A stretch of 64,000 bases of DNA from Streptomyces antimycoticus (GTDB taxonomy: Bacteria; Actinomycetota; Actinomycetes; Streptomycetales; Streptomycetaceae): assembly GCF_005405925.1 (NCBI RefSeq), contig NZ_BJHV01000001.1:5642001-5706000 (forward strand), given 5' to 3'. The notes below the pieces were generated by a model. It saw nothing but the letters and a program-made list of their open reading frames with translations. It had not been told where the DNA came from and made no database searches. The translations under genes and the position numbers were made by a program. This document shows, piece by piece, positions 1-64,000 of this stretch; within the stretch, counting starts at the first letter, position 1, and every line of letters begins with the position of its first letter.

Positions 1-1363
1 GCCACAGCACGACGAGCACGAGCGCGGCGACACCCGTGCCGCTGTCCATCGCTTCGACGTCGCTCTTCTTGCTGTAGAGCATGTCGTCGGTGACCGTGCC
101 GGAGTCGAGCGAGAAGTACGTGTCGAGCAGCGCGATGTTCAGCGCCATATCGAGCAGCGTCAGCACCAGCCAGATGCCGAACATGCTCATCAACGCGGTG
201 GCCAGACCCCGTATCGGCTTCAGCCTGGTGCCCTGGGCGGGATAGCCCACCGGCGTCTGATAGCCGCCCTGCCAGGGCTGGGTGGGCGGAGGCACCTGGT
301 ACGCGGGCCCCCCGGCCGCATGCGCGTGAGGTGTCGCGTATGCCGACGGCGAGCCGTACGCGGAGGGGCCGGGCGGGGTATGCGGGCCGGCCTGGGGGTG
401 GCCGTACGCCGACGGGCCCTGCTGCGGCGCCATGGAGTCCGGCTGGGCGTTCTCCGCCTCCACCTCCAGGAGCTGCAGCGCGTCCCGTCCGAGCCGGGCG
501 AGCAGCCCGCCCGGCAGCCAGGGCTCGCCGTCGTCCGTCACCGGCTGGGTGGCGGCGATCAGATCGTCCACCGAGGGCCGCTTGGCCGGGTCCTTGTTCA
601 GGCACGCGGTGACCAGCCCGCGCGCCCCCTCGGGGAGCCCCACCAGATCGGGCTCCTCCTGGGCTATTCGGTACATCAGGGCGTGGATCCCGCTCTCCAC
701 GTTGCCGAACGGCTGACGTCCGGTGGCGGCGAAGGCGAGCACCGAGCCGAGGCAGAAGACATCGCTCGCGGCGGTGACCGGCTCGCCGCGCACCTGCTCG
801 GGCGACATGAAACCGGGCGAGCCGACGACCGCGCCGGTCATCGTCAGATTGCCGCCCGTGGTGGAGCCCACGGCGTCCAGGGCGCGCGCGATGCCGAAGT
901 CGATGACGCGCGGACCGTCGATGGTGATGAGGATGTTGGACGGCTTGAGATCGCGGTGGATCAGCCCGGCGCCGTGGATGTCGCGCAGCGCGAGGGCCAG
1001 TCCGTTCGCCAGGATCCGCAGCGAGCGCTCGGGCAGCGCACCGAAGTCCTCGGCGACGACGCTGTGCAGGGACGGACCGCCGATGTAGCCGGTGGCCACC
1101 CAGGGCACCTCGGCGTCGGTGTCGGCGTCGAGCACGGGGGCGGTCCACTGGCCGCCGACCCGTGTGGCCGCCTCCACCTCCCGCTTGAAGCGGCCGCGGA
1201 AGTCGGGCTGTCGTGCGAGTTCGGCCTGTACGAGCTTCACTGCGACGGTGCGGCCGCGGGCGGAGCGGGCGAGATAGACCCGGCCCATTCCGCCCTCGCC
1301 GAGCTTGCCGAGCAGCCGGTACTCGCCGATCCACCGCGGGTCCTGGGCCCCGAGGTTCTCCAT
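1..1363 (-). CDS. Ser/Thr protein kinase, membrane-anchored (3' end outside window)
   Basis: Hanks-type Ser/Thr kinase, about 454 residues visible; the stop lies beyond the window. The kinase domain spans roughly residues 14-275. It has the glycine loop LGEGGMGRVYLA, the ATP-binding lysine in VAVKLV, the catalytic loop HRDLKPSN near residue 136, the metal-binding DFG in VIDFGIAR and the P+1 signature GSPGFMSPEQ. A Pro/Gln/Tyr/Ala-rich linker follows, then a hydrophobic membrane segment near residues 385-408 and the start of another at the window edge, so the kinase domain should be cytoplasmic. The C-terminal membrane part could be a DUF4328-type domain, but this is unproven. The ATG at 1361-1363 is the natural start because the kinase fold begins directly after it. 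It lies 51 bp downstream of a paralogous kinase on the same strand, so tandem duplication and co-transcription are likely. Substrate unknown. Confidence 0.9.
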   Translation of the reverse strand, partial: MENLGAQDPRWIGEYRLLGKLGEGGMGRVYLARSARGRTVAVKLVQAELARQPDFRGRFKREVEAATRVGGQWTAPVLDADTDAEVPWVATGYIGGPSLHSVVAEDFGALPERSLRILANGLALALRDIHGAGLIHRDLKPSNILITIDGPRVIDFGIARALDAVGSTTGGNLTMTGAVVGSPGFMSPEQVRGEPVTAASDVFCLGSVLAFAATGRQPFGNVESGIHALMYRIAQEEPDLVGLPEGARGLVTACLNKDPAKRPSVDDLIAATQPVTDDGEPWLPGGLLARLGRDALQLLEVEAENAQPDSMAPQQGPSAYGHPQAGPHTPPGPSAYGSPSAYATPHAHAAGGPAYQVPPPTQPWQGGYQTPVGYPAQGTRLKPIRGLATALMSMFGIWLVLTLLDMALNIALLDTYFSLDSGTVTDDMLYSKKSDVEAMDSGTGVAALVLVVLW

Positions 1364-1414
1364 CGCGGTGTGGCTCCTGTCCCTGTGCCGATAGTCCCTG
1401 CGCCGATCGGCCGA

Positions 1415-4400
1415 TCAGTCGAGGCGGGTGAACGTCTGTGTCATCGTCTCATCGCTGTAATCGTCCGGGTCGTCATACTCGACACGCAGCTTGTCATGTC
1501 CGGAAGAGGTGAACGTCAGTGACGTGCCGGGCCCACAGAGATTCTTAGGGGTACCACCGGTGAACTTCGACGGGCTGAGGACGAGCCCCTTCTCCACCGA
1601 GGCCAGGACCCGGTCACCCTCGCAGTGGTACTTCTTACTGTCCGCGACTTCCTGGGCCACCGCGGTGCCGATCGCGCCCTGCTTGATGGTGATCTTCAGC
1701 GTGGCGTCCTGCTTCCCGAACGCGTCCTTCGCCAGCCAAGTGCCCTCGTACGAGGAGGGGATCGGCTTGCCGCCGCTCTTCGAGGGGCGCAGCGTCGCCT
1801 CGTAGGAGCCGTCCGTGGTGCTCCAGGCGAGGGTGCCGTCGTTGCCTATCCGCAGGGTCTGCTCGCCGACCGTGCTGCAACTCTCCTCGGGAATGCTGGT
1901 GGTGACCTCGTCGTCCTCGATGAGGAGCAGGCTGTCGGCCGACTTGAGCTTGGCCGAGTCCTGGCAGAACGAGTCCGAGTCGGAGGTCAGGGTCTCGGCG
2001 ACGAACGCGCCGACCGGCCCCTGGGAGAGGACGATCCGGCGGATCTTGCCGGTGGACGAGCCGCTCTCCTTGATCTCGCCCTCCCAGGCGCCCAGATACT
2101 CGGTGGGCACGTCGCCGGTCGTGTCCAGCTTGGTCGCGGACGGATCGGGCGCGCCCGAACCACCGGTGGGCGCTTTGGAATTGGCGCCGCCGGGGCTGTT
2201 GGGCGGGGTGTGGGTCATCTTGTCGTAGTCGGTCTTGGCCTTGTCGCCCTTGTCGTCGTTCCCCTTGACCACGGCGAGGGCGGCGACCCCGGCGATGAGC
2301 AGCGTGGCGACGGCGGCCGAGACGACGATGAGCGTCTTACGGCGCCGCTTGGGCGGCTGCGGCGAGCCGCTGCCGGGGCCGCCTTGCCTGCCTGGTCCGC
2401 CTGGCGTGGCCGGTGTGCTCGGCCCGCTCGGGCCGAAGCCGACGGAGGGCGCGGCGGCGGCCGCCTGGCCTGGGGACGAGGCGGGCCCGAACGAGGTGGC
2501 GGCGGGCGGCCCGAACGCGTGCGGCGGCGTCGGCGGTTCGCCGTCCGCGCCGGGCTGCGGCGGTGAGGCGTGCGGCGGGTAGCCGTACGCCGGGGCGGCG
2601 TAGGGGGAGGCGGAACCGGGCGAGTTGGGCGCGGCGGGGGCCGCTCCGGCGTGAGGCGGGGTGGGGTTTCCGGCTGCGGCCTGCGGTGGTGCGGCGCTTC
2701 CGGGGGCGCCCTGCGCGCCGCTTGCCTGCGGCGCCGCGTACGGCGCGGGGCTCTGTGGCCCGGCGCCGCCGGGCGAGTTGGGCGACGCGGCTGCGGCGTC
2801 GCCCGTTCCGGCGTGCGGTGGTGTGGGGTGCCCGGGTGCGCCCTGGCCTTCGCCTGCCTGTGGTCCGGCGGGGGAGGGCGCGCCCTTCGGCCCGCCCGGC
2901 GTCCCGGCAGTCGCGGAGCCCTGGCTTCCACCGGCCGGGGACGCGTTCGCCTGCCGTGGGTCTGGCTGCCCTGCGCCTGCCTGCGACGCGGCTGACCGTT
3001 GGCCGGGTGTTCCGGGTGTTCCGGGTGTTCCGGATGCGGCGGCCTGCGGGGCGTCGTGGCCCGGCGCGGCACCACCGGGCGTGCTGGGCGACGCGGCGGA
3101 TCCCCCCGCCGCCCCAGCCCGCGCCGCGCCCGCCGAAGGCGTAGCGCCCTGCGCCCCGGCGGCTGCCCCGCCCGGCGCTGCGGGCCCTGCGGCGGGGTGG
3201 CCCGGGGTGTTCTGGTGCGCGGCACCCTGCCCCGGCCCGCTGTGGCCCGAACCGGCTTGCGTGCCATCGCCCGATGGCGCGTCGGCCGACGACGAGGCGG
3301 CCTGCGGCCCGGCGGCCGGGTCCGAGCCGCCCCGGTCCCCGCCCGCCTGCGGTGCGGCGCCGTACGGCGCCGCAGGGTGCCCGCCGGGCGTCGCGGGTCC
3401 GGCGGCCTGCCCCGCGCCCGCCGAAGGAGGCGCGGACGGAGCCGGGGGAGCGGGGCGCCCGCCTGGGGCACGGCCGACGGGAGCGGCGGTGTGGTGGGCG
3501 GCGGGGGCGTGGGGGGCTCCGCCGGAGCCAGCGGGTACGACGTGGCCGACGGCGGCGCGGAGGGCGGCGGCGGGACGGCGGGTCCCGCCGCCCCGGCCAT
3601 GGGCGGCACGGCAGGCCGCGCGGGCATCCCCGGCACGGCGGGCACCCCCGGCCCCGCGGGCGTCTCCACCTCCAGGAGCTGCACCGCATGGCGTCCGAGC
3701 TGGGCGACGAGCCCGCCCGGCAGCCACGGTTCGCCGTCGTCGTCCGCACCGGCCGTACGGTCCAGCAGCTCCTCCAGCGAGGGCCGGTCGTCCGGGGCCT
3801 TCTTCAGGCAGTCGGTGACCAGCTCGCGCAGCCCCTCCGGCAGCCCCTCCAGGTCCGCTTCCTCCTGTGCGATGCGGTACATGACCGCGTGCACACCGCT
3901 GTTGGCCGTGCCGAAGGGCTGACGGCCGGTCGCCGCGTAGGCGAGCACCGAGCCGAGGCAGAAGACATCGCTGGCCGGGGTGACCCGCTCGCCGCGCACC
4001 TGCTCGGGCGACATGAAACCGGGCGACCCGACGACGGCGCCGCTGCGGGTGAGGATGCCGTCGGTGACGGTCTCCAGCGCCCGCGCGATGCCGAAGTCGA
4101 TGACGCGCGGACCGTCGATGGTGACCAGGACGTTGGAGGGTTTGAGGTCGCGGTGGACCAGACCGGCGTCGTGGATGTCGCGCAGGGCCTGTGTGAGGCC
4201 GTGGGCGAGGATGCGGACGGTCCGCTCGGGCAGGCGGCCCGACTCGGAGACGATCGCGTGCAGGGAGGGACCGGCGATATAGCCGGTGGCGACCCATGGG
4301 GTGGCGGCCTCGGTGTCGGCGTCCAGCACCGGCGCGGTCCACACGCCCCCGACCCGCTGCGCGGCCCGTACCTCCTGTTTGAACCGCCGCCGGAATTCGG

Positions 4401-4557
4401 CCTGTTGGGCGAGCTCGGTCTGGACGAGCTTCACCGCCACCGTACGGCCGCGCGAAGAATGAGCCAGGAACACCCGGCCCATGCCACCCGCGCCAAGGCG
4501 CCGGAGCAGCCGGTACTCACCGATCCATCGAGGGTCCTCGGCCCCCAGGTCTTCCAT
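1415..4557 (-). CDS. Ser/Thr protein kinase with extracellular C-terminal domain (frameshifted in this sequence)
   Basis: Second Hanks kinase, about 1047 residues when repaired. The N-terminal kinase domain (about residues 14-275) has GAGGMGRVFLA, VAVKLV, HRDLKPSN, VIDFGIAR and GSPGFMSPEQ. A very long Pro/Ala/Gly-rich linker (about 450 residues) follows, then a basic stop-transfer stretch (KRRRK), one membrane helix around residues 740-763 (LIVVSAAVATLLIAGVAAL) and a C-terminal extracellular region of about 280 residues. That region contains two similar beta-rich halves, each starting with a YLGAWEG/YEGTWLA-like motif. The reading frame breaks in the linker at the five-G run 3444-3448 (C5 on the coding strand). 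One added C joins kinase and C-terminal frames into continuous low-complexity sequence. ATG at 4555-4557. Paralogue of the next kinase downstream. Confidence 0.85.
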
Positions 4558-4864
4558 GCGTCGATCGCCCCTTCCCCGTGAATCCCCCTGATCAGCCCCT
4601 TGGAGAGAATAAAGGCGGCTGAGAGCGAAGTGGACGACGCGGACGATCCGTTATCGGTTCCGTATCCGTCCTGTGTCACTCCCGGGCCGCAGAGCGAAAT
4701 CCGGACGCCGCGCCCCGATCACCGGCGGTGACGACAAGGGCCCGGCCGCCCGGCAAGGTGTCGGTGGACGGCCCGAAACCCTGACAGCCTGTCGGTGCCA
4801 GGCCCGGGGATACGGTCCGTACGCTGGTTCCACCCCGACCCGCGAGCGATGCGAGGTACCGAAC
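4558..4864. promoter_or_regulatory. divergent intergenic region, kinase / aminotransferase
   Basis: This 307-bp gap separates divergently transcribed genes and must hold promoters for both the kinase operon (minus) and the aminotransferase (plus). An open frame continues upstream of the chosen aminotransferase start to 4673, but its sequence is composition-driven and not homologous to the family. The only clear signal is the Shine-Dalgarno GAGG at 4853-4856, placed 8 nt before the GTG at 4865. No recognisable operator was seen. Confidence 0.4.
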
Positions 4865-6226
4865 GTGTCCGTGCAGCCCAGCCCCGACCTCGCGGCCGGC
4901 GCCGCAGTCAAGGCCGCCGACCGTGCGCATGTGTTCCACTCCTGGTCCGCGCAGGGCCTGATCGACCCCCTCGCCGTCGCGGGCGCCGAAGGCTCCTACT
5001 TCTGGGACTACGACGGCAACCGCTACCTCGACTTCTCCTGCCAGCTGGTGAACACCAACATCGGCCACCAGCACCCCAAGGTCGTCGCCGCGATCCAGGA
5101 GCAGGCCGCGAAGCTGTGCACCATCGCCCCGGGCTTCGCCGTGGACGTACGGTCCGAGGCGGCCCGGCTGGTCGCCGAGCGCACCCCGGGTGACCTCGAC
5201 AAGATCTTCTTCACCAACGGCGGCGCCGAGGCGGTGGAGAACGCGGTCCGGATGGCCCGGCTGCACACCGGCCGCCCCAAGCTGCTCTCCGCCTACCGCT
5301 CGTACCACGGGGCCACCGCCACCGCGATCAACCTCACCGGCGATCCCCGCCGCTGGGCCTCCGACAGCGCCTCGGCGGGTGTGGTGCACTTCTGGGCGCC
5401 GTTCCTCTACCGCTCGCCCTTCCACTCCGACAGCGAGGCGCAGGAGTGCGAGCGCGCGCTGCGCCACCTCGAGGACACCATCGCCTTCGAGGGCCCGCAG
5501 ACCATCGCCGCGATCGTCCTGGAGACCATCCCCGGCACCGCCGGGATCATGGTCCCGCCGCCCGGCTATCTGGCCGGGGTCCGCGAGATCTGCGACCGCT
5601 ACGGCATCGTCTTCATCCTGGACGAGGTCATGGCGGGCTTCGGCCGCACCGGCCACTGGTTCGCGGCCGACCACTTCGGCGTCACCCCGGACCTGCTGAC
5701 CTTCGCCAAGGGCGTCAACTCCGGCTATGTGCCGCTCGGTGGCGTCGCGATCTCCGCCGAGATCGCCGCGACCTTCGACCAGCGCCCCTACCCGGGTGGT
5801 CTCACCTACTCCGGCCACCCGCTGGCCTGCGCCTCGGCCGTCGCGACGATCAACGCGATGGCGGAGGAGGGCATCGTGGAGAACGCCGCCGCGATCGGGG
5901 AGAACGTGATCGGCCCGGGGCTGCGGGAGATCGCCGACCGCCACCCCTCGGTCGGCGAGGTGCGGGGCCTCGGCGTCTTCTGGGCGCTGGACCTCGTCAA
6001 GGACAAGGAGACCCGCGAACCGCTCGTCCCGTACAACGCGAGCGGACCGGCCAACCAGCCGATGGCCGACTTCGCCGCGGCCTGCAAGCGCGGCGGTCTG
6101 TGGCCCTTCGTGAACATGAACCGCACCCATGTGGTGCCGCCGTGCACCGTCACCGAGGCCGAGGCCAAGGAGGGGCTCGCCATCCTGGACGAGGCACTGG
6201 GCGCGGCCGACGCGCATACGGCGTAG
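4865..6226 (+). CDS. class III PLP-dependent aminotransferase
   Basis: 453-residue fold-type I (class III, omega-type) aminotransferase. Family features in order: an N-terminal substrate-binding region with DYDGNRYLDF, the PLP phosphate-binding FFTNGGAEAVENA, SYHGAT, the cofactor-binding aspartate in FILDEVMAGFGRTG, and the Schiff-base lysine in TFAKGVNSGYVPLGG. The length is normal for the class (430-460). Annotated relatives act on omega-amino acids or beta-alanine/pyruvate-type substrates; the sequence alone does not fix the substrate. GTG at 4865 is preferred over upstream in-frame starts because GAGG sits 8 nt upstream and the family similarity begins here. A GntR/FCD regulator follows after 164 bp in the same direction and is a plausible local regulator (inference). 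Confidence 0.85.
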   Translation: MSVQPSPDLAAGAAVKAADRAHVFHSWSAQGLIDPLAVAGAEGSYFWDYDGNRYLDFSCQLVNTNIGHQHPKVVAAIQEQAAKLCTIAPGFAVDVRSEAARLVAERTPGDLDKIFFTNGGAEAVENAVRMARLHTGRPKLLSAYRSYHGATATAINLTGDPRRWASDSASAGVVHFWAPFLYRSPFHSDSEAQECERALRHLEDTIAFEGPQTIAAIVLETIPGTAGIMVPPPGYLAGVREICDRYGIVFILDEVMAGFGRTGHWFAADHFGVTPDLLTFAKGVNSGYVPLGGVAISAEIAATFDQRPYPGGLTYSGHPLACASAVATINAMAEEGIVENAAAIGENVIGPGLREIADRHPSVGEVRGLGVFWALDLVKDKETREPLVPYNASGPANQPMADFAAACKRGGLWPFVNMNRTHVVPPCTVTEAEAKEGLAILDEALGAADAHTA

Positions 6227-6390
6227 TCGCACCGGGGCTCTGCCCGTTTGGCCTCCGGTCGCCGCCCCGCGCGCCGCCCGGTGTAGACCACTGCCGCACT
6301 CTGCGTGTTCCGCGCAACGGCCCTCGCATATCGTGATGCGAGGGCCGTCCGCTTTCTTGATCCGACGGCCGTGGAAGGAGACGGTCCTCG

Positions 6391-7116
6391 ATGCCCGTGC
6401 CCGGCGCCAGCCCGGTCAAGCGGAACACCCTGCGGCAGCAGATCGCCGACGCGCTCTGTGACGAGGTGCTCGCGGGCCGGCTCCCTGCGGGGCGCCAGTT
6501 CACCGTCAAGGAGATCGCCCAGCAGTACGGCGTCTCCGCGACCCCCGTCCGGGAGGCACTGCTGGACCTGTGCTCCCAAGGGCTGCTCGATGTCGAGGAG
6601 CACCGGGGCTTCAAGGTCCACGACTTCACCATCGACGACTTCCGGCACATGGTCGACGCCCGCACGATGGTGGTCGAGGGCGTCTTCCGGCACTACGTCG
6701 AGAAGCCGCTGAAAACCATGACCCCGCAGGCGCTGGCCTCGGTAAGCCGGCGGGCCGAGGAGGCCGAGCGGGCCGCCCGCTCCGGTGACCTGGACATCCT
6801 CATCGGCTACGACCTGCGCTTCTGGCGCGAGATCTGCGGACTGGTCGGCAATCCGTATGTGTCGGACTTTCTGCAGCGGCTACGCGTCCAGACCTGGGTC
6901 TTCACGGTGCCCTATCTGCGTCGCGTCCCCGATCTGCGCGGTCAGTTGTGGACGGGGCACTCCGAACTCACCGCGGCGGTCACCCGTGGGGACCCGCATG
7001 ACTCGGAGCGGTTGATAGCGGCGTACAACGCGCATTTCCGTGCGCTGATCGAGCGGTTGGTGGAGCGGGAGGAGTCGCGCGCGCGGAACCGGACGTCGGA
7101 GGTCAACTCCTCCTGA
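6391..7116 (+). CDS. GntR family transcriptional regulator (FCD/FadR subfamily)
   Basis: 241-residue regulator. The N-terminal winged helix-turn-helix (about residues 12-80) has the GntR signature with GVSATPVREALLDLCSQGLL; the C-terminal helical ligand-binding domain is of FCD type (FRHMVDART, GHSELTAAVTRGD, and a terminal HFRALIERL helix). FCD domains often bind carboxylic acids with a metal ion. A strong Shine-Dalgarno GGAAGGAGA lies just upstream of the ATG. Its position right after the class III aminotransferase suggests it controls that gene or a linked amine/amino-acid catabolic step; this is inference from neighbourhood. Confidence 0.88.
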   Translation: MPVPGASPVKRNTLRQQIADALCDEVLAGRLPAGRQFTVKEIAQQYGVSATPVREALLDLCSQGLLDVEEHRGFKVHDFTIDDFRHMVDARTMVVEGVFRHYVEKPLKTMTPQALASVSRRAEEAERAARSGDLDILIGYDLRFWREICGLVGNPYVSDFLQRLRVQTWVFTVPYLRRVPDLRGQLWTGHSELTAAVTRGDPHDSERLIAAYNAHFRALIERLVEREESRARNRTSEVNSS

Positions 7117-7316
7117 TCTCCTCCTGAACTCTTCTCGAACGCCGCCGGGCCCCTCAGCGGTTCGCCCGGACGGTCAGTGAACCGGAGGCCGGGGAGGCCG
7201 GAGCGGCGGCAGGTGAAACGGCCCGCCAGGGTTGGCCTCCGGCACTCTTCGCGAGGCGTACGCGGGGCATTACGCTGGGCCGACCATCGACCGTACGGAT
7301 ACGAGAGTGAGATCGC

Positions 7317-7967
7317 GTGGCATGTGACCTCTGGCTGGTCCCCCTCGTCGATGTGCTGTGCCACAGCCCCGACAACCCCTTCGCCGAAGAGATCGCCGCG
7401 TACGACAAGGCCCTCAGTGATGCCGGTTTGCCGCCCGTACCCGTCTTCAGCTATATGCCGGGACTGTCCGGGGATGTCGCCCCGGTGGCCGGTTTCGACT
7501 ACGACGCGCTGCACTTTCTCCGCCGTGCCTATCTGCTGCAACTGTGCGGACTCGCGGTGACGCCCGTGGACGAACTGGGCGGGGATTACGAACAGTTGCT
7601 GGAGATGTTCGAGCCCACGGCCCAGCAGTCGCATCTGGTGTGGCACTACGACCACGCGGGGGCGTATGTCCCCGTCGACTTCCAGAGCCCGCTGTCCAAC
7701 GACGAACTCCTCGAGGGCGGCGGCCCGCTGGGATCCAGCCATGGCCTGCTGCGCGAGCTGGAGGCGGTCGCCCCGGCGCTCGGCATCGACCCGTCCAACC
7801 CCCCGGCCGCCCCCGCGCCCCCGGCTCGCCCCACGAGCCTGGAGGAGCCGGCGGCGTCGGTCCCGTACGAGGACAGCCCCTTCGCACGGGAGCGCCATGT
7901 CTGGCTGGGTCTGCACGCGGCGGCGACGCGCAGCCTGGGCCAGGGTTCGATGATCGTCTTCAGCTGA
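7317..7967 (+). CDS. conserved Streptomyces protein of unknown function
   Basis: 216 residues, GTG start at 7317. I recognise no catalytic motif. The N-terminal two-thirds is well-ordered acidic sequence (ACDLWLVPLVDVLCHSP, then DELGGDYEQLLEMF and VWHYDHAGAYVPVDF), followed by a Pro/Ala-rich linker near residues 160-180 and a conserved-looking C-terminus. No signal peptide or membrane helix is visible, so it is probably cytosolic. Codon usage and GC skew are typical of a real Streptomyces gene. It stands alone between the GntR gene and the convergent SLATT gene. Confidence 0.75.
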   Translation: MACDLWLVPLVDVLCHSPDNPFAEEIAAYDKALSDAGLPPVPVFSYMPGLSGDVAPVAGFDYDALHFLRRAYLLQLCGLAVTPVDELGGDYEQLLEMFEPTAQQSHLVWHYDHAGAYVPVDFQSPLSNDELLEGGGPLGSSHGLLRELEAVAPALGIDPSNPPAAPAPPARPTSLEEPAASVPYEDSPFARERHVWLGLHAAATRSLGQGSMIVFS

Positions 7968-8028
7968 CCGCTCCTTCAGCTGACCGTTCCATTGGCTGAT
8001 CGCTCCGACAGGCGTTGCGGTCCGGCCG

Positions 8029-8763
8029 TCAGCGGGGCGGCTCGGGAGGACGCTGCCGCGGCATATTGGGCCGGGCGGGGCCAGGCGGCAGCGGAAAGCG
8101 GCTCGTGGGGCTCCCGCTGTCCGGACGGGAGCCCTGGGCCATCAGCGCCTGTGTGACCAGCGGGGCCGAACCGGACCCGAAGTCCACCATCCAGCCCGCC
8201 GTCTCGGCCCGTACCAGCTCCGACACGTCCTCGCAGAACCGCCGCAGCACCGAAAGACACCGCTCCACGGCCTCGCTCGCGGTGCCCTCGGTCGGGCCCA
8301 GCACCTCCCGCACGCTCTCCGACGCCCAGTCGAACTGCAGTGCCTCCAGCCGCCGGTGCACCGCCTGCGCCGTGGCCACATCCCGCATCCAGCCGGACGT
8401 CAGCCCGAAGACCCGGTCGCCGCCGACGCAGGCGGCCGCCAGCAGCAGCGCCAGCGCGCCCCACCCCGCGCCGCCGTCCAGCGCCCCGTTCAGATCGAGC
8501 AGCGGCAGCACGCCCGCCACGACCGCCGCCACGGCGGCGCCCACCCGCAGCACCCGGGCGGTCCGCCGCTTCCACACCCGTTCGGCGAGGTACCACCCCG
8601 CGACCTCCAGGGCGCCCTCCTCGACCCACCGGTACAACTCGTCGAGCCGCTCCGCCGGCTCCCCCCAGTCGCCGTGCGGGAAGGGCCGACCGAGCAGGTC
8701 ACCCTGGGCTCTCGCACCCTCCGGCCGAGGGAGCCCCTCGGGCTGCATCTCCGGCTGACTCAC
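8029..8763 (-). CDS. SLATT-domain two-helix membrane protein
   Basis: 244 residues. Two hydrophobic helices (about residues 72-92, [19 protein letters not shown], and 100-120, [14 protein letters not shown]) are flanked by a conserved cytoplasmic segment ([22 protein letters not shown] before, [17 protein letters not shown] after). This is the layout of SLATT proteins, which combine two membrane helices with a coiled helical region. Some SLATT families serve as pore-forming effectors in nucleotide-signalling defence systems. This one sits next to purD without a SLOG or SMODS partner, so a housekeeping membrane role is as likely. The C-terminus is Pro/Arg-rich and disordered. It is divergent from purD. 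Confidence 0.7.
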
Positions 8764-9103
8764 CGTGCAACTCCCTCTGCGGCGGCGTTTCTCCTGGCGC
8801 GCGGCTGATGCGCGACCACCATTCCTACCGCCGAACGGCTGGCCACGAAGACCCGATCACGGGTTTTCAGCCCGTAAGAGCTGCCCCATCGGGTATAGGA
8901 CCGCCCACTCCTCACCCAAAAGAGTGCCCCGCGCACCGGATCCGGGACTGGTCGGCCCGGCCGGGGCCGCGTCCCTGTGCCGAAGGCGCGAGACGGAACC
9001 GGCGGCCCCCAGGGCCGCAGCTCCGGCGCTGCAGCTCCGGCGCGGACAGGGTGGCAGCCCCCGCCGCACAGCGGCCCGTACCCGAGGCAATAGGCTGCAT
9101 ACC
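8764..9103. other. divergent intergenic region upstream of purD
   Basis: This 340-bp gap lies between the SLATT gene (minus) and purD (plus). I saw no gene in it. A short hairpin with an anticodon-arm-like look (8864-8880, ACGGG/CCCGT stem) is not part of a cloverleaf. No purine riboswitch aptamer core is visible. It presumably holds both promoters. Confidence 0.4.
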
Positions 9104-10369
<1,266 letters not shown>

Positions 10370-10695
10370 GGACAGGCCGCGAGTCAGGCTGTAAGAAGAG
10401 TCTCAAGCGGTGTCCCGGGCGGGCCCGTGAACGGCCCCGAACGCCCTTCCGCCTGTTCACACGGGGCCAGGCGTCGCCATCGCGAAGTTCCCGGTTTTAC
10501 CCAAGGCCATTCCATCGGGTGAGCGCTTCCGCATCCTGCTGACGCACGCCCGGCCCCCAACTAGTGTGCCGCTCAGGCGAGGTGCGGCAACTGGCCCACC
10601 GGCATTGCGGAGTGGGCGGCCAGTGCGACAGTGGGTGGGAGAAAACAACGCCGCCGTCGTCCGCTGTTCAAACATCGGCCGGACAGTAGGGGGTG
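10370..10695. other. intergenic region downstream of purD
   Basis: A stretch of 326 bp with no supported gene. It presumably contains the purD 3' end and the promoter of the following membrane protein. A purine-rich AGTAGGGGGT just before 10696 can serve as ribosome binding site. Confidence 0.4.
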
Positions 10696-12540
10696 ATGAG
10701 AACCGTGGCAGGTACCGAAGCAGGTGCCCTGGCGGCGCGCGCTCGCGCCCTCGCGGTACTGCGCATCCGGAGCACGGCGCTCGCGGTCGCACTCCTCCCG
10801 GCCGCGGCCGCCGTCGTGCTGCTGGCCGGAAGCGCCACCGGCAGCGTCGGAGGTTCCCAGGACCAGGGCTGGACGGCCCTGCGCTGGGTGGTGACCGGTG
10901 GCGCTCTGCTGGTCCTGCTGCTGGCGGCGGCCGTGGCCGCCGTGGTCGTCCGGGCCAGGCCCGCGCTCACCCCGACGGTGCCCATCGCCGAGGAGACGGC
11001 GCCCGATCTCTACCGGCTGGTGCGCGACCTGGCCGAGCGCCTGGAGGTGCCCGCGCCCTCGGCCATAGCGCTCACCCCCGACTGCGACAGCTGGCTGGAG
11101 GACCGTACGCATCCGGCGCATGCCCAGCGCCGGGAGCATAGGGACCGCGGCGCCCTGGCGGTCGAGGAGCCCCGCTCCGCACGGGGCGCCCCCGCCCCCG
11201 CGAGCGGCGCGGACCGGATCGGGGACCGCGCCGAGCGGCGGGTCCCGCAGGCGCCGGTGCTGGTGATCGGCTCACCGTTCCTGTGGTGGATGCGGGTCGC
11301 CGAGCTGCGCGCCCTGCTGGCCCCGGTGGTGGCGGGCACCGGCCCGTCCGTCCATCCCGACATAGCCTCCGCCCGCCGCTTCGTGCGCGGGCTGGACGCC
11401 GCCGTGGCCGTCGCGGCCCAGGGCGGCGAGCCGTCGTCCGGCCCCGCGCCCGCCCTGGTGGCGGTGGTGCGCCGCCCCGCCTTCGCCTTCGTCGGCTGGG
11501 TCGCCCGGCTGCTGCTGCGCGGCTGCCGGGACCATGCGGCCGAGATGGAGCGCGCGGTCGCCGCGGCCGCCTCCGAGCGGGCCCAGTCGGTCGACTACGG
11601 GCTGCGGATCGTCGCCCAGGAGCAGGTGGGCCTCGCCTACGCGGGCTGGGACCGGCTGCTGACCCGGGTCGCGCTGCCCGCCTGGCGGATGGGCCGCTGG
11701 CCCTCCCGGCTGGACGCGGGCGTGGTCTCGGCGCTCACCGAGCTCTCCCGGCGCGACCGGCTCGCCGAGGGGTTCACCTCCCGGCTGAGCGAGCGCCCGG
11801 CCTGCGACCTCCTGGAGGAGCCCGGGGTGATAGACGAGGCCACCTCGCTGCTGGCCGCCCGCCTCTTCCACGGCGGCCCGCCGGAGCCGGGCCCCGACTG
11901 GTCCCCGGTCGACTGGGGCGCGTATCCGGAAGAGGTCGTGGACCGCAAATGGCGGCAGGAGGCCGCCCGGCTGAACCGGCTCCTGGACGAGCGGGAGGAC
12001 ACCCACGACCTCGTCGGCGCCGCTCGCGCACCGGCCCCCGTGAGCGCGCCCGCGCCGCCCACCCTGGCCCGGGTCATGGACCGGCTCACCGCCACCGCGG
12101 CCGACCCCGCCGACCCCGCCGACGCCCCCGACGGCGGCGCCCCCGGGCTCGCCGCCCGGCTCAGCGTCGAGGTGGCCCGTGAGGAGGCCGCCGCCACCCG
12201 GGCGTACGGCCAGGGCCCCGCGGCGGGGGCGGAGGGGGCCGCCGGCGACCCGTGGATCGACGACTTCGCCCCGGCGTTCCCGCTGCAGCCGCCGCGCACC
12301 GGCCGCGAGCTGCTCGCCGACCACGTCACCGCCATGGTGTGCTGCGCCGCCGTGGACACCGCGGGTGCGGCCCCCGGCCTCGACTGGCTCGACGGGCCCG
12401 CGCTGCTCGTCGGCGGGCGGCGGCGGGCCGATCTGGCCCATCCCGTGCTCAGCCTGGTGGAGGACGGGGACGACGGGCCGCTGCGCGCCTGGCTCGGCGA
12501 GGTGGGAGTCCGTCCGGAAAAGCCCGTCCGGCTGGTGTAG
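10696..12540 (+). CDS. M48-peptidase-like membrane protein lacking the zinc site
   Basis: About 614 residues. Two membrane helices lie near residues 28-50 and 62-85. The following region resembles M48 metallopeptidases: APDLYRLVRDLAERLEVPAPSAIALTPD corresponds to the pre-catalytic segment, VLVIGSPFLWW to the strand before the active site, and AELRALLAPVVAG sits where M48 enzymes have the helix LRAVLAHELGH. The HExxH zinc motif is therefore replaced by APVVA. A later WVARLLLRGCRDHAAEMERAVAAAAS matches the membrane/peptidase tail with its HAAEMEAD-like element. Inference: a catalytically dead relative (pseudoprotease) with a scaffolding or regulatory role. A GTG three bases upstream (10693) is an equally possible start. 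Confidence 0.75.
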   Translation: MRTVAGTEAGALAARARALAVLRIRSTALAVALLPAAAAVVLLAGSATGSVGGSQDQGWTALRWVVTGGALLVLLLAAAVAAVVVRARPALTPTVPIAEETAPDLYRLVRDLAERLEVPAPSAIALTPDCDSWLEDRTHPAHAQRREHRDRGALAVEEPRSARGAPAPASGADRIGDRAERRVPQAPVLVIGSPFLWWMRVAELRALLAPVVAGTGPSVHPDIASARRFVRGLDAAVAVAAQGGEPSSGPAPALVAVVRRPAFAFVGWVARLLLRGCRDHAAEMERAVAAAASERAQSVDYGLRIVAQEQVGLAYAGWDRLLTRVALPAWRMGRWPSRLDAGVVSALTELSRRDRLAEGFTSRLSERPACDLLEEPGVIDEATSLLAARLFHGGPPEPGPDWSPVDWGAYPEEVVDRKWRQEAARLNRLLDEREDTHDLVGAARAPAPVSAPAPPTLARVMDRLTATAADPADPADAPDGGAPGLAARLSVEVAREEAAATRAYGQGPAAGAEGAAGDPWIDDFAPAFPLQPPRTGRELLADHVTAMVCCAAVDTAGAAPGLDWLDGPALLVGGRRRADLAHPVLSLVEDGDDGPLRAWLGEVGVRPEKPVRLV

Positions 12541-12813
12541 GCGCGCATACTGCGCCGGATCCGGTCCTATGTCCAGCCTTGTCGCGCGTTCGGCGTCTGT
12601 TCCGGCAAATTGGCGACTATCGGTGACGGAGTAGGTGCGTAATGTGATGTGCTTGGACCGGTCGCTGTCCGCCCGGCCCACGAGTTCCGGCCCACCGGCC
12701 CGGACCGCCAGACCGGCCCCGCAGCCCGGCCCACAAGGCCGGATCCGCTGCGGTGCGGTGTGCGAGGACAGCGAGGCGAGGCGCCGCCGGGCACGCAGGG
12801 GAGGGGAACAATT

Positions 12814-14313
12814 GTGGGGACGGACCAGATCCGGCGCTGGGAGTCAGGAGCGCTCGCGCACGCGGTGACGGATCCTTTCGGCCAGGGCCCGCTGCCCTGG
12901 CTGCGCGACAGTGAGAACTACTTCGACGACACCGGGCGGGTGGTCCCGTGGTACGTCGATCATGTCCAGCACTCCGGGGCCATCGACCGGGCGACCGGGC
13001 GGGTCCGTGCGAAGGGCCCCGCCAGGATCCCCGGCCCCCGCACCGCAGACGATGTCCACCGGCAGATCAAGGGCTTCCCCTCCGCCTCCGCGGCGGCCCC
13101 CGGCGAGGCCATCGACTTCCGGATCACGGTGGATCCGCCCCAGCAGTTCAGCGTGGACATCTACCGCATCGGCTACTACGAGGGCGCCGGCGCGCTGAAG
13201 ATCACCACCAGCCCCCGGCTGTCCGGGATCGTCCAGCCGCCCCCGCTCACCGCCGACCGCACCGTCTCCTGCCACCACTGGTGGCTGTCCTGGCGGCTGC
13301 AGATCCCCTCGTACTGGAAGCCCGGCGCCTATGTCGCGGTGCTGACCACCGTGGACGGCTACCGCAGCCACATCCCGTTCACCGTCCGCGATCCCCGCCC
13401 CGCCGATCTCCTTCTCGTCCTCCCGGACCTCACCTGGCAGGCGTACAACCTCTACCCGGAGGACGGCCGGACCGGCGCCAGCCTCTACCACGCCTGGGAC
13501 GAGCAGGGAAAACTGCTGGGCGAGTCCGAGGCGGCGATCACCGTCTCCTTCGACCGGCCGTACGCGGGCGCGGGGCTGCCCCTCCATGTGGGCCACGCAT
13601 ACGACTTCATCCGCTGGGCCGAGCGCTACGGCTACGACCTGGCCTACGCCGAGATGAGCGATCTGCACGCGGGCAGGGTCGACCCCACCCGCTACCGGGG
13701 GCTGGTCTTTCCCGGCCACGACGAGTACTGGTCGGCGCCGATGCGCCGCACCGTGGAATCGGCCCGCGACAGCGGCACCTCGCTGGTCTTCCTCTCCGCC
13801 AACACCATGTACTGGCAGGTCGAGCTCACCGCCTCGCCCTCCGGTCCGGACCGGCTGCTGACCTGCCGCAAGCGCCGCGGCCCCGGCCGCTCGGCGCTGT
13901 GGCGGGAGACCGCGCCCGAACAGCAGCTGATCGGCATCCAGTACGCGGGCCGGGTGCCCGAGCCGAGCCCGCTGATCGTGCGCAACGCCGGCCACTGGCT
14001 GTGGGAGGCCACGGGCGCGGAGGAGGGCGATGAGCTGCCCGGCCTGGTCGCGGGCGAGGCCGACCGCTACTTCCCGCGCACGGTCCTGCCCGAGCACCTC
14101 CGCCGCATCCTGCTGGCCCATTCGCCGTACGAGGACACGGAGGGGGTGGTCCGCCACCAGGAGACTTCGCTCTACCGCGCCCCGAGCGGCGCTCTGGTGT
14201 TCGCGTCGGGGACGTTCGCGTGGTCGCCCGCGCTGGATCGTCCGGGGCATACGGATGAGCGGATTCAGCGGGCGACGGCGAATCTGCTGGATCGGATCTG
14301 CAAGCGGGGGTGA
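12814..14313 (+). CDS. N,N-dimethylformamidase beta-subunit-like protein
   Basis: 499 residues. The body matches the large-subunit-like domain of N,N-dimethylformamidases: a beta-sandwich with FRITVDPPQQFSVDIYRIGYYEGAGA, then PDLTWQAYNLYPEDG, LPLHVGHAYDFIRWAERYGYDLAY and GLVFPGHDEYWSAPMRRTVE, with the glutamine-amidotransferase-like C-terminal part. Many actinobacterial members have no proven activity, so amide hydrolysis is only suggested. GTG at 12814 is chosen because GAGGGG lies 7 nt upstream and conservation begins there; a longer frame to 12649 exists. There is no signal peptide. The next gene is convergent and separated by only 12 bp. Confidence 0.78.
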   Translation: MGTDQIRRWESGALAHAVTDPFGQGPLPWLRDSENYFDDTGRVVPWYVDHVQHSGAIDRATGRVRAKGPARIPGPRTADDVHRQIKGFPSASAAAPGEAIDFRITVDPPQQFSVDIYRIGYYEGAGALKITTSPRLSGIVQPPPLTADRTVSCHHWWLSWRLQIPSYWKPGAYVAVLTTVDGYRSHIPFTVRDPRPADLLLVLPDLTWQAYNLYPEDGRTGASLYHAWDEQGKLLGESEAAITVSFDRPYAGAGLPLHVGHAYDFIRWAERYGYDLAYAEMSDLHAGRVDPTRYRGLVFPGHDEYWSAPMRRTVESARDSGTSLVFLSANTMYWQVELTASPSGPDRLLTCRKRRGPGRSALWRETAPEQQLIGIQYAGRVPEPSPLIVRNAGHWLWEATGAEEGDELPGLVAGEADRYFPRTVLPEHLRRILLAHSPYEDTEGVVRHQETSLYRAPSGALVFASGTFAWSPALDRPGHTDERIQRATANLLDRICKRG

Positions 14314-14325
14314 CCGGACACCGGC

Positions 14326-15777
14326 TTACCGCGGCTTCAGGGACGGCGCCGTCCGTACGCCGAAACGATGCCTCAGCGCCGACAGGGCCGCCAGATACCC
14401 GCACATGCCGTGCACCCCCGGCCCCGGCGGAGTCGCCGACGAGCACAGGAAGAGCCCGGGGAGCGGGGTGCGGTACGGATCGAGGCGGGGCACCGGCCGG
14501 GCGAGGCTCTGCCATAGCGTCATGGCGCCCGAGCCGATGTCCCCGCCCACATCGTTGGGGTCGTACGCCTCCAGGTCCCGCCCGGACAGGCCGCGCGCCG
14601 CGAGCACGGTGTCGCCGAAGCCGGGGGCGTAGGTCTCGATCCGGGAGCGGATCAGCGCGACCGGGTCGGTGTCGTCGCCGTTCGGCACATGGGCGTAGGC
14701 CCACACCGGGCGCCTGCCGGGCCGGGCGCGCCCGGGGTCGGTGACGGCCGGGTCGACGAGCAGGACGAACGGCTCCCGGCTGCGCACCCCGCGCGCCGTC
14801 AGGGTCTCCTCCCGGGCCAGCTCGGCGTGGCCGCCGCCCAGGTGCACGGTCCCGGCGCGGCCCACGGCGGGGTCGGCCCACGGGATCGGCTCGCTGACCA
14901 GGAAGTCGGCCTTGGCGGCGGCCGGGCCGTAGCGGAACCGCCGCAGCGCCCGGACATAGCGGTCGGGCAGCCGGCGCCCGGCGATGTCCAGCAGCCCCGG
15001 CACACCGGTGTCGAGCAGCACCGCACGAGCGCCGCCGGCCAGCTCGCCGAGGTCGCCGATCGTGCGCCCGATGTGGAAGGTGCCGCCATGCGCGGTGATG
15101 TCGTCCGCCATGGCCTCGGCGATCCGGGCGCTTCCGCCGCGCGGCAGCGGCCAGCCGGGGCCGTGTGCCAGATGCCCGAGGAGGGCGGCCACCGCGCCCC
15201 CGGCCAGGCTGGGCAGTTCGCCCACGGCATGGGCGGCGACCCCGGTGAGCAGGGCGGGCGCCGCCTCACCGGTGAAACGGGCGGCGCCGAGCCGGGTGCC
15301 GTGGACGAGGATCCGCGAGGCCAGCAGCAGCGGTGCCACCGGATCGCGGGGGAGGGCACGCTGTCCGGAGAGGACGAAGTCGACCACGCCCTCGCTGTGC
15401 CGCAGCAGCGGCGCCATCAGCCGCCGCCAGCGCTCCCCGTCCGGGCCGAGCCCGGCGCAGGTGGCCGCCAGATCGCGGTGGGCGAGCGCGGCGCGGCCGC
15501 CGTCCAGCGGCTGGGCGTAGGAGACCTCGGGCGTCAGCAGCTCCACCCCGCGCGCGGCCAGGTCGAACGCGCGGAAGAAGCGCGAGACGGGCGCCATGGG
15601 GTGGACCGCGGAGCAGATGTCATGGGCGATGTCCGCGTCGAAGAGCGGCTGGCTGCGCAGTCCGCCGCCGATGGTGTCGGCGGCCTCGTACACCTCCACC
15701 CGCAGCCCGGCGCGGGCCAGGGTGACGGCGGCCGCGAGCCCGTTGGGGCCGCTGCCCACGATCGCCGCGTCGGCCAT
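14326..15777 (-). CDS. FAD-dependent oxidoreductase, phytoene desaturase/PYROXD2-like
   Basis: 483 residues. The N-terminal dinucleotide-binding fold carries the FAD signature [20 protein letters not shown] (residues 5-24) followed by the acidic strand end VYEAAD and GGGLRS. The C-terminus has the FAD-binding segment [22 protein letters not shown], typical of CrtI-like and PYROXD2-like proteins. No carotenoid genes are nearby, so the substrate is unknown. The ATG at 15775-15777 is preceded by GGGAGGTGT, a clear ribosome binding site; the longer upstream frame is rejected for that reason. It is divergent from purC with about 214 bp between. Confidence 0.85.
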
Positions 15778-15991
15778 GCCACACCTCCCATCCGGCCCCC
15801 TCCAGGCCCATCCGGAGCCCTCCTTCGCGCGTCCCGCCGAACGAGTTCCTCCTGCGAGGTGTTCGAACCGGCCGGAAGCGGAACCCGAACCGCCGGGCCC
15901 CGCGGCCCGCGCCCCGCCGCCGGTCACGGCCGCTTCGTGCGGCAGAATCCAGGAGGGCTGGGACAGATGGACAAAAACACCAGGAGGAAGC

Positions 15992-16911
15992 GTGTCCGGA
16001 TTCGTCGAGAAGCCCGAACCGGTCGAGGTTCCGGGCCTTCAGCACCTGCACACCGGCAAGGTGCGCGACCTCTACCGGAACGAGCGCGGTGAGCTCGTCA
16101 TGGTCGCCAGCGACCGGATCTCCGCCTACGACTGGGTCCTGCCGACCGAGATCCCCGAGAAGGGCAAGATCCTCACCCAGCTCTCCCTCTGGTGGTTCGA
16201 CCTGCTCGCCGACCTCGTCCCCAACCACGTCCTGTCCAGCGAGCTGCCCCCGGCGCCCCCGCCGACTGGGAAGGCCGCACCCTGGTGTGCCGGTCGCTGC
16301 GGATGGTCCCGGTCGAATGCGTGGCACGTGGCCATCTGACCGGCTCCGGCCTGGCCGAGTACCGCGAGACCCGTACGGTGTGCGGAATCGCCCTCCCCGA
16401 GGGGCTGACCGACGGCTCGGAGCTGCCCTCCCCGATCTTCACCCCGGCCACCAAGGCCGAGGTCGGCGAGCACGATGAGAACGTGGCGTACGAGGAGGTG
16501 GCCCACCGCATCGGCGCCGAGCCCGCCGCCCAGCTGCGCCAGGCCACCCTCGCCATCTTCAACCGGGCCCGGGAGATCGCCCGAGCCCGCGGGATCATCC
16601 TCGCCGACACCAAGTTCGAGTTCGGCTACGCGGAGGCGACCCTGGGTGCGGAGGGCGCCGAGCCGGTGCTCGCCGACGAGGTGCTGACCCCGGACTCCTC
16701 CCGCTTCTGGCCCGCCGACCAGTGGCAGCCCGGCCGCCCGCAGCCGTCCTTCGACAAGCAGTACGTCCGCGACTGGCTGACCTCCCCGGCCTCCGGCTGG
16801 GACCGCGCCAGTGAGCAGCCGCCGCCCCCGCTCCCGGCGGAGGTCGTCGAGCGGACGCGGGCGAAGTACGCGGAGGCCTACGAGCTGCTGACCGGCACCG
16901 GCTGGAAGTAG
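15992..16911 (+). CDS. purC: phosphoribosylaminoimidazole-succinocarboxamide synthase (frameshifted in this sequence)
   Basis: SAICAR synthetase, 306 residues once one base is restored. It condenses CAIR with aspartate using ATP. Motifs: [10 protein letters not shown] near the N-terminus (nucleotide loop), [14 protein letters not shown], then after the break [60 protein letters not shown] and [10 protein letters not shown]. The frame is lost between ELPP and APADWEGR, in the C5 runs at 16247-16251 or 16256-16260; one extra C restores both sides. The GTG at 15992 has AGGAGG 4 nt upstream. Since nothing else in the window supplies this step, the frameshift is probably a sequence error. Confidence 0.93.
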
Positions 16912-16925
16912 GCCGGAGAACGACC

Positions 16926-16955
16926 AAGGGTCCCGGCCGATCGGCCGGGACCCTT
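16926..16955. terminator. bidirectional terminator, purC / tRNA-Gly
   Basis: A perfect 30-bp palindrome (AAGGGTCCCGGCCGA and its complement) lies between the convergent purC stop and the tRNA-Gly 3' end, ideally placed to stop both transcripts. Confidence 0.8.
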
Positions 16956-16961
16956 GATGCA

Positions 16962-17037
16962 TGGAGCGGACGACGAGGCTCGAACTCGCGACCTCAACCT
17001 TGGCAAGGTTGCGCTCTACCAACTGAGCTACGTCCGC
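16962..17037 (-). tRNA. tRNA-Gly(GCC)
   Basis: 76-nt cloverleaf on the minus strand. Acceptor GCGGACG/CGTCCGC, D-arm GCTCAGTTGGTAGAGC with the GG pair, anticodon loop TTGCCAA on a CAACC/GGTTG stem, T-loop TTCGAGC, encoded CCA. Reads GGC/GGU glycine codons. Confidence 0.95.
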
Positions 17038-17167
17038 CTGCGCCGGACTTTTCCGGTTCGACGCGCCTCTACTATAACCAAACCCTCGACCGGTGAACTA
17101 CCACCCGGGTGTCGAGGCCGCTTCAGGGCGGCCGCGGGGAGCGGCCTCGGGAGCGCTCGGGAGCCGC

Positions 17168-17788
17168 TCAGAGCCAGCCGTGCTCCTGGGCGATCCGCGC
17201 TGCCGCGTGCCGGTTCTCCGCCCCCAGCTTCGCCGCCGCGGCCGACAGATAGTTCCGGACCGTCCCCTGGGAGAGCGCCGCGCGCTGGGCGATCTCCGCG
17301 ATGGAGGCGCCGTCCGCCGCCAGCTCCAGCAGCTCCGCCTCCCGCGCGGTCAGCGGGGAGTCCCCGGCGCTGATCGCGTCGGCGGCCAGACCGGGGTCGA
17401 CATAGCGGGACCCGCCGTGCACCGTGCGGATGATCTCCGCCAGCCGCTGCGCGGAGGTGGTCTTCGGTACGAAGGCGCGGACCCCCGCCTCCAGGGCCCG
17501 CTTGAGGTGACCCGGCCGGCCGTGGCTGGTCACGATCATCGTCCGGCAGTCGGACAGCTCCGACCGGAGCGCCGCGGCCACCGAGACCCCGTCCGACTCC
17601 GGCATCTGGAGGTCCAGCACCGCCACATCGGGCCGGTGCGCCCGCGCCATCGCCAGCGCCTCGGGCCCGGACGCCGCCTCCGCGACCACCAGCAGATCGT
17701 CCTCGAGCGCCAGCAGGGCGGCCAGGGCGCCCCGGATCAGATGCTCGTCGTCGGCCAGCAGCACCCGGATCGCCGCGGTGTCGTTCAC
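17168..17788 (-). CDS. NarL/LuxR-type response regulator
   Basis: 206 residues. Receiver domain (about 8-120): acidic pocket ADDE, phospho-acceptor aspartate in VAVLDLQMPESDG, conserved Thr/Ser in MIVTSH and lysine in FVPKTT. A C-terminal LuxR/GerE helix-turn-helix (about 140-200) has LTAREAELLELAADGASIAEIAQ and GTVRNYLSAAAAKLGAENR. The architecture matches DesR-like regulators normally paired with a membrane histidine kinase. The GTG start at 17788 is preceded by GGGAGGGG. No sensor kinase lies in this window, so the regulator is an orphan locally, wedged between tRNA-Gly genes on the same strand. Confidence 0.9.
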   Translation of the reverse strand: MNDTAAIRVLLADDEHLIRGALAALLALEDDLLVVAEAASGPEALAMARAHRPDVAVLDLQMPESDGVSVAAALRSELSDCRTMIVTSHGRPGHLKRALEAGVRAFVPKTTSAQRLAEIIRTVHGGSRYVDPGLAADAISAGDSPLTAREAELLELAADGASIAEIAQRAALSQGTVRNYLSAAAAKLGAENRHAAARIAQEHGWL

Positions 17789-17917
17789 ACGCCCCTCCCA
17801 GCGGGACCTTCGCGCAGCGGGACCACCCGGACCCGGCACGCCGTCACTTTCCCCCGGCGGCACCGCCGTTCGCTCCCGCCCCCGGCCCCCACCACGGATT
17901 CCGGGGCTGAAAACGCC

Positions 17918-17948
17918 TGAGGCGCCGGTCGATTCGACCGGCGCCTCA
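17918..17948 (-). terminator. terminator downstream of tRNA-Gly genes
   Basis: Near-perfect inverted repeat (TGAGGCGCCGGTCGA and its complement with a 1-nt centre) placed 5 nt after the 3' end of the tRNA-Gly at 17953-18028. Confidence 0.7.
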
Positions 17949-17952
17949 GATC

Positions 17953-18028
17953 TGGAGCGGACGACGAGATTCGAACTCGCGACCCTCACCTTGGCAAGGT
18001 GATGCTCTACCAACTGAGCCACGTCCGC
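17953..18028 (-). tRNA. tRNA-Gly(GCC), second copy
   Basis: 76-nt cloverleaf with CCA encoded. It has the same acceptor and anticodon loop (TTGCCAA) as the copy at 16962-17037 but a different anticodon stem (TCACC/GGTGA). The D-loop GG and T-loop TTCGAAT are canonical. Confidence 0.95.
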
Positions 18029-18108
18029 ATGCCTCCGACCAGCTTTCACCGATCGGCGCGTGCATCACTCTACCTGATCCTCTTCGCAAGAGGGCGATAG
18101 ACGATGAG

Positions 18109-18180
18109 AGCGGGTGACAGGGATCGCACACTGCGCCTCCCCCTTGGAAAGGGGGCGCTCTACTACTGAGCTACACCCGC
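18109..18180 (-). tRNA. aberrant tRNA-Gly(UCC)-like gene
   Basis: 72-nt cloverleaf on the minus strand. The acceptor GCGGGTG/CACCCGC with U73 and the anticodon loop TTTCCAA on a perfect CCCCC/GGGGG stem fit tRNA-Gly(UCC). The elbow is abnormal: the D-loop is AGTAGTA and lacks the G18-G19 pair, and the T-arm (CAGTG-TGCGAT-CCCTG) has a mismatch and a loop starting TGC instead of TTC. No CCA is encoded. It lies 80 nt upstream of a normal tRNA-Gly(GCC) and shares its strand and probably its terminator. It could be a tRNA pseudogene or a tRNA specialised for non-ribosomal use, such as the glycine bridge of peptidoglycan. Confidence 0.55.
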
Positions 18181-18284
18181 ATGGTGTCTTCCTCGGGGTT
18201 TCGGCCTTTCGGCCTCGCCCCTCGGCGTGCTCCAGACTTTAGCGGATCACCCGGGGTGGTGTGCAACTCGGCTGAACGGGTCAG

Positions 18285-18602
18285 TCAGGCCGACTCGTTG
18301 AAGGCTTCGTAGACCTTCTTGGGGATCCGGCCACGCGGAGGCACCTCCATGCCGTGCGACCTGGCCCAGGCGCGCACCGCGGCCGGGTCCGGGGCGACAT
18401 CGGTGCGGCGGTACGTCTTGCCCGAGCGGGCCCGCTTACGGCCGGCCTCCACGTACGGCGCGAGCGCGTCGCGCAGTTTCGACGCATTGGCAGAGTTGAG
18501 GTCGATCTCGTACAACTTGCCGTCGAGTCCGAACGTGACCGTCTCTTCCGCTTGGCCGCCCTCGAGGTCGTCGGAGAGCGTGACTACTACGCGCTGCGCC
18601 AC
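18285..18602 (-). CDS. lsrL: Lsr2-family nucleoid-associated protein LsrL
   Basis: 105 residues. N-terminal oligomerisation domain (AQRVVVTLSDDLEGG, then TVTFGLDGKLYEIDL), flexible basic linker and C-terminal DNA-binding domain with the AT-hook-like PPRGRIP that inserts in the minor groove of AT-rich DNA. Lsr2 proteins silence horizontally acquired AT-rich genes in actinobacteria. Streptomyces have two paralogues; this one is beside purS, the position of lsrL (SCO4076) in S. coelicolor, whereas lsr2 lies elsewhere. The GTG at 18600-18602 has AAGGA upstream. The 300 bp upstream are unusually AT-rich for this genome, so autoregulation is plausible (inference). Confidence 0.9.
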   Translation of the reverse strand: MAQRVVVTLSDDLEGGQAEETVTFGLDGKLYEIDLNSANASKLRDALAPYVEAGRKRARSGKTYRRTDVAPDPAAVRAWARSHGMEVPPRGRIPKKVYEAFNESA

Positions 18603-18905
18603 GGATATCGGTCCTTTCGGGCTGCATCGATGCGTTGACGTGCAAAGATGTCAGCTGTCCAGTTGTGTCCAACAATGCTTTTTCATTTGTACAGCGACTG
18701 GCATTGCATTGTGAACCCCGGTAATTCCATCCGCGTGTCACGCCGCGATCGGGACCATACGTTTTTCCCCGACCTTTCCCCGTCAGTTGCCACCGACGAT
18801 GCTTAAACGTGACCGAACCCTTGCATATCTACTCGCGTAGAATTTTCGCCGGGGTAGGCTTGGGCCACCGCCTTACGCACCAGCACCACACCACCGGGAG
18901 TGCCA
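18603..18905. promoter_or_regulatory. AT-rich divergent region, lsrL / purS
   Basis: A 303-bp gap between divergent lsrL and the purSQL operon. Much of 18640-18860 is far richer in A/T than the flanking genes (for example CAATGCTTTTTCATTTGTAC at about 18671-18690). It must contain both promoters and is a good candidate target for the Lsr2-type protein encoded beside it. No riboswitch structure was recognised. Confidence 0.5.
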
Positions 18906-19190
18906 GTGGCACGCGTCGTAGTCGACGTCATGCTCAAGCCGGAGATCCTCGACCCCCAGGGCCAGGCGGTGCAGCGAGCACTGCCCCGCCTCGGTTTCGA
19001 GGGGATCGCCGATGTCCGTCAGGGCAAGCGCTTTGAACTCGAGGTGGAGGGCCCGGTCGACGATGCCGCCCTCGCCCGTATCCATGAGATCGCCGAGACC
19101 TTCCTGGCGAACACCGTGATCGAGGACTTTTCCGTGAAGGTCGAGGTCGGCGAAGGTGCCGACGCCAGCGCCGTGAAGGCCGAATCGTGA
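18906..19190 (+). CDS. purS: FGAM synthetase subunit PurS
   Basis: 94-residue small subunit of formylglycinamidine ribonucleotide synthase, which bridges PurQ and PurL and helps channel ammonia. The sequence [18 protein letters not shown] and the central [17 protein letters not shown] are family-typical. Two in-frame GTGs exist (18900, 18906). The second is chosen because GGGAG lies 5 nt before it and overlaps the first. The stop overlaps the purQ start by 4 nt (GTGA), so the three subunits are translationally coupled. Confidence 0.93.
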
Positions 19191-19863
19191 CCGCACGCAT
19201 CGGAGTCATCACTTTCCCCGGCACGCTCGACGACCGCGACACCCAGCGCGCGGTGCGCACCGCCGGCCTCGAAGCCGTACCGCTGTGGCACCGTGACAAG
19301 GACCTCAAGCAGGTCGACGCGGTGATCCTGCCGGGCGGCTTCTCCTATGGCGACTATCTGCGGGCCGGAGCGATCTCCCGGTTCTCTCCGGTAATGGAGT
19401 CGGTGATCGACCAGGCGAAGGCCGGTATGCCGGTGCTTGGCATCTGCAATGGCTTCCAGGTTCTCACCGAGACCCATCTCCTCCCCGGTGCGATGCTGCG
19501 GAACAACCATCTGCACTTCATCTGCCGCGATCAGAAGTTGCGAGTGGAAAACGCGGAGACCGCCTGGACGCGCTCATACGAGCAGGGTCAGGAGATCAAC
19601 ATCCCGCTGAAGAACATCGACGGACGCTATGTCGCCGATGAGCGCGTCCTCGATGAACTCGAGGCGGAGGGACGCGTCGTCTTCCGCTATGAGGAGCTCA
19701 ACCCCAACGGCTCGCTCCGCGACATCGCCGGAATCTCCAATGCGGCGGGCAATGTCGTCGGCCTCATGCCCCACCCCGAGCACGCCGTCGAACCGCTGAT
19801 CGGCACCGGTCGCACCGACGGTCTCGGATTCTTCACCTCGATCCTCAAGAGGCTGGTCAGCGC

Positions 19864-19867
<4 letters not shown>
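19187..19867 (+). CDS. purQ: FGAM synthase, glutaminase subunit PurQ
   Basis: 226-residue class I glutamine amidotransferase that supplies ammonia from glutamine to PurL. The nucleophile elbow is GICNGFQVL with the catalytic cysteine; the His-Glu pair is in [28 protein letters not shown] is also conserved. GTG start overlapping purS; the stop overlaps the purL ATG (ATGA). Full length for the family. Confidence 0.96.
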
Positions 19868-22137
<2,270 letters not shown>

Positions 22138-22155
22138 GGACCCGCGTCCTTTGTG

Positions 22156-22197
22156 ACGTACGGCCCGCTCCCTGACGGCAGGGAGCGGGCCGTACGT
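22156..22197 (+). terminator. purSQL terminator
   Basis: A 19-bp perfect stem (ACGTACGGCCCGCTCCCTG and its complement) around a 4-nt loop lies just after the purL stop. It also lies downstream of the convergent NTF2-like gene. Confidence 0.8.
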
Positions 22198-22242
22198 CCC
22201 TTCGGGCCTGGCGCGCCGGGGTTCATGGGTTCCAGACGGGGT

Positions 22243-22641
22243 TCACGGGCCCCAGAACGCGTCCCATGCGTCGATGTCCTCGACGCATTGGTCGATGTCG
22301 GTGATCTTCCCGCCGACGACGGTGAAGAAATTTCCGGTCCTCATGTCCAGGCCACGGTTGCCGCGCTCGGCGCGCAGATGGTGGACGGACATCGTGTGTC
22401 CGCGCCCGTCGCACATCACCCTCTCCACGTCGACCCGCATCGTGCCGCCGGACTCCTCGTACATCGAGCGGTACAGGTCCATGCAGGCGTCCCGGCCCTT
22501 GTGGTGGCCCGACATCGCGTTGTCACCGGGCAGATGATGGACGGCGTCCGCCGTCATCAGCGTCGATACCGTGTCCAGATCGCCCTGGGAGAAGGCCGTG
22601 CAGGCGCGGCGCACCAAGGTGCGATCGGGGTGTTCGCCCAT
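22243..22641 (-). CDS. NTF2-like / SnoaL-like fold protein
   Basis: 132 residues, a single cone-shaped alpha+beta barrel domain of the nuclear transport factor 2 superfamily: RRACTAFSQGDLDTVSTLMTADAVHHLPGD at the start, GHHKGRDACMDLY, then the beta strands ending NFFTVVGGKITDIDQCVEDIDAWDAFWG. Members include SnoaL-type cyclases, limonene epoxide hydrolase-like enzymes and ligand-binding proteins; no specific catalytic set identifies the reaction. It is divergent from the next gene, with about 105 bp between. Confidence 0.8.
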   Translation of the reverse strand: MGEHPDRTLVRRACTAFSQGDLDTVSTLMTADAVHHLPGDNAMSGHHKGRDACMDLYRSMYEESGGTMRVDVERVMCDGRGHTMSVHHLRAERGNRGLDMRTGNFFTVVGGKITDIDQCVEDIDAWDAFWGP

Positions 22642-22746
22642 GGCATCTCACACCTTCCATGCCGATGGAAAACCCTTCCTCCTTCCATCCTGCCGCTGTC
22701 CGGGGCCTCCTCTGACGACCTCCCCCGAGGTCGTAAGCTCTCCGCC

Positions 22747-23544
22747 ATGCCGCCCCGTGCCCGTGCCCGCAGCTATGACCCCGCCAAGACCCGGACCGCG
22801 GTGATCGCGCAGCTGAGGCTGGTGCGGAAGGCGGCCGAGGAGCTGGACGCGACGGGCCTGGACGCCCCCACCCGGCTCGGCGGCTGGACGGTCCGGGAGC
22901 TGGTCGCGCATCTGGCGATGGCCGTGACCTCCGTCGTGCGGCTCCTGGAGCGGCCCGCGCCGCCCGCACGGGAGGTCACCGTCACGGGCTGGGCCGCGGC
23001 GCTCGCCGCGCACGCTGGTCCGGTCGACGAGGAGACCCTGGCGGCGGGCGAGGATCTGGGCGAGCTGCTGGAGCGCGCCGAGGCGCGGTTCGCGGAGACG
23101 GCCTCCGTCGCGCCCGGTGACCGGCTGCTGGCCACCCGCGTCGGCGCGATGCGGCTGGAGGACTACCTGGTCACCCGCTGTGTGGAGCTCGTGGTCCACG
23201 CCGACGACCTGACGGCCGCCACCGGCGTGCCCGTACGGCACGACCGGCAGGCGCTGGCCACCGCGGTCCGGGTGCTCGCCGACGCCCTCGCGGCGAAGGC
23301 GCCCGGCGGCTCGGTCGAGCTCCGGATCCCGCCGTTCGCCGTGGTCCAGTGCGTCGAGGGCCCCCGGCACACCCGCGGCACCCCGCCGAACGTCGTCGAG
23401 ACCGACCCGCTGACCTGGATTCGCCTCGCCACGGACCGCCTGACCTGGGCCGAAGCCCTGGAGTCGGCGCCGCTGACCGCGAGCGGCGACCGCGCCGACC
23501 TCTCCGCGTACCTCCCCGTGGTCGGCCGAGCGCACACGGTGTGA
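22747..23544 (+). CDS. mycothiol-dependent maleylpyruvate isomerase-family protein with SCP-like C-terminus
   Basis: 265 residues. The N-terminal DinB/MDMPI-like four-helix domain has the likely metal triad: a histidine in RELVAHLAMA and Glu/His in RCVELVVHADDL. The C-terminal part (about 180-265) resembles a sterol-carrier-like fold (VELRIPPFAVVQCVEG ... NVVETDPLTWIRLATDRLTW). Relatives are annotated as mycothiol-dependent enzymes or bacterial SCP orthologues; the substrate is unknown. The ATG at 22747 follows a purine-poor stretch, and conservation begins just after the basic leader. Sits between purL and purF, as in other Streptomyces. Confidence 0.78.
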   Translation: MPPRARARSYDPAKTRTAVIAQLRLVRKAAEELDATGLDAPTRLGGWTVRELVAHLAMAVTSVVRLLERPAPPAREVTVTGWAAALAAHAGPVDEETLAAGEDLGELLERAEARFAETASVAPGDRLLATRVGAMRLEDYLVTRCVELVVHADDLTAATGVPVRHDRQALATAVRVLADALAAKAPGGSVELRIPPFAVVQCVEGPRHTRGTPPNVVETDPLTWIRLATDRLTWAEALESAPLTASGDRADLSAYLPVVGRAHTV

Positions 23545-23718
23545 TCCTTTTCGGGGGCGCGAGATGTGATCCTTGCCTCGGCCACGGAATTCAGCGCCTG
23601 GCCATCGCAGGTCGGACACGGGTTCCGGGGGCCCGGAGCGGTGCGGGGAATGTGACTTACGCCCCCCTGACGGGTCCCTCGTTCGGAGGCACCGCTGAAC
23701 TGGCCTAGACTCGATGAT

Positions 23719-25278
23719 GTGCCACGTGGTGACGGACGACTCAGCCACGACCTGCTCCCCGGTGAGAAGGGCCCCCAGGACGCTTGCGGCGTCTTCGGAG
23801 TCTGGGCACCGGGTGAAGAGGTCGCCAAACTCACCTATTTCGGGCTGTACGCACTGCAGCACCGTGGACAGGAGTCCGCGGGCATCGCGGTGAGCAACGG
23901 CTCCCAGATCCTCGTCTTCAAGGACATGGGCCTGGTTTCCCAGGTCTTCGACGAGACCTCCCTCGGCTCTCTCACGGGCCATATCGCGGTCGGTCACGCC
24001 CGCTACTCCACCACCGGAGCCTCGGTGTGGGAGAACGCGCAGCCGACCTTCCGGGCCACCGCCCACGGCTCGATCGCGCTCGGCCACAACGGGAACCTGG
24101 TCAACACCGCCGAGCTGGCGGAGCTGGTCGCGGCCCTGCCCCGGGACGGCGGCCGGGCCACCCAGGTCGCGGCGACCAATGACACCGACCTGGTCACCGC
24201 CCTGCTCGCGGGCCAGGTGGACGACGACGGCAAGCCGCTGACCGTCGAGCAGGCGGCCCCCATCGTCCTGCCCAAGGTCAAGGGTGCTTTCAGCCTCGTC
24301 TACATGGACGAGCACACGCTGTACGCGGCGCGCGACCCCCAGGGCATCCGCCCGCTGGTCCTCGGCCGCCTCGAGCGCGGCTGGGTGGTGGCGTCCGAGA
24401 CCGCCGCCCTGGACATCGTGGGCGCGTCCTTCATCCGGGAGATCGAGCCCGGCGAGATGGTCGCCATCGACGAGAACGGGCTGCGCTCCACCACCTTCGC
24501 CGAGGCCCGCCCCAAGGGCTGTGTCTTCGAGTACGTGTACCTCGCCCGCCCCGACACCGACATCGCGGGCCGGAATGTGTACCTCTCCCGGGTCGAGATG
24601 GGCCGCCGGCTGGCCAAGGAGGCCCCGGCCGACGCCGACCTGGTCATAGCGACGCCCGAGTCCGGCACCCCCGCCGCCGTCGGCTACGCCGAGGCCAGCG
24701 GGATTCCGTACGGCTCCGGCCTGGTCAAGAACAGCTATGTGGGCCGGACCTTCATCCAGCCCTCGCAGACCATCCGCCAGCTCGGCATCCGGCTCAAGCT
24801 GAACCCCCTCAAGGAGGTCATCCGGGGCAAGCGCCTGGTGGTCGTCGACGACTCGATCGTCCGCGGCAACACCCAGCGCGCCCTGGTGCGGATGCTCCGC
24901 GAGGCCGGCGCCGCCGAGGTCCACATCCGGATCTCCTCCCCGCCGATCAAGTGGCCGTGCTTCTTCGGCATAGATTTCGCCACCCGCGCCGAGCTGATCG
25001 CCAACGGCCTCTCGGTCGAGGAGATCGGCAAGTCGCTGGGCGCCGACTCGCTGGCGTACATCTCCACCGACGGCATGATCGAGGCGACCACGATCGCCAA
25101 GCCGAATCTGTGCCGCGCCTGCTTCGACGGTGAGTACCCGATGGAGCTGCCGGATCCGGGGCTGCTGGGCAAGCACCTCCTGGAGTCCGAAACACAGGCC
25201 CCGAACAGCGCCGACGCCGACGGCGTGACGACGCTGACCGCTGGTGTCGGCGGTGCCGACGCCCTGCGCCGTCCCTGA
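23719..25278 (+). CDS. purF: amidophosphoribosyltransferase
   Basis: 519 residues. It makes phosphoribosylamine from PRPP and glutamine, the committed first step. N-terminal Ntn-hydrolase: the short propeptide (about 23 residues) ends before the catalytic cysteine in QDACGVFGVW, then YFGLYALQHRGQESAGI and GHARYSTTG. C-terminal phosphoribosyltransferase domain with the PRPP loop VVVDDSIVRGNT. GTG start at 23719, just after the promoter region (CCTAGACTCGATGATG). Four cysteines (CFFG..., LCRACF) toward the C-terminus could bind an Fe-S cluster as in B. subtilis PurF. Confidence 0.97.
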   Translation: MPRGDGRLSHDLLPGEKGPQDACGVFGVWAPGEEVAKLTYFGLYALQHRGQESAGIAVSNGSQILVFKDMGLVSQVFDETSLGSLTGHIAVGHARYSTTGASVWENAQPTFRATAHGSIALGHNGNLVNTAELAELVAALPRDGGRATQVAATNDTDLVTALLAGQVDDDGKPLTVEQAAPIVLPKVKGAFSLVYMDEHTLYAARDPQGIRPLVLGRLERGWVVASETAALDIVGASFIREIEPGEMVAIDENGLRSTTFAEARPKGCVFEYVYLARPDTDIAGRNVYLSRVEMGRRLAKEAPADADLVIATPESGTPAAVGYAEASGIPYGSGLVKNSYVGRTFIQPSQTIRQLGIRLKLNPLKEVIRGKRLVVVDDSIVRGNTQRALVRMLREAGAAEVHIRISSPPIKWPCFFGIDFATRAELIANGLSVEEIGKSLGADSLAYISTDGMIEATTIAKPNLCRACFDGEYPMELPDPGLLGKHLLESETQAPNSADADGVTTLTAGVGGADALRRP

Positions 25279-25318
25279 GCGCACGCCTGTCATCCCCGAT
25301 ACGAAAGATCTCTACGTC

Positions 25319-26380
25319 ATGCCTGAGTCCGGGTCCACCTACGCCGCCGCGGGCGTCGACATCGAGGCGGGCGACCGCGCCGTCGAGCTGATGAAGGAGT
25401 GGGTCAAGAAGGCGAGCAGGCCCGAGGTCGTGGGCGGCCTCGGCGGTTTCGCCGGGCTCTTCGACGCCTCCGCCCTGGCCCGCTACCAGCGTCCGCTGCT
25501 CGCCTCCGCCACCGACGGGGTCGGCACCAAGGTGGACATCGCCCGGCGGATGGGCGTGTACGACACCATCGGCCGCGACCTGGTCGGCATGGTCGTGGAC
25601 GACCTGGTGGTCTGCGGTGCCGAGCCGCTCTTCATGACCGACTACATCTGCGTCGGCAAGGTCTACCCGGAGCGCGTCGCCGCCATCGTCAAGGGCATCG
25701 CCGAGGGCTGCACCCTCGCCGGCTGCGCCCTGGTGGGTGGCGAGACCGCCGAGCACCCGGGGCTGCTGGGCGCCGATGACTTCGATGTCGCCGGGGCCGG
25801 TACGGGCGTGGTCGAGGCCGATCGGGTGCTGGGCGCCGATCGCATCCGTACGGGGGATGCGGTGATCGCCATGGCTTCGTCCGGACTTCACTCGAACGGG
25901 TACTCACTCGTCCGCCATGTGCTCTTCGACCGGGCCGGCTGGGCGCTGGACCGCGAGGTGCCGGAGCTCGGCCGGACGCTGGGGGAGGAGCTGCTGGAGC
26001 CCACGCGGATCTACTCGCTGGACTGTCTGGCCCTCACCCGCACCACCGAGGTGCACGCTTTCTCGCACATCACCGGCGGCGGGCTCGCCAACAACCTCGC
26101 GCGGGTCATCCCCGAGGGGCTGCGCGCGGTCGTGGACCGCTCGACCTGGACCCCCGGGGCGATCTTCGAGCTGGTCGGTCAGGCCGGATCGGTCGAGCGT
26201 CTTGAGCTGGAGAAGACCCTCAACATGGGCGTCGGCATGATGGCGATCGTCCCGGCCGACTCCGTCGATGTGGCGCTCACCACGCTCGCCGACCGCGGTG
26301 TCGACGCCTGGGTCAGCGGAGAGGTCACCGAGCGCACGGCCCCGGAAGCGGTGACGCTGACCGGTGACCATGCGAGCTGA
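25319..26380 (+). CDS. purM: phosphoribosylformylglycinamidine cyclo-ligase (AIR synthetase)
   Basis: 353 residues, normal for PurM. Converts FGAM to AIR with ATP. Conserved segments: YAAAGVDIEAGDRAVELMK at the N-terminus, SATDGVGTKVDIA, DLVGMVVDDLVVCGAEPLFMTDY, LVGGETAEHPG, SSGLHSNGYSLVR and HITGGGLANNLAR. The ATG at 25319 is 40 bp after purF, so the two are probably one operon. An in-frame upstream extension reads antisense-like sequence inside purF and was not used. Confidence 0.96.
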   Translation: MPESGSTYAAAGVDIEAGDRAVELMKEWVKKASRPEVVGGLGGFAGLFDASALARYQRPLLASATDGVGTKVDIARRMGVYDTIGRDLVGMVVDDLVVCGAEPLFMTDYICVGKVYPERVAAIVKGIAEGCTLAGCALVGGETAEHPGLLGADDFDVAGAGTGVVEADRVLGADRIRTGDAVIAMASSGLHSNGYSLVRHVLFDRAGWALDREVPELGRTLGEELLEPTRIYSLDCLALTRTTEVHAFSHITGGGLANNLARVIPEGLRAVVDRSTWTPGAIFELVGQAGSVERLELEKTLNMGVGMMAIVPADSVDVALTTLADRGVDAWVSGEVTERTAPEAVTLTGDHAS

Positions 26381-26430
26381 TGACCATGCGGACTGAGCGG
26401 ACCGCGCCGGGTGCGCGGACAGCACAGAAG

Positions 26431-26458
26431 CCGGTCCGAGGCGGGTGCCCCGGACCGG
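26431..26458. terminator. purF-purM terminator
   Basis: Inverted repeat CCGGTCCG ... CGGACCGG with a 12-nt loop in the gap between purM and the convergent DUF3073 gene. Confidence 0.5.
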
Positions 26459-26500
26459 TGGAGGTGTGCGGCGATAAGCCGAGCGCCTGGAACGGGTGGT

Positions 26501-26755
26501 TCAGGCGCGGCGACGCTGCGGGGACGGATCGGACTGGTCGTCGTCCTCGTCCTCATCGTCGTTGTACAGATCCGCGTACTGTGCGTACGGGTCGTCGTCC
26601 AGCTCATCGTCCTCGAACTGCTCGCCATTCGGCGGCTGGCTCGGTGTCGATGCGCCCAGCTCCTCGGCCAGGCGTGAGAGATCCGTCCCACCGCTGTTGT
26701 ACTTCAGCTGGCGGGCGACCTTCGTCTGCTTGGCCTTGGCCCGGCCGCGCCCCAT
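26501..26755 (-). CDS. DUF3073 family protein
   Basis: 84 residues. The highly conserved basic N-terminus MGRGRAKAKQTKVARQLKY followed by NSGGTDLSRLAEELG identifies DUF3073, an actinobacterial family of unknown function. The C-terminus is strongly acidic (long Asp/Glu runs) and ends in basic residues, so most of the protein is probably disordered. A GAGGGGG ribosome site precedes the ATG. Convergent with purM. Confidence 0.92.
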   Translation of the reverse strand: MGRGRAKAKQTKVARQLKYNSGGTDLSRLAEELGASTPSQPPNGEQFEDDELDDDPYAQYADLYNDDEDEDDDQSDPSPQRRRA

Positions 26756-27124
26756 GGCTCGACCCCCTCAACGACGGGGCTCGACGGCCCCAGAGTCTTG
26801 ACACGCGTTCACGTTCATAAATCGGAGCGGACTCTCATAAGAGAGACCGGTCCGTAGGGCTTCAACGGTACCTGCTTCTGTGGCCATACGGTACGTCGCC
26901 CACACGACGTGCCACGAGGCAGAACCCGCGAGGAGCCCGTTCCTCGCTGGTCAGCTGCGATTTTAACCTGTCTTGCGGGCCGACCCGCCGACAGGCCGTG
27001 AGGGATGTCTCGCCGATGGCTCCCAGGGGGCTCCCATGTCGCCCCTCCGGCGGCCTCCGGCAAGATCCCGCACGGCCTGCCCACGGCTGCGCCCAGACGC
27101 TCTCAGGCGCCTGTGGGCCACGGC
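26756..27124. other. intergenic region, vdh / DUF3073
   Basis: A 369-bp gap between two minus-strand genes. It should hold the 3' end of vdh and the promoter of the DUF3073 gene. A short imperfect hairpin (GCGGGCCGACCCGC, about 26977-26990) is the only structure I noted. No gene supported. Confidence 0.4.
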
Positions 27125-28264
27125 TCAGGCGCCGTGGCCCTCCGCCATCCGGTGCTCGGCCAGCCGGTCGGCGGCCGCGGCGGGCGGGATTCCGTCGGTC
27201 TGTGCACGATCGAATATGGCCAAAGTCGTGTCGAAGATCTTTGTCGCCTTCGCCTTGGCCCGATCGAAGTCGAACCCGTGCAGCTCATCCGCCACCTGGA
27301 TGACACCACCGGCGTTCACCACGTAGTCCGGCGCGTAGAGGATCCCGCGGCCGGCCAGGTCCTTCTCGACCCCCGGGTGGGCCAGCTGGTTGTTCGCCGC
27401 GCCGCACACCACCTTCGCGGTCAGGACGGGCACCGTGGCGTCGTCCAGGGCGCCACCGAGCGCGCACGGGGCGTAGACGTCCAGGTCGGCGCGGATCAGC
27501 GCCTCGGTGTCCCGGACCGCCTGCACCCGGGGGTGGCGGGCCAGCACGCGGTCCACCGACTCACCGCGCACATCCGTGACCACGACCTCGGCGCCGTCCT
27601 CCAGCAGATGTTCGACCAGGTGGTGGCCCACCTTGCCGACCCCCGCGATGCCGACCCGGCGGCCGCGCAGCGTGGGCGCGCCCCAGGACGCCTGGGCGCT
27701 CGCCCGCATCCCCTGGAAGACACCGAAGGCGGTCAGCACCGAGGAGTCGCCGGCGCCGCCGTTCTCGGGGGAGCGGCCGGTGGTCCAGGGGCACTCGCGG
27801 GCGACGACGTCCATGTCGGACACATAGGTGCCCACATCGCAGGCGGTGACGTAGCGGCCGCCCAGAGAGGCCACGAAGCGGCCGTAGGCGAGCAGCAGCT
27901 TTTCGGTCTTGATCTCTTCGGGATCGCCGAGGATCACGGCCTTGCCGCCACCGTGGTCGAGCCCGGCGAGCGCGTTCTTGTAGGACATGCCGCGGGCGAG
28001 GTTGAGGGCGTCGAGGAGCGCCGCTTCTTCGGGGTTCTCCTCGGAGGTGTAGGCGTGGAAGCGGGTGCCGCCGAGGGCCGGGCCCAGGGCGGTCGAGTGA
28101 AGGGCGATGACGGCCTTGAGACCGCTCTCGCGGTCCTGGCAGAGCAGGACCTGCTCATGCCCGCCGAGATCGGACCGGAACAGCGTCGCAAGCGGTGAGA
28201 GAGGGTTCGGCACGCGACTCTCCGTCGGACCGTCGGCACTGACGGTGTGACGTACGTCGGTCAC
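27125..28264 (-). CDS. vdh: valine (branched-chain amino acid) dehydrogenase
   Basis: 379 residues. Glu/Leu/Phe/Val dehydrogenase family: oxidatively deaminates valine and related amino acids to 2-oxo acids with NAD+, feeding branched-chain precursors of macrolides and fatty acids in streptomycetes. Catalytic lysine in the Gly-rich [11 protein letters not shown] context ([17 protein letters not shown]), ALGGTRFH substrate region, Rossmann GxGxxG in [13 protein letters not shown] and CGAANNQLA. The GTG at 28262-28264 is chosen because GGAG lies 8 nt upstream; the ATG 15 bp earlier has no Shine-Dalgarno. Gene order next to bldC matches S. coelicolor. Confidence 0.93.
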
Positions 28265-28455
28265 GGTGGTGACTCCCATAGGTCGGGGTAGACGCCCTCC
28301 TGGCTGGTGGGGAGGGCCGTGGGCAAGAGCGTAAGCCCTGGGGCCCCAGGGGATCGGCCATGTCCCCGACGAGTCCGGATACCGGGCATGGGACGATGCC
28401 GTCAGGTGGGGGTAAGGGAGCCCCTGGCGGTGGTCTCAGCCTTGAGGGAGCGCGT

Positions 28456-29292
28456 GTGACCTTGGCGTCTTCGGTGATTGTCCCGTACGCGGCGTATCTC
28501 CGGGTCTATGAGCCACTGGCAGCGTTTCCGGAGCCGGAGCGATCGCACTGGGCGCGGTATGCCAAGCGCGACGACCTGCCGGGTGCGCAGGACGAGCTGC
28601 GCCGCTCGCTCGCGGACCTCCTGCCGGTCCCGCCGGTGGCGGTTCCGGTGCACGAGAGCGCGGACGCCTTCGTGGCGCTCGTGGACGGCGTCACATGCGT
28701 CTGTCCGTGGCGTACGCGGCTGAGGGGCTGGCTGGCCCTGGAAGAGCTGCCGGAGCGCCTTCCCGGGCTCCTCCTGGACGCGGCGCTGCCCCCGGTGGTG
28801 CGCCGGCAGGCGGTGGCGGACTTCGAGCGGTGGCTGGAGCGCAACCCGGACGCCCGGCCGTGGATCCGCTCGGCCACCTGGCATGTGCCGGTCCGCTGGT
28901 TCGTGCTCTTCGGGGACGAGGAGCGCGAATTCACCAAGGGTGACGACGGCCTCATCCTCCGTTACCGCACTCCGATGGTCCAGGCCAGGCGCCGGGTTGC
29001 GCGTGGCCTTAAGGTGCTCAAGGAGTCCCTCGGCGAGGGGCCGCTGATCGACGGGCTGGTGGACGTCGGCCGGTGGCTCGAGGAGTTCCACCCTCGGTCG
29101 CTGGTCGAGCTGGACTACGGCGGGCTGGTGCACACGCTGCCCGCCGGGCGGCTGGAGGAGGACCACTCGGCCGCGGATGTGGCGGAGGGCCTCGCGGCGC
29201 TGCGCGACGGGGACGGGGAGCGGGCGGGCAGCGCGTACGAGCGGCTGACCGACCGCTGGAGCGTGATCCGCGGGCGGCAGAACGCGAGCTGA
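28456..29292 (+). CDS. conserved Streptomyces protein, function unknown
   Basis: 278 residues from the GTG at 28456, which has GGGAG 5 nt upstream. A longer frame starts at 28360 with a low-complexity Gly/Ser leader. The sequence is soluble and helical, with a Trp-rich central part (WIRSATWHVPVRWFVLFGDEERE) and a basic VQARRRVARGLKVLKESL segment. No catalytic motif recognised. It lies upstream of bldC in the same direction, but a 497-bp gap argues against strict co-transcription. Confidence 0.75.
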   Translation: MTLASSVIVPYAAYLRVYEPLAAFPEPERSHWARYAKRDDLPGAQDELRRSLADLLPVPPVAVPVHESADAFVALVDGVTCVCPWRTRLRGWLALEELPERLPGLLLDAALPPVVRRQAVADFERWLERNPDARPWIRSATWHVPVRWFVLFGDEEREFTKGDDGLILRYRTPMVQARRRVARGLKVLKESLGEGPLIDGLVDVGRWLEEFHPRSLVELDYGGLVHTLPAGRLEEDHSAADVAEGLAALRDGDGERAGSAYERLTDRWSVIRGRQNAS

Positions 29293-29789
29293 GCCCGGCC
29301 GGAGCGGCGCCGGGCGGCCGGTTGACGATCGACCGGAACAGACGGGGACGTAGGTCCCGATCCGGGCCATTGCCTCAATCGTGACCTAAAGCACTGACTT
29401 CGGGCCTTGCGGTAATCGCCCATCCTCGTGTCAAAATAGGACAAGGAGTCCGGGAGGGATTCCTTCCGCCCAACTATGGGCGGATTCATCGGTATTGCAC
29501 TCCTTGATGGATCTGGCTACCCCTGATCCTGTTGTGACTGATCGTCACGGCCGTGTGACTGTCCGCTATGGCATGGTCCATCGGCTTCCGTTGAGGTTGG
29601 ACACCTGAGAGGGCAATTCCATCGGTTTGGCCGACGGGGCTGGACAGATGGTGTAGTTGTAGTGCCGAGGACAAGCCGTTCGTCCTATAACCGACTCGGC
29701 CCGCGTCCGCCATTTCGGGCAACGCGGGTCAAGGTGCAGAATTTAGAGGAAAGAACCGTGATGGTTCGGTTCTCCCGAGGAGGCCGCTC
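29293..29789 (+). promoter_or_regulatory. bldC upstream region
   Basis: 497 bp without a supported gene in front of a developmental regulator, long enough for a complex promoter or leader. Two AATT-containing sites occur (about 29613 and 29741); BldC is known to bind repeated AATT half-sites, so autoregulation is possible, but the two sites are not spaced as a canonical pair. A 33-codon open frame at 29507-29608 lacks a Shine-Dalgarno. The bldC ribosome site GAGGAGG is at about 29777-29783. Confidence 0.45.
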
Positions 29790-29996
29790 ATGACCGCTCG
29801 CACCCCTGATGCCGAGCCGCTGCTGACCCCGGCTGAGGTTGCCACGATGTTCCGCGTGGACCCGAAGACGGTCACTCGCTGGGCGAAGGCAGGCAAACTC
29901 ACGTCCATCCGCACGCTCGGAGGGCATCGGCGCTACCGCGAAGCGGAGGTCCGTGCACTTCTTGCGGGCATCCCGCAGCAGCGCAGCGAGGCCTGA
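29790..29996 (+). CDS. bldC: developmental regulator BldC (MerR-like DNA-binding protein)
   Basis: 68 residues, essentially a lone MerR-type winged helix: LTPAEVATMFRVDPKTVTRW, KAGKLTSIRTLGGHRRYRE and a terminal helix. BldC binds direct repeats cooperatively and holds Streptomyces in vegetative growth by controlling sporulation genes. The length and sequence match S. coelicolor BldC (SCO4091), and the neighbours agree. Start fixed by the GAGGAGG 6 nt upstream of the ATG. Confidence 0.97.
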   Translation: MTARTPDAEPLLTPAEVATMFRVDPKTVTRWAKAGKLTSIRTLGGHRRYREAEVRALLAGIPQQRSEA

Positions 29997-30458
29997 ACAA
30001 CCGCATAACCGGGCATTTCCGGGCCCCCCAGCCCGGTTTTCGCCTGTATAGCTCCACACGACGGGTGCCTGCCCCAACAGGCCCGCCACCGCTCGACATG
30101 GGTGCGTCGTTGATCGCGCTGGACTCCGCCGGGTCCGGCGCGATCTTTTTATGCCCGGGAACGGCCTTCCGGAGGGTGCCTCCAGAGGAGTCGCAAGTGG
30201 CCCTGGAGAGGCAATAGTTCGGCTTGCCCGGGGGTGTCCCGCGGTGTCTCCCGGAGGCTCACGGCGAGTCCCCCGTGGGGTGTTCGGGGGGCGTTGGGGA
30301 GGCACGGACAGACGGTGCAATTGCACATATTAAATTGACCCATGGTGAGAGGGGTGTAAGTTCCCTCACTCCGGAAACTCATTCGGTGACTCCCGTCACA
30401 CTGTCCAGCCGTTGCCCTGTGCCCGCTGGTTGCGCTAAAGGGCAACTGCGGTAAGGGC
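29997..30458. other. intergenic region downstream of bldC
   Basis: About 460 bp between convergent bldC and the DUF6274 gene. It contains a possible bldC terminator (CCGGGC...GCCCGG around 30007-30036) and a short AT-rich patch near 30320-30345. No coding region is supported; open frames on both strands have non-coding GC patterns. Confidence 0.4.
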
Positions 30459-30707
30459 TTACCGAGTTGGCGGTGGAGCGGCGGCCGTCGCCTGGTGGCC
30501 GGCCCCGTCGTCGGCCTCGTCCCCAACTCCGTTGCCGGCCCCGTCGCCAGCCCTGTCACCCGCCTCGTCGGCCGCCGAGGGCTCCATCGCCAGCCGCAGC
30601 AGGCGATGGCAGATCGGGCAGTGCCGGGTGAAGTGGCGGTAGCCCGCGGCAGCCGCCAGATGGGCGCGCAGCAGCGCCCTGGTCTCATGCCTCGCGGACG
30701 TCGTCAT
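30459..30707 (-). CDS. small DUF6274-like protein
   Basis: 82 residues. N-terminal conserved block ARHETRALLRAHLAAAAGYRHF followed by HCPICHRLLRLAM with a CPxCH pair that may bind a metal, then a disordered Asp/Gly/Ala tail made of repeated GDGA/GNGV-like units. Resembles the small Streptomyces family DUF6274 found near bldC; function unknown. The ATG at 30705-30707 has GGGAGG 8 nt upstream, better than the GTG three codons earlier. Confidence 0.7.
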   Translation of the reverse strand: MTTSARHETRALLRAHLAAAAGYRHFTRHCPICHRLLRLAMEPSAADEAGDRAGDGAGNGVGDEADDGAGHQATAAAPPPTR

Positions 30708-30781
30708 ACGCCGCACCTCCCGCGCGCCCCCGCGCCTTTTAGCTTGGGTACCTCTGGGTGTGGTGTGCCGTCAAGACGCCA

Positions 30782-30813
30782 AAGGCCCGGATCCGTATAC
30801 GGATCCGGGCCTT
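30782..30813 (-). terminator. terminator of tRNA-Asp
   Basis: A perfect 32-bp palindrome (AAGGCCCGGATCCGTA and its complement) 9 nt beyond the tRNA-Asp 3' end. It also lies upstream of the DUF6274 gene. Confidence 0.8.
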
Positions 30814-30822
30814 CCGGGTAAG

Positions 30823-30897
30823 CGGTCCTGACGGGATTTGAACCCGCGGCCTCCACCTTGACAGGGTGGCGAGCACTCCAAACTGCTCCACAGGACC
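30823..30897 (-). tRNA. tRNA-Asp(GTC)
   Basis: 75-nt cloverleaf: acceptor GGTCCTG/CAGGACC with G73, anticodon loop CTGTCAA on a CCACC/GGTGG stem, T-loop TTCAAAT. No CCA encoded. Identical to the tRNA-Asp copy at 50094-50168. Confidence 0.95.
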
Positions 30898-30998
30898 AAC
30901 AGTGACGCCTGCGACTTCGTCGCCCTGCGCCGCGCTGGTGTGCGCTGCGATGCAGACTCTACAGCAGGTCAGGGGGTGCGGTCGAACTCGCGCCCGGC

Positions 30999-31025
30999 GG
31001 GGCTCCGGCGGGCCGCCGGAGCCCC
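30999..31025 (-). terminator. hrpA terminator
   Basis: Perfect 13-bp stem (GGGGCTCCGGCGG / CCGCCGGAGCCCC) with a single central base, 10 nt after the hrpA stop on the minus strand. Confidence 0.65.
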
Positions 31026-31035
31026 TGGCACACCC

Positions 31036-34000
31036 TTACGGCGCCGCCGCGTCGATCGCCTTCACGATGCGCTTGTCGGACACCGGATAGGCCGTGCCGA
31101 GGGCGTGCGCGAAGTAGCTGACCCGCAACTCCTCGATCATCCAGCGGATCTCCAGCGCCTCCTGGGGCACCGGGCGCCCCGGCGGGAACTGCTCCAGCAG
31201 CCAGGCGTACTCGTCCCGCATCTCCCGCACCTTCGCCATCCGGGCGCGGTCCCGGTCGGCGTTGCCCGGAAGCTGCTGCAGCCGCCGGTCCACGGCCACC
31301 AGATAGCGCATGAGGTCCGGAAGCCGCCGCACGCCGTGCGCGGTCACGAAGCCCGGTGTGATGAGCTCCGAGAGCTGCTCCCTGATGTCCGTGAGGGACG
31401 GCAGCAGCACCGGGCTCCTGGTGTCCTTGAGCCGCCGCTCGCACGACTGCCAGGCCGCCAGCACCTCCTGGACCTTGCGCACGGTGTCCAGCGTGGCGTC
31501 CGTGATGTCGCTGCGCACCGCGTCGAAGAGCTTGCGGAACGACTCCTCGTCCCAGGCCGGGCCGCCACGGGCCGCGATCAGCCGGTCGGCCGCCGCGGCC
31601 ACGCAGTCCTCGAAGAGCGCCTGCACACCGCCGTGCGGGCTGCTGGAGAGCGCCAGCTTGGCCTGGTTGGAGAGCTTGCCCTGGACGAACTTGGCGGGGC
31701 TGGACGGCAGCTGGAGCAGGATCAGCCGGCGCGTCCCCCGCCACATCGCCTCCTGCTGCTCGGCCTCCGTGTCGAAGAGCCGTACGGCCACCGAGGCGCC
31801 CTCGTCGACGAGCGCCGGATACGCCTTGACCGGCTGGCCGCCGCGGCGCGTCTCGAAGGTGCGCGGCAGCGTCCCGACCGTCCACCGGGTCAGCCCGCCG
31901 CGCTGCTCGATCCCCACGCCCTCCTTGGAGGACTCGAACGCCTTGGAGATCGCGGCCCGCGTCTTCGGCCGGAGCCGCTGCCGCAGTGCCTCCAGGTCCT
32001 TGTCCTCGGCCAGCTTGCGGCGCCGCTCGTCCACCACCCGGAAGGTGACCTTGAGGTGGTCCGGGACCTTCGTCAGGTCCCAGTCCTCCGGCTCGATCCG
32101 TACGCCCACCATCCGCTGGAGCTCGCGCCCCAGCGCCGCGGTCAGCGGCTCCTGGAGGGGGACAGCGCTTTCCAGGAAGCGCTTGGCATAGTTCGGCGCC
32201 GGGACGTAGTGACGGCGCACCGGTTTGGGCAGCGAGCGGATCAGCTCGGTGACCAGATCCTCCCGCAGCCCCGGAATCTGCCAGTCGAAACCGTCCGCGG
32301 TGACCTGGTTGAGCACCTGCAGCGGGATGTGGACGGTCACACCGTCCGCGTCCGCACCCGGCTCGAATTGATAGGTCACCTTGAACTTGAGCTTCCCCTG
32401 GCGCCAGGAGTCCGGATAGGCGTCCTTGGTGATGTCCTGCGCCCGCTCGTTGATGAGCATCGACTTCTCGAAGTTGAGAAGCTCCGGCGCGGCCCCTCCT
32501 TCGCGACACTTGTGCTTCCACCAGGAGTCGAAATGGGCGCCGGAGACCACATGCTCGGGGATCCGCTGGTCGTAGAAGTCGAAGAGCGTCTCGTCGTCCA
32601 CGAGGATGTCGCGGCGCCGGGCCCGGTGCTCCAGCTCCTCGACCTCGCCCAGCAACTTGCGGTTGTCGTGGAAGAACTGGTGGTGGGTGCGCCAGTCGCC
32701 CTCCACCAGGGCGTTGCGGATGAACAGATCGCGGCTGGTCTCCGGGTCGATCCGGCCGTAGTTGACCTTCCGCTGGGCGACGATCGGCACCCCGTAGAGC
32801 GTGACCCGCTCATACGCCATCACCGCGGCCTGCTTCTGCTCCCAGTGCGGCTCGCTGTAGGTGCGTTTGACCAGGTGCTGGGCGAGCGGCTCGATCCACT
32901 CCGGCTCGATCTTCGCGTTGACCCGCGCCCACAGCCGGGACGTCTCCACCAGCTCCGCCGACATCACCCAGCGCGGCGGCTTCTTGAACAGCGCCGAGCC
33001 GGGGAACACCGCGAACTTGGCGCTGCGCGCGCCCAGATACTCGTTCTTGTCGGTGTCCTTCAGACCCACATGGGACAGCAGCCCCGCCAGCAACGACGTA
33101 TGGACGTGATCGGGCGCCGCGTCCTGCTCGGACATATGGATGTCCATGGTCTTGGCGACCGTGCGCAGCTGGCTGTAGATGTCCTGCCATTCGCGTATGC
33201 GCAGGTAGTTGAGGAACTCACTGCGGCACATCCGGCGGAAGGCGGAGGAGGACAGCTCCTTCTGCCGCTCCCGGATGTACTTCCACAGATTGAGGAAGGC
33301 CAGGAAGTCGCTGGACTCGTCCTTGAACCGGGCATGCTGCTGATCCGCCTGCTGCTGCTTGTCCGAGGGGCGCTCGCGCGGGTCCTGGATGGACAGCGCC
33401 GCCGCGATCACCATGACCTCGCGGACACAGCCGTTGCGATCCGCCTCCAGCACCATCCGGGCCAGCCGCGGGTCCACCGGCAGCTGGGCCAGCTTCCGGC
33501 CGACCTGGGTGAGCCGCTTGCGTGGGTCCTTCTGCTTGCTGTCCAGGGCGTGCAGCTCCTCCAGGAGCTGGACGCCGTCCTTGACGTTGCGGCGGTCCGG
33601 CGGGTCGATGAAGGGGAACTTCTCGATATCGCCGAGGCCGGCGGCGGTCATCTGGAGGATGACGGAGGCCAGATTGGTCCGGAGGATCTCGGCGTCGGTG
33701 AACTCCGGGCGGGTGAGGAAGTCGTCCTCGGAGTACAGCCGGATGCAGATGCCGTCGCTGGTCCGGCCGCAGCGGCCCTTGCGCTGATTGGCGCTGGCCT
33801 GGGAGATCGGCTCGATGGGCAGCCGCTGGACCTTGGTGCGATGGCTGTAGCGGGAGATCCGGGCGGCGCCAGGGTCGATCACATAGCGGATACCGGGGAC
33901 GGTCAGGGAGGTCTCGGCGACGTTGGTCGCCAGCACGATCCGGCGGCCGGTGTGTCTCTGGAAGACGCGGTGCTGCTCGGCGTGCGACAGCCGGGCGTAC

Positions 34001-34971
34001 AGCGGAAGGACCTCGGTGACCGGGAGCTTCTTCTTGTTCAGCGCGTCGGCGGTGTCGCGGATCTCCCGCTCACCGGAGAGGAAGACCAGGATGTCGCCGG
34101 GCCCCTCGGCCTGGAGCTCGTCGACCGCGTCGCAGATCGCGGTGATCTGGTCGCGGTCGCTGTCCTCGCCGCCCTCCTCGAGCAGCGGGCGGTAGCGCAC
34201 CTCGACCGGATACGTACGCCCGCTGACCTCGACGATCGGCGCGTCGCCGAAATGGCGGGAAAAGCGCTCCGGGTCGATGGTGGCGGAGGTGATCACGACC
34301 TTGAGGTCGGGGCGGCGGGGCAGCAGCTGGGCCAGATAGCCCAGCAGGAAGTCGATGTTGAGGCTGCGCTCATGGGCCTCGTCGATGATGATCGTGTCGT
34401 ACTGGCGCAGCTCGCGGTCGGTCTGGATCTCGGCGAGCAGGATGCCGTCGGTCATCAGCTTGACGTGGGTGTCCTGGCCCACCTGATCGGTGAAGCGGAC
34501 CTTCCAGCCGACGGACTCGCCCAGCGGCGACCGCAGCTCCTCGGCGATGCGCTCGGCCACGGTGCGGGCGGCGATACGGCGCGGCTGCGTATGGCCAATA
34601 AGTCCCTTGACGCCGCGCCCCAGCTCCAGACAGATCTTCGGAATCTGGGTGGTCTTCCCGGAGCCGGTCTCACCTGCGACGATCACCACCTGGTGATCCC
34701 GGACGGCCTCGAGGATCGCGTCCTTCTTCTGGCTGACCGGCAGCTCTTCCGGATAGGTGATGGCCGGCACGGCGGCGCGGCGGTCCGCGACCCGCAGCTC
34801 GGCACGCGTGATCTCCTCGGTGATCTCACCGAGCACGGCCGCTCGGGCCTCGGGTTTACGGATCCGGCGCGCACCGTCGAGTCGGCGTCCCAGCCGCTGC
34901 TGGTCGCGCAGCATCAGCTCGGGCAGCCGCTCCAGAAGGGCGGGCAGGGCGGGGGCAGGCGTGGTGGACAT
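31036..34971 (-). CDS. hrpA: ATP-dependent RNA helicase HrpA
   Basis: 1311 residues, full length for HrpA. A DEAH-box helicase that acts on structured RNA and, in E. coli, on stalled ribosomes and mRNA processing. Motif I GETGSGKT (about residue 98), Ia TQPRRIAA, II DEAHERS, III SATIDPERF, and VI QRKGRCGRT; then the winged-helix, ratchet and OB-fold region and a long C-terminal extension (DUF3418 type) typical of HrpA. ATG at 34969-34971. It is monocistronic, divergent from the next membrane protein, and ends before tRNA-Asp. Confidence 0.96.
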   Translation of the reverse strand: MSTTPAPALPALLERLPELMLRDQQRLGRRLDGARRIRKPEARAAVLGEITEEITRAELRVADRRAAVPAITYPEELPVSQKKDAILEAVRDHQVVIVAGETGSGKTTQIPKICLELGRGVKGLIGHTQPRRIAARTVAERIAEELRSPLGESVGWKVRFTDQVGQDTHVKLMTDGILLAEIQTDRELRQYDTIIIDEAHERSLNIDFLLGYLAQLLPRRPDLKVVITSATIDPERFSRHFGDAPIVEVSGRTYPVEVRYRPLLEEGGEDSDRDQITAICDAVDELQAEGPGDILVFLSGEREIRDTADALNKKKLPVTEVLPLYARLSHAEQHRVFQRHTGRRIVLATNVAETSLTVPGIRYVIDPGAARISRYSHRTKVQRLPIEPISQASANQRKGRCGRTSDGICIRLYSEDDFLTRPEFTDAEILRTNLASVILQMTAAGLGDIEKFPFIDPPDRRNVKDGVQLLEELHALDSKQKDPRKRLTQVGRKLAQLPVDPRLARMVLEADRNGCVREVMVIAAALSIQDPRERPSDKQQQADQQHARFKDESSDFLAFLNLWKYIRERQKELSSSAFRRMCRSEFLNYLRIREWQDIYSQLRTVAKTMDIHMSEQDAAPDHVHTSLLAGLLSHVGLKDTDKNEYLGARSAKFAVFPGSALFKKPPRWVMSAELVETSRLWARVNAKIEPEWIEPLAQHLVKRTYSEPHWEQKQAAVMAYERVTLYGVPIVAQRKVNYGRIDPETSRDLFIRNALVEGDWRTHHQFFHDNRKLLGEVEELEHRARRRDILVDDETLFDFYDQRIPEHVVSGAHFDSWWKHKCREGGAAPELLNFEKSMLINERAQDITKDAYPDSWRQGKLKFKVTYQFEPGADADGVTVHIPLQVLNQVTADGFDWQIPGLREDLVTELIRSLPKPVRRHYVPAPNYAKRFLESAVPLQEPLTAALGRELQRMVGVRIEPEDWDLTKVPDHLKVTFRVVDERRRKLAEDKDLEALRQRLRPKTRAAISKAFESSKEGVGIEQRGGLTRWTVGTLPRTFETRRGGQPVKAYPALVDEGASVAVRLFDTEAEQQEAMWRGTRRLILLQLPSSPAKFVQGKLSNQAKLALSSSPHGGVQALFEDCVAAAADRLIAARGGPAWDEESFRKLFDAVRSDITDATLDTVRKVQEVLAAWQSCERRLKDTRSPVLLPSLTDIREQLSELITPGFVTAHGVRRLPDLMRYLVAVDRRLQQLPGNADRDRARMAKVREMRDEYAWLLEQFPPGRPVPQEALEIRWMIEELRVSYFAHALGTAYPVSDKRIVKAIDAAAP

Positions 34972-35081
34972 ACGGACCCCAGGATCTCACCTCGGCAAAA
35001 CGACTGGCGAACCATTTCCGCCGGGTGTTGTCCGGGCCACGTCGCGCGGTATGCCGGGATTGTCCGTTCTAGCGTGGGCGT

Positions 35082-36359
35082 ATGGCGGACGACGAAAGCG
35101 GCGAAGGCGCGGGCGGGGGCGACGCGGGCGGGGGCAGGGACGACGCGAATGAGGGCAAGGGCGGGGGCAGGGGCGACGCGAGCGAGGGCAGGGGCGGGGG
35201 CAAGGGCGACGCGAATGAGGGCAAGGGCGGGGGCAAGGGCGACGCGAGCGAGGGCAGGGGCGCGCCCGACGCGGGGAGGGGCAAGGCCGGGGCGGACGCG
35301 GGCAAGGGTAGGGGCGGGGGCAGGGGCAGGGGCGGGGCGGACCGGCTCTCCCCATGGGCCCGTTTCAAGCACACCTCCTTCTTCCCCGCGACCGTCATCG
35401 TGCTGCTCATCTCCGCGGGCGCGGGGCTCTTCGCGGGCTCGTACACCTTCGCCTTCGCCAATCCCACCCCCCGGAACATCCCCACGGCCATCGTGACCGC
35501 CGATCACGACTCCACCATGCGGAACCAGTTCCTCACCGGGATGGAGAAGGCCCTGAACGCGTCCCTCAAGCTGCACCCCTACCCCACCTATGCGAAGGCC
35601 CGCTGGTCCCTGGAGGAGCAGCGGGTCTTCGCGATCCTGCGGGCGCGCGACCGTGGCGTTGAGCTGGATGTCGCGAGCGCGGCGGGGGCGACCGTGGCCC
35701 AGGTGCTCAGCCAGGCCGGTGGCAAGGTGGGCCGGGCCTCCGGGGTGCCCGTCACGGTCAGGGATCTGAAGCCGCTGCAGCCCGGCGATCCGCGCGGACT
35801 CGCGGTCTTCTACATCTCCCTGGCCGCCACGATCATCGGCTTCCTCGGCGCCGTCCAGCTCAGCGTCAACGCCGCCGCGCTCAACCCGGCCGAGCGGATC
35901 GGCTTCAACGTCGCGTACGCCGTGCTCGGCGCCTTCTCGATCGCGGCGATCGTCGACTGGGGGCTGAAGGCGCTCCGGCTCCCCTTCGCGGAGTCGTGGG
36001 CGATCCTGGCGTTGACGATGTTCACCTCGGGTCTGGTGTTCTCCATGTTCAACGTCCTCTTCGGGCGCTGGGCGCTCCTGCCCACCTGGGGCGTGATGGT
36101 GATCCTCGGCAACCCGTCCTCCGGCGGCGCCGTCTCCTGGCCCTTGCTCCCCTCGCTCCTGGGCACCATCGGCCGCTGGCTCCCGCCGGGCGCCTCGGTC
36201 AACGCCCAGCACACCGCGATCTACTTCCCTCACCACCAGCACCCCTTCCCCTTCCTGGTGCTGGGGAGCTGGTGTGTGGTGTCCGCCGTGGTCTTCTGGA
36301 CCTGGCGCCACCGCCACCCGGGCGGGCGGCCGCCGAGGGCGACGCCGACGCGGTGCTGA
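35082..36359 (+). CDS. ABC-2/YhgE-like integral membrane protein with Gly-rich repeat N-terminus
   Basis: 425 residues. Residues 1-90 are a low-complexity repeat of GGGKGDASEGRG/GGGKGDANEGKG units, basic and acidic in alternation. One membrane helix follows (FFPATVIVLLISAGAGLFAG), then an extracytoplasmic domain of about 130 residues (TPRNIPTAIVTADHDSTMRNQF), and five more helices. This 1+5 topology is that of ABC-2-type permeases and YhgE/Pip-like proteins (DUF3533-like). No ATPase partner is adjacent, so export of a specific substrate is unproven. The Gly-rich leader is unusual; translation could in principle start later, but no better site with Shine-Dalgarno was seen. Confidence 0.7.
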   Translation: MADDESGEGAGGGDAGGGRDDANEGKGGGRGDASEGRGGGKGDANEGKGGGKGDASEGRGAPDAGRGKAGADAGKGRGGGRGRGGADRLSPWARFKHTSFFPATVIVLLISAGAGLFAGSYTFAFANPTPRNIPTAIVTADHDSTMRNQFLTGMEKALNASLKLHPYPTYAKARWSLEEQRVFAILRARDRGVELDVASAAGATVAQVLSQAGGKVGRASGVPVTVRDLKPLQPGDPRGLAVFYISLAATIIGFLGAVQLSVNAAALNPAERIGFNVAYAVLGAFSIAAIVDWGLKALRLPFAESWAILALTMFTSGLVFSMFNVLFGRWALLPTWGVMVILGNPSSGGAVSWPLLPSLLGTIGRWLPPGASVNAQHTAIYFPHHQHPFPFLVLGSWCVVSAVVFWTWRHRHPGGRPPRATPTRC

Positions 36360-36417
36360 GGGGTGCGGCGGGGGCGGTGCGGTGGGGGCGGTGCGGTGGG
36401 GTGCGGGCACACAAAAA

Positions 36418-36448
36418 AGTCCCTCCCCCGCAGATCAGGGGAGGGACT
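36418..36448 (-). terminator. rho-independent terminator (minus strand)
   Basis: Stem AGTCCCTCCCC/GGGGAGGGACT followed on the minus strand by a run of six T (+ strand AAAAAA at 36413-36418). It ends the transcript of the DUF1152 gene or of a structured RNA encoded at 36449-36584. Confidence 0.85.
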
Positions 36449-36584
36449 TCATTAAAGAGCGCCGAGCAGGCCTTGCACCTACATCCCTCGTTTGGAGACG
36501 AGTATCTTTCCTTAGACGACCGACGCATCAACTCCCGCCCCGTCGGGGCGGCGTTGCGAGATCAACTATAGCCCATCCGGGCGA
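36449..36584 (-). other. structured non-coding stretch between DUF1152 gene and terminator
   Basis: 136 nt between the DUF1152 stop and a strong minus-strand terminator, with less GC-biased sequence than its surroundings. On the minus strand it can form a CCGCCCC/GGGGCGG hairpin (about 36536-36551) and a CTCGT/ACGAG hairpin. A 3'-UTR-derived small RNA or an independent small RNA is possible. I recognise no known family, and no ORF is convincing. Confidence 0.35.
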
Positions 36585-37676
36585 TCACAGCCGCCACAGC
36601 GGGGCGTCGTACCGCTCCGGCTGAGTCCCGATCAGCAGGGCCCGCAGATCCGCGCGTTGGACACCGCTCAGGCCGAGGGCCTCGGTGAGGCGGCGGAAGG
36701 TGGTGTGGCTGACCCCGCGGGCGCGGGCCTCCTCCGCGAAGCGGGCGACCCCGGCCAGTACGGCCCTGGGCCGGAACGGGCCCTCGGGCGCCGCCCCGAA
36801 CCGCGCGGCCTTCTCCCGCTCGTAGTCGATCTCCGAGTATCCGCAGATGTCCCGGCAGTGCCGCTCGGCCTCGGCGAGACCGGTCGTATCGGCGATGGCC
36901 CCGGCGAGCCCATTGCGGCGGAACGCGGCGTCGAGATCCGCCTGATGGACCACGGGCCCGTCGTCCGTCAGGGGAATGGTGAGCCCCGCGTCCCGTACCT
37001 CGCACAGCCCGCGCACCCTCCGCGCCGTGGCCGTGAGCATGCCGGTGGCCTCCGACGGATGCCACTCCATGACGGGGCCGATGAGCGCGACGTCCTCGGC
37101 GGTGAGCGTATGGACCACCGGCCCCAGCCGTTCGCGCAGCACCTCCACCGGGATCTCCCCGTCCAGCCCCGGCCCGGCGACCAGCAGCCGGATCTCCGCG
37201 GTCACCTGCGCGCACGCGGCAAGCGACAGCGCGTCCCCGAGCGGGCTGCGCAGCGTCGGCTCATCGCCTCGCGCGAGGATGTCGCCGCCCACGTCCAGCA
37301 GGTCGATCGAGGCCGGGGCCAGGTGCTCGATCAGCTCTTCCAACTGCCGGACCATGCCCTCCACCCCGTGGTGGGGGTCGAGCAGCGCGAAGGTGTGCGG
37401 CAGCTCGGCGGCCAGCCGGGGCAGCGTGGCCCCGGCCGGCGCCACCGGCCGCGCGTCCTTGGGCACGGTGTACACGCTCGGCGTGAGCGCCCGCAGACCG
37501 GTGAAGTCGGCCGCTCCCCGGGGCCCGGGGACGGGGTCGACGAGCAGCCGGTCCCAGGCGTAGGTCAGGACCACCGCCCGGTCGTCGGCCGTCCCGGGCC
37601 CGTACAGAGCCCGGTCGATCACCGCGGCGGCAACGGCGTCACCGCCACCTCCCCCCGCCACGATCAGCCGTGTCAT
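36585..37676 (-). CDS. DUF1152 domain-containing protein
   Basis: 363 residues, single domain. N-terminal GGGGGDAVAAAVIDRAL (nucleotide-binding-like glycine loop), YAWDRLLVDPVPGPR, a central DLLDVGGDILARGDEPTLRSPLGDALSL with conserved acidic residues, and LLVAGPGLDGE. This is the DUF1152 family, widespread in actinobacteria and archaea with unproven function; the Gly-rich start and conserved Asp pattern suggest binding of a nucleotide or sugar phosphate. Upstream MFS gene is on the same strand, 120 bp away. Confidence 0.85.
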   Translation of the reverse strand: MTRLIVAGGGGGDAVAAAVIDRALYGPGTADDRAVVLTYAWDRLLVDPVPGPRGAADFTGLRALTPSVYTVPKDARPVAPAGATLPRLAAELPHTFALLDPHHGVEGMVRQLEELIEHLAPASIDLLDVGGDILARGDEPTLRSPLGDALSLAACAQVTAEIRLLVAGPGLDGEIPVEVLRERLGPVVHTLTAEDVALIGPVMEWHPSEATGMLTATARRVRGLCEVRDAGLTIPLTDDGPVVHQADLDAAFRRNGLAGAIADTTGLAEAERHCRDICGYSEIDYEREKAARFGAAPEGPFRPRAVLAGVARFAEEARARGVSHTTFRRLTEALGLSGVQRADLRALLIGTQPERYDAPLWRL

Positions 37677-37796
37677 CAGCCCAGCGTACGGCCGGAACGG
37701 CCGATACCGTCGTACTTCGGGCGCGCCCCGCCCAGCCGTCGCCCCACCCCGGCCGCGCCGACCTCACCGGCGGCGGGCGGGGCGGGGCGAGGCCGG

Positions 37797-39155
37797 TCAG
37801 GAATGAATCCGCGAGGAATCGGACGGCTTGGGTTTCTCTTCCGCCTCGGCCTCCTGCCGGGCTTTGCCGTCCCCGAGGACGTTCGGGTTGGTCTCGGGGG
37901 CGGCCGCCACGGCGAAGACGGTGACCAGGCCCATGCCGATGAGGAACAGTGCGATCGGCCAGGACGCGCCCGACCAGGCGAGCAGCGCGGTGGCGACGAT
38001 GGGGGAGAACCCGCCGACGATCATCGACGCGAGCTCATGCCCCAGGGCGAGCCCGCTGTAGGCCACCCGGCTGGCGAAGAGTTCGGTGAAGAACGCCGGC
38101 TGGGTGCCGATCATCGCCCCGTGGCCGATCACGACCGCCACGAAGATCGCCACGAAGATCAGCACCGGATTGCGCGAGTCGAACAGCGCGAAGAACGGAT
38201 ACGCCCAGACGATCACCGCGATCGCGCCCCCGATGTACACCGGTCGGCGTCCGAGGCGGTCGGAGAGCGCCCCGAACATGGGCATCGCGAACGACTCGAA
38301 CAGCATCCCCACCACGAGCGCGGCCAGCACCACGCCCTTGCCCGCCCCGATCTCGGACGCGTAGGAGAGGCTGAAGGTGAGGAACAGGTAACTCGCACCG
38401 GTTTCGGCGACCCGCGCGCCGAAGGCGATCAGGATGGACTTGGGGTGGGTGCGGATGACGTCGAGAAGCGGCGGGGCGGACTTCTTCGGCTCCGAGTCCT
38501 TCTCCTGGAACGCGGGCGTCTCCATGATCCGGAGCCGGATCAGCAGTCCGACGGCGGTGAGCAGGATGCCGACCACGAACGGGATGCGCCATCCCCAGGC
38601 GAGGAAGGACTCCTTGGTGGTCACCTCCTGGGCCAGCGCGTAGGCGGCTGCGGAGAGGACGAACCCGAGCCCCACGCCGGTCTGGCTCCAGGCCGAGTAG
38701 AAGCCGCGGCGGTGGCTCGGCGCGTGTTCGCTGACGATCAGCACCCCGCCGCCCCACTCGCCGCCGACCGCGATGCCCTGCACGACCCGCAGCGTCACCA
38801 GCAGCACCGGCGCCCAGACTCCGACGGTGGCGTAGGTGGGCAGCACGCCGATCAGACAGGTCGCGACGCCCATGATCACCAGGGTGGTCACCAGCATCGA
38901 CTTTCGGCCGATCCGGTCCCCGAAGTGCCCGAAGATGACGCCGCCCAACGGCCGGGCGAGGAACCCCACCGCGTTGGTACCGAAGGCGGCGATCGTCCCC
39001 ACCAGCGGATTGAAGGTCGGGAAGAACAGGGTGTTGAACACGAGCGCGGCGGCCGTGCCATAGAGGAAGAAGTCGTACCACTCCAATGCGCTACCGAACA
39101 AACTTGCGATCGCTGCCTTGCGTACTTCGCTCGGGCGGCCCTTCACGTCTGCCAT
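37797..39155 (-). CDS. MFS transporter, metabolite:H+ symporter family
   Basis: 452 residues with twelve membrane helices. Signature of the MHS subfamily: SALEWYDFFLYGTAAALVFN at helix 1, ARPLGGVIFGHFGDRIGRK at loop 2-3, GIAVGGEWGGGVLIVSEHAP at helix 4, and ALSDRLGRRPVYIGG at loop 8-9. Known relatives move dicarboxylates, alpha-ketoglutarate, shikimate or proline/betaine with protons; the substrate here cannot be read from sequence. Acidic-basic hydrophilic C-terminal tail. ATG at 39153-39155. Confidence 0.9.
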   Translation of the reverse strand: MADVKGRPSEVRKAAIASLFGSALEWYDFFLYGTAAALVFNTLFFPTFNPLVGTIAAFGTNAVGFLARPLGGVIFGHFGDRIGRKSMLVTTLVIMGVATCLIGVLPTYATVGVWAPVLLVTLRVVQGIAVGGEWGGGVLIVSEHAPSHRRGFYSAWSQTGVGLGFVLSAAAYALAQEVTTKESFLAWGWRIPFVVGILLTAVGLLIRLRIMETPAFQEKDSEPKKSAPPLLDVIRTHPKSILIAFGARVAETGASYLFLTFSLSYASEIGAGKGVVLAALVVGMLFESFAMPMFGALSDRLGRRPVYIGGAIAVIVWAYPFFALFDSRNPVLIFVAIFVAVVIGHGAMIGTQPAFFTELFASRVAYSGLALGHELASMIVGGFSPIVATALLAWSGASWPIALFLIGMGLVTVFAVAAAPETNPNVLGDGKARQEAEAEEKPKPSDSSRIHS

Positions 39156-39441
39156 ATCGGCTCTCCAATGGCCGCTTCGGATGGGATCAAGACCTGCGGC
39201 TCGGCTGTGTTCGGGATGTTCGCCGCTGGTTCTCGTGGCGGGAATGGCGACGTTCCGCTCACCGGGACGCGGGCGGGAACCGGCGACCCGCCGCCCTTCA
39301 GACGTGCTGCATCCGTACGCTCCTCACGCTTCCCTCATTCGTGCGATTTTCGTACTTATCGGTCTTGCGTTCCGCTGTGCCTGGTCACGCTCTTCACGGT
39401 GTCGGTCCCGTCCAGGGGCCCACGACGGAAGGTAGACACAC
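39156..39441. promoter_or_regulatory. divergent intergenic region, MFS / secreted protein
   Basis: A 286-bp gap between divergent genes, presumed to contain both promoters. No gene or obvious operator seen. Confidence 0.35.
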
Positions 39442-39834
39442 ATGCGTGGAAGGCTCGTCATCGCTGCCGCCGCCCTGACCATGGCTCTGACGCCAGGTGC
39501 GGCGTGGGCAGCACAGGACGGCGACGACCGGACGACCGGTTCCCACCGCCCCGAGACGTCAGTCTCCCGTGAAGACCCCCGGACCGACGAGGGGGTGCCC
39601 GGATACGAGCTGGTCACCCTGCCCAACAAGAACGTCCCGAACTTCCAGCGGCGCACGGTGTACTGCCCCGAGGGCAAGAAGGCCATCGGCGGCGGCGCCG
39701 AGGCCCGCGGCAACGACGCCATCCTCGTCGGCAGCTTCCCCACCGACGACGGCAGGGGCTGGATCGGCCTGGGCCGCCAGACCACCACCGACAACGTGGG
39801 CATCAGCGTCTTCGTCATCTGCGCCTACGTCTGA
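39442..39834 (+). CDS. small secreted protein
   Basis: 130 residues. Signal peptide at residues 1-23 (MRGRLVIAAAALTMALTPGAAWA, cleavage after AWA), then a disordered charged stretch and a compact domain with VPNFQRRTVYCPEGKKAIGGG, AILVGSFPTDDGRGWIGLG and VGISVFVICAYV. Its two cysteines (about positions 74 and 127) could form a disulfide. I recognise no enzyme motif. It is the last chromosomal gene before the integrated element; the original tRNA-Phe terminator at 39884-39918 lies downstream. Confidence 0.8.
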   Translation: MRGRLVIAAAALTMALTPGAAWAAQDGDDRTTGSHRPETSVSREDPRTDEGVPGYELVTLPNKNVPNFQRRTVYCPEGKKAIGGGAEARGNDAILVGSFPTDDGRGWIGLGRQTTTDNVGISVFVICAYV

Positions 39835-39877
39835 TCGACACACGACGCGGCGGGGCCACGGCGACGCAGCGGCCACC

Positions 39878-39982
39878 GCAACGAAGAAGCCCCCTCCGGA
39901 CGGACCGGGAGGGGGCTTTGCCCAGTTCAGGGCTGCGGTGGCTGGGGCCGGGGTCGAACCGGCGACCTTCCGCTTTTCAGGC
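39878..39982. repeat. attL: direct repeat of element boundary
   Basis: This 105-bp segment is repeated at 49955-50059 (offset 10,077) with four mismatches, all in the terminator loop (39900-39904). The last 78 bp (39905-39982) are identical. It contains the tRNA-Phe 3' part plus the terminator hairpin. It marks the left junction of the integrative element. Confidence 0.92.
39939..39982 (-). pseudogene. 3' fragment of tRNA-Phe at attL
   Basis: 44 nt identical to the 3' half of tRNA-Phe(GAA), from the anticodon loop to the discriminator base. The 5' half is missing because the element was inserted here; the element's own copy restored a full tRNA at the other end. Confidence 0.9.
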
Positions 39983-40027
39983 CGAGTAAGGCCGCTGCCG
40001 GTGCCGGTTTCGCCTGGCTACACGGTC

Positions 40028-40158
40028 CGCTGACGTCCGCTGCTGCCGTCGCCGTACGCGGCCGTTGGCGTCACGGCTGGCGTCAGACGGCCCCATCGCT
40101 TCGAACTACGGTCGGCATACCGTGCCTTCCTCTGACGTCCACTGGTGGCGTCGATGTA
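40028..40158. repeat. candidate integrase arm-type sites, left end
   Basis: Repeated GGCGTCA / TGACGTC-like words: CTGACGTCCGCTG (40029), TTGGCGTCACGGCTGGCGTCAG (about 40064-40085, two copies), CTGACGTCCACTGG (40133) and GTGGCGTCG (40146). Similar words occur at the opposite end (49930-49951). Placement beside attL suggests Int/Xis arm binding sites. Confidence 0.45.
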
Positions 40159-40273
40159 CAAGCTCGGTGGTAGCAGACGATCTGACGAGCGCCAAAGGGT
40201 GTGTGACCGAAGGCCGGTGAATGCCGTTGCCTGATCTCGCTGCGTCGTTACGGCAGCCAGGGCCCTCTTCGGT

Positions 40274-40882
40274 TTAGTGACAGTCCTTGGTGGTGAACTT
40301 TGTTGCTGGTTCCGTACCCGTTCCGGTGTCGACCTTGGGCAGAGACCAGCGGGCAACTCCACCCCATTGATCTTCGATGGTCAACGTTCCGCCTTTCGTG
40401 GGCGCGTTTACGTCCGTGATCGCTTTGTACGGCTTGCCTGAATCCAAGTCGGCGAAGACGCTGTAGTCATCGATGCATCCCTGCCACGGGGCGTTCGCGT
40501 AGTCCCACTCTTCGGCCTGAGCCGTATCCCCCTGCCACTTGATCATGTTGTCCGTTTGTTCACCGAGTGAGCCGCCGGACTTCGACCTCATGGTGAAGGC
40601 GAGGGCAACGGCATACTTGCCTTGTGCACCAACCGTCTTGTCCTTGGCGAAAGCGTCCCGGTAGGCGACACCGGTGAGTGTGATCTGCAAGGGATCACCT
40701 TCATCGTCACTGAGGGTGACGGTTTTCCCAATTGAACGCGTCGAGGGGGCTGCGTCTTCGGTGGCTGCCGTTCGTCTTGGGGAAGCGTCGCGTGTCGGCC
40801 CTTCGGCGCTGTCGCTTGCAGAGCAAGCTGATGTAGCAAGAAGCGCTGCAAGTAAAGAGGTTGTAACCGCAGTCGTTCGCAA
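40274..40882 (-). CDS. lipoprotein, DUF4352-like (element cargo)
   Basis: 202 residues. Lipoprotein signal peptide with lipobox LATSAC and modified Cys at residue 20, then a Ser/Thr/Asp-rich linker and an immunoglobulin-like beta domain (VTLSDDEGDPLQITLTGVAYRD, YAVALAFTMRSKSGG, GTLTIEDQWGGVARWSLP) of the type found in DUF4352/telokin-like lipoproteins. It should be anchored on the outer face of the membrane. GC and codon bias are clearly lower than in chromosomal genes, in line with recent acquisition. Role unknown; possible surface exclusion is speculation. Confidence 0.72.
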   Translation of the reverse strand: MRTTAVTTSLLAALLATSACSASDSAEGPTRDASPRRTAATEDAAPSTRSIGKTVTLSDDEGDPLQITLTGVAYRDAFAKDKTVGAQGKYAVALAFTMRSKSGGSLGEQTDNMIKWQGDTAQAEEWDYANAPWQGCIDDYSVFADLDSGKPYKAITDVNAPTKGGTLTIEDQWGGVARWSLPKVDTGTGTEPATKFTTKDCH

Positions 40883-40953
40883 AGTAGCCCCCGGGCCTTC
40901 GACACTGCCTGTTGATCAGACACTACCAACGCGGCTCACCTAGGTCGGCGGAG

Positions 40954-41098
40954 CGGCTTTGGGCTGGAGCTGCTTTGGGGCGAGTGATCATGGCCCCGTA
41001 AGCTTTCGGCGCGTCGGGCAGTCTGTGGACCTGCCCGCTAAAGCACGACGTTGGGGCCATGATCTTAGAGGCTCGCCCCAAAGTGGCTGCCTAAAGCC
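40954..41098. repeat. nested 145-bp inverted repeat
   Basis: Outer arms CGGCTTT (40955) / AAAGCCG (41092); middle arms CTTTGGGGCGAG-T-GATCATGGCCCC (40973-40997) and GGGGCCATGATC-TTAGAGG-CTCGCCCCAAAG (41053-41083); inner hairpin CGGGCAG/CTGCCCG (about 41015-41037). The whole stretch could fold into one long cruciform. It lies in non-coding DNA. It could be a replication origin structure, a miniature inverted-repeat element or a regulatory hairpin. Confidence 0.6.
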
Positions 41099-41284
41099 GT
41101 GGAGCCGACCGCCCCAGCCACGACGTACCCCTTCTCTGACGCCAGGTGGCTGATTGCTGTGTGCGCGGCACGGGCGGCGGCCGGGGTGGAGCGGGGCGGA
41201 GACAGGAGCGCAGGCCCGGCCGGGGGCCGGGCCGCGCGCGGGGAGCGGAGCGAGCCGCCTTGAACCCGTAGAGAAGGTTGTAAC
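41099..41284. other. non-coding segment in element
   Basis: 186 bp between the nested repeat and the next gene, including a very GC-rich stretch (41160-41260) with GGCCCGGCC/GGCCGGGCC symmetry. No gene supported. Confidence 0.35.
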
Positions 41285-41698
41285 TCAGTAGTTGTTGGCC
41301 TGGTGTCGGGCGATCTTGTGTGTGGTGGGGCATGTGAACTGTTCGGCGCATGCCGGAAGGCGTTGGGCTTCGCGGTGGGCCAGGGGGAGGAAGGTGACCG
41401 GCCGGAGGATCCATTCGATGTGGGTGTCTTGCTGGGTGAGGGCGAACGTGGCTGCTTCTCCGTTGGTGAGGGCGTCTTCGGCTTCCTTGTGGCCGTAGGT
41501 GACCCAGTCCCATGCCTTGTGGGCTGTTTCTCGGTCGAGTGCTGAGGCGATGGTTCGCACGGTGACGCGGATCCATCGGGTGGCCTCGCTGGGGCTGTTG
41601 GTTTCGATGGAGGCGAGCAGGACCGAGCGGGGTCCTGTGGCTGGTGAGCGTGTCCAGCATTCGCACCAGTAGCCGGGGCGTAGCAGGGGCCTCAGCAT
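41285..41698 (-). CDS. hypothetical protein of AICEs
   Basis: 137 residues, cytosolic, with Trp-rich helical sequence (ATRWIRVTVRTIASALDRETAHKAWDWV) and cysteines near both ends (YWCECW, CAEQFTCP). I do not recognise a named family. Its start overlaps the stop of the upstream ATP-binding gene by 7 nt, so the two are one operon. It may assist that protein. Confidence 0.7.
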   Translation of the reverse strand: MLRPLLRPGYWCECWTRSPATGPRSVLLASIETNSPSEATRWIRVTVRTIASALDRETAHKAWDWVTYGHKEAEDALTNGEAATFALTQQDTHIEWILRPVTFLPLAHREAQRLPACAEQFTCPTTHKIARHQANNY

Positions 41699-42120
41699 GT
41701 GGTGACTCCTGTCTGCTCGGGGGCTACGAGTTGGGCGGTGACGGTGCGGCCGTGCTGGCTGCCGGTGATGTCCAGGCGGCGGGCGAGTGCCATGACGATG
41801 GTTAATCCGCGGCCGTGGGTGTCGTCCGGGTCGGCTTCCGTGCGGCTGGGTTCTCCGGGGTGGCCTCCCTCGTCGGTGACGGAGATCGCGACGGTGCGTG
41901 GGGAGAGCGACAGCGTGAGCTGGAAGGTGCCATAGGGGCTGCCGCTGGCGGTGTGGGTGAGGGCATTGCTTCCGAGTTCGCTCACGATCAATTCGGCGTC
42001 GTGCGCGCAGGGGTGGTTACTGAGGATGTCGCGGGTCCAGCGGCGGGCGCGGGTGACTTCTTCTCGGGATCCTGGGCACATCAGGCCCCAAACTCGCGGA
42101 GCACTCATATACTCGTCCAT
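41692..42120 (-). CDS. ATP-binding protein, GHKL/HATPase_c_2 (anti-sigma-like)
   Basis: 142 residues. Bergerat-fold ATPase of the RsbW/SpoIIAB-like class: N-box SELGSNALTHT, the G1 box VTDEGG and the G2 box HGRGLTIVMALARR. Such single-domain proteins in Streptomyces are usually anti-sigma factor kinases or orphan regulators. The ATG at 42118-42120 has AAGGA 6 nt upstream. An operator-like motif (42111-42126) overlaps this ribosome site and start, so the GntR repressor of the element probably controls it (inference). Confidence 0.88.
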   Translation of the reverse strand: MDEYMSAPRVWGLMCPGSREEVTRARRWTRDILSNHPCAHDAELIVSELGSNALTHTASGSPYGTFQLTLSLSPRTVAISVTDEGGHPGEPSRTEADPDDTHGRGLTIVMALARRLDITGSQHGRTVTAQLVAPEQTGVTTC

Positions 42121-42126
42121 ACAAGT
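42111..42126. promoter_or_regulatory. operator-like site 1 (ACTCGTCCATACAAGT)
   Basis: Matches ACTYGT-N4-ACRAGT perfectly and overlaps the start codon and ribosome site of the ATP-binding protein gene. One of six related motifs in the element. Confidence 0.6.
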
Positions 42127-42165
42127 TCCTTCGTGCTGGTAGGGGCTATGGGTCGTGGGTGCGTG

Positions 42166-42597
42166 CTAGATGAGTCGTACGCCGTCGTGGGCGCGGATGG
42201 CCGGCGGGCTGGTGTTGTCGAGTGCGTCCAGGACGCGGATGGCGTATGCCTCGTCGGCGAGCTCGGTGACCTCGTCGCGGGTGGCCCAGCACAGGGCGCG
42301 GGTCTCCGCTCCGGTGGTCGGGGCGCCGTCGATGGCCTCGCAACGGAAGACCATGGAGACGATCAGGCCGGTCATGTTCTTGTAGACGCCGGTGAGGGTC
42401 GCGGGAAGCGCGATCTTGATACCGGTCTCTTCGAGGACTTCGCGCTGAAGCGCGTCGGCGATGGTTTCCTCCCGTTCGAGCACACCGCCGGGCGGTTCCC
42501 ACTTACCGTTGTCGCGTCGCTTGATCAGCAGCGCACGGCCCGCGTCGTCGACGATGACTCCGGCGACGCTCACGGAGTGCGGGCGCTCATAGCTCAC
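42166..42597 (-). CDS. Nudix hydrolase, Pif-like (transfer immunity candidate)
   Basis: 143 residues. A full Nudix box runs from GGVLEREETIADALQ to REVLEETGI (about residues 37-60), so metal and pyrophosphate chemistry should be intact. In pSAM2 the immunity protein Pif contains a Nudix motif and prevents redundant transfer between donors. The same gene position, next to and divergent from the GntR repressor, suggests the same role here. A nucleotide-cleaning role is the alternative. GTG start at 42595-42597. Confidence 0.85.
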   Translation of the reverse strand: MSYERPHSVSVAGVIVDDAGRALLIKRRDNGKWEPPGGVLEREETIADALQREVLEETGIKIALPATLTGVYKNMTGLIVSMVFRCEAIDGAPTTGAETRALCWATRDEVTELADEAYAIRVLDALDNTSPPAIRAHDGVRLI

Positions 42598-42652
42598 GTT
42601 CCTCGGCCCTCTCGGCTGGCTAGGCTCTCCACCGTAGCAATCCCGGTCAGCC

Positions 42653-42668
42653 GCTCGTCTAGATACCT
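42653..42668. promoter_or_regulatory. operator-like site 2 in the korSA/Nudix promoter region
   Basis: GCTCGTCTAGATACCT: one good half of the motif (CTCGTCTAGA) just before the ribosome site (AGGAG 42671-42675) of the GntR gene. Consistent with autorepression. Confidence 0.45.
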
Positions 42669-42684
42669 AAAGGAGTATGTGCAC

Positions 42685-43470
42685 ATGCCTTCTCTGACTT
42701 CCGTTCTGGGTGTATTGGACCCGACGAGCGACCGGGCGGTGTTCCGGCAGATCGCCGACGCGCTGCGGGAAGCGATCGACAAGGGCCGCTTCCGGGAGGG
42801 CGACAAGCTGCCTTCCGAGACTGAGCTGGTCGATCACTTCGGTGTCTCGCGGATGACCGTCCGCAACGCTTTGTCGCTGCTCCAGCAAGAGGGCCTGGCC
42901 GTGTCTGAACATGGCAAGGGGGTCTTCGTTCGGCCCCGGCCACCTGTGCGGCGGCTGGCTTCCGATCGCTTCGCGCGGCGGCATCGGGATCAGGGGAAGG
43001 CCGCCTTCACGGTGGAGGCGGAAGCGGCTGGCAGCCGCCCGGAGGTGGACAACCTCGAGGTGAAGGAAGAGCGGCCGTCGCCGGACATCTCGGCCCGGCT
43101 CGGTTCGCCTCGTAAGGTGCTGGCCCGGCGGCGGCGGTATCTGCTGGATGGGCGGCCGGTGGAGTTCGCCACCTCGTATCTGCCGCTCGATCTTGCGCGG
43201 AACACTCCGATCGCGCAGCCGAACCCTGGTCCTGGTGGAATCTATGCCCGCCTGGAGGAGATGGGGCACCGCCTGGACCACTTCGATGAAGAGATCCGGG
43301 CCCGGATGCCCTCCCCGCAGGAGGTGCGGACGCTCCAGCTTGCTTCCGGGGTGCCGGTGATCCATCTCGTTCGGACTGCTTACGACTCTGAGGGGCGGGC
43401 GGTGGAGGTGTGCGACACCGTGATGGCCGCCGACGCGTACGTCCTCGCCTACCAGCTTCCTGCCAACTGA
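42685..43470 (+). CDS. GntR/HutC-family repressor, KorSA-like
   Basis: 261 residues. N-terminal GntR winged helix (about 17-85: FRQIADALREAIDKGRFREGD, LPSETELVDHFGVSRMTVRNAL) and a C-terminal UTRA ligand domain (about 105-250: ARRRRYLLDGRPVEFATSYLPLDL, PGGIYARLEEMGH). KorSA of pSAM2 belongs to this family and represses pra and itself, holding the element integrated. The ATG at 42685 is chosen because AGGAG lies 9 nt upstream; an upstream GTG is too close to the ribosome site. Motifs matching the proposed operator flank the gene on both sides. Confidence 0.9.
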   Translation: MPSLTSVLGVLDPTSDRAVFRQIADALREAIDKGRFREGDKLPSETELVDHFGVSRMTVRNALSLLQQEGLAVSEHGKGVFVRPRPPVRRLASDRFARRHRDQGKAAFTVEAEAAGSRPEVDNLEVKEERPSPDISARLGSPRKVLARRRRYLLDGRPVEFATSYLPLDLARNTPIAQPNPGPGGIYARLEEMGHRLDHFDEEIRARMPSPQEVRTLQLASGVPVIHLVRTAYDSEGRAVEVCDTVMAADAYVLAYQLPAN

Positions 43471-43510
43471 CGCATGGCCGGGGCGTGGTGGCCCCGGGCT
43501 GCTTCTTCTG

Positions 43511-43622
43511 ACTCGTACACACGAAGATGCATACTCGTATAGACGAGTGGGCGAGCTGTGTGGCATGGTGGTCTCCGTTCCCGCTCGTTCGGGTTCGAAG
43601 GCCGTAACTCATCTACACAAGT
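43511..43622 (+). promoter_or_regulatory. operator cluster upstream of transfer genes (sites 3-5)
   Basis: Three motif copies: ACTCGTACACACGAAG (43511-43526), ACTCGTATAGACGAGT (43533-43548, perfect ACTCGT/ACGAGT inverted halves) and ACTCATCTACACAAGT (43607-43622), in the 184-bp promoter region of the SCO3933-like/tra/spd/rep operon. Confidence 0.65.
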
Positions 43623-43654
43623 AGGTGGGTTGGATGCGAGATTAGGAGAAGTAG

Positions 43655-44005
43655 TTGCGTTCCATCCGAGTTGAGACCTCTGGCGCCACGGTTCTGCTGA
43701 CCGAGGCGCCGGAGCCGAAGGTGAAGGACCGGCAGACCGGCGAGATCGCTAAGGACGCGCAGAGCGGTGAGACGCTGATGCGGCTCGGCGTCGTCTACAT
43801 CGACGGCGGGGAGTCCTCGCTGCTTCAGGTCACCGTGCCGGAGAGCGGCGTGACGGAGGGGCTGGCGCTCGGGGCGCCGGTCACGCTGATCGGGCTGATC
43901 GCCCGGCCTTGGGAGTCCGTGTTCAACGGGCAGCAGCGGCATGGCGTTGCCTTTCGGGCCGAGGCCATCGCCCCGGCCGCCATATCGGTGGGTGCGGGGG
44001 CCTGA
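43655..44005 (+). CDS. SCO3933-family regulatory protein
   Basis: 116 residues, no membrane helices. The sequence (RLGVVYIDGGESSLLQVTVPESG, LGAPVTLIGLIARPWESVFNGQQRHGVAFRAEAI) matches a small family that precedes traSA-type genes in AICEs, named after S. coelicolor SCO3933; its exact activity is not established. It starts at a TTG (43655) with AGGAGA 5 nt upstream; no ATG or GTG fits. It is the first gene of the transfer operon. Confidence 0.82.
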   Translation: MRSIRVETSGATVLLTEAPEPKVKDRQTGEIAKDAQSGETLMRLGVVYIDGGESSLLQVTVPESGVTEGLALGAPVTLIGLIARPWESVFNGQQRHGVAFRAEAIAPAAISVGAGA

Positions 44006-44010
44006 GCCTG

Positions 44011-45387
44011 ATGGCTGACGTGATGACGTTGATGGAGGTGGGTGGTCCGGTCGCCGGAATGGTCGGCGGGGCCGCCTACCTCCGGGCTCGGCACCCGGCC
44101 GCCTACTGGTCGACCATCGGGATGCCCATCTCTACGGCCCGGCTGCTGGGGTCGTACGGGTCCGTGATGGACGCGTGCGGGCTGACCGTTCCGCCGTCGC
44201 GGCTGCGGGCCTGGGCGGTGCAGGCGCTCACGCATCGGGAGGTGCGGCCGGTGCCTCCGCGTCGGGGGCTGATCCGTCCGACGTCGACCGGGCTGCGGGT
44301 CCGGCTGCGGCTGGCGCCGGGGCAGGAACCTGCGGACGTTGCCGCTTCGGCTGAGCGGCTGCGGCATGCCTGGGGCGTTCACGGCGCGTACGTGGAGGAG
44401 ATCAAGCCTGGCGTGGTTGAGCTGCGGCTGATCGGCTTCGATGTGCTCCGAAAGGTGCGGATGCCGCGCAAGACCGGTGGCGGCTTCCTCAAGGTGCCGG
44501 TGGCGCTGCGAGAGGACGCGACGCCGTTCGTCCGGGACTACCGGGCCATCCCGCACCAGCTCACCCTGGGCGCCACGTTGTCGGGGAAGTCGATGTTCCT
44601 ACGGCATCTGATAGCCGGGCTCGCCCGGCAACGGGTCGCGCTGGTCGGGATCGATTGCAAGCGGGGTGTCGAGCTGGCGCCGTTCGCTCCACGGCTCTCG
44701 GCCCTGGCGACGGATCCTGTGCAGGCAGCGGAGCTGCTGCCTGCGTTGGTCGGGATGATGGAGGACCGATACGACCTGATCAAGGCCCGGCAAGGCATCG
44801 CGCCCAGCACCCCGGACGAGGAGATCACCTCTGACATCTGGGGGCTGCCGGAGGATGAGCGGCCGGTGCCCGTGGTGCTGCTCGTGGATGAGGTGGCCGA
44901 GCTGTTCCTGGTCGCCACGCGGAAGGACGAGGAACGACGGGACGAGATGGTCACCCAGCTCATCCGGCTCGCCCAACTCGGCCGCGCAGCGGGCATCTAC
45001 CTGGAGGTGTGCGGGCAGCGCTTCGGCGCCGAGCTGGGCAAGGGCGCGACGATGCTGCGGGCACAGTTGACCGGGCGGATATGCCACCGTGTGAACGATG
45101 AAGCCTCCGCCAAAATGGCGCTCGGCGACATCGCCCCCGAAGCGGTCGGCGCGGCCTGCGCCATCGCCCCCGAACGACCCGGACTCGCGGTCGCCGGTGA
45201 TACGTCCGGCGGCTGGTCCCGTATCCGTACGCCGTATCTGTCGCTGGCTGAGGCAGCCGAAGTGTGCCGCGAGACCGTTCACCTCGTGCCGGACCTGCCC
45301 ACGCTCGAGCCGTTCCGGCCGGACGTGCCGGCCGTACCGGTGAGCGCTCCGGCGTCCCTGCTCAAGCCGCTTCCGGCTGCCGAGTAA
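44011..45387 (+). CDS. FtsK/SpoIIIE-type DNA translocase, TraSA-like
   Basis: 458 residues. The translocase domain has Walker A LGATLSGKSMF and Walker B VVLLVDEVAEL, then QLIRLAQLGRAAGIYLEVCGQR and LRAQLTGRICHRVND, as in TraB/TraSA proteins that pump double-stranded DNA between hyphae. An N-terminal segment (about 1-30) may contact the membrane. It is smaller than chromosomal FtsK (normally over 800 residues), as expected for AICE transfer proteins. ATG at 44011, 5 bp after the upstream gene. Confidence 0.92.
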   Translation: MADVMTLMEVGGPVAGMVGGAAYLRARHPAAYWSTIGMPISTARLLGSYGSVMDACGLTVPPSRLRAWAVQALTHREVRPVPPRRGLIRPTSTGLRVRLRLAPGQEPADVAASAERLRHAWGVHGAYVEEIKPGVVELRLIGFDVLRKVRMPRKTGGGFLKVPVALREDATPFVRDYRAIPHQLTLGATLSGKSMFLRHLIAGLARQRVALVGIDCKRGVELAPFAPRLSALATDPVQAAELLPALVGMMEDRYDLIKARQGIAPSTPDEEITSDIWGLPEDERPVPVVLLVDEVAELFLVATRKDEERRDEMVTQLIRLAQLGRAAGIYLEVCGQRFGAELGKGATMLRAQLTGRICHRVNDEASAKMALGDIAPEAVGAACAIAPERPGLAVAGDTSGGWSRIRTPYLSLAEAAEVCRETVHLVPDLPTLEPFRPDVPAVPVSAPASLLKPLPAAE

Positions 45388-45468
45388 TCCACCCCGTCTG
45401 ACGGCTGGCGCGACCGCATCGCGCCGTGTCCCTACCCCCGCCATGCCTGAAACCGAGAGGGAGTCCCT

Positions 45469-45678
45469 GTGTCCCGTCCCACCATCTCCGAGGTCTCCGC
45501 GCTCCTGGCCGACCTGGCCGACTTCCGCACACGCGGGGACGGGAGCAACGCCGAGTTGATGAACCGCAAAGCGGACCTGTTGGAGCGCATCGCCGCTGCC
45601 CAGCCCGATGACGCCCAGGCCGCTGAGGTCGCCGCTGCTGCTCGCGCCCATGCCGACGAACTCACGGCGGGCAGCTGA
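45469..45678 (+). CDS. small coiled-coil protein of transfer operon
   Basis: 69 residues, helical, Ala/Asp/Glu-rich (ISEVSALLADLADFRTRGD, then AELMNRKADLLERIAAAQ). Probably a short coiled coil. GTG start with GAGAGGGAG upstream. Found between traSA and spdB-like genes in many AICEs; function unknown. Confidence 0.75.
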   Translation: MSRPTISEVSALLADLADFRTRGDGSNAELMNRKADLLERIAAAQPDDAQAAEVAAAARAHADELTAGS

Positions 45679-45702
45679 CCGGACCGGAAGGAGCTCCTAC
45701 CC

Positions 45703-46329
45703 ATGCGCGCTCATCTGGCGCGGGTTGACGCGGTGCTGGTGCAAGCGGTCATCGCTGCCGCGCTGTCCTTCGCCCACCTGCATGACCTGGCCTCGGCGGC
45801 CGGACAGGACGGGTGGAAGGCGTGGGCCTATCCGGTGTCCGTCGACCTGTTGCTTGTGGCGGCCTGGAAGCGGCTGCGGTCGGGCTCGTCCAAGGCGGCG
45901 GGCTGGTGCTGGTTCGTCATCGCCCTGGCCGCGTCGCTCGGGGCGAACGTCGCCACTGCTGGGCTGCTCGACCTGGCCGACGTACCGGACTGGCTGCGCA
46001 TCCTCGTCGCCGGATGGCCAGCCGTCGCCTTCCTCGGCGGAACTCTCCTTGCCCACACCGCACCAGCGGCCGAGGCCGCGTCGGCTCCGGCCGAACTTGC
46101 CGAAGTCGTATCGGTCTCGACCGAGCCGGAAAACGCGGGGCCACCCGCCGATCCGGAGCCTGAGCCGAAACGGCCCGCGCCGCACGTTCCGGCCGCGCTC
46201 GTGAACCACGCGCGCAAGCTCGCCGACGACCACCGTGCCCGTACCGGATCGCCCATCGACCCCGAGACCCTGCGCGCCCGCCTCGGCGTCCCCGCGCCGC
46301 TGGCTGACGCCATCGCCTCCCGCCTCTGA
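45703..46329 (+). CDS. DUF2637 membrane protein (SpdB-like spread protein)
   Basis: 208 residues. Four membrane helices in the first 120 residues (VQAVIAAALSFAHLHDLA, PVSVDLLLVAAW, WCWFVIALAASLGANVATAG, ILVAGWPAVAFLGGTLL) and a hydrophilic Pro/Glu tail ending in a small helical domain (LVNHARKLADDHRARTG). DUF2637 proteins of AICEs are assigned to intramycelial plasmid spreading. Good ribosome site GGAAGGAGC. Confidence 0.85.
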   Translation: MRAHLARVDAVLVQAVIAAALSFAHLHDLASAAGQDGWKAWAYPVSVDLLLVAAWKRLRSGSSKAAGWCWFVIALAASLGANVATAGLLDLADVPDWLRILVAGWPAVAFLGGTLLAHTAPAAEAASAPAELAEVVSVSTEPENAGPPADPEPEPKRPAPHVPAALVNHARKLADDHRARTGSPIDPETLRARLGVPAPLADAIASRL

Positions 46330-46341
46330 CAGGAGTCCACC

Positions 46342-46527
46342 ATGCTCCGCCGCTTCCGCAACGTCATCCGTATCGGCCCGGTCCGGGTCGGCACCGCCAA
46401 CGATCAGCGGGGCCGGGTGAAACACACCGCTGTGTGCACCGCTCCCCGTTGCGACTTCTCCGCCGACTACGACACCCGCGCTGCCGCCGAGTTGGCCGCC
46501 CGTACGCACCGCTGCCCCATCCGCTGA
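46342..46527 (+). CDS. mobile element transfer protein, small Zn-ribbon-like
   Basis: 61 residues. The fixed opening RRFRNVIRIGPVRVGT and the C-x4-C ... C pattern (CTAPRCDFSADY ... HRCP) match the short mobile element transfer protein of pSAM2-like elements. The cysteines may bind zinc. Overlapping spacing indicates the same operon. Confidence 0.82.
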   Translation: MLRRFRNVIRIGPVRVGTANDQRGRVKHTAVCTAPRCDFSADYDTRAAAELAARTHRCPIR

Positions 46528-46540
46528 AAGGAGATCGCAC

Positions 46541-46735
46541 GTGACCGTCAGCCTGCCCCTGGTCCTCGTTCTCGGCGCCGTCGCGTGGATCGCGATCAAG
46601 TTCATGGGCGTCCGCCTGTGGGTCGCCGTCGTGATCGCGCTGTTCGGCTTCTGGCTCGCCCACACCGCCATTGCGCCGTCCGTGGAGTCCGGTACGCGCT
46701 CCGGCGTCGACTCCGTCAACGAACAACACGACTAG
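46541..46735 (+). CDS. small membrane spread protein
   Basis: 64 residues with two hydrophobic helices (LPLVLVLGAVAWIAIKFMG and VAVVIALFGFWLAHTAI) and a short polar tail. GTG start with AAAGGAGA upstream. Position and size fit a Spd-type gene. Its stop codon lies within an operator-like half-site (46726-46741). Confidence 0.78.
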   Translation: MTVSLPLVLVLGAVAWIAIKFMGVRLWVAVVIALFGFWLAHTAIAPSVESGTRSGVDSVNEQHD

Positions 46736-46741
46736 ACGAGT
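46726..46741. promoter_or_regulatory. operator-like site 6
   Basis: ACACGACTAGACGAGT: a good right half (CTAGACGAGT) at the end of the preceding gene and 13 bp before the ribosome site of the next. Suggests a second repressor-controlled promoter inside the operon. Confidence 0.35.
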
Positions 46742-46759
46742 AGCTGAGAGGAGATCGCA

Positions 46760-47056
46760 ATGTTCCGACCGAAGTACCCCGAAGCCCCCAAGCCGTCGAT
46801 CGTCCACGTGCCCACCGCCGTCCCGGCGGCCCAGCACAGTCACGCCCCGGCCTGCACCTGCCAGCACACCACCGCGCCCGCTCCAACTCGCCCGGCCGGG
46901 GCCCTGAGCGGCCTCAACGCCGGAACGGTCGGCGCCGTGGTCACGGTCGGCATCGTCCTGACCGCGCTCCTGGCCGCTGTCGCTGTCACGGCCGTCTCCG
47001 TCGCGGTGGCCGCCGTCGTCATGCGCTCGCTCCTGGCCAGCCAGCGCCGCCGCTGA
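46760..47056 (+). CDS. SpdD-like membrane protein
   Basis: 98 residues. N-terminal proline-rich region with a His/Cys patch (HSHAPACTCQHTT) and one long hydrophobic segment (VGAVVTVGIVLTALLAAVAVTAVSVAVA shortened here to its core) near residues 57-88, then a basic end. Typical SpdD-type spread protein. ATG with GAGAGGAGA upstream. Confidence 0.78.
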   Translation: MFRPKYPEAPKPSIVHVPTAVPAAQHSHAPACTCQHTTAPAPTRPAGALSGLNAGTVGAVVTVGIVLTALLAAVAVTAVSVAVAAVVMRSLLASQRRR

Positions 47057-47220
47057 CCCCTCGCGAACACGACTGCCGGGGCGGCCTCGATACCGCCAAG
47101 CATCCGCCGCCCCGGCAGCCCGACCCCTCCCGACCCAAGAGCCGAAAGAGGAGACCCATCATCACCCGCACCACCCCGCCACCGCTGCCCGAACTCCGCA
47201 CCCTGGCAGCACTCGGCACC

Positions 47221-48516
47221 ATGCCCGCCCTGCTCCGCCAGCTCTCCGGCCTCGGCGGCTGCACCAACCCGATCCGCCTCGACGGCCACCGCACCGAACA
47301 CCACCTCAACCAAGACACCGGTGAAATCGGCCGCGTCCTCCGACACCTGGACTCCACCGAGCTGCCCGCCGGGCACCTGCTGGTCCGCTGCAACAACCGC
47401 CGCACCACCCGGTGCCCGGCCTGCGCCGAGACCTACCGGCGCGACACCTTCCACCTGATCACCGCCGGACTACGCGGCGGCAAAGGCACCCCGGAAGACG
47501 TCGCCACGCACCCGCGCGTCTTCGCCACCTTCACCGCGCCCAGCTTCGGCCCCGTCCACAACCGGCTTACCGGCCCCGCCGGTGTCCGCCGCCGGTGCCG
47601 CTGCGGCGTCCGCCACGACCAGGAGGACGACGCGCTTGGTACGCCGCTCGTCCCGGACACCTACGACTATGAAGCGGCGGTGCTCTGGAACGCTCACGCA
47701 GGGCCCCTGTGGCGGCGCTTCTCGATCTACCTGCGGCGGGAAGTCGCCAAGCGTGCCGGACTCACGCAGCGGGCCTTCCGTGACTACACCCGGCTGTCCT
47801 TTGCCAAGGTCGCCGAGTACCAAAAGCGCGGCGCCGTCCACTTCCACGCTGTCATCCGGCTTGACGGCCCGGAAGGCGACGACACCCCGCCACCAGCCTG
47901 GGCCACCACCGAGCTGCTGACCGACGCGATCCGTGCTGCCGCAGCCAAAGCGGAGGTGAAAGGGCCGGTGATCGACGGCCGGGCCCACCGCTTCGCCTTC
48001 GGAGGCCAGCTCGACGTACGGCCCATTCGCGGGCCCGAGTTGGACGGCGGAACGGTACTGACCGATCGGGCGGTCGCCGCGTACATCGCCAAGTACGCCA
48101 CCAAGGGCGCCGAAACCGCGACCGGAGCCCTCGACCGGCCGATACGCCTCATCGCCGAACTCGCCCAACTCGACGTCCCCGAACACACCCGCCGCCTCGT
48201 CCGCACCGCCTGGGCCCTTGGTGCCCGCAAAGACCTCGAACACCTCCGGCTCCGCGCCTGGGCTCACATGCTCGGCTTCCGGGGCCACTTCTCCACCAAG
48301 TCGCGTCGCTACTCGACCACTCTCGGCGCGCTCCGCGACGCCCGCGCCGCCTGGCGACGTGCCCAAGCGGCGGCCACCGACTCCGGCCCGGACGAGACCA
48401 CGCTCGTCCTCGCCCACTGGGCCTACGCCGGTACCGGCCTCACCCCCGCCGAGGAATGGCTGGCCGCCACCATCACCCCCGCTCCCGGAACGGAAGGAGA
48501 GCCAACCCATGGCTGA
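47221..48516 (+). CDS. replication initiator, RepSA-like
   Basis: 431 residues from the first ATG. Rolling-circle-type initiator of AICEs: a cysteine cluster near the N-terminus (RTTRCPACAETYRRD), FATFTAPSFGPVH, the metal-binding-like HFHAVIRLDG and the conserved YIAKYATKGAE with the candidate nucleophilic tyrosine, then RLRAWAHMLGFRGHFSTKSRRYST. The reading frame and homology-like sequence continue upstream to about 47158, where a strong GAGGAGA ribosome site faces ATC codons but no ATG/GTG/TTG. True translation may therefore begin there at a non-standard codon. Its stop overlaps xis by 8 nt. Confidence 0.9.
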   Translation: MPALLRQLSGLGGCTNPIRLDGHRTEHHLNQDTGEIGRVLRHLDSTELPAGHLLVRCNNRRTTRCPACAETYRRDTFHLITAGLRGGKGTPEDVATHPRVFATFTAPSFGPVHNRLTGPAGVRRRCRCGVRHDQEDDALGTPLVPDTYDYEAAVLWNAHAGPLWRRFSIYLRREVAKRAGLTQRAFRDYTRLSFAKVAEYQKRGAVHFHAVIRLDGPEGDDTPPPAWATTELLTDAIRAAAAKAEVKGPVIDGRAHRFAFGGQLDVRPIRGPELDGGTVLTDRAVAAYIAKYATKGAETATGALDRPIRLIAELAQLDVPEHTRRLVRTAWALGARKDLEHLRLRAWAHMLGFRGHFSTKSRRYSTTLGALRDARAAWRRAQAAATDSGPDETTLVLAHWAYAGTGLTPAEEWLAATITPAPGTEGEPTHG

Positions 48517-48688
48517 CGAACTGCTCACCGTGCCGGAGGTGATGGCTCGGCTCAAGATCGGCCGTTCCACGGTCTACGACCTGATCCGCTCCCGGCGCCT
48601 GCCCTCCATCACCATCGGCCGCGCTCGCCGCGTCCCGGCCGCCGCACTCCGCGACTTCATCGACCACCAGATTGCCGAGGCCGCCTGA
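48509..48688 (+). CDS. xis: excisionase (Xis), MerR-like helix-turn-helix
   Basis: 59 residues: LLTVPEVMARLKIGRSTVYDLI and RLPSITIGRARRVP form a winged helix of the excisionase type that bends DNA at the attachment arms. Start ATG 48509 with GGAAGGAGA upstream, overlapping rep. Its TGA shares a base with the int ATG (TGATG), so xis and int are coupled. Confidence 0.88.
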   Translation: MADELLTVPEVMARLKIGRSTVYDLIRSRRLPSITIGRARRVPAAALRDFIDHQIAEAA

Positions 48689-49902
48689 TGCCATCGCAGC
48701 GCAAGCGCAACCCCAACGGGGCCGGAACGATCACCAAGCGCAAGGACGGCCGTTACCACGGTCGGGCGTACGTGATCACGGCGTCCGGCATACGGAAGCG
48801 CAAGTCCGTGTACGGCGAGACGTGGGATGAGGTGCACCGCAAGCTGATCGATCTCCAGTCCCAAGATCAGAAAGGAGTGCCGCTGCCCGACACCGATTCG
48901 ACCCTCGGTGACTACCTGGCCTATTGGCTGGCCGAAGAAGTCGCCCCCAACCGGCGGCCCAAGACCTACCAGGGCTACGAAAGCGTCGTGCGCGTCCACC
49001 TGGTCCCCGGCCTGGGTGGCAGGAAGCTCCGCGACCTGCGCGCCCAAGAGGTCCGGGTCTGGCTCAACCGGGTCCGCGAAGAGTGCCAGTGCTGCAAGCA
49101 CGGATGGGACAAGGAACGCCAGAAGCCGCAGTGCTGCGCCGCTCGCCGCTGCTGTGAGCGCAAGCTGTCGGCCCGCATGGTCCAGTCGATGCATGCCGTA
49201 CTGCGGAATGCCCTGGAGCACGCCGTCCGGGAGGAGCTGATCATGCGGAACGTCGCCAAGCTCGTGAAGACCCCGGCACCCTCCTACCGGACCGGCAAGG
49301 GACTCTCACCCGCTCAGGCCAAGCTGGTGCTCAAGGAACTCCGAGATCACCGCCTGCACGCCCTCTACGTCCTGGCGCTGCTCCTCGGCATGCGGCGCGG
49401 TGAGCTGCTGGGCCTGCGCTGGTCTGCGGTGGACCTGGAGCGGGGCACCCTCACCGTGCTGACCAACCTCCAGCGCGTCGGGGGAGAGCTGCGGCTCGTC
49501 CTGCCCAAGACGCGGTCTTCCGAGCGGACCATCCCGCTCCCACCCCTCGCGGTCTCCGCGCTCCGGGCCCACCAGGAGCGTCAGGCGCAGGAGCGGGCGG
49601 CGGCCGGCATGGCCTGGCAGGAGAACGGGCTGGTCTTCCCGTCCCGGATCGGGACCCCGTACGAGCCGGACAACCTCCGCCGGAGCTGGGACCCGGTGCG
49701 GAAGCGGCTCGGCCTGGACCTTCGCTTCCATGATCTCCGCCACACCTGCATCACGCTGCTGCTGGATCTTGGCGTGCCGGTGCACGTCGTCCAGCAGATC
49801 GCCGGACACAGCGATCACGGGGTGACCATGCAGGTCTACGCCCACGCCTCGCTCGATGAGCAGCGGAAGGCGCTCGGCCGCCTGGAGGACCGGTTGGCGT
49901 AG
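48688..49902 (+). CDS. int: tyrosine site-specific integrase
   Basis: 404 residues. N-terminal arm-binding domain (GAGTITKRKDGRYHGRAYV), SAM-like core-binding domain, and a catalytic domain with Arg in LGMRRGELLGLRW, HxxR in FHDLRHTCITLLLD, His in AGHSDHGVT and the nucleophile Tyr in MQVYAHAS. A cysteine-rich insertion (about 132-155: CQCCKHGW ... CCAARRCCER, eight Cys) sits in the core-binding domain and could bind zinc. Located next to attR, as expected for an element that uses tRNA-Phe. Confidence 0.95.
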   Translation: MPSQRKRNPNGAGTITKRKDGRYHGRAYVITASGIRKRKSVYGETWDEVHRKLIDLQSQDQKGVPLPDTDSTLGDYLAYWLAEEVAPNRRPKTYQGYESVVRVHLVPGLGGRKLRDLRAQEVRVWLNRVREECQCCKHGWDKERQKPQCCAARRCCERKLSARMVQSMHAVLRNALEHAVREELIMRNVAKLVKTPAPSYRTGKGLSPAQAKLVLKELRDHRLHALYVLALLLGMRRGELLGLRWSAVDLERGTLTVLTNLQRVGGELRLVLPKTRSSERTIPLPPLAVSALRAHQERQAQERAAAGMAWQENGLVFPSRIGTPYEPDNLRRSWDPVRKRLGLDLRFHDLRHTCITLLLDLGVPVHVVQQIAGHSDHGVTMQVYAHASLDEQRKALGRLEDRLA

Positions 49903-49954
49903 ATCCGGTGATCCGGTGATCCGGCGCCGTTGGTGTCAGCCGTAGGCGTCACAG
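49903..49954. repeat. short repeats at right end (possible arm sites)
   Basis: GATCCGGT is repeated nearly three times (49902-49924), and GGTGTCAGCCGTAGGCGTCA (49931-49950) carries two GTCA-type words like those at the left end. Likely integrase/excisionase arm region. Confidence 0.4.
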
Positions 49955-50059
49955 GCAACGAAGAAGCCCCCTCCGGGTGACCCGGGAGGGGGCTTTGCCC
50001 AGTTCAGGGCTGCGGTGGCTGGGGCCGGGGTCGAACCGGCGACCTTCCGCTTTTCAGGC
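49955..50059. repeat. attR: direct repeat of element boundary
   Basis: Right copy of the 105-bp repeat (101/105 identical to 39878-39982). It lies within the intact tRNA-Phe 3' half and includes a stronger terminator stem (CCCCCTCCGGG-TGA-CCCGGGAGGGGG) that belongs to the element. Confidence 0.92.
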
Positions 50060-50089
50060 GGACGCTCGTACCAACTGAGCTACCCAGCC
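50016..50089 (-). tRNA. tRNA-Phe(GAA), integration site
   Basis: 74-nt cloverleaf: acceptor GGCTGGG/CCCAGCC with A73, D-arm GCTCAGTTGGTACGAGC, anticodon loop CTGAAAA on TCCGC/GCGGA, T-loop TTCGACC. Its 3' half comes from the mobile element, so the gene is functional after integration. Confidence 0.95.
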
Positions 50090-50093
50090 GCAG

Positions 50094-50168
50094 CGGTCCT
50101 GACGGGATTTGAACCCGCGGCCTCCACCTTGACAGGGTGGCGAGCACTCCAAACTGCTCCACAGGACC
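50094..50168 (-). tRNA. tRNA-Asp(GTC), second copy
   Basis: 75 nt, identical to the copy at 30823-30897. It lies 4 nt upstream of tRNA-Phe in a Glu-Asp-Phe transcription unit. Confidence 0.95.
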
Positions 50169-50315
50169 TTGCGTGTACGAGCACGAGTCTCGCACATGTG
50201 GGGTGCGGTCCCAACGGGATTTCCCGCTGTGGATTCGCACTCCTTGCGATGTCGAACCGGGGCCTTGATTTTTCTCCGCCGCGTCGTTGTCGCTGGATCA
50301 GCGTATCAGACCTCT

Positions 50316-50355
50316 GACCGTGTCCTGACCGCTCGCCGAGGGGTCAGGACACGGT
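50316..50355. terminator. terminator of DUF1684 gene
   Basis: Perfect 15-bp stem (GACCGTGTCCTGACC / GGTCAGGACACGGTC) with a 10-nt loop, 16 nt after the stop of the minus-strand gene. Confidence 0.75.
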
Positions 50356-50370
50356 CGGCGTCGGCCCGGG

Positions 50371-51192
50371 TCAGGGCCGACCGCCGCGCTCCAGGGGGAT
50401 GCGCTCGCCCGCCTCGATCGCGACCGGCAGCCGGTTCTCGGTGGGTGGCAGGGGGCAGGTCGCGAGGTCGGTGTAGGCGCAGGGGAGGTTGGTGGCGCGG
50501 TTGAAGTCGAGGGTGACGCGGCCGGCGTCGTCGGGGGCGTCGATCTGGAGGGAGCGGTTCGCGGCGTAGGTGGTCACGCCGGAGGTCGCGTCGGTGAGGA
50601 GCACCATCAGGCTGCCGGGCCGCTTGCCGTTGAAGGCGGTGAGCCGGAGCGTCTCGCCGTCCAGCTCGAACTCGACCTGGCCGGGCGCGTCGTAGACGTG
50701 CTCCAGCCCCTCCACCGCGGCGCCCACGGTGATCGCGCGGGGCTCGTCGAAGGGGAGGTAACGGCCGCCGCGGACCCAGCGGGGGTCGGGGGCGTAGGCG
50801 GGGGTGCCGGTGAAGGCGGTGCGGAGGGGGTTGCCGGGGTGGCGGGGGCGGACGATGTCGTGGCCGCCGCGCTTGGCGATCTCGATCACCGCGTCGCCGT
50901 ACCCCGCGTACAGGCTGTCGCGCTCGGCGATCGCCCCGAAGACGTACCGCCCGTGCACCGCCGTGCCGTCGAGCGACAGCTCCTCGCCGTCGGCCAGCTC
51001 GACGACCACGCCCTCCGGGCCGCTGGACCAGGCCCCGGGGGCGTCCTCGAAGCGGGCCGGCTCCGGGCTCAGCCAGTGCAGGCCGGTGATCGCGAGAAAG
51101 CCGTGGGGGTCGGCGAGTGCCTGCTCATGGGCGCGGTGCCACCGCTCCCACTCCTCGGCGAAGCTGGTCCGGTCGACGTCCTGGACGGTCAT
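50371..51192 (-). CDS. DUF1684 domain-containing protein
   Basis: 273 residues. The opening FAEEWERWHRAHEQALADPHGFL, the ITGLHWLSPEP strand, the central YAPDPRWVRGGRYLPFD and the C-terminal LDFNRATNLPCAYTDLATCPLPP with NRLPVAIEAGE are characteristic of DUF1684, a beta-rich family conserved in actinobacteria and other bacteria. No enzymatic function is established; the paired cysteines near the C-terminus are conserved in the family. Start ATG at 51190-51192. Confidence 0.9.
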   Translation of the reverse strand: MTVQDVDRTSFAEEWERWHRAHEQALADPHGFLAITGLHWLSPEPARFEDAPGAWSSGPEGVVVELADGEELSLDGTAVHGRYVFGAIAERDSLYAGYGDAVIEIAKRGGHDIVRPRHPGNPLRTAFTGTPAYAPDPRWVRGGRYLPFDEPRAITVGAAVEGLEHVYDAPGQVEFELDGETLRLTAFNGKRPGSLMVLLTDATSGVTTYAANRSLQIDAPDDAGRVTLDFNRATNLPCAYTDLATCPLPPTENRLPVAIEAGERIPLERGGRP

Positions 51193-51315
51193 CTGCGCTC
51201 CCTCGCATGCGTGGGTTCTGCGGCGGGTCCGTTGCGTACAACCCTGTGGGGGAGGAAGTCATTCCGGGGGTTCTGGGAGTTCCGCGGATTGTGGGGTTCC
51301 GGAGCGCGTGCACGC

Positions 51316-51358
51316 ATAAAAAAAGTCACCGGCAGGTACGTTCTGACCTGCGGTGACT
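51316..51358 (-). terminator. rho-independent terminator after tRNA-Glu
   Basis: Stem AGTCACCGGCAGGT/ACCTGCGGTGACT (one bulge) followed on the minus strand by a T run (AAAAAAAA on + at 51318-51324). Confidence 0.75.
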
Positions 51359-51367
51359 AAAAGAAGG

Positions 51368-51443
51368 TGGTGCCCCCAACGGGATTCGAACCCGTGCTAC
51401 CGCCTTGAAAGGGCGGCGTCCTGGGCCACTAGACGATGAGGGC
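51368..51443 (-). tRNA. tRNA-Glu(TTC)
   Basis: 76 nt with encoded CCA: acceptor GCCCTCA/TGGGGGC (one G-T pair), anticodon loop CTTTCAA on CCGCC/GGCGG, T-loop TTCGAAT. Confidence 0.93.
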
Positions 51444-51524
51444 CGATGGCCCACCTGGGCGCCTTGCGGCGCTTTCGGGGACGCGAGAAGCATATGGGAT
51501 GCCGGTGAGGTTCGCCAAAACGGT

Positions 51525-53129
51525 TTACGGAGTGGTGGGCGTCGGCGTCGCCCCCGGGCGGTTCTCGGCGGGCAGATGACGGCTGACCTCGGCCTTCGCC
51601 AGACCCAGACCGCCCAGATCGATCTCGTCCCACGCCTGGAGCCGTCGCGTGTCCCGGTCCAGATAGAGGACCGAAGCCTGCACCGTGTCCGGTGTGCCGT
51701 CGTCCACCGCGCGTAGCCCGCTGCCGCCCGTCGACCCCTCCGTCATCAGCCGGGTGCCGCCGGGGAGCACCTCCGTACGGCGGTGATGGACATGGCCGGT
51801 GAGGGCGAGCGGCACCGTGCCGTCGGTCTCCCGGGCGGCGATCGGATTGTGGGCGAGGGCGATGTCGACCGGCGCGCCGGTGGCCTTGCGGTCCCGGATC
51901 GCCTCGGCCAGCCGCCGCCCGGCGCTGTGCTCGGCCGCGTCACCGGCGGCCGCGCTGGAACGGTCGGGGGTGAACTGCGGATCGCCGATGCCCGCGATCC
52001 GCAGCCCGGCGACGTTGATCACCTGGCCGTTGTCCACCACATGCGCCCCCTTGCGCTGGGCGAGGTAGCGCTGGGTCGACGGCGAGTCGTGGTTGCCGCG
52101 CACCCAGACATAGGGGGCGCCGAGGTCGGAGACGGGGTCCAGGAAGCCGTTCTCGGCGGCGGTGCCGTGGTCCATCGTGTCGCCGGTGTCGATGATCACG
52201 CTGACCTTGTACTGCCGCACCAGTGATTGCACGATGTGCCACGCGGCCGGATTGAGATGGACGTCCGAGATGTGCAGCACCCGCATGGTGGTCGGATCGG
52301 GCTGATACGCGGGGAGCGTCGAGGTCGCCTCGTAGAGCTGGGTGACATTGGTCACCAGCCGGGCCAACTCCCGCTGATATACGTCGAAATCGCTCACGAT
52401 GCTGCGCGCGTTGCCGACCACCGAGGGGGCGCTGGAGAGCAGCCCGGAGTAGCGCGGCTCCAGGACGGAATTCGGGTTCCAGGTCGCGTATACGGCGCCC
52501 CCAGAGGCGGTCAGCAGCGTGAGCGCGAGCCCCCCGGCGGCCAGCGCCCGGCGCGGGCGGCGGTAGACCGCCAGGCCCAGCGCGGTGGCGCCGAAGACGA
52601 CGGCGACGCAGGAGCGGACCGCGAGGCCGAGGGTGCCGCGGGTGACATCGCTGGCGACCTCGTCCTGCAGCCCGGAGAGCCGCTCGGGGTGGTCGACGAG
52701 GGCCTGGGACCGTATGGGGTCGAGCCGGTCCACATCCACGTCCAGGCGGAGCGGGGCGTGGTGGCTGTTCAGCTCGAGCGCGCCGAGCGGGGCCACGTTG
52801 ATCTTGGTGCCGCCGGTGAGGGACGGCCGCAGCGCCATCCGGGTGTCCATGGGGCCCACGGAGATATGGACGCTGCCGACCACCAGCAGTCCGATCCAGG
52901 CGCCGAGGACGGTCACGGCGGCCAGCCCGGCGGCGCGGAGGAGGGGGCGGGGGCGCGCGGTGGGGTCGAGTGCCGAGGGGTCGAACGCTGCGGCATCGGG
53001 GGAGGCGGCGGGAGAGGGGGAGCGGGAGGAGGTCTGCGAGGGGCGGCGGAAGCGGCGAATGGGGGAGACGGCCGCGGTACGTGCGCGCTGGGCGGTGGCA
53101 CGGAGCAGCCGGAGCGGTTCGCGGGCCAT
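51525..53129 (-). CDS. membrane-anchored metallophosphoesterase
   Basis: 534 residues. N-terminal basic, Ser/Pro-rich cytoplasmic stretch, membrane helices near 62-85 (LAAVTVLGAWIGLLVVGSVHI) and two further ones near 170-225. The calcineurin-like domain occupies about 290-490 with the metal ligands in LHISDVHLNP, IDTGDTMDHG, VRGNHDSPS, IALAHNPIA and LTGHVHHRR. It should act outside the membrane on phosphodiesters; the substrate is unknown. The ATG at 53127-53129 opens the conserved portion; the longer frame upstream is antisense to the next gene. Confidence 0.88.
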   Translation of the reverse strand: MAREPLRLLRATAQRARTAAVSPIRRFRRPSQTSSRSPSPAASPDAAAFDPSALDPTARPRPLLRAAGLAAVTVLGAWIGLLVVGSVHISVGPMDTRMALRPSLTGGTKINVAPLGALELNSHHAPLRLDVDVDRLDPIRSQALVDHPERLSGLQDEVASDVTRGTLGLAVRSCVAVVFGATALGLAVYRRPRRALAAGGLALTLLTASGGAVYATWNPNSVLEPRYSGLLSSAPSVVGNARSIVSDFDVYQRELARLVTNVTQLYEATSTLPAYQPDPTTMRVLHISDVHLNPAAWHIVQSLVRQYKVSVIIDTGDTMDHGTAAENGFLDPVSDLGAPYVWVRGNHDSPSTQRYLAQRKGAHVVDNGQVINVAGLRIAGIGDPQFTPDRSSAAAGDAAEHSAGRRLAEAIRDRKATGAPVDIALAHNPIAARETDGTVPLALTGHVHHRRTEVLPGGTRLMTEGSTGGSGLRAVDDGTPDTVQASVLYLDRDTRRLQAWDEIDLGGLGLAKAEVSRHLPAENRPGATPTPTTP

Positions 53130-53306
53130 TGCTCGCGTATGCCCGGCCGTACGGGGGCGTATGCCTGGACGGCGCGGGAGCGGGTCTGGTGATGGCGCAC
53201 TGGGTCCCGGGCGGTGGCGGCGTGCCAGGCGCCTGTCCTGCCTCCGGCGCGGATGCCTTGGCGCGGACCGCTCCTTTTCCGGGCCCGGCTGCCTGACAAT
53301 GGCCTC

Positions 53307-53657
53307 GTGCTGGAGATGACGCGCGAGGAGTTCGAGGAACTGGTCGCCGAGGCGCTGGACCGGATTCCGCCGGAGCTGACACGGCTCATGGACAACGTCG
53401 CCGTGTTCGTGGAGGACGAGCCGCCGGCGGAGGATCCCGAGCTGCTCGGGCTCTACGAGGGGACGCCGCTCACCGACCGGGGTGAGTGGTACGCGGGCGT
53501 CCTGCCGGACCGGATCACGGTCTACCGGGGTCCGACGCTGCGGATGAGCGAGACGCGGGAGGACGTCGTCCAGGAGACCGAGGTGACCGTGGTCCATGAG
53601 ATCGCGCACCACTTCGGGATCGACGACGCCCGGCTGCACGCGCTCGGCTACGGCTGA
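53307..53657 (+). CDS. small zinc metallopeptidase family protein (zincin-like)
   Basis: 116 residues. The zinc motif HEIAHHFG (HExxH) near residue 98 follows ETEVTVV; the N-terminal helix MTREEFEELVAEALDRIPPEL and VAVFVEDEPP are conserved in this possible peptidase family (DUF1025-like). Proteolysis has not been shown for most members. GTG at 53307 is preferred, with an ATG three codons later as alternative. Divergent from the metallophosphoesterase. Confidence 0.85.
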   Translation: MLEMTREEFEELVAEALDRIPPELTRLMDNVAVFVEDEPPAEDPELLGLYEGTPLTDRGEWYAGVLPDRITVYRGPTLRMSETREDVVQETEVTVVHEIAHHFGIDDARLHALGYG

Positions 53658-53661
53658 TCCT

Positions 53662-53746
53662 TGACCTCTGCCGATCCCTGACCTCGGCCGATACCTGACC
53701 TCGGCCGATACCTGACCTCTGCCGATCCCTGACCTCGGCAGATCGC
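53662..53746. repeat. 17-bp tandem repeat, five copies
   Basis: Unit TGACCTCGGCCGATACC, with variants TGACCTCTGCCGATCCC and TGACCTCGGCAGATCGC. It begins 5 bp after the metallopeptidase stop and decays into related sequence up to about 53762. Non-coding. Confidence 0.85.
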
Positions 53747-53923
53747 GGCTTCTGCCGACCCGGGCCCGCTGCCGATACCGGCCTCCGGCCGCCCTCCGTC
53801 TACGACCGACGCCGGACGCGCGGTCTACGCGATGGGCCGGGTCCGCGCCGTATGCGTGTCCTGGACGGGTCGGGGCCAGTTGGGCAGGGCGTCACATCCC
53901 TGCCGTCTGGAGGTGTCCCGCGC

Positions 53924-54510
53924 ATGCCTGGATTCCCCGTGCCCGGATCCCCCGCTCCTCGCACCGCCCGTTCCCCCCGGACGTCCCGGCCCTCCCGGCC
54001 CTCCCGGCGCGGGCCCCGTCCCGCGGCGCGCGGGGCGGCGCTCGCGGCACTCGTGGCCGTCACGATGGCGCTGGGCGGCTGCATGAGCATCGCCGACGAC
54101 CCTGAGCGGCCGGACAAACACCGTGGCTCCCACCAGAAGGGCGAGGCGGCGGACACGGGCGGCGCCGTGGTGCGGTCGGACGGCAGGGGGCATGCGTACG
54201 AGGACTCCGGCCGGGACAAGAAGGACGGGAGGGGGAAGAAGGGCGAGAAGCGGAAGGACGGCGAGGACCGGTCGGCCTCGGCCTCCGCGACCGACCCCGA
54301 GACCGAGCCCTCGGCCCCGCCCGGTAAGCACGGGGCCCCGCACCATGGACTGGACCCCTCCGCCCCGCCGCAGCCGGGCGGCGCCACCCCGTCCGACGCG
54401 CCCCCGCGCCCCGGCCGACGAGCCCGCCGCCGAGCGCGCCGGACCCGAAGCCGACCGACGCCGAGCCCCCGACCGCGCCCGCCTCCCCGTCGGCTCAGCC
54501 GGCAGGCTGA
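53924..54510 (+). CDS. lipoprotein with disordered charged/proline-rich body (frameshifted in this sequence)
   Basis: About 195 residues after repair. Basic N-terminus, hydrophobic helix and lipobox MALGGC (Cys about residue 50) mark a lipoprotein. The body is disordered: Lys/Asp/Gly-rich (RDKKDGRGKKGEKRKDGED), then Ser/Pro-rich. Past the C5 run at 54401-54405 the current frame becomes Arg-rich nonsense. Adding one C gives a Pro/Thr/Ala tail (PTSPPPSAPDPKPTDAEPP) ending in a TGA at 54508, in keeping with the rest. ATG at 53924 with GGAGGT upstream. No functional domain. Confidence 0.7.
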
Positions 54511-54786
54511 TCCGCACCGGACGCCGCGGGCCGACCCCGCGACGACCCAGACCCGGAAGACCCCCACGCCTGGCACCGCTGTCCACCACCCACGGAGCTA
54601 ATTTGCTCTTGAGGGGTGAAGGTGCGTATGGTGGTAGATCGTTTGATCCCATTTGCCCGGCGCCTCGTAAAAGTGCGCCGTGAGGCGCGTTCCTTGCCAT
54701 CCCGTGGCTGACCGCATAGAGGCGGTCGTTTGCGACAACACGGAGTTTGGGCGCGTGCCGAGACTCCGGAAGGTTTCGCATTTCGC
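54511..54786 (+). promoter_or_regulatory. leader region of DEAD-box helicase gene
   Basis: 276 bp between the lipoprotein and the helicase. AT-enriched near 54600-54670 and able to fold into several short hairpins (for example TGCGCCGTGAGGCGC around 54676-54690). In several bacteria DEAD-box helicase genes have long regulatory leaders tied to cold or autoregulation, so a leader is plausible but not demonstrated. Confidence 0.4.
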
Positions 54787-57066
54787 ATGTCCGTTTCCAC
54801 TGATCACGCCGTCATGCCCGCTGTCGATGAGCCGAACGAGCTGACCGCTCCGGCCGAGCCGTTCGAGCAGGAGCAGCGCGACGAGCAGGCTGAGCAAGCC
54901 GCCACGGAAGCCCCCGAGACCCCTAAGGCGCCCGACATCACTTTCGCCGACCTCGGCCTCCCCGAACAGATCGTCCGCAAGCTGGCGCAGAACGGCGTGA
55001 CGACGCCCTTCCCGATCCAGGCCGCGACCATCCCCGACGCCATGGCCGGGAAGGACATCCTCGGCCGCGGCCGTACCGGCTCCGGCAAGACCCTCTCGTT
55101 CGGTCTTCCGCTGCTGACCACGCTGGCCGGCGGACACACCGAGAAGAAGCGGCCCCGGGGCCTCATCCTGACCCCGACCCGCGAGCTGGCGATGCAGGTG
55201 AGTGACGCGCTGCAGCCTTACGGCGATGTCCTCGGCCTCAAGCTCAAGGTCGTCTGCGGCGGCACCTCGATGGGCAATCAGATCTACGCGCTGGAGCGCG
55301 GTGTCGACATCCTCGTCGCCACCCCGGGCCGACTGCGCGACATCATCGACCGCGGCGCCGCGTCCCTCGACAAGGTCCAGGTCGCCGTCCTCGACGAGGC
55401 CGACCAGATGGCCGACATGGGCTTCCTGCCCGAGGTCACCGAGATCCTGGACCTGGTGCCGCAGGGCGGCCAGCGGCTGCTGTTCTCCGCGACGCTGGAG
55501 AACGAGATCGACAGCCTGGTCAAGCGCTACCTGGTCGACCCGGTCACCCACGAGGTCGACTCGGCACAGGGTGCGGTCACCACGATGACCCACCACGTGC
55601 TCGTGGTGAAGCCGAAGGACAAGGCGCCGGTCACCGCCGCCATCGCGGCGCGCAAGGGCCGCACCATCATCTTCGTGCGGACCCAGCTGGGCTGCGACCG
55701 CGTCGCCGAGCAGCTGTGCGACGCGGGCGTGCGCGCCGACGCGCTGCACGGCGGCATGACGCAGGGCGCCCGTACCCGCACGCTGGCCGACTTCAAGGAC
55801 GGGTACGTCAACGTGCTCGTCGCCACGGACGTCGCCGCGCGCGGTATCCACGTCGACGGCATCGACCTGGTGCTGAACGTGGACCCGGCCGGCGACCACA
55901 AGGACTATCTGCACCGCTCCGGCCGTACGGCCCGGGCGGGCCAGAGCGGCACCGTGGTCTCGCTGGCCCTGCCGCACCAGCGCCGCCAGATCTTCCGGCT
56001 GATGGAGGACGCGGGCGTCGACGCCTCCCGTCACATCGTCGGCGGCGGCGGTGCGTTCGACGAGGACGTGGCCCAGATCACCGGCGCGCGTTCGCTCACC
56101 GAGGTGCAGGCGGAGGCGGCCTCGAACGCGGCCAAGCAGGCCGAGCGCGAGGTGCAGGACCTCAGCCGGGAGCTGGAGCGGGTGCAGCGGCGCGCGGCCG
56201 AGCTCCGCGAGGAGGCCGACCGGTTGTCCGCGCGGGCGGCGCGTGAGCGCGGCGAGACCGTGGCACCGGCGGAGCCCGCGGCCGAGGCCGGGGCGGAGGC
56301 GGTGGCCGCGGCCGCTGTGACGCTGCCGGCGCAGCGTACGGCGGAGCCCGCGACCGTGCCCGCGGTGAAGTCCGCGGACGCCGCCGACGGCGCGGGTGAC
56401 GACGAGGCGCCGCGCCGCTCCTCGTACGACCGTCGGGACAACGACCGGGGTGGCCGTTCCTTCGACCGCCGGGACAACGACCGCGGCTTCAACCGGGACC
56501 GCCGGGATGACCGTCGCGACGACCGCCCGTTCAACCGCGACCGTCGGGACAACGACCGGGGCGGTCGCTCCTTCGACCGCCGGGACAACGACCGCGGCTT
56601 CAACCGGGACCGCCGGGATGACCGTCGCGACGACCGCCGTGACGACCGTGGCGGGGACCGCCCGTTCAACCGCGACCGTCGGGACAACGACCGGGGTGGC
56701 CGTTCCTTCGACCGCCGGGACAACAACGACCGCGACCGTGGCGGCTTCAACCGCGACCGCCGCGACGACCGTGGCAACTTCGGGCGGCGTGACGACCGTG
56801 GCGGCCGTCCGTACGAGCGCCGTGACGACCGAGGCGGCTTCAGCCGTGACCGCCGGGAGAACGACCGGGGTGGCCGTTCCTTCGAGCGCCGCGACCACAA
56901 CCACCGTGGCGGGGACCGCCCGTTCAACCGCGACCGTCGCGACGACCGCCCGGCCCGCCGTGACGACCACCGGGGCGGCTCCACCGGCGGCCGTTCGTAC
57001 GAGCGCTCCGGCGGCTCGTCCTTCGACCGGCGCGCCGACAAGCCGCGCTGGAAGCGCAACGGCTGA
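54787..57066 (+). CDS. DEAD-box ATP-dependent RNA helicase with RDD/RGG-like repeat tail
   Basis: 759 residues. Q motif FADLGLPEQIVRKL..PFPIQ, motif I GRTGSGKT, Ia PTRELAMQ, II VLDEADQM, III SAT, IV IIFVRTQ, V VATDVAARGIHVDG and VI HRSGRTARAG. A coiled-coil segment (about 455-500) follows. The last ~210 residues are repeats of RRDNDRGGRSFD, RRDNDRGFNRD and RRDDRRDD, ending in RRADKPRWKRNG. Such Arg/Gly/Asp-rich tails bind RNA and support condensate formation in other helicases. Likely role in RNA structure remodelling, ribosome assembly or cold response. ATG 54787 opens the conserved N-terminus. Confidence 0.92.
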   Translation: MSVSTDHAVMPAVDEPNELTAPAEPFEQEQRDEQAEQAATEAPETPKAPDITFADLGLPEQIVRKLAQNGVTTPFPIQAATIPDAMAGKDILGRGRTGSGKTLSFGLPLLTTLAGGHTEKKRPRGLILTPTRELAMQVSDALQPYGDVLGLKLKVVCGGTSMGNQIYALERGVDILVATPGRLRDIIDRGAASLDKVQVAVLDEADQMADMGFLPEVTEILDLVPQGGQRLLFSATLENEIDSLVKRYLVDPVTHEVDSAQGAVTTMTHHVLVVKPKDKAPVTAAIAARKGRTIIFVRTQLGCDRVAEQLCDAGVRADALHGGMTQGARTRTLADFKDGYVNVLVATDVAARGIHVDGIDLVLNVDPAGDHKDYLHRSGRTARAGQSGTVVSLALPHQRRQIFRLMEDAGVDASRHIVGGGGAFDEDVAQITGARSLTEVQAEAASNAAKQAEREVQDLSRELERVQRRAAELREEADRLSARAARERGETVAPAEPAAEAGAEAVAAAAVTLPAQRTAEPATVPAVKSADAADGAGDDEAPRRSSYDRRDNDRGGRSFDRRDNDRGFNRDRRDDRRDDRPFNRDRRDNDRGGRSFDRRDNDRGFNRDRRDDRRDDRRDDRGGDRPFNRDRRDNDRGGRSFDRRDNNDRDRGGFNRDRRDDRGNFGRRDDRGGRPYERRDDRGGFSRDRRENDRGGRSFERRDHNHRGGDRPFNRDRRDDRPARRDDHRGGSTGGRSYERSGGSSFDRRADKPRWKRNG

Positions 57067-57080
57067 TCGGGCCGTCTGGA

Positions 57081-57112
57081 GGGCCGTGCAACACCGCGCT
57101 GTTGCACGGCCC
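57081..57112 (+). terminator. helicase terminator
   Basis: Perfect 13-bp stem GGGCCGTGCAACA / TGTTGCACGGCCC with a 6-nt loop, 15 nt after the stop. Confidence 0.8.
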
Positions 57113-57174
57113 TTCGCTCCCGGAGGGTATTGGCTCGGGTGTTGGCCCCCGGCCGAGCTATGCTGCGGGGGTGC

Positions 57175-57247
57175 GGGTCATTAGCTCAATTGGCAGAGCA
57201 GTGGACTTTTAATCCATTGGTTCAGGGTTCGAGCCCCTGATGACCCA
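57175..57247 (+). tRNA. tRNA-Lys(TTT)
   Basis: 73-nt cloverleaf on the plus strand: acceptor GGGTCAT/ATGACCC with A73, D-arm GCTCAATTGGCAGAGC, anticodon loop CTTTTAA on GTGGA/TCCAT, T-loop TTCGAGC. No CCA encoded. Confidence 0.95.
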
Positions 57248-57472
57248 CCTCGGAAACCGCAGGCACCATCGGTGACCTGCGGTTTCGTCGTTTCTGAGGG
57301 TCCCATCGCGCGGTCTTCCGCGGCCTGGGATCGGGGTGTTCGCACCCCCGTCGTACAGAAGATCGAGTCTCACTCGACCGGCGCTTGAGCAGATGCCGAA
57401 CGGTACTCGACCACAGAGTCTGAACCTGCTGCGTCTGACCCCGCTGCTCGGAAACGCTAAAGGAGACTCCTC

Positions 57473-58576
57473 GTGCGACTCGCGACAACGATCCGGGGAT
57501 TGATCCCCGTCATGGCGCTGGCGGTATCGGCATGGGCGGTCTCCGCTCCGGCGTCCGCCGAAGGGAAGGGAGGCGGCGGAGGGGCAGGCGAGAAGGCGGC
57601 CCCGGTGCCCTGCGGGGACGTGGCGGCGCTGATCACCGCGGTGAGCGAGGCCAACAGCTCGCCATCGGGCGGCTCCGTCTCCCTGGCCACGGGGTGTGTG
57701 TACACGCTGGGCGCCGCGGCGTACACCGGCGGCCCCAACGGCCCCGACGGGCTGCCGCTCATCACCCGTGACGTGACCATCAGCGGGACCCAAGCGACCA
57801 TCAGACGCAGTGCGGCGGCGGGCGACTTCCGGCTCGCGGAGATCGCGCCCGGTGGAAGCCTTACGGTCAACGGCGTGACCTTCTCGGGCGGCCGGGCGAC
57901 CTCGGGGGCGGGCACCGACGGCGGTGGCATCTTCGACGCGGGCTCACTGAGGCTGATCAACGCCACGGTCACGGGCAACACCGCGAGCAACGTCGGCGGT
58001 GGCATCGAGGTCGCCCCGGGCGGTTCAGCGGTGCTTTCGGCCACGGATGTGACGCACAATTCCGCGGGGGACGGCGGCGGCATCCACGTCAATACGTCGG
58101 CCACCCTCAGCGTCTCGGGCGGCAACATTTCCGACAACACCGCGTCCAGCTCGGGCGGCGGCGTCAGCAACTTCGGAACGACGCTGTTGGGCGCCGTCAC
58201 GGTCGCGCGGAACAGGACCACCAACTTCGAGGGCGGCGGTATCTCCACCGCGGCCGGAGATCTCACGATCAACGGCAGCCGGGTCGCCGAGAACACCGCC
58301 GGCAGTTTCGGTGGCGGTATCGCCAATCTCGGATCCACGCTGCGAGTACAGTCCACCGTGGTGTCCGGCAATATCGCCACACTGAACGGCGGCGGACTTT
58401 TCAATCACGCCGGTACAGCACAATTGATCGGCGACACTGTCACCGGTAATACGGCCAATGGCGGCCAGGGCGGTGGAATCTTCGTCGACGGCGGTTCGGT
58501 GGCGCTCACCGTGACCACGGTCTCCGGAAACAACCCGAACAACTGCGTGCCGGCTCTCACGGGGTGCAGCGCGTAG
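57473..58576 (+). CDS. secreted right-handed beta-helix protein
   Basis: 367 residues. Signal peptide about residues 1-29 (ending SAPASA), a Gly-rich stretch, a CGDVAAL segment, then many coils with the pattern GGGI-x(n)-L-x-(I/V)-x-x-(S/T)-x(V)-x-x-N-x-A (for example GGGIFDAGSLRLINATVTGN, GGGIHVNTSATLSVSGGN). This is a parallel beta-helix, as in pectate lyase-like adhesins and chlamydial Pmp repeats. No sortase or membrane anchor; free secretion is expected. GTG start with AGGAG 8 nt upstream. Heads a group of small secreted proteins; whether it works with them is unknown. Confidence 0.85.
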   Translation: MRLATTIRGLIPVMALAVSAWAVSAPASAEGKGGGGGAGEKAAPVPCGDVAALITAVSEANSSPSGGSVSLATGCVYTLGAAAYTGGPNGPDGLPLITRDVTISGTQATIRRSAAAGDFRLAEIAPGGSLTVNGVTFSGGRATSGAGTDGGGIFDAGSLRLINATVTGNTASNVGGGIEVAPGGSAVLSATDVTHNSAGDGGGIHVNTSATLSVSGGNISDNTASSSGGGVSNFGTTLLGAVTVARNRTTNFEGGGISTAAGDLTINGSRVAENTAGSFGGGIANLGSTLRVQSTVVSGNIATLNGGGLFNHAGTAQLIGDTVTGNTANGGQGGGIFVDGGSVALTVTTVSGNNPNNCVPALTGCSA

Positions 58577-58600
58577 GACGGGTGCCTGATCCGCTGAACG

Positions 58601-58640
58601 CCGCGGCGCCCCCGGAAACTTGCTTCCGGGGGCGCCGCGG
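58601..58640. terminator. bidirectional terminator, beta-helix / Cys-repeat protein 1
   Basis: Perfect 17-bp stem CCGCGGCGCCCCCGGAA / complement with 6-nt loop, between convergent genes. Confidence 0.8.
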
Positions 58641-58663
58641 CGCTTTCACCATGGACCAACGCG

Positions 58664-59194
58664 TCAGTGCTTGCAGTCCTTCTTCGGCTTGGCCTTGGCC
58701 TTGTGGTGCTTGGCCTTGTGGTGCTTGGCCTTGGGCTTGCAGTTGTCCTTCTTCGGCTTGGCCTTGGCCTTGTGGTGCTTGGCCTTCGGGTCCTTGTGCT
58801 TCGGGTCCTTGGCCTTCTGGTGCTCTTCGTGCTTGGCCCCGTTGTCGGCGATCGCGATGTTGGCGCAGTCGCTGCCGAGACGGATGTCGCCGGTGGGGGC
58901 GAGAGCGGCGTTGCCGGCGGTGGTGATGCCGGTGGTCGAGTTGCAGTCGTTGCTTTGGGACACCGCTCTGCTGTTGGTGAAGTTGACGCAGCCGGAGTTG
59001 GGATTGATGTCGCCGCTGGTGGCGAGGTCGGCGATTTCGACCTCGGGGCCGACAACCGTGTCGCAGGAGTTGCTCTGGCTGGTGCCCCTGTGCTGCGGGA
59101 ACAATCCAGAGGCACTTGCGCTACCTGCGCCGCCCACGACCATTGTGCCCGCGGCCGCCGCGGCCATGAGAGCTACCTTCTTGCTGATCTGCAT
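58664..59194 (-). CDS. secreted two-Cys-repeat protein 1 with Lys/His tail
   Basis: 176 residues. Signal peptide about 1-29 (ends GSASA). Two repeats: SQSNSCDT ... GDINPNSGCVNFTNS and SQSNDCNS ... LAPTGDIRLGSDCANIAI, each with two cysteines about 25-30 residues apart, followed by a ~55-residue tail of KAKHHKAKAKPKKD-type repeats. The tail is extremely basic and could bind anionic wall polymers or nucleic acid (inference). Related by sequence to the proteins at 59462, 60237 and 62030. Not chaplin or rodlin. Function unknown. Confidence 0.82.
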   Translation of the reverse strand: MQISKKVALMAAAAAGTMVVGGAGSASASGLFPQHRGTSQSNSCDTVVGPEVEIADLATSGDINPNSGCVNFTNSRAVSQSNDCNSTTGITTAGNAALAPTGDIRLGSDCANIAIADNGAKHEEHQKAKDPKHKDPKAKHHKAKAKPKKDNCKPKAKHHKAKHHKAKAKPKKDCKH

Positions 59195-59409
59195 CGTGCT
59201 GGTGCCTCCATATCAGGTTCTCCGCGAATGTTCCGCAGACATTCCTCTCAACGATTTTAGGAAGCCCAGGATCCGGGATCGTGGCGAGCGTCACCCGTCC
59301 GCTACAGTAAAGGTATCTTCATTCGGTTGTGTTCTATCGAATTGCATATCTCATGGTGCCCGGGAATGATTCCAGTACGTGGTCGTCCTGTTTAAATGCC
59401 CGGACGTGC

Positions 59410-59449
59410 GAACGCGGCCCCCGGTATATGTACCTCGGAGGCCGCGTTC
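59410..59449 (-). terminator. terminator of Cys-repeat protein 2
   Basis: Stem GAACGCGGCC/GGCCGCGTTC with a 20-nt loop downstream of the minus-strand gene ending at 59462. Confidence 0.55.
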
Positions 59450-59461
59450 ATGACGAGGGTC

Positions 59462-59998
59462 TCAGGACTTCTGGCGACTTTCTGGATTCGCACTCTTTTC
59501 GGCCCGACCGTTCTTCGTGCCGTCCCCGTTCTTTCCGTTTCCATCACCGGTGCCGGCCACGTTGACGCAGTTGGTCTCGTTGGTGACCTCCCCGGGTCCG
59601 AGGCTGATGGGGCCGATCACGGAGGTCGTATCGCAGTCGTTGCTCTGCTTCCTCACACCACCCGACTTGCTGTAGTTGATGCAGTTGGTCCGGTTAGTGA
59701 TCTTGGAACCCGGAGCCAGGGCGACCGTGACAGGACCAATGACGGAGTGGGTCCGGCAACGATTGCTCTGCTCCGTCACCCCTGAGTCGGCGCTGTTGAT
59801 GCAGTCGGTTTCCGTCGTGATGTCGGACGTCGCGAGCGTGACACCGCCCGTGACGGAACTCGTGTTACAGCGGTTGCGCTGGGCGCCCCCGCCGTCGAGC
59901 CCGGAGCTGGGGGCGGCAGCATCAGCACTGCCCGCACCGCCGATCAGTAGCGTACCCATGGCCGCTACAAGAAGCGCCGTTCTCTTACGCATATGCAT
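59462..59998 (-). CDS. secreted two-Cys-repeat protein 2 (three repeats)
   Basis: 178 residues. Signal peptide about 1-28 (MHMRKRTALLVAAMGTLL...GSADA). Three repeats with Cys pairs: QRNRCNT ... TETDCINS, EQSNRCRT ... NRTNCINY and KQSNDCDT ... NETNCVNV, then a Gly/Asn/Lys-rich tail. The start at 59996-59998 has GGAGG 6 nt upstream; the longer frame is not homologous. The NxTxCxN form of the second half-repeat diverges from GDIxxGSxCxN in its paralogues, so it is the most distant member. Function unknown. Confidence 0.82.
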   Translation of the reverse strand: MHMRKRTALLVAAMGTLLIGGAGSADAAAPSSGLDGGGAQRNRCNTSSVTGGVTLATSDITTETDCINSADSGVTEQSNRCRTHSVIGPVTVALAPGSKITNRTNCINYSKSGGVRKQSNDCDTTSVIGPISLGPGEVTNETNCVNVAGTGDGNGKNGDGTKNGRAEKSANPESRQKS

Positions 59999-60139
59999 AA
60001 AGAGCCTCCATGTGATTTTCTTCGCGATATCGGCGAATGTCTGGCCAACGATGACGGGGGGCCGAGGCGCGGAATCGGCGGCAGCAGTACCCGTTCGGCG
60101 CACAAAATCGAAAGCTGTTGCCGATCTTTCCATGTGGCA

Positions 60140-60170
60140 GCGGCCCTGGAAAGGGAGTTTCCAGGGCCGC
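60140..60170. terminator. hairpin near Cys-repeat genes
   Basis: Perfect 13-bp stem GCGGCCCTGGAAA/TTTCCAGGGCCGC with a 5-nt loop, upstream of protein 2 and downstream of protein 3. Confidence 0.5.
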
Positions 60171-60186
60171 TGGTCCCCAACGGGCT

Positions 60187-60226
60187 ATCTCGCAGTGTCC
60201 CCGCGGGCGCGGGGACAATGCGAGAT
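60187..60226 (-). terminator. terminator of Cys-repeat protein 3
   Basis: Two nested stems (ATCTCGCA/TGCGAGAT and TGTCCCCGC/GCGGGGACA) 11 nt after the stop on the minus strand. Confidence 0.65.
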
Positions 60227-60236
60227 GGTCAGCGAC

Positions 60237-60599
60237 TCAGTGACGGGTGTTCTCGTCCTCGATAGCGATGTTGGTGCAGTTGCTGCCGACGGTGATGTCA
60301 CCGGAGGGAGCCAGATTCGCGTTGCCGGTGACGTTGCTGGAGGTGCTCGTGTCGCAGTCGTTGCTCTGAACAACCGGTCCACGGGAGTTGGTGAAGTTGA
60401 TGCAGTCGGAGCCGACGTTGATGTCGCCCGTGGGAGCGAGGGCGGCGTTGCCCGCGGCCATGAGGCCGGTGGTCGTGTCGCACTTGTTGCTCTGAGCGAC
60501 GAAGTCGTCGTGGTTCTGAGCGAGGGCGCCACCTGCACCGCCGATGATCATAGCGCCGGCCGCCGCGGTCAGGAGAATTGCCTTCTTGCCGATGTTCAC
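60237..60599 (-). CDS. secreted two-Cys-repeat protein 3 (minimal form)
   Basis: 120 residues: signal peptide (about 1-27, ends GGALA) and two clean repeats, AQSNKCDT ... LAPTGDINVGSDCINFTNS and VQSNDCDT ... LAPSGDITVGSNCTNIAI, with a short acidic end. This is the simplest member and defines the family unit of about 38-40 residues. GTG start (60597-60599) with GGAGG 6 nt upstream. Very similar to the protein at 62030 (both open with MNIG). Confidence 0.85.
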   Translation of the reverse strand: MNIGKKAILLTAAAGAMIIGGAGGALAQNHDDFVAQSNKCDTTTGLMAAGNAALAPTGDINVGSDCINFTNSRGPVVQSNDCDTSTSSNVTGNANLAPSGDITVGSNCTNIAIEDENTRH

Positions 60600-61149
60600 T
60601 TACTTCCTCCGTCTGGGTTGCTCCGCGAATTCACGGACGCATGACACAACGAAGCTCATCAGTTAAGGCTTCGGGTCGCCAGTCAGCTTCACCCGTCCGG
60701 CATAGTGCGACTCTTCCGGGGCGTGTTCTCCTAGAATCCCGCTAAGGGGGGCCAATGCACGGTCCATTTGGCCCAGCGGACATCTGAATCACTTTTATGA
60801 GAATGCGGGGCAGGCGGTTGTCGGGCAGGCGCCGAGCCGGGTCCGGACGGTTGATGGCCTGGCCATGCCGGGGTGGCGGCTGTCCGGTGCCGGGGTGATG
60901 GCGGGCCGCCGTTCGGGAGACGGCCCCACGCCGGCCGGTCGGGTCGCCCTGCCCCCGGCCCCCGGATTTGTTCGACCGGTCGGACGAGTGATACATCCAG
61001 GCCCTACGACGCAGGAGTGAGTGAGGCACAGTCACACCGACAGCTTCGCGGAACCGCAGCGCGGCGCGTGTTCACGCCGCTACGCTAAGTGCGCGAGGTG
61101 GTCGCCCGGGGGGCGCGGCGAATCAACGCCGGGAGGCGGGAGGAGAGAC
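60600..61149. promoter_or_regulatory. intergenic region, Cys-repeat 3 / DUF6227 gene
   Basis: 550 bp between divergent genes. The first ~130 bp (60600-60730) are relatively AT-rich and should hold the protein-3 promoter. The rest is GC-rich and holds no convincing gene, although an open frame runs into the DUF6227 gene from 61021. No repeats noted. Confidence 0.4.
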
Positions 61150-61909
61150 ATGGGGCACTCACGAGCGGACGGGACCCCGGCCGAGCTGATGGACGGGCTG
61201 CTCGCCCGTGCGCAGAACGGCTTCGAGATCGGCGAGGCGGTGCTGGCCCAGGCGCGGAGCGCCTTGATGCACCAGTCCGAGCTGCGGTCCTGTCGGCAGT
61301 GCAATGAGCGGTGCGGCCAGCTTGGCTACAGCACTTACCGGCATGTCTTCCTGCTCCCCGACGGCAGCAGCCTGCTGCTGTGGGAACTGGAGCACAACAC
61401 CGGCGAGGGCGGCCGCCCGCTGTACGAGCTCTACGCGGACGAGGACGCCCTGACGCTGGCCGAGCGCCGCGTCCATGATCGCCTCGGCGGCGCCCGCTGG
61501 GAGGAGCTCGACGGGTTACCGCTGTGGCTGCCGGACCAGCTGCTGCACACGGCCGAGCCCCTGGAGAGCTCCCGTGCGTATGTGGCCGACAATTCGGCCG
61601 ACCACGCCCGTCGTGTCCTGCGCCGCGCGGAGAACCCGGACCGCCCGGGCGAGGAGACCGAGCGGCTGCTGACGACCGCGTTCGCCCATGACATCGCCCT
61701 CGCGCCCAAGCCCCGGCGCCGCTCCGGCGGTCCCGACGCGACCTGGTGCCGGTTCTATGAGCACGCCTTCCTGCTCGCCGGAGGGGACGAGGTCGTGCTG
61801 TGGGAGCTGGAGCACAACCTCACCCGGGACGGACGGCTGGTGTGCGAGGTGTATCTCGGCGGAGCTCGCGGCGGACCGCCACGCCCGCGCGCTCGGTGTG
61901 GACCTCTGA
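61150..61909 (+). CDS. DUF6227-like protein with internal duplication (possible frameshift near C-terminus)
   Basis: About 252 residues if the C-terminal frame is corrected. Two halves share a pattern: HVFLLPDGSSLLLWELEHNTGEGG with ELYADEDALTLAERRV, and HAFLLAGGDEVVLWELEHNLTRDG with EVYL. Other features: CRQCNERCGQ (possible metal site) and the WLPDQLLHTAEP linker. In the current frame the end is Arg/Pro-rich nonsense to 61923. Removing one base near 61858-61863 gives ELAADRHARALGVDL, parallel to the first half. ATG 61150 with AGGAG upstream. Conserved Streptomyces family, function unknown. Confidence 0.7.
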
Positions 61910-62029
61910 TCCTCCGACAGTAGGTCCTATCGGATGAGGTATGTGCGCGCCTCCTGCGCCCCGCGGATCATCTTTCGTTCAATCTGAGCGTCCGGTTTGT
62001 CCGCGGATCGGCTTTTGTGGAGGAATCAA

Positions 62030-62413
62030 GTGAACATCGGAATGAAGGCTGCTCTCCTGTCCGTAGCGGCGGGCGCTCTGGCACTGGGGAGCGCGGGTGG
62101 AGCGTCCGCCTACGGCGTGGACACCTTCGGAGCGATCCAAACCAACGCGTGTGACACGGCCACCAGCGCCATCATCAGCGGCGCTGTGGGCGCCCCGACC
62201 GGTGACACCAACGCCGGCTCGGAGTGCATCAACTTCACCAACTCCGACGCGGCCGTCCAGAGCAACGACTGTGACACCTCCGCTGGCCCGATCACCGCCT
62301 TGGGCGGGCTCGCCCCGACCGGTGACATCAACGTCGGCAGCAAGTGCGCCAACATCGCCATCGACGACACCCCCAACGGCAACAAGGGCTACGGCGGCGG
62401 CCAAGGCCACTGA
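62030..62413 (+). CDS. secreted two-Cys-repeat protein 4
   Basis: 127 residues. Signal peptide about 1-28 (MNIGMKAALLSVAAG...GGASA), two repeats: IQTNACDT ... APTGDTNAGSECINFTNS and VQSNDCDT ... LAPTGDINVGSKCANIAI, then a short Gly-rich end. GTG start with GGAGG 6 nt upstream. Closest to protein 3; lies on the other strand, separated by the DUF6227 gene. A 14-bp direct repeat (AAGGCCACTGACTC, 62403 and 62417) straddles the stop codon. Confidence 0.85.
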   Translation: MNIGMKAALLSVAAGALALGSAGGASAYGVDTFGAIQTNACDTATSAIISGAVGAPTGDTNAGSECINFTNSDAAVQSNDCDTSAGPITALGGLAPTGDINVGSKCANIAIDDTPNGNKGYGGGQGH

Positions 62414-62457
62414 CTCAAGGCCACTGACTCCGAGTCCTGGCGCACGCCATGCTTGGC

Positions 62458-62494
62458 CGAGTGGCCCCGGAGGGATGTCCTCCGGGGCCACTCG
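62458..62494 (+). terminator. terminator of Cys-repeat protein 4
   Basis: 16-bp stem CGAGTGGCCCCGGAGG / CCTCCGGGGCCACTCG with a 5-nt loop, 45 nt after the stop. Confidence 0.8.
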
Positions 62495-62547
62495 GGTTCC
62501 GGCACACCCCGATCTCCGCGTCCGTAGAGCATTGCTGACGCCTCCAC

Positions 62548-63992
62548 ATGGCCGACACCGACTCGCATCGCGGCCCGGCACCCGCAAGCCTGATGGCGGG
62601 GCGTTACGGACCAGGGAAGCGAGAGAAGCCGGTGCGGGTGCGAGGGAGCAGGGCTCGTACGGGCGCCCGTACGGAGTGGCGTACGGCCTGGCACCGGCTG
62701 AGCCGCCCGCACACCCACCGCCGCCGCACCCGCCTGCGCACGCTCATCGACACCGGCGCCGCGGCCGGTGGTGCCTCCGCCGACGCATTCACCGGCCCCA
62801 CCGCGGGGCCCGGCCCGGCCGAGGACGCTCACCAGGGGCTGCCGGGCCGCCGGGTGGCCCGCTGGGTTCCCGCCATCCTCATCCTCGGCGGCGTCAGCTT
62901 CGACCTGGCCACCCCGTCCGGCTACACCGCCTCGCCCTTCTTCGCCGCCGCCCCTCTGGTCGCCGCGGCGCTCTTACCGCTGCGCCAGACCGTCGTCATG
63001 GCCGTCATCGCCGTCCTCACGACCTGTCTGCTGGCGGAGTTGCACGGTGTGACGGACCCGACCCAGGCGGCCACCGAGATCGTCACGGTCGCCACCGTGA
63101 CCGTGCTGGCGGTGGCGATCAACCGTGTCGTACGCCGCAGCTACCACCGGCTCGCCTCGGCGCGCGGCGTCGCGGAGGCTGCTCAGCGCGCCGTCCTGCC
63201 CGCGCCGCCCGCCCGTCTCGCCGGGCTGGAGATCGCCGCGCGCTACGTACCGGCGGAGAAGTACGCGGCGATCGGCGGTGACCTGTACGCGGTCCAGGAC
63301 ACCCCGCACGGCGTACGGCTGACCGTCGGGGACGTACGCGGCAAGGGGCTGGGGGCCGTGGAGGTCGTGGCGATCCTGCTGGGCTGCTTCCGGGAGGCGG
63401 CGGAGCAGGAGACGACTCTGGAGGCGCTCGTGGGCCGGCTGGAGCGGGCGTTGCAGCGTGAGGGCGCCCGGCGGGCCGACCTGGAGGTGTTCGAGGGTTC
63501 ACGACGGCGGTGGTGGCCGAAATTCCGCGTGGCGACTCCACTCTGCGACTGCTCAACCGCGGCCATCCGGCGCCGCTGCTCATGGCGGAGGACGGAGCGG
63601 TGCGCGCCCTGGAGCCGGAGGCGGCGGCGCTGCCGGTGGGGATGGGGGAGTTGGCCGGGTGGCCGGACCGGGTGATGGAGCTGGGGTTCGAGGAGGGGGA
63701 GACGCTGCTGCTGTTCACGGACGGGGTGACCGAGGCCCGGGACCGCAATGGCGAGTTCTACGACCCGGCGAAGCAGCTGCGCGGTCGCCGCTTCGCCGAT
63801 CCGCAGGAGCTGCTGGACGCGTTGGTGGCCGATGTCGAGCGCCATACGGACGGCGGGACGTCGGACGACATGGCGCTGCTGGCGGTCCGCCGGACCCCGG
63901 CCCGCGGAAACGGACGGGGGAACGGGCGCGACGGCGGTGATGCGCACCGCACCGGCCTTACGGGGGACGGCGACGCTCCCCACCGTCCGTAG
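62548..63992 (+). CDS. PP2C/SpoIIE-family phosphatase, membrane-anchored (frameshifted in this sequence)
   Basis: 481 residues after repair. Basic N-terminus, three to four membrane helices (about 107-190), then a SpoIIE-type phosphatase domain: RYVPAEKYAAIGGDLYAV (first metal-binding Asp), LTVGDVRGKGLGAVE, and after the break LLNRGHPAPLL, LFTDGVTEARD and TSDDMALLAVR. These proteins dephosphorylate anti-anti-sigma factors. The frame is lost at the GGG run 63495-63497; one extra G gives EGFTTAVVAEI, the typical sequence. No anti-sigma partner is adjacent in the window. Confidence 0.87.
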
Positions 63993-64000
63993 CCGACCGG

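Follow-up and report, generated by a model that had tools for sequence, protein, structure and literature searches.

What do the small secreted proteins encoded in a cluster of paralogous genes do for Streptomyces antimycoticus? The preliminary description of this locus, which lies in a 64-kb stretch of DNA analyzed as a whole (the window), reported four such genes, and all four open reading frames are present at the coordinates given there. Each product carries a signal peptide (judged by eye), and their alignment contains 27 invariant columns. P1 (P0001; 58664..59194, minus strand) has two two-cysteine units and a Lys/His/Ala/Pro-rich tail with two extra cysteines outside the units. P2 (P0002; 59462..59998, minus strand) has three units, of the C-x-T-x-SVIGP type. 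P3 (P0003; 60237..60599, minus strand; GTG start) has two units and no tail, and P4 (P0004; 62030..62413, plus strand; GTG start) has two units and a short Gly/Asn-rich tail. The statement that members differ only in the tail has to be withdrawn: differences go further, and triple-unit P2 is 35% identical to P1. Two more paralogues, each with a single unit, lie outside the cluster near 595 kb of contig C1 of the same genome (G000).

The cluster block comes after a tRNA-Lys (ttt) gene (57175..57249, plus strand). On the left it is flanked by a DEAD-box helicase gene (54730..57066, plus strand), which is common to genomes without the cluster, and on the right by a conserved gene with the working label DUF61k (61111..61923, plus strand; provisional start codon). 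At least three family genes, including the triple-unit one, are clustered in all 16 named loci (L018-L033), and P2 is present in every one of these; P4 is found at this position in some relatives only. Behind tRNA-Lys the cluster is absent in an outgroup. The three-gene core P1-P3 has been exchanged as a divergent allele, and dN/dS is 0.82-1.05 for P1 and 0.54-0.70 for P3 (six comparisons, some between exchanged alleles); such exchange and fast change would fit a surface protein. P3 matched no plasmid or phage record. The neighboring beta-helix-like secreted protein (57473..58576, plus strand; recognized by eye, Pfam matching nothing up to E 1) adjoins the cluster in 15/16 named loci, as the preliminary description had it for this locus. 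Its gene lacks a matching promoter site on the sense strand and took no part in the P1-P3 allele exchange, so the beta-helix protein need not be a partner.

The repeat unit itself is strongly patterned. Homologue searches returned 28, 96, and 51 proteins in overlapping sets; P0107-P0121, among the 96, form a sister group and were excluded as members. In 140 units (136 distinct) drawn from 105 proteins, the cysteines enclose 24 residues in 117 cases, 25 in 19, and 21, 23, or 26 in the other four. The motifs Q-x-N-x-C and C-x-N are invariant; the pattern used to collect units fixes Q, C, and C beforehand, and the Q/N/C positions are also invariant in pattern-free sets of 28 and 35 sequences. Conservation has a period of two, with an entropy of 0-0.06 bits at Q, N, and C of the first motif and C and N of the second, and 2.1-2.4 bits at the residues between. 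Each unit is predicted to be a beta-hairpin with one disulfide. AlphaFold was uninformative, with two low-confidence models (mean pLDDT 45.1 and 47.7): the second shows two strands per unit, and the first offers no usable fold. The sequence (L)APTG sits inside the units, with L in 28% of them. Sortase anchoring through this motif was rejected upon reading the sequences, which lack an LPXTG/LAXTG-type signal and a hydrophobic segment at the C terminus.

Most of the family promoters examined carry a BldM-WhiI Group II-like site of the late-sporulation type, and this regulatory signal is the strongest of the new evidence. The Group II consensus, TGnnCCGnnCGGGTGA, is described for late sporulation genes in PMC4125116. 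The S. venezuelae Group II targets whiE and smeA-sffA share their consensus with the family site; they serve pigment synthesis and chromosome segregation, whereas regulation of the family is predicted from sequence alone. P1 is preceded by TGTAGCGGACGGGTGA (59291..59306, minus strand; one mismatch), which lies 112 nt ahead of its start codon and has a CGTT box 53 nt downstream of the site start. The P2 site, TGCGCCGAACGGGTAC (60087..60102, minus strand; two mismatches), lies 104 nt upstream with CGTT at 52, and the P3 site, TATGCCGGACGGGTGA (60689..60704, minus strand; one mismatch), 105 nt upstream with CGTT at 53. A weaker site precedes P4 (AGGTCCTATCGGATGA; 61922..61937, plus strand; three mismatches; 108 nt upstream, CGTT at 54); alone it is no better than chaplin-gene controls, and its S. 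himastatinicus counterpart has one mismatch. Like P1, P2, and P3, both single-unit genes of the same genome have sites with one or two mismatches.

We searched the range 80-135 nt upstream of the start codon in 68 family regions, one of them a false ORF; these represent part of the family, some members having escaped the gene finder. At no more than two mismatches, 49/68 regions contain the site, all at 103-114 nt, as compared with 0/68 reverse complements, 6/1360 shuffles, 0/33 chaplin genes, and 0/10 rodlin genes; the 68 regions are not independent because orthologues and paralogues have common ancestry. Relaxing the threshold to three mismatches gives 51/68 versus 2/68 reverse complements and 64/1360 shuffles, and three mismatches alone mean little since 7/33 chaplin and 5/10 rodlin genes reach them. 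The 17 regions that lack a site even then comprise 14 P2 genes, two P4 genes (four mismatches), and the false ORF. Only 6/20 P2 genes have the site; two P2 genes with doubtful starts still lack it on rechecking. Among five paralogue promoters of the S. antimycoticus genome, identity is 0.42-0.78 within the site, 0.18-0.30 upstream, and 0.20-0.36 in the stretch 20-59 nt past the site start.

CGTT occurs 52-55 nt downstream of the site start in 49 of the 51 regions. In the window, 23 sites have at most two mismatches, and the three with CGTT at that spacing are those of P1, P2, and P3. The box, downstream of the Group II-like site, resembles the -10 element of sigma-BldN, reported to recognize CGTAAC-N16-CGTTGA (PMC2375139); inspection by eye found no CGTAAC -35 element in family promoters. 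The whole genome holds 282 sites with at most one mismatch (control, 109), and no clear sporulation gene adjoins any of the 14 perfect ones. A composite of half-site and CGTT has 63 matches (backward control, 7); the nine of these 63 genes that were inspected include neither a family member nor a clear sporulation gene.

A profile search of 392 Streptomyces genomes identified 11 strong carriers. This count may be slightly low, four of ten weak matches (E 3e-5 to 1e-3) having been followed up at their loci. All ten start within the signal peptide, at profile positions 1-5, and in seven the match stops before position 60; at the four loci (G128, G253, G124, and G219) neither a pattern search nor tblastn found the two-cysteine unit. 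Three Kitasatospora proteins also belong to the family. The carriers that can be named fall within the S. violaceusniger clade or next to it. Rugose spores define this clade in the literature, and according to PMC8407293 and PMC8137480 the rugose clade is monophyletic. S. huangiella, set beside S. coffeae as a close relative in PMC12502620, is characterized there as smooth or wart-like and as lacking spiral spores of the rugose kind; by spore description alone, it would count against the rugose link.

Carriers are poor in known coat proteins. None of the 11 has a rodlin, as compared with 274 of 381 other genomes, and none has SapB (33/57 others). SapB/AmfS (NF033212), a coat component of streptomycetes, is a modified lantipeptide (PMC4255298). 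In the 68 genomes counted, chaplin domains number three in ten carriers and one in the remaining carrier, versus 4-15 in 57 others. The carriers are essentially one clade, and these differences therefore amount to one coincidence. Rodlin, SapB, and the family are all missing from five genomes (G007, G009, G031, G040, and G061), so the family is not an obligatory replacement.

Are these proteins variants of a known family? The preliminary description held that the repeat matches neither chaplins nor rodlins, and profile and shuffle tests uphold this at the sequence level. Scans of sampled members against Pfam and NCBIfam profiles gave no acceptable match, and a PDB search found no solved relative (best E 0.13, to a cytochrome, taken as chance). 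The family is thus uncharacterized, as proposed, but not wholly undescribed: in public records some members already go under "Chaplin domain-containing" or "DUF320 domain-containing". Our comparisons do not support these names, although a divergent chaplin branch with decayed similarity would account for them. Like family members, chaplins (PF03777, ChpA-H) are small secreted Streptomyces proteins in which a signal peptide precedes one or two two-cysteine domains, and both share the motifs N-x-C and C-x-N within six columns, G-[NS]-x-C-x-N. However, PF03777 matched none of 16 members (four scanned at E up to 1, eight at E up to 10, and four at E up to 1, with HMMER filters that discard most weak matches), hhalign gave a probability of 2% over six columns, and 2/136 units and 0/35 chaplins exceeded the 95th percentile of cysteine-fixed shuffles. 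The cysteines usually enclose 24 residues in the family and 17 in the chaplins compared; the chaplin domain is hydrophobic, whereas the unit is polar (Gln/Asn/Thr/Gly); and the family, unlike chaplins, has no C-terminal sorting signal. Together with the promoter site, found at no more than two mismatches in most family regions and in none of the 33 chaplin genes, these differences make a chaplin origin very unlikely. Rodlins (NF041022, RdlA/RdlB), too, are surface proteins that streptomycetes secrete, and they are about as large as the family members. The likeness of LVPIQDINVL to LAPTGDINVGS is striking by eye, yet hhalign assigned it a probability of 0.1%, 3/136 units and 1/14 rodlins exceeded the 95th percentile of shuffles, and neither an NF041022 match nor profile homology was detected among members scanned.

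Alternatively, the proteins may be diffusible, e.g. antimicrobial, competition, or signalling peptides merely expressed in sporulating colonies, with recombining alleles shaped by an arms race against competitors or phages and no coat being built. Members are small, cysteine-containing, paralogous, and fast evolving, their alleles are exchanged block-wise, and no anchoring signal was seen. We nevertheless consider this unlikely: each protein holds one, two, or three copies of the same unit, invariant Q/N/C at every second position is in keeping with a structural sheet, no immunity or export gene is found among the mapped neighbors, and the promoter is of the late-sporulation type. The promoter also argues against an aerial-hypha surface or wall protein unrelated to spore ornament, such as an adhesin or a phage-exposed layer, limited to the clade by history, and so does the finding that the carriers which can be named are of the rugose clade or border closely on it. 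The Kitasatospora members, the allele exchange, and the five genomes that manage without rodlin, SapB, and the family speak for such a protein, which we hold to be quite unlikely.

We favor, at roughly an even chance, the view that the family consists of small structural proteins that are produced at a late stage of sporulation, secreted, and placed on the surface of spores or aerial hyphae, mainly in the S. violaceusniger clade with its rugose spores. BldM-WhiI, with a sigma-BldN-like -10 box, would switch the genes on in sporogenic hyphae, and Sec would export the products. Each unit would fold into a beta-hairpin with one disulfide and Gln/Asn/Cys on one face, and adjacent units would pack laterally, giving the spore a sheet-like or fibrous layer. 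This layer would form in strains without rodlins or SapB and with few chaplins, and the cationic P1 tail may tether it to the wall; we infer both the assembly and the link to spore ornament. A fuller scenario is possible, if doubtful: rugose streptomycetes would have shed both rodlins and SapB, retained no more than a minimal set of chaplins, and acquired a non-homologous family of disulfide-hairpin repeat proteins, driven by BldM-WhiI, that builds the spore outer layer and the rugose ornament, its core genes being exchanged between species as alleles.

Spore ornament is a long-standing character in streptomycete classification. To our knowledge, no gene that makes it has been reported, and none is named in the literature titles searched. 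The analysis provides a short gene list with a predicted expression stage in a clade depleted of known coat proteins. Database chaplin names on some members would need correcting, and the family is put forward as a candidate component, so far undescribed, of the spore coat in rugose streptomycetes.

The four genes of the preliminary description were located at 58664–59194, 59462–59998 and 60237–60599 on the minus strand (P1, P2 and P3) and 62030–62413 on the plus strand (P4). Each encodes a signal peptide followed by units (three in P2, two in the others) consisting of Q-x-N-x-C-D-T, a variable stretch, and A-P-[TS]-G-D-I-x-[IV]-G-S-x-C-x-N. In alignments of 28 members and of 35 single-unit members, five positions never vary: Q, N, and C in the first motif, C and N in the second. 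Conservation falls on alternate residues (Q-x-N-x-C and C-x-N), as expected of a β-strand whose polar, cysteine-bearing residues share one face. A model of P3, of low confidence, places two strands in each unit, and each unit is predicted to form one disulfide. The S. antimycoticus genome (11.17 Mb; window at G000:C1:5642001-5706000) holds two extra, adjacent members of one unit each near 595 kb. Further two-unit paralogues were observed in S. coffeae, outside the cluster (L034:10001-10324), and in S. himastatinicus, of the P4 type (L021:8253-8618).

Some public records of members are titled 'Chaplin domain-containing' or 'DUF320'. Scans of members against Pfam and NCBIfam gave no acceptable match, and a PDB search returned no relative. 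Profile comparison with collected sets of 35 chaplin domains and 14 rodlins gave probabilities of 2%, over six columns, and 0.1%, respectively. With HMMER filters off and the 95th percentile of cysteine-fixed shuffles as threshold, 2/136 units scored above it with the chaplin model and 0/35 chaplins with the unit model; the unit-rodlin comparison gave 3/136 and 1/14. Chaplin or rodlin membership is undetectable by these two approaches, and the earlier view that the repeats do not match chaplins or rodlins stands. We rate the proteins as candidate streptomycete surface coat proteins, but as a separate family. The exact string QSNDCDT with Streptomyces was absent from the literature searched, and queries for rugose/chaplin/spore and violaceusniger/rodlin returned only other subjects, judging by title, subscription journals lying outside the coverage throughout.

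Searches of 5.8 billion database proteins yielded 28, 96, and 51 overlapping matches. Organism names, where present, are Streptomyces except for three Kitasatospora proteins (P0146–P0148), by sequence clear two-unit members. Database entries P0107–P0121 were left out of member counts as sharing the signal peptide and lacking the unit. These secreted proteins of 83–90 residues, Streptomyces where named, carry a signal peptide nearly the same as the family's and usually two cysteines (VQxCSxxTGDI ... NNTVVISVSCFNT); they are apparently a sister family. When named species genomes were scanned, 17 family loci turned up in 16 of them, among these S. hygroscopicus, S. himastatinicus, S. violaceusniger, S. 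iranensis, S. samsunensis, S. sabulosicollis, S. antioxidans, S. milbemycinicus, and S. sparsogenes. Among 392 Streptomyces genomes, 21 match at E ≤ 0.001: 11 are strong matches (best E ≤ 1e-42), and the other ten are weak, each running from the signal peptide onward. Two papers describe the S. violaceusniger clade as monophyletic and defined by rugose spores (PMC8407293, PMC8137480). S. milbemycinicus and S. sparsogenes are placed close to it in the literature; spore descriptions of these two were not found in the literature searched.

Rodlins occur in 274/392 genomes and in 0/11 carriers. Chaplin domains number 3 in ten carriers and 1 in the eleventh, versus 4–15 in 57 other genomes (14 without and 43 with rodlins, picked by handle number, the weak-match G128, G253, and G058 among them), and SapB is found in 0/11 carriers versus 33/57 others. 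A review had earlier reported rodlins and the SapB-type cluster as absent from 'S. hygroscopicus' ATCC 53653 (PMC4255298), which is S. himastatinicus in our species scan. The known coat set is depleted in carriers; because these are essentially one clade, this counts as one coincidence, not eleven. Five genomes (G007, G009, G031, G040, and G061) have neither rodlin, SapB, nor the family.

Carrier loci run helicase (54730–57066, plus strand, in the window), tRNA-Lys (57175–57249, plus; sought at five carrier loci, the window's included), β-helix protein (57473–58576, plus), P1-P2-P3 on the opposite strand, a conserved gene (61111–61923, plus), sometimes P4, and a SpoIIE-type phosphatase. In G058, among the nearest cluster-free genomes (helicase identity 89%), helicase, tRNA-Lys, conserved gene, and phosphatase directly succeed one another, which argues either for insertion of the cluster behind the tRNA gene or for its loss in the outgroup. 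In 10/10 loci (L070–L079) this tRNA-Lys(ttt) is found close to the helicase, with different downstream neighbours in carriers and non-carriers; its position is possibly a variable insertion site. The window's phosphatase (PP2C) gene (62548–63992, plus) is in two frames, switching near 63480–63510. Relatives with both parts matched have a gap of 30–36 nt, a multiple of three, and the split is either a strain frameshift or a sequencing error.

Trees, taken without support values, group the window with G384 and S. niphimycinicus for the flanks (98 and 96% identity; NEAU-Y11 missing) and the β-helix gene (90 and 91%). The P1–P3 tree groups it with S. himastatinicus (75% identity versus 63% to G384). 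Synonymous distance between window and G384 is 0.04–0.15 in helicase, conserved gene, phosphatase, and β-helix gene, and 0.38–0.79 in P1–P3; compared with L076, L079, and L029, the divergent allele block spans 58664–60599. The P1–P3 core was exchanged as a block, by recombination at a putative surface-protein locus.

Upstream of all six S. antimycoticus family genes, the best match to the BldM-WhiI Group II consensus (late sporulation, S. venezuelae; PMC4125116) lies on the sense strand, 104–112 nt before the start codon; mismatches number 1, 2, 1, and 3 for P1 to P4 and 2 for each single-unit gene. Across 68 distinct upstream regions (one a false ORF; members incompletely covered), searched 80–135 nt upstream, 49 have the site at ≤2 mismatches and 51 at ≤3, all 103–114 nt from the start codon. 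The reverse-complement control gave 0/68 and 2/68 and the shuffle control 6/1360 and 64/1360. Chaplin genes gave 0/33 and 7/33, rodlin genes 0/10 and 5/10. Because of these counts the 2-mismatch level is strong and the 3-mismatch level weak. By gene type, sites at ≤3 mismatches precede 6/20 P2 genes and 45/47 others. A CGTT box, 52–55 nt after the site start in 49/51, resembles the −10 of sigma-BldN promoters (PMC2375139). Since the genome holds 282 sites with ≤1 mismatch (control 109), a lone site says little; the argument rests on the fixed position and the second box.

Promoter, clade, and allele exchange together suggest that the secreted protein would become part of a spore layer. A direct role in the rugose ornament seems unlikely, while the broader proposal, that the family is a sporulation-stage surface structural protein, has about an even chance of being right.
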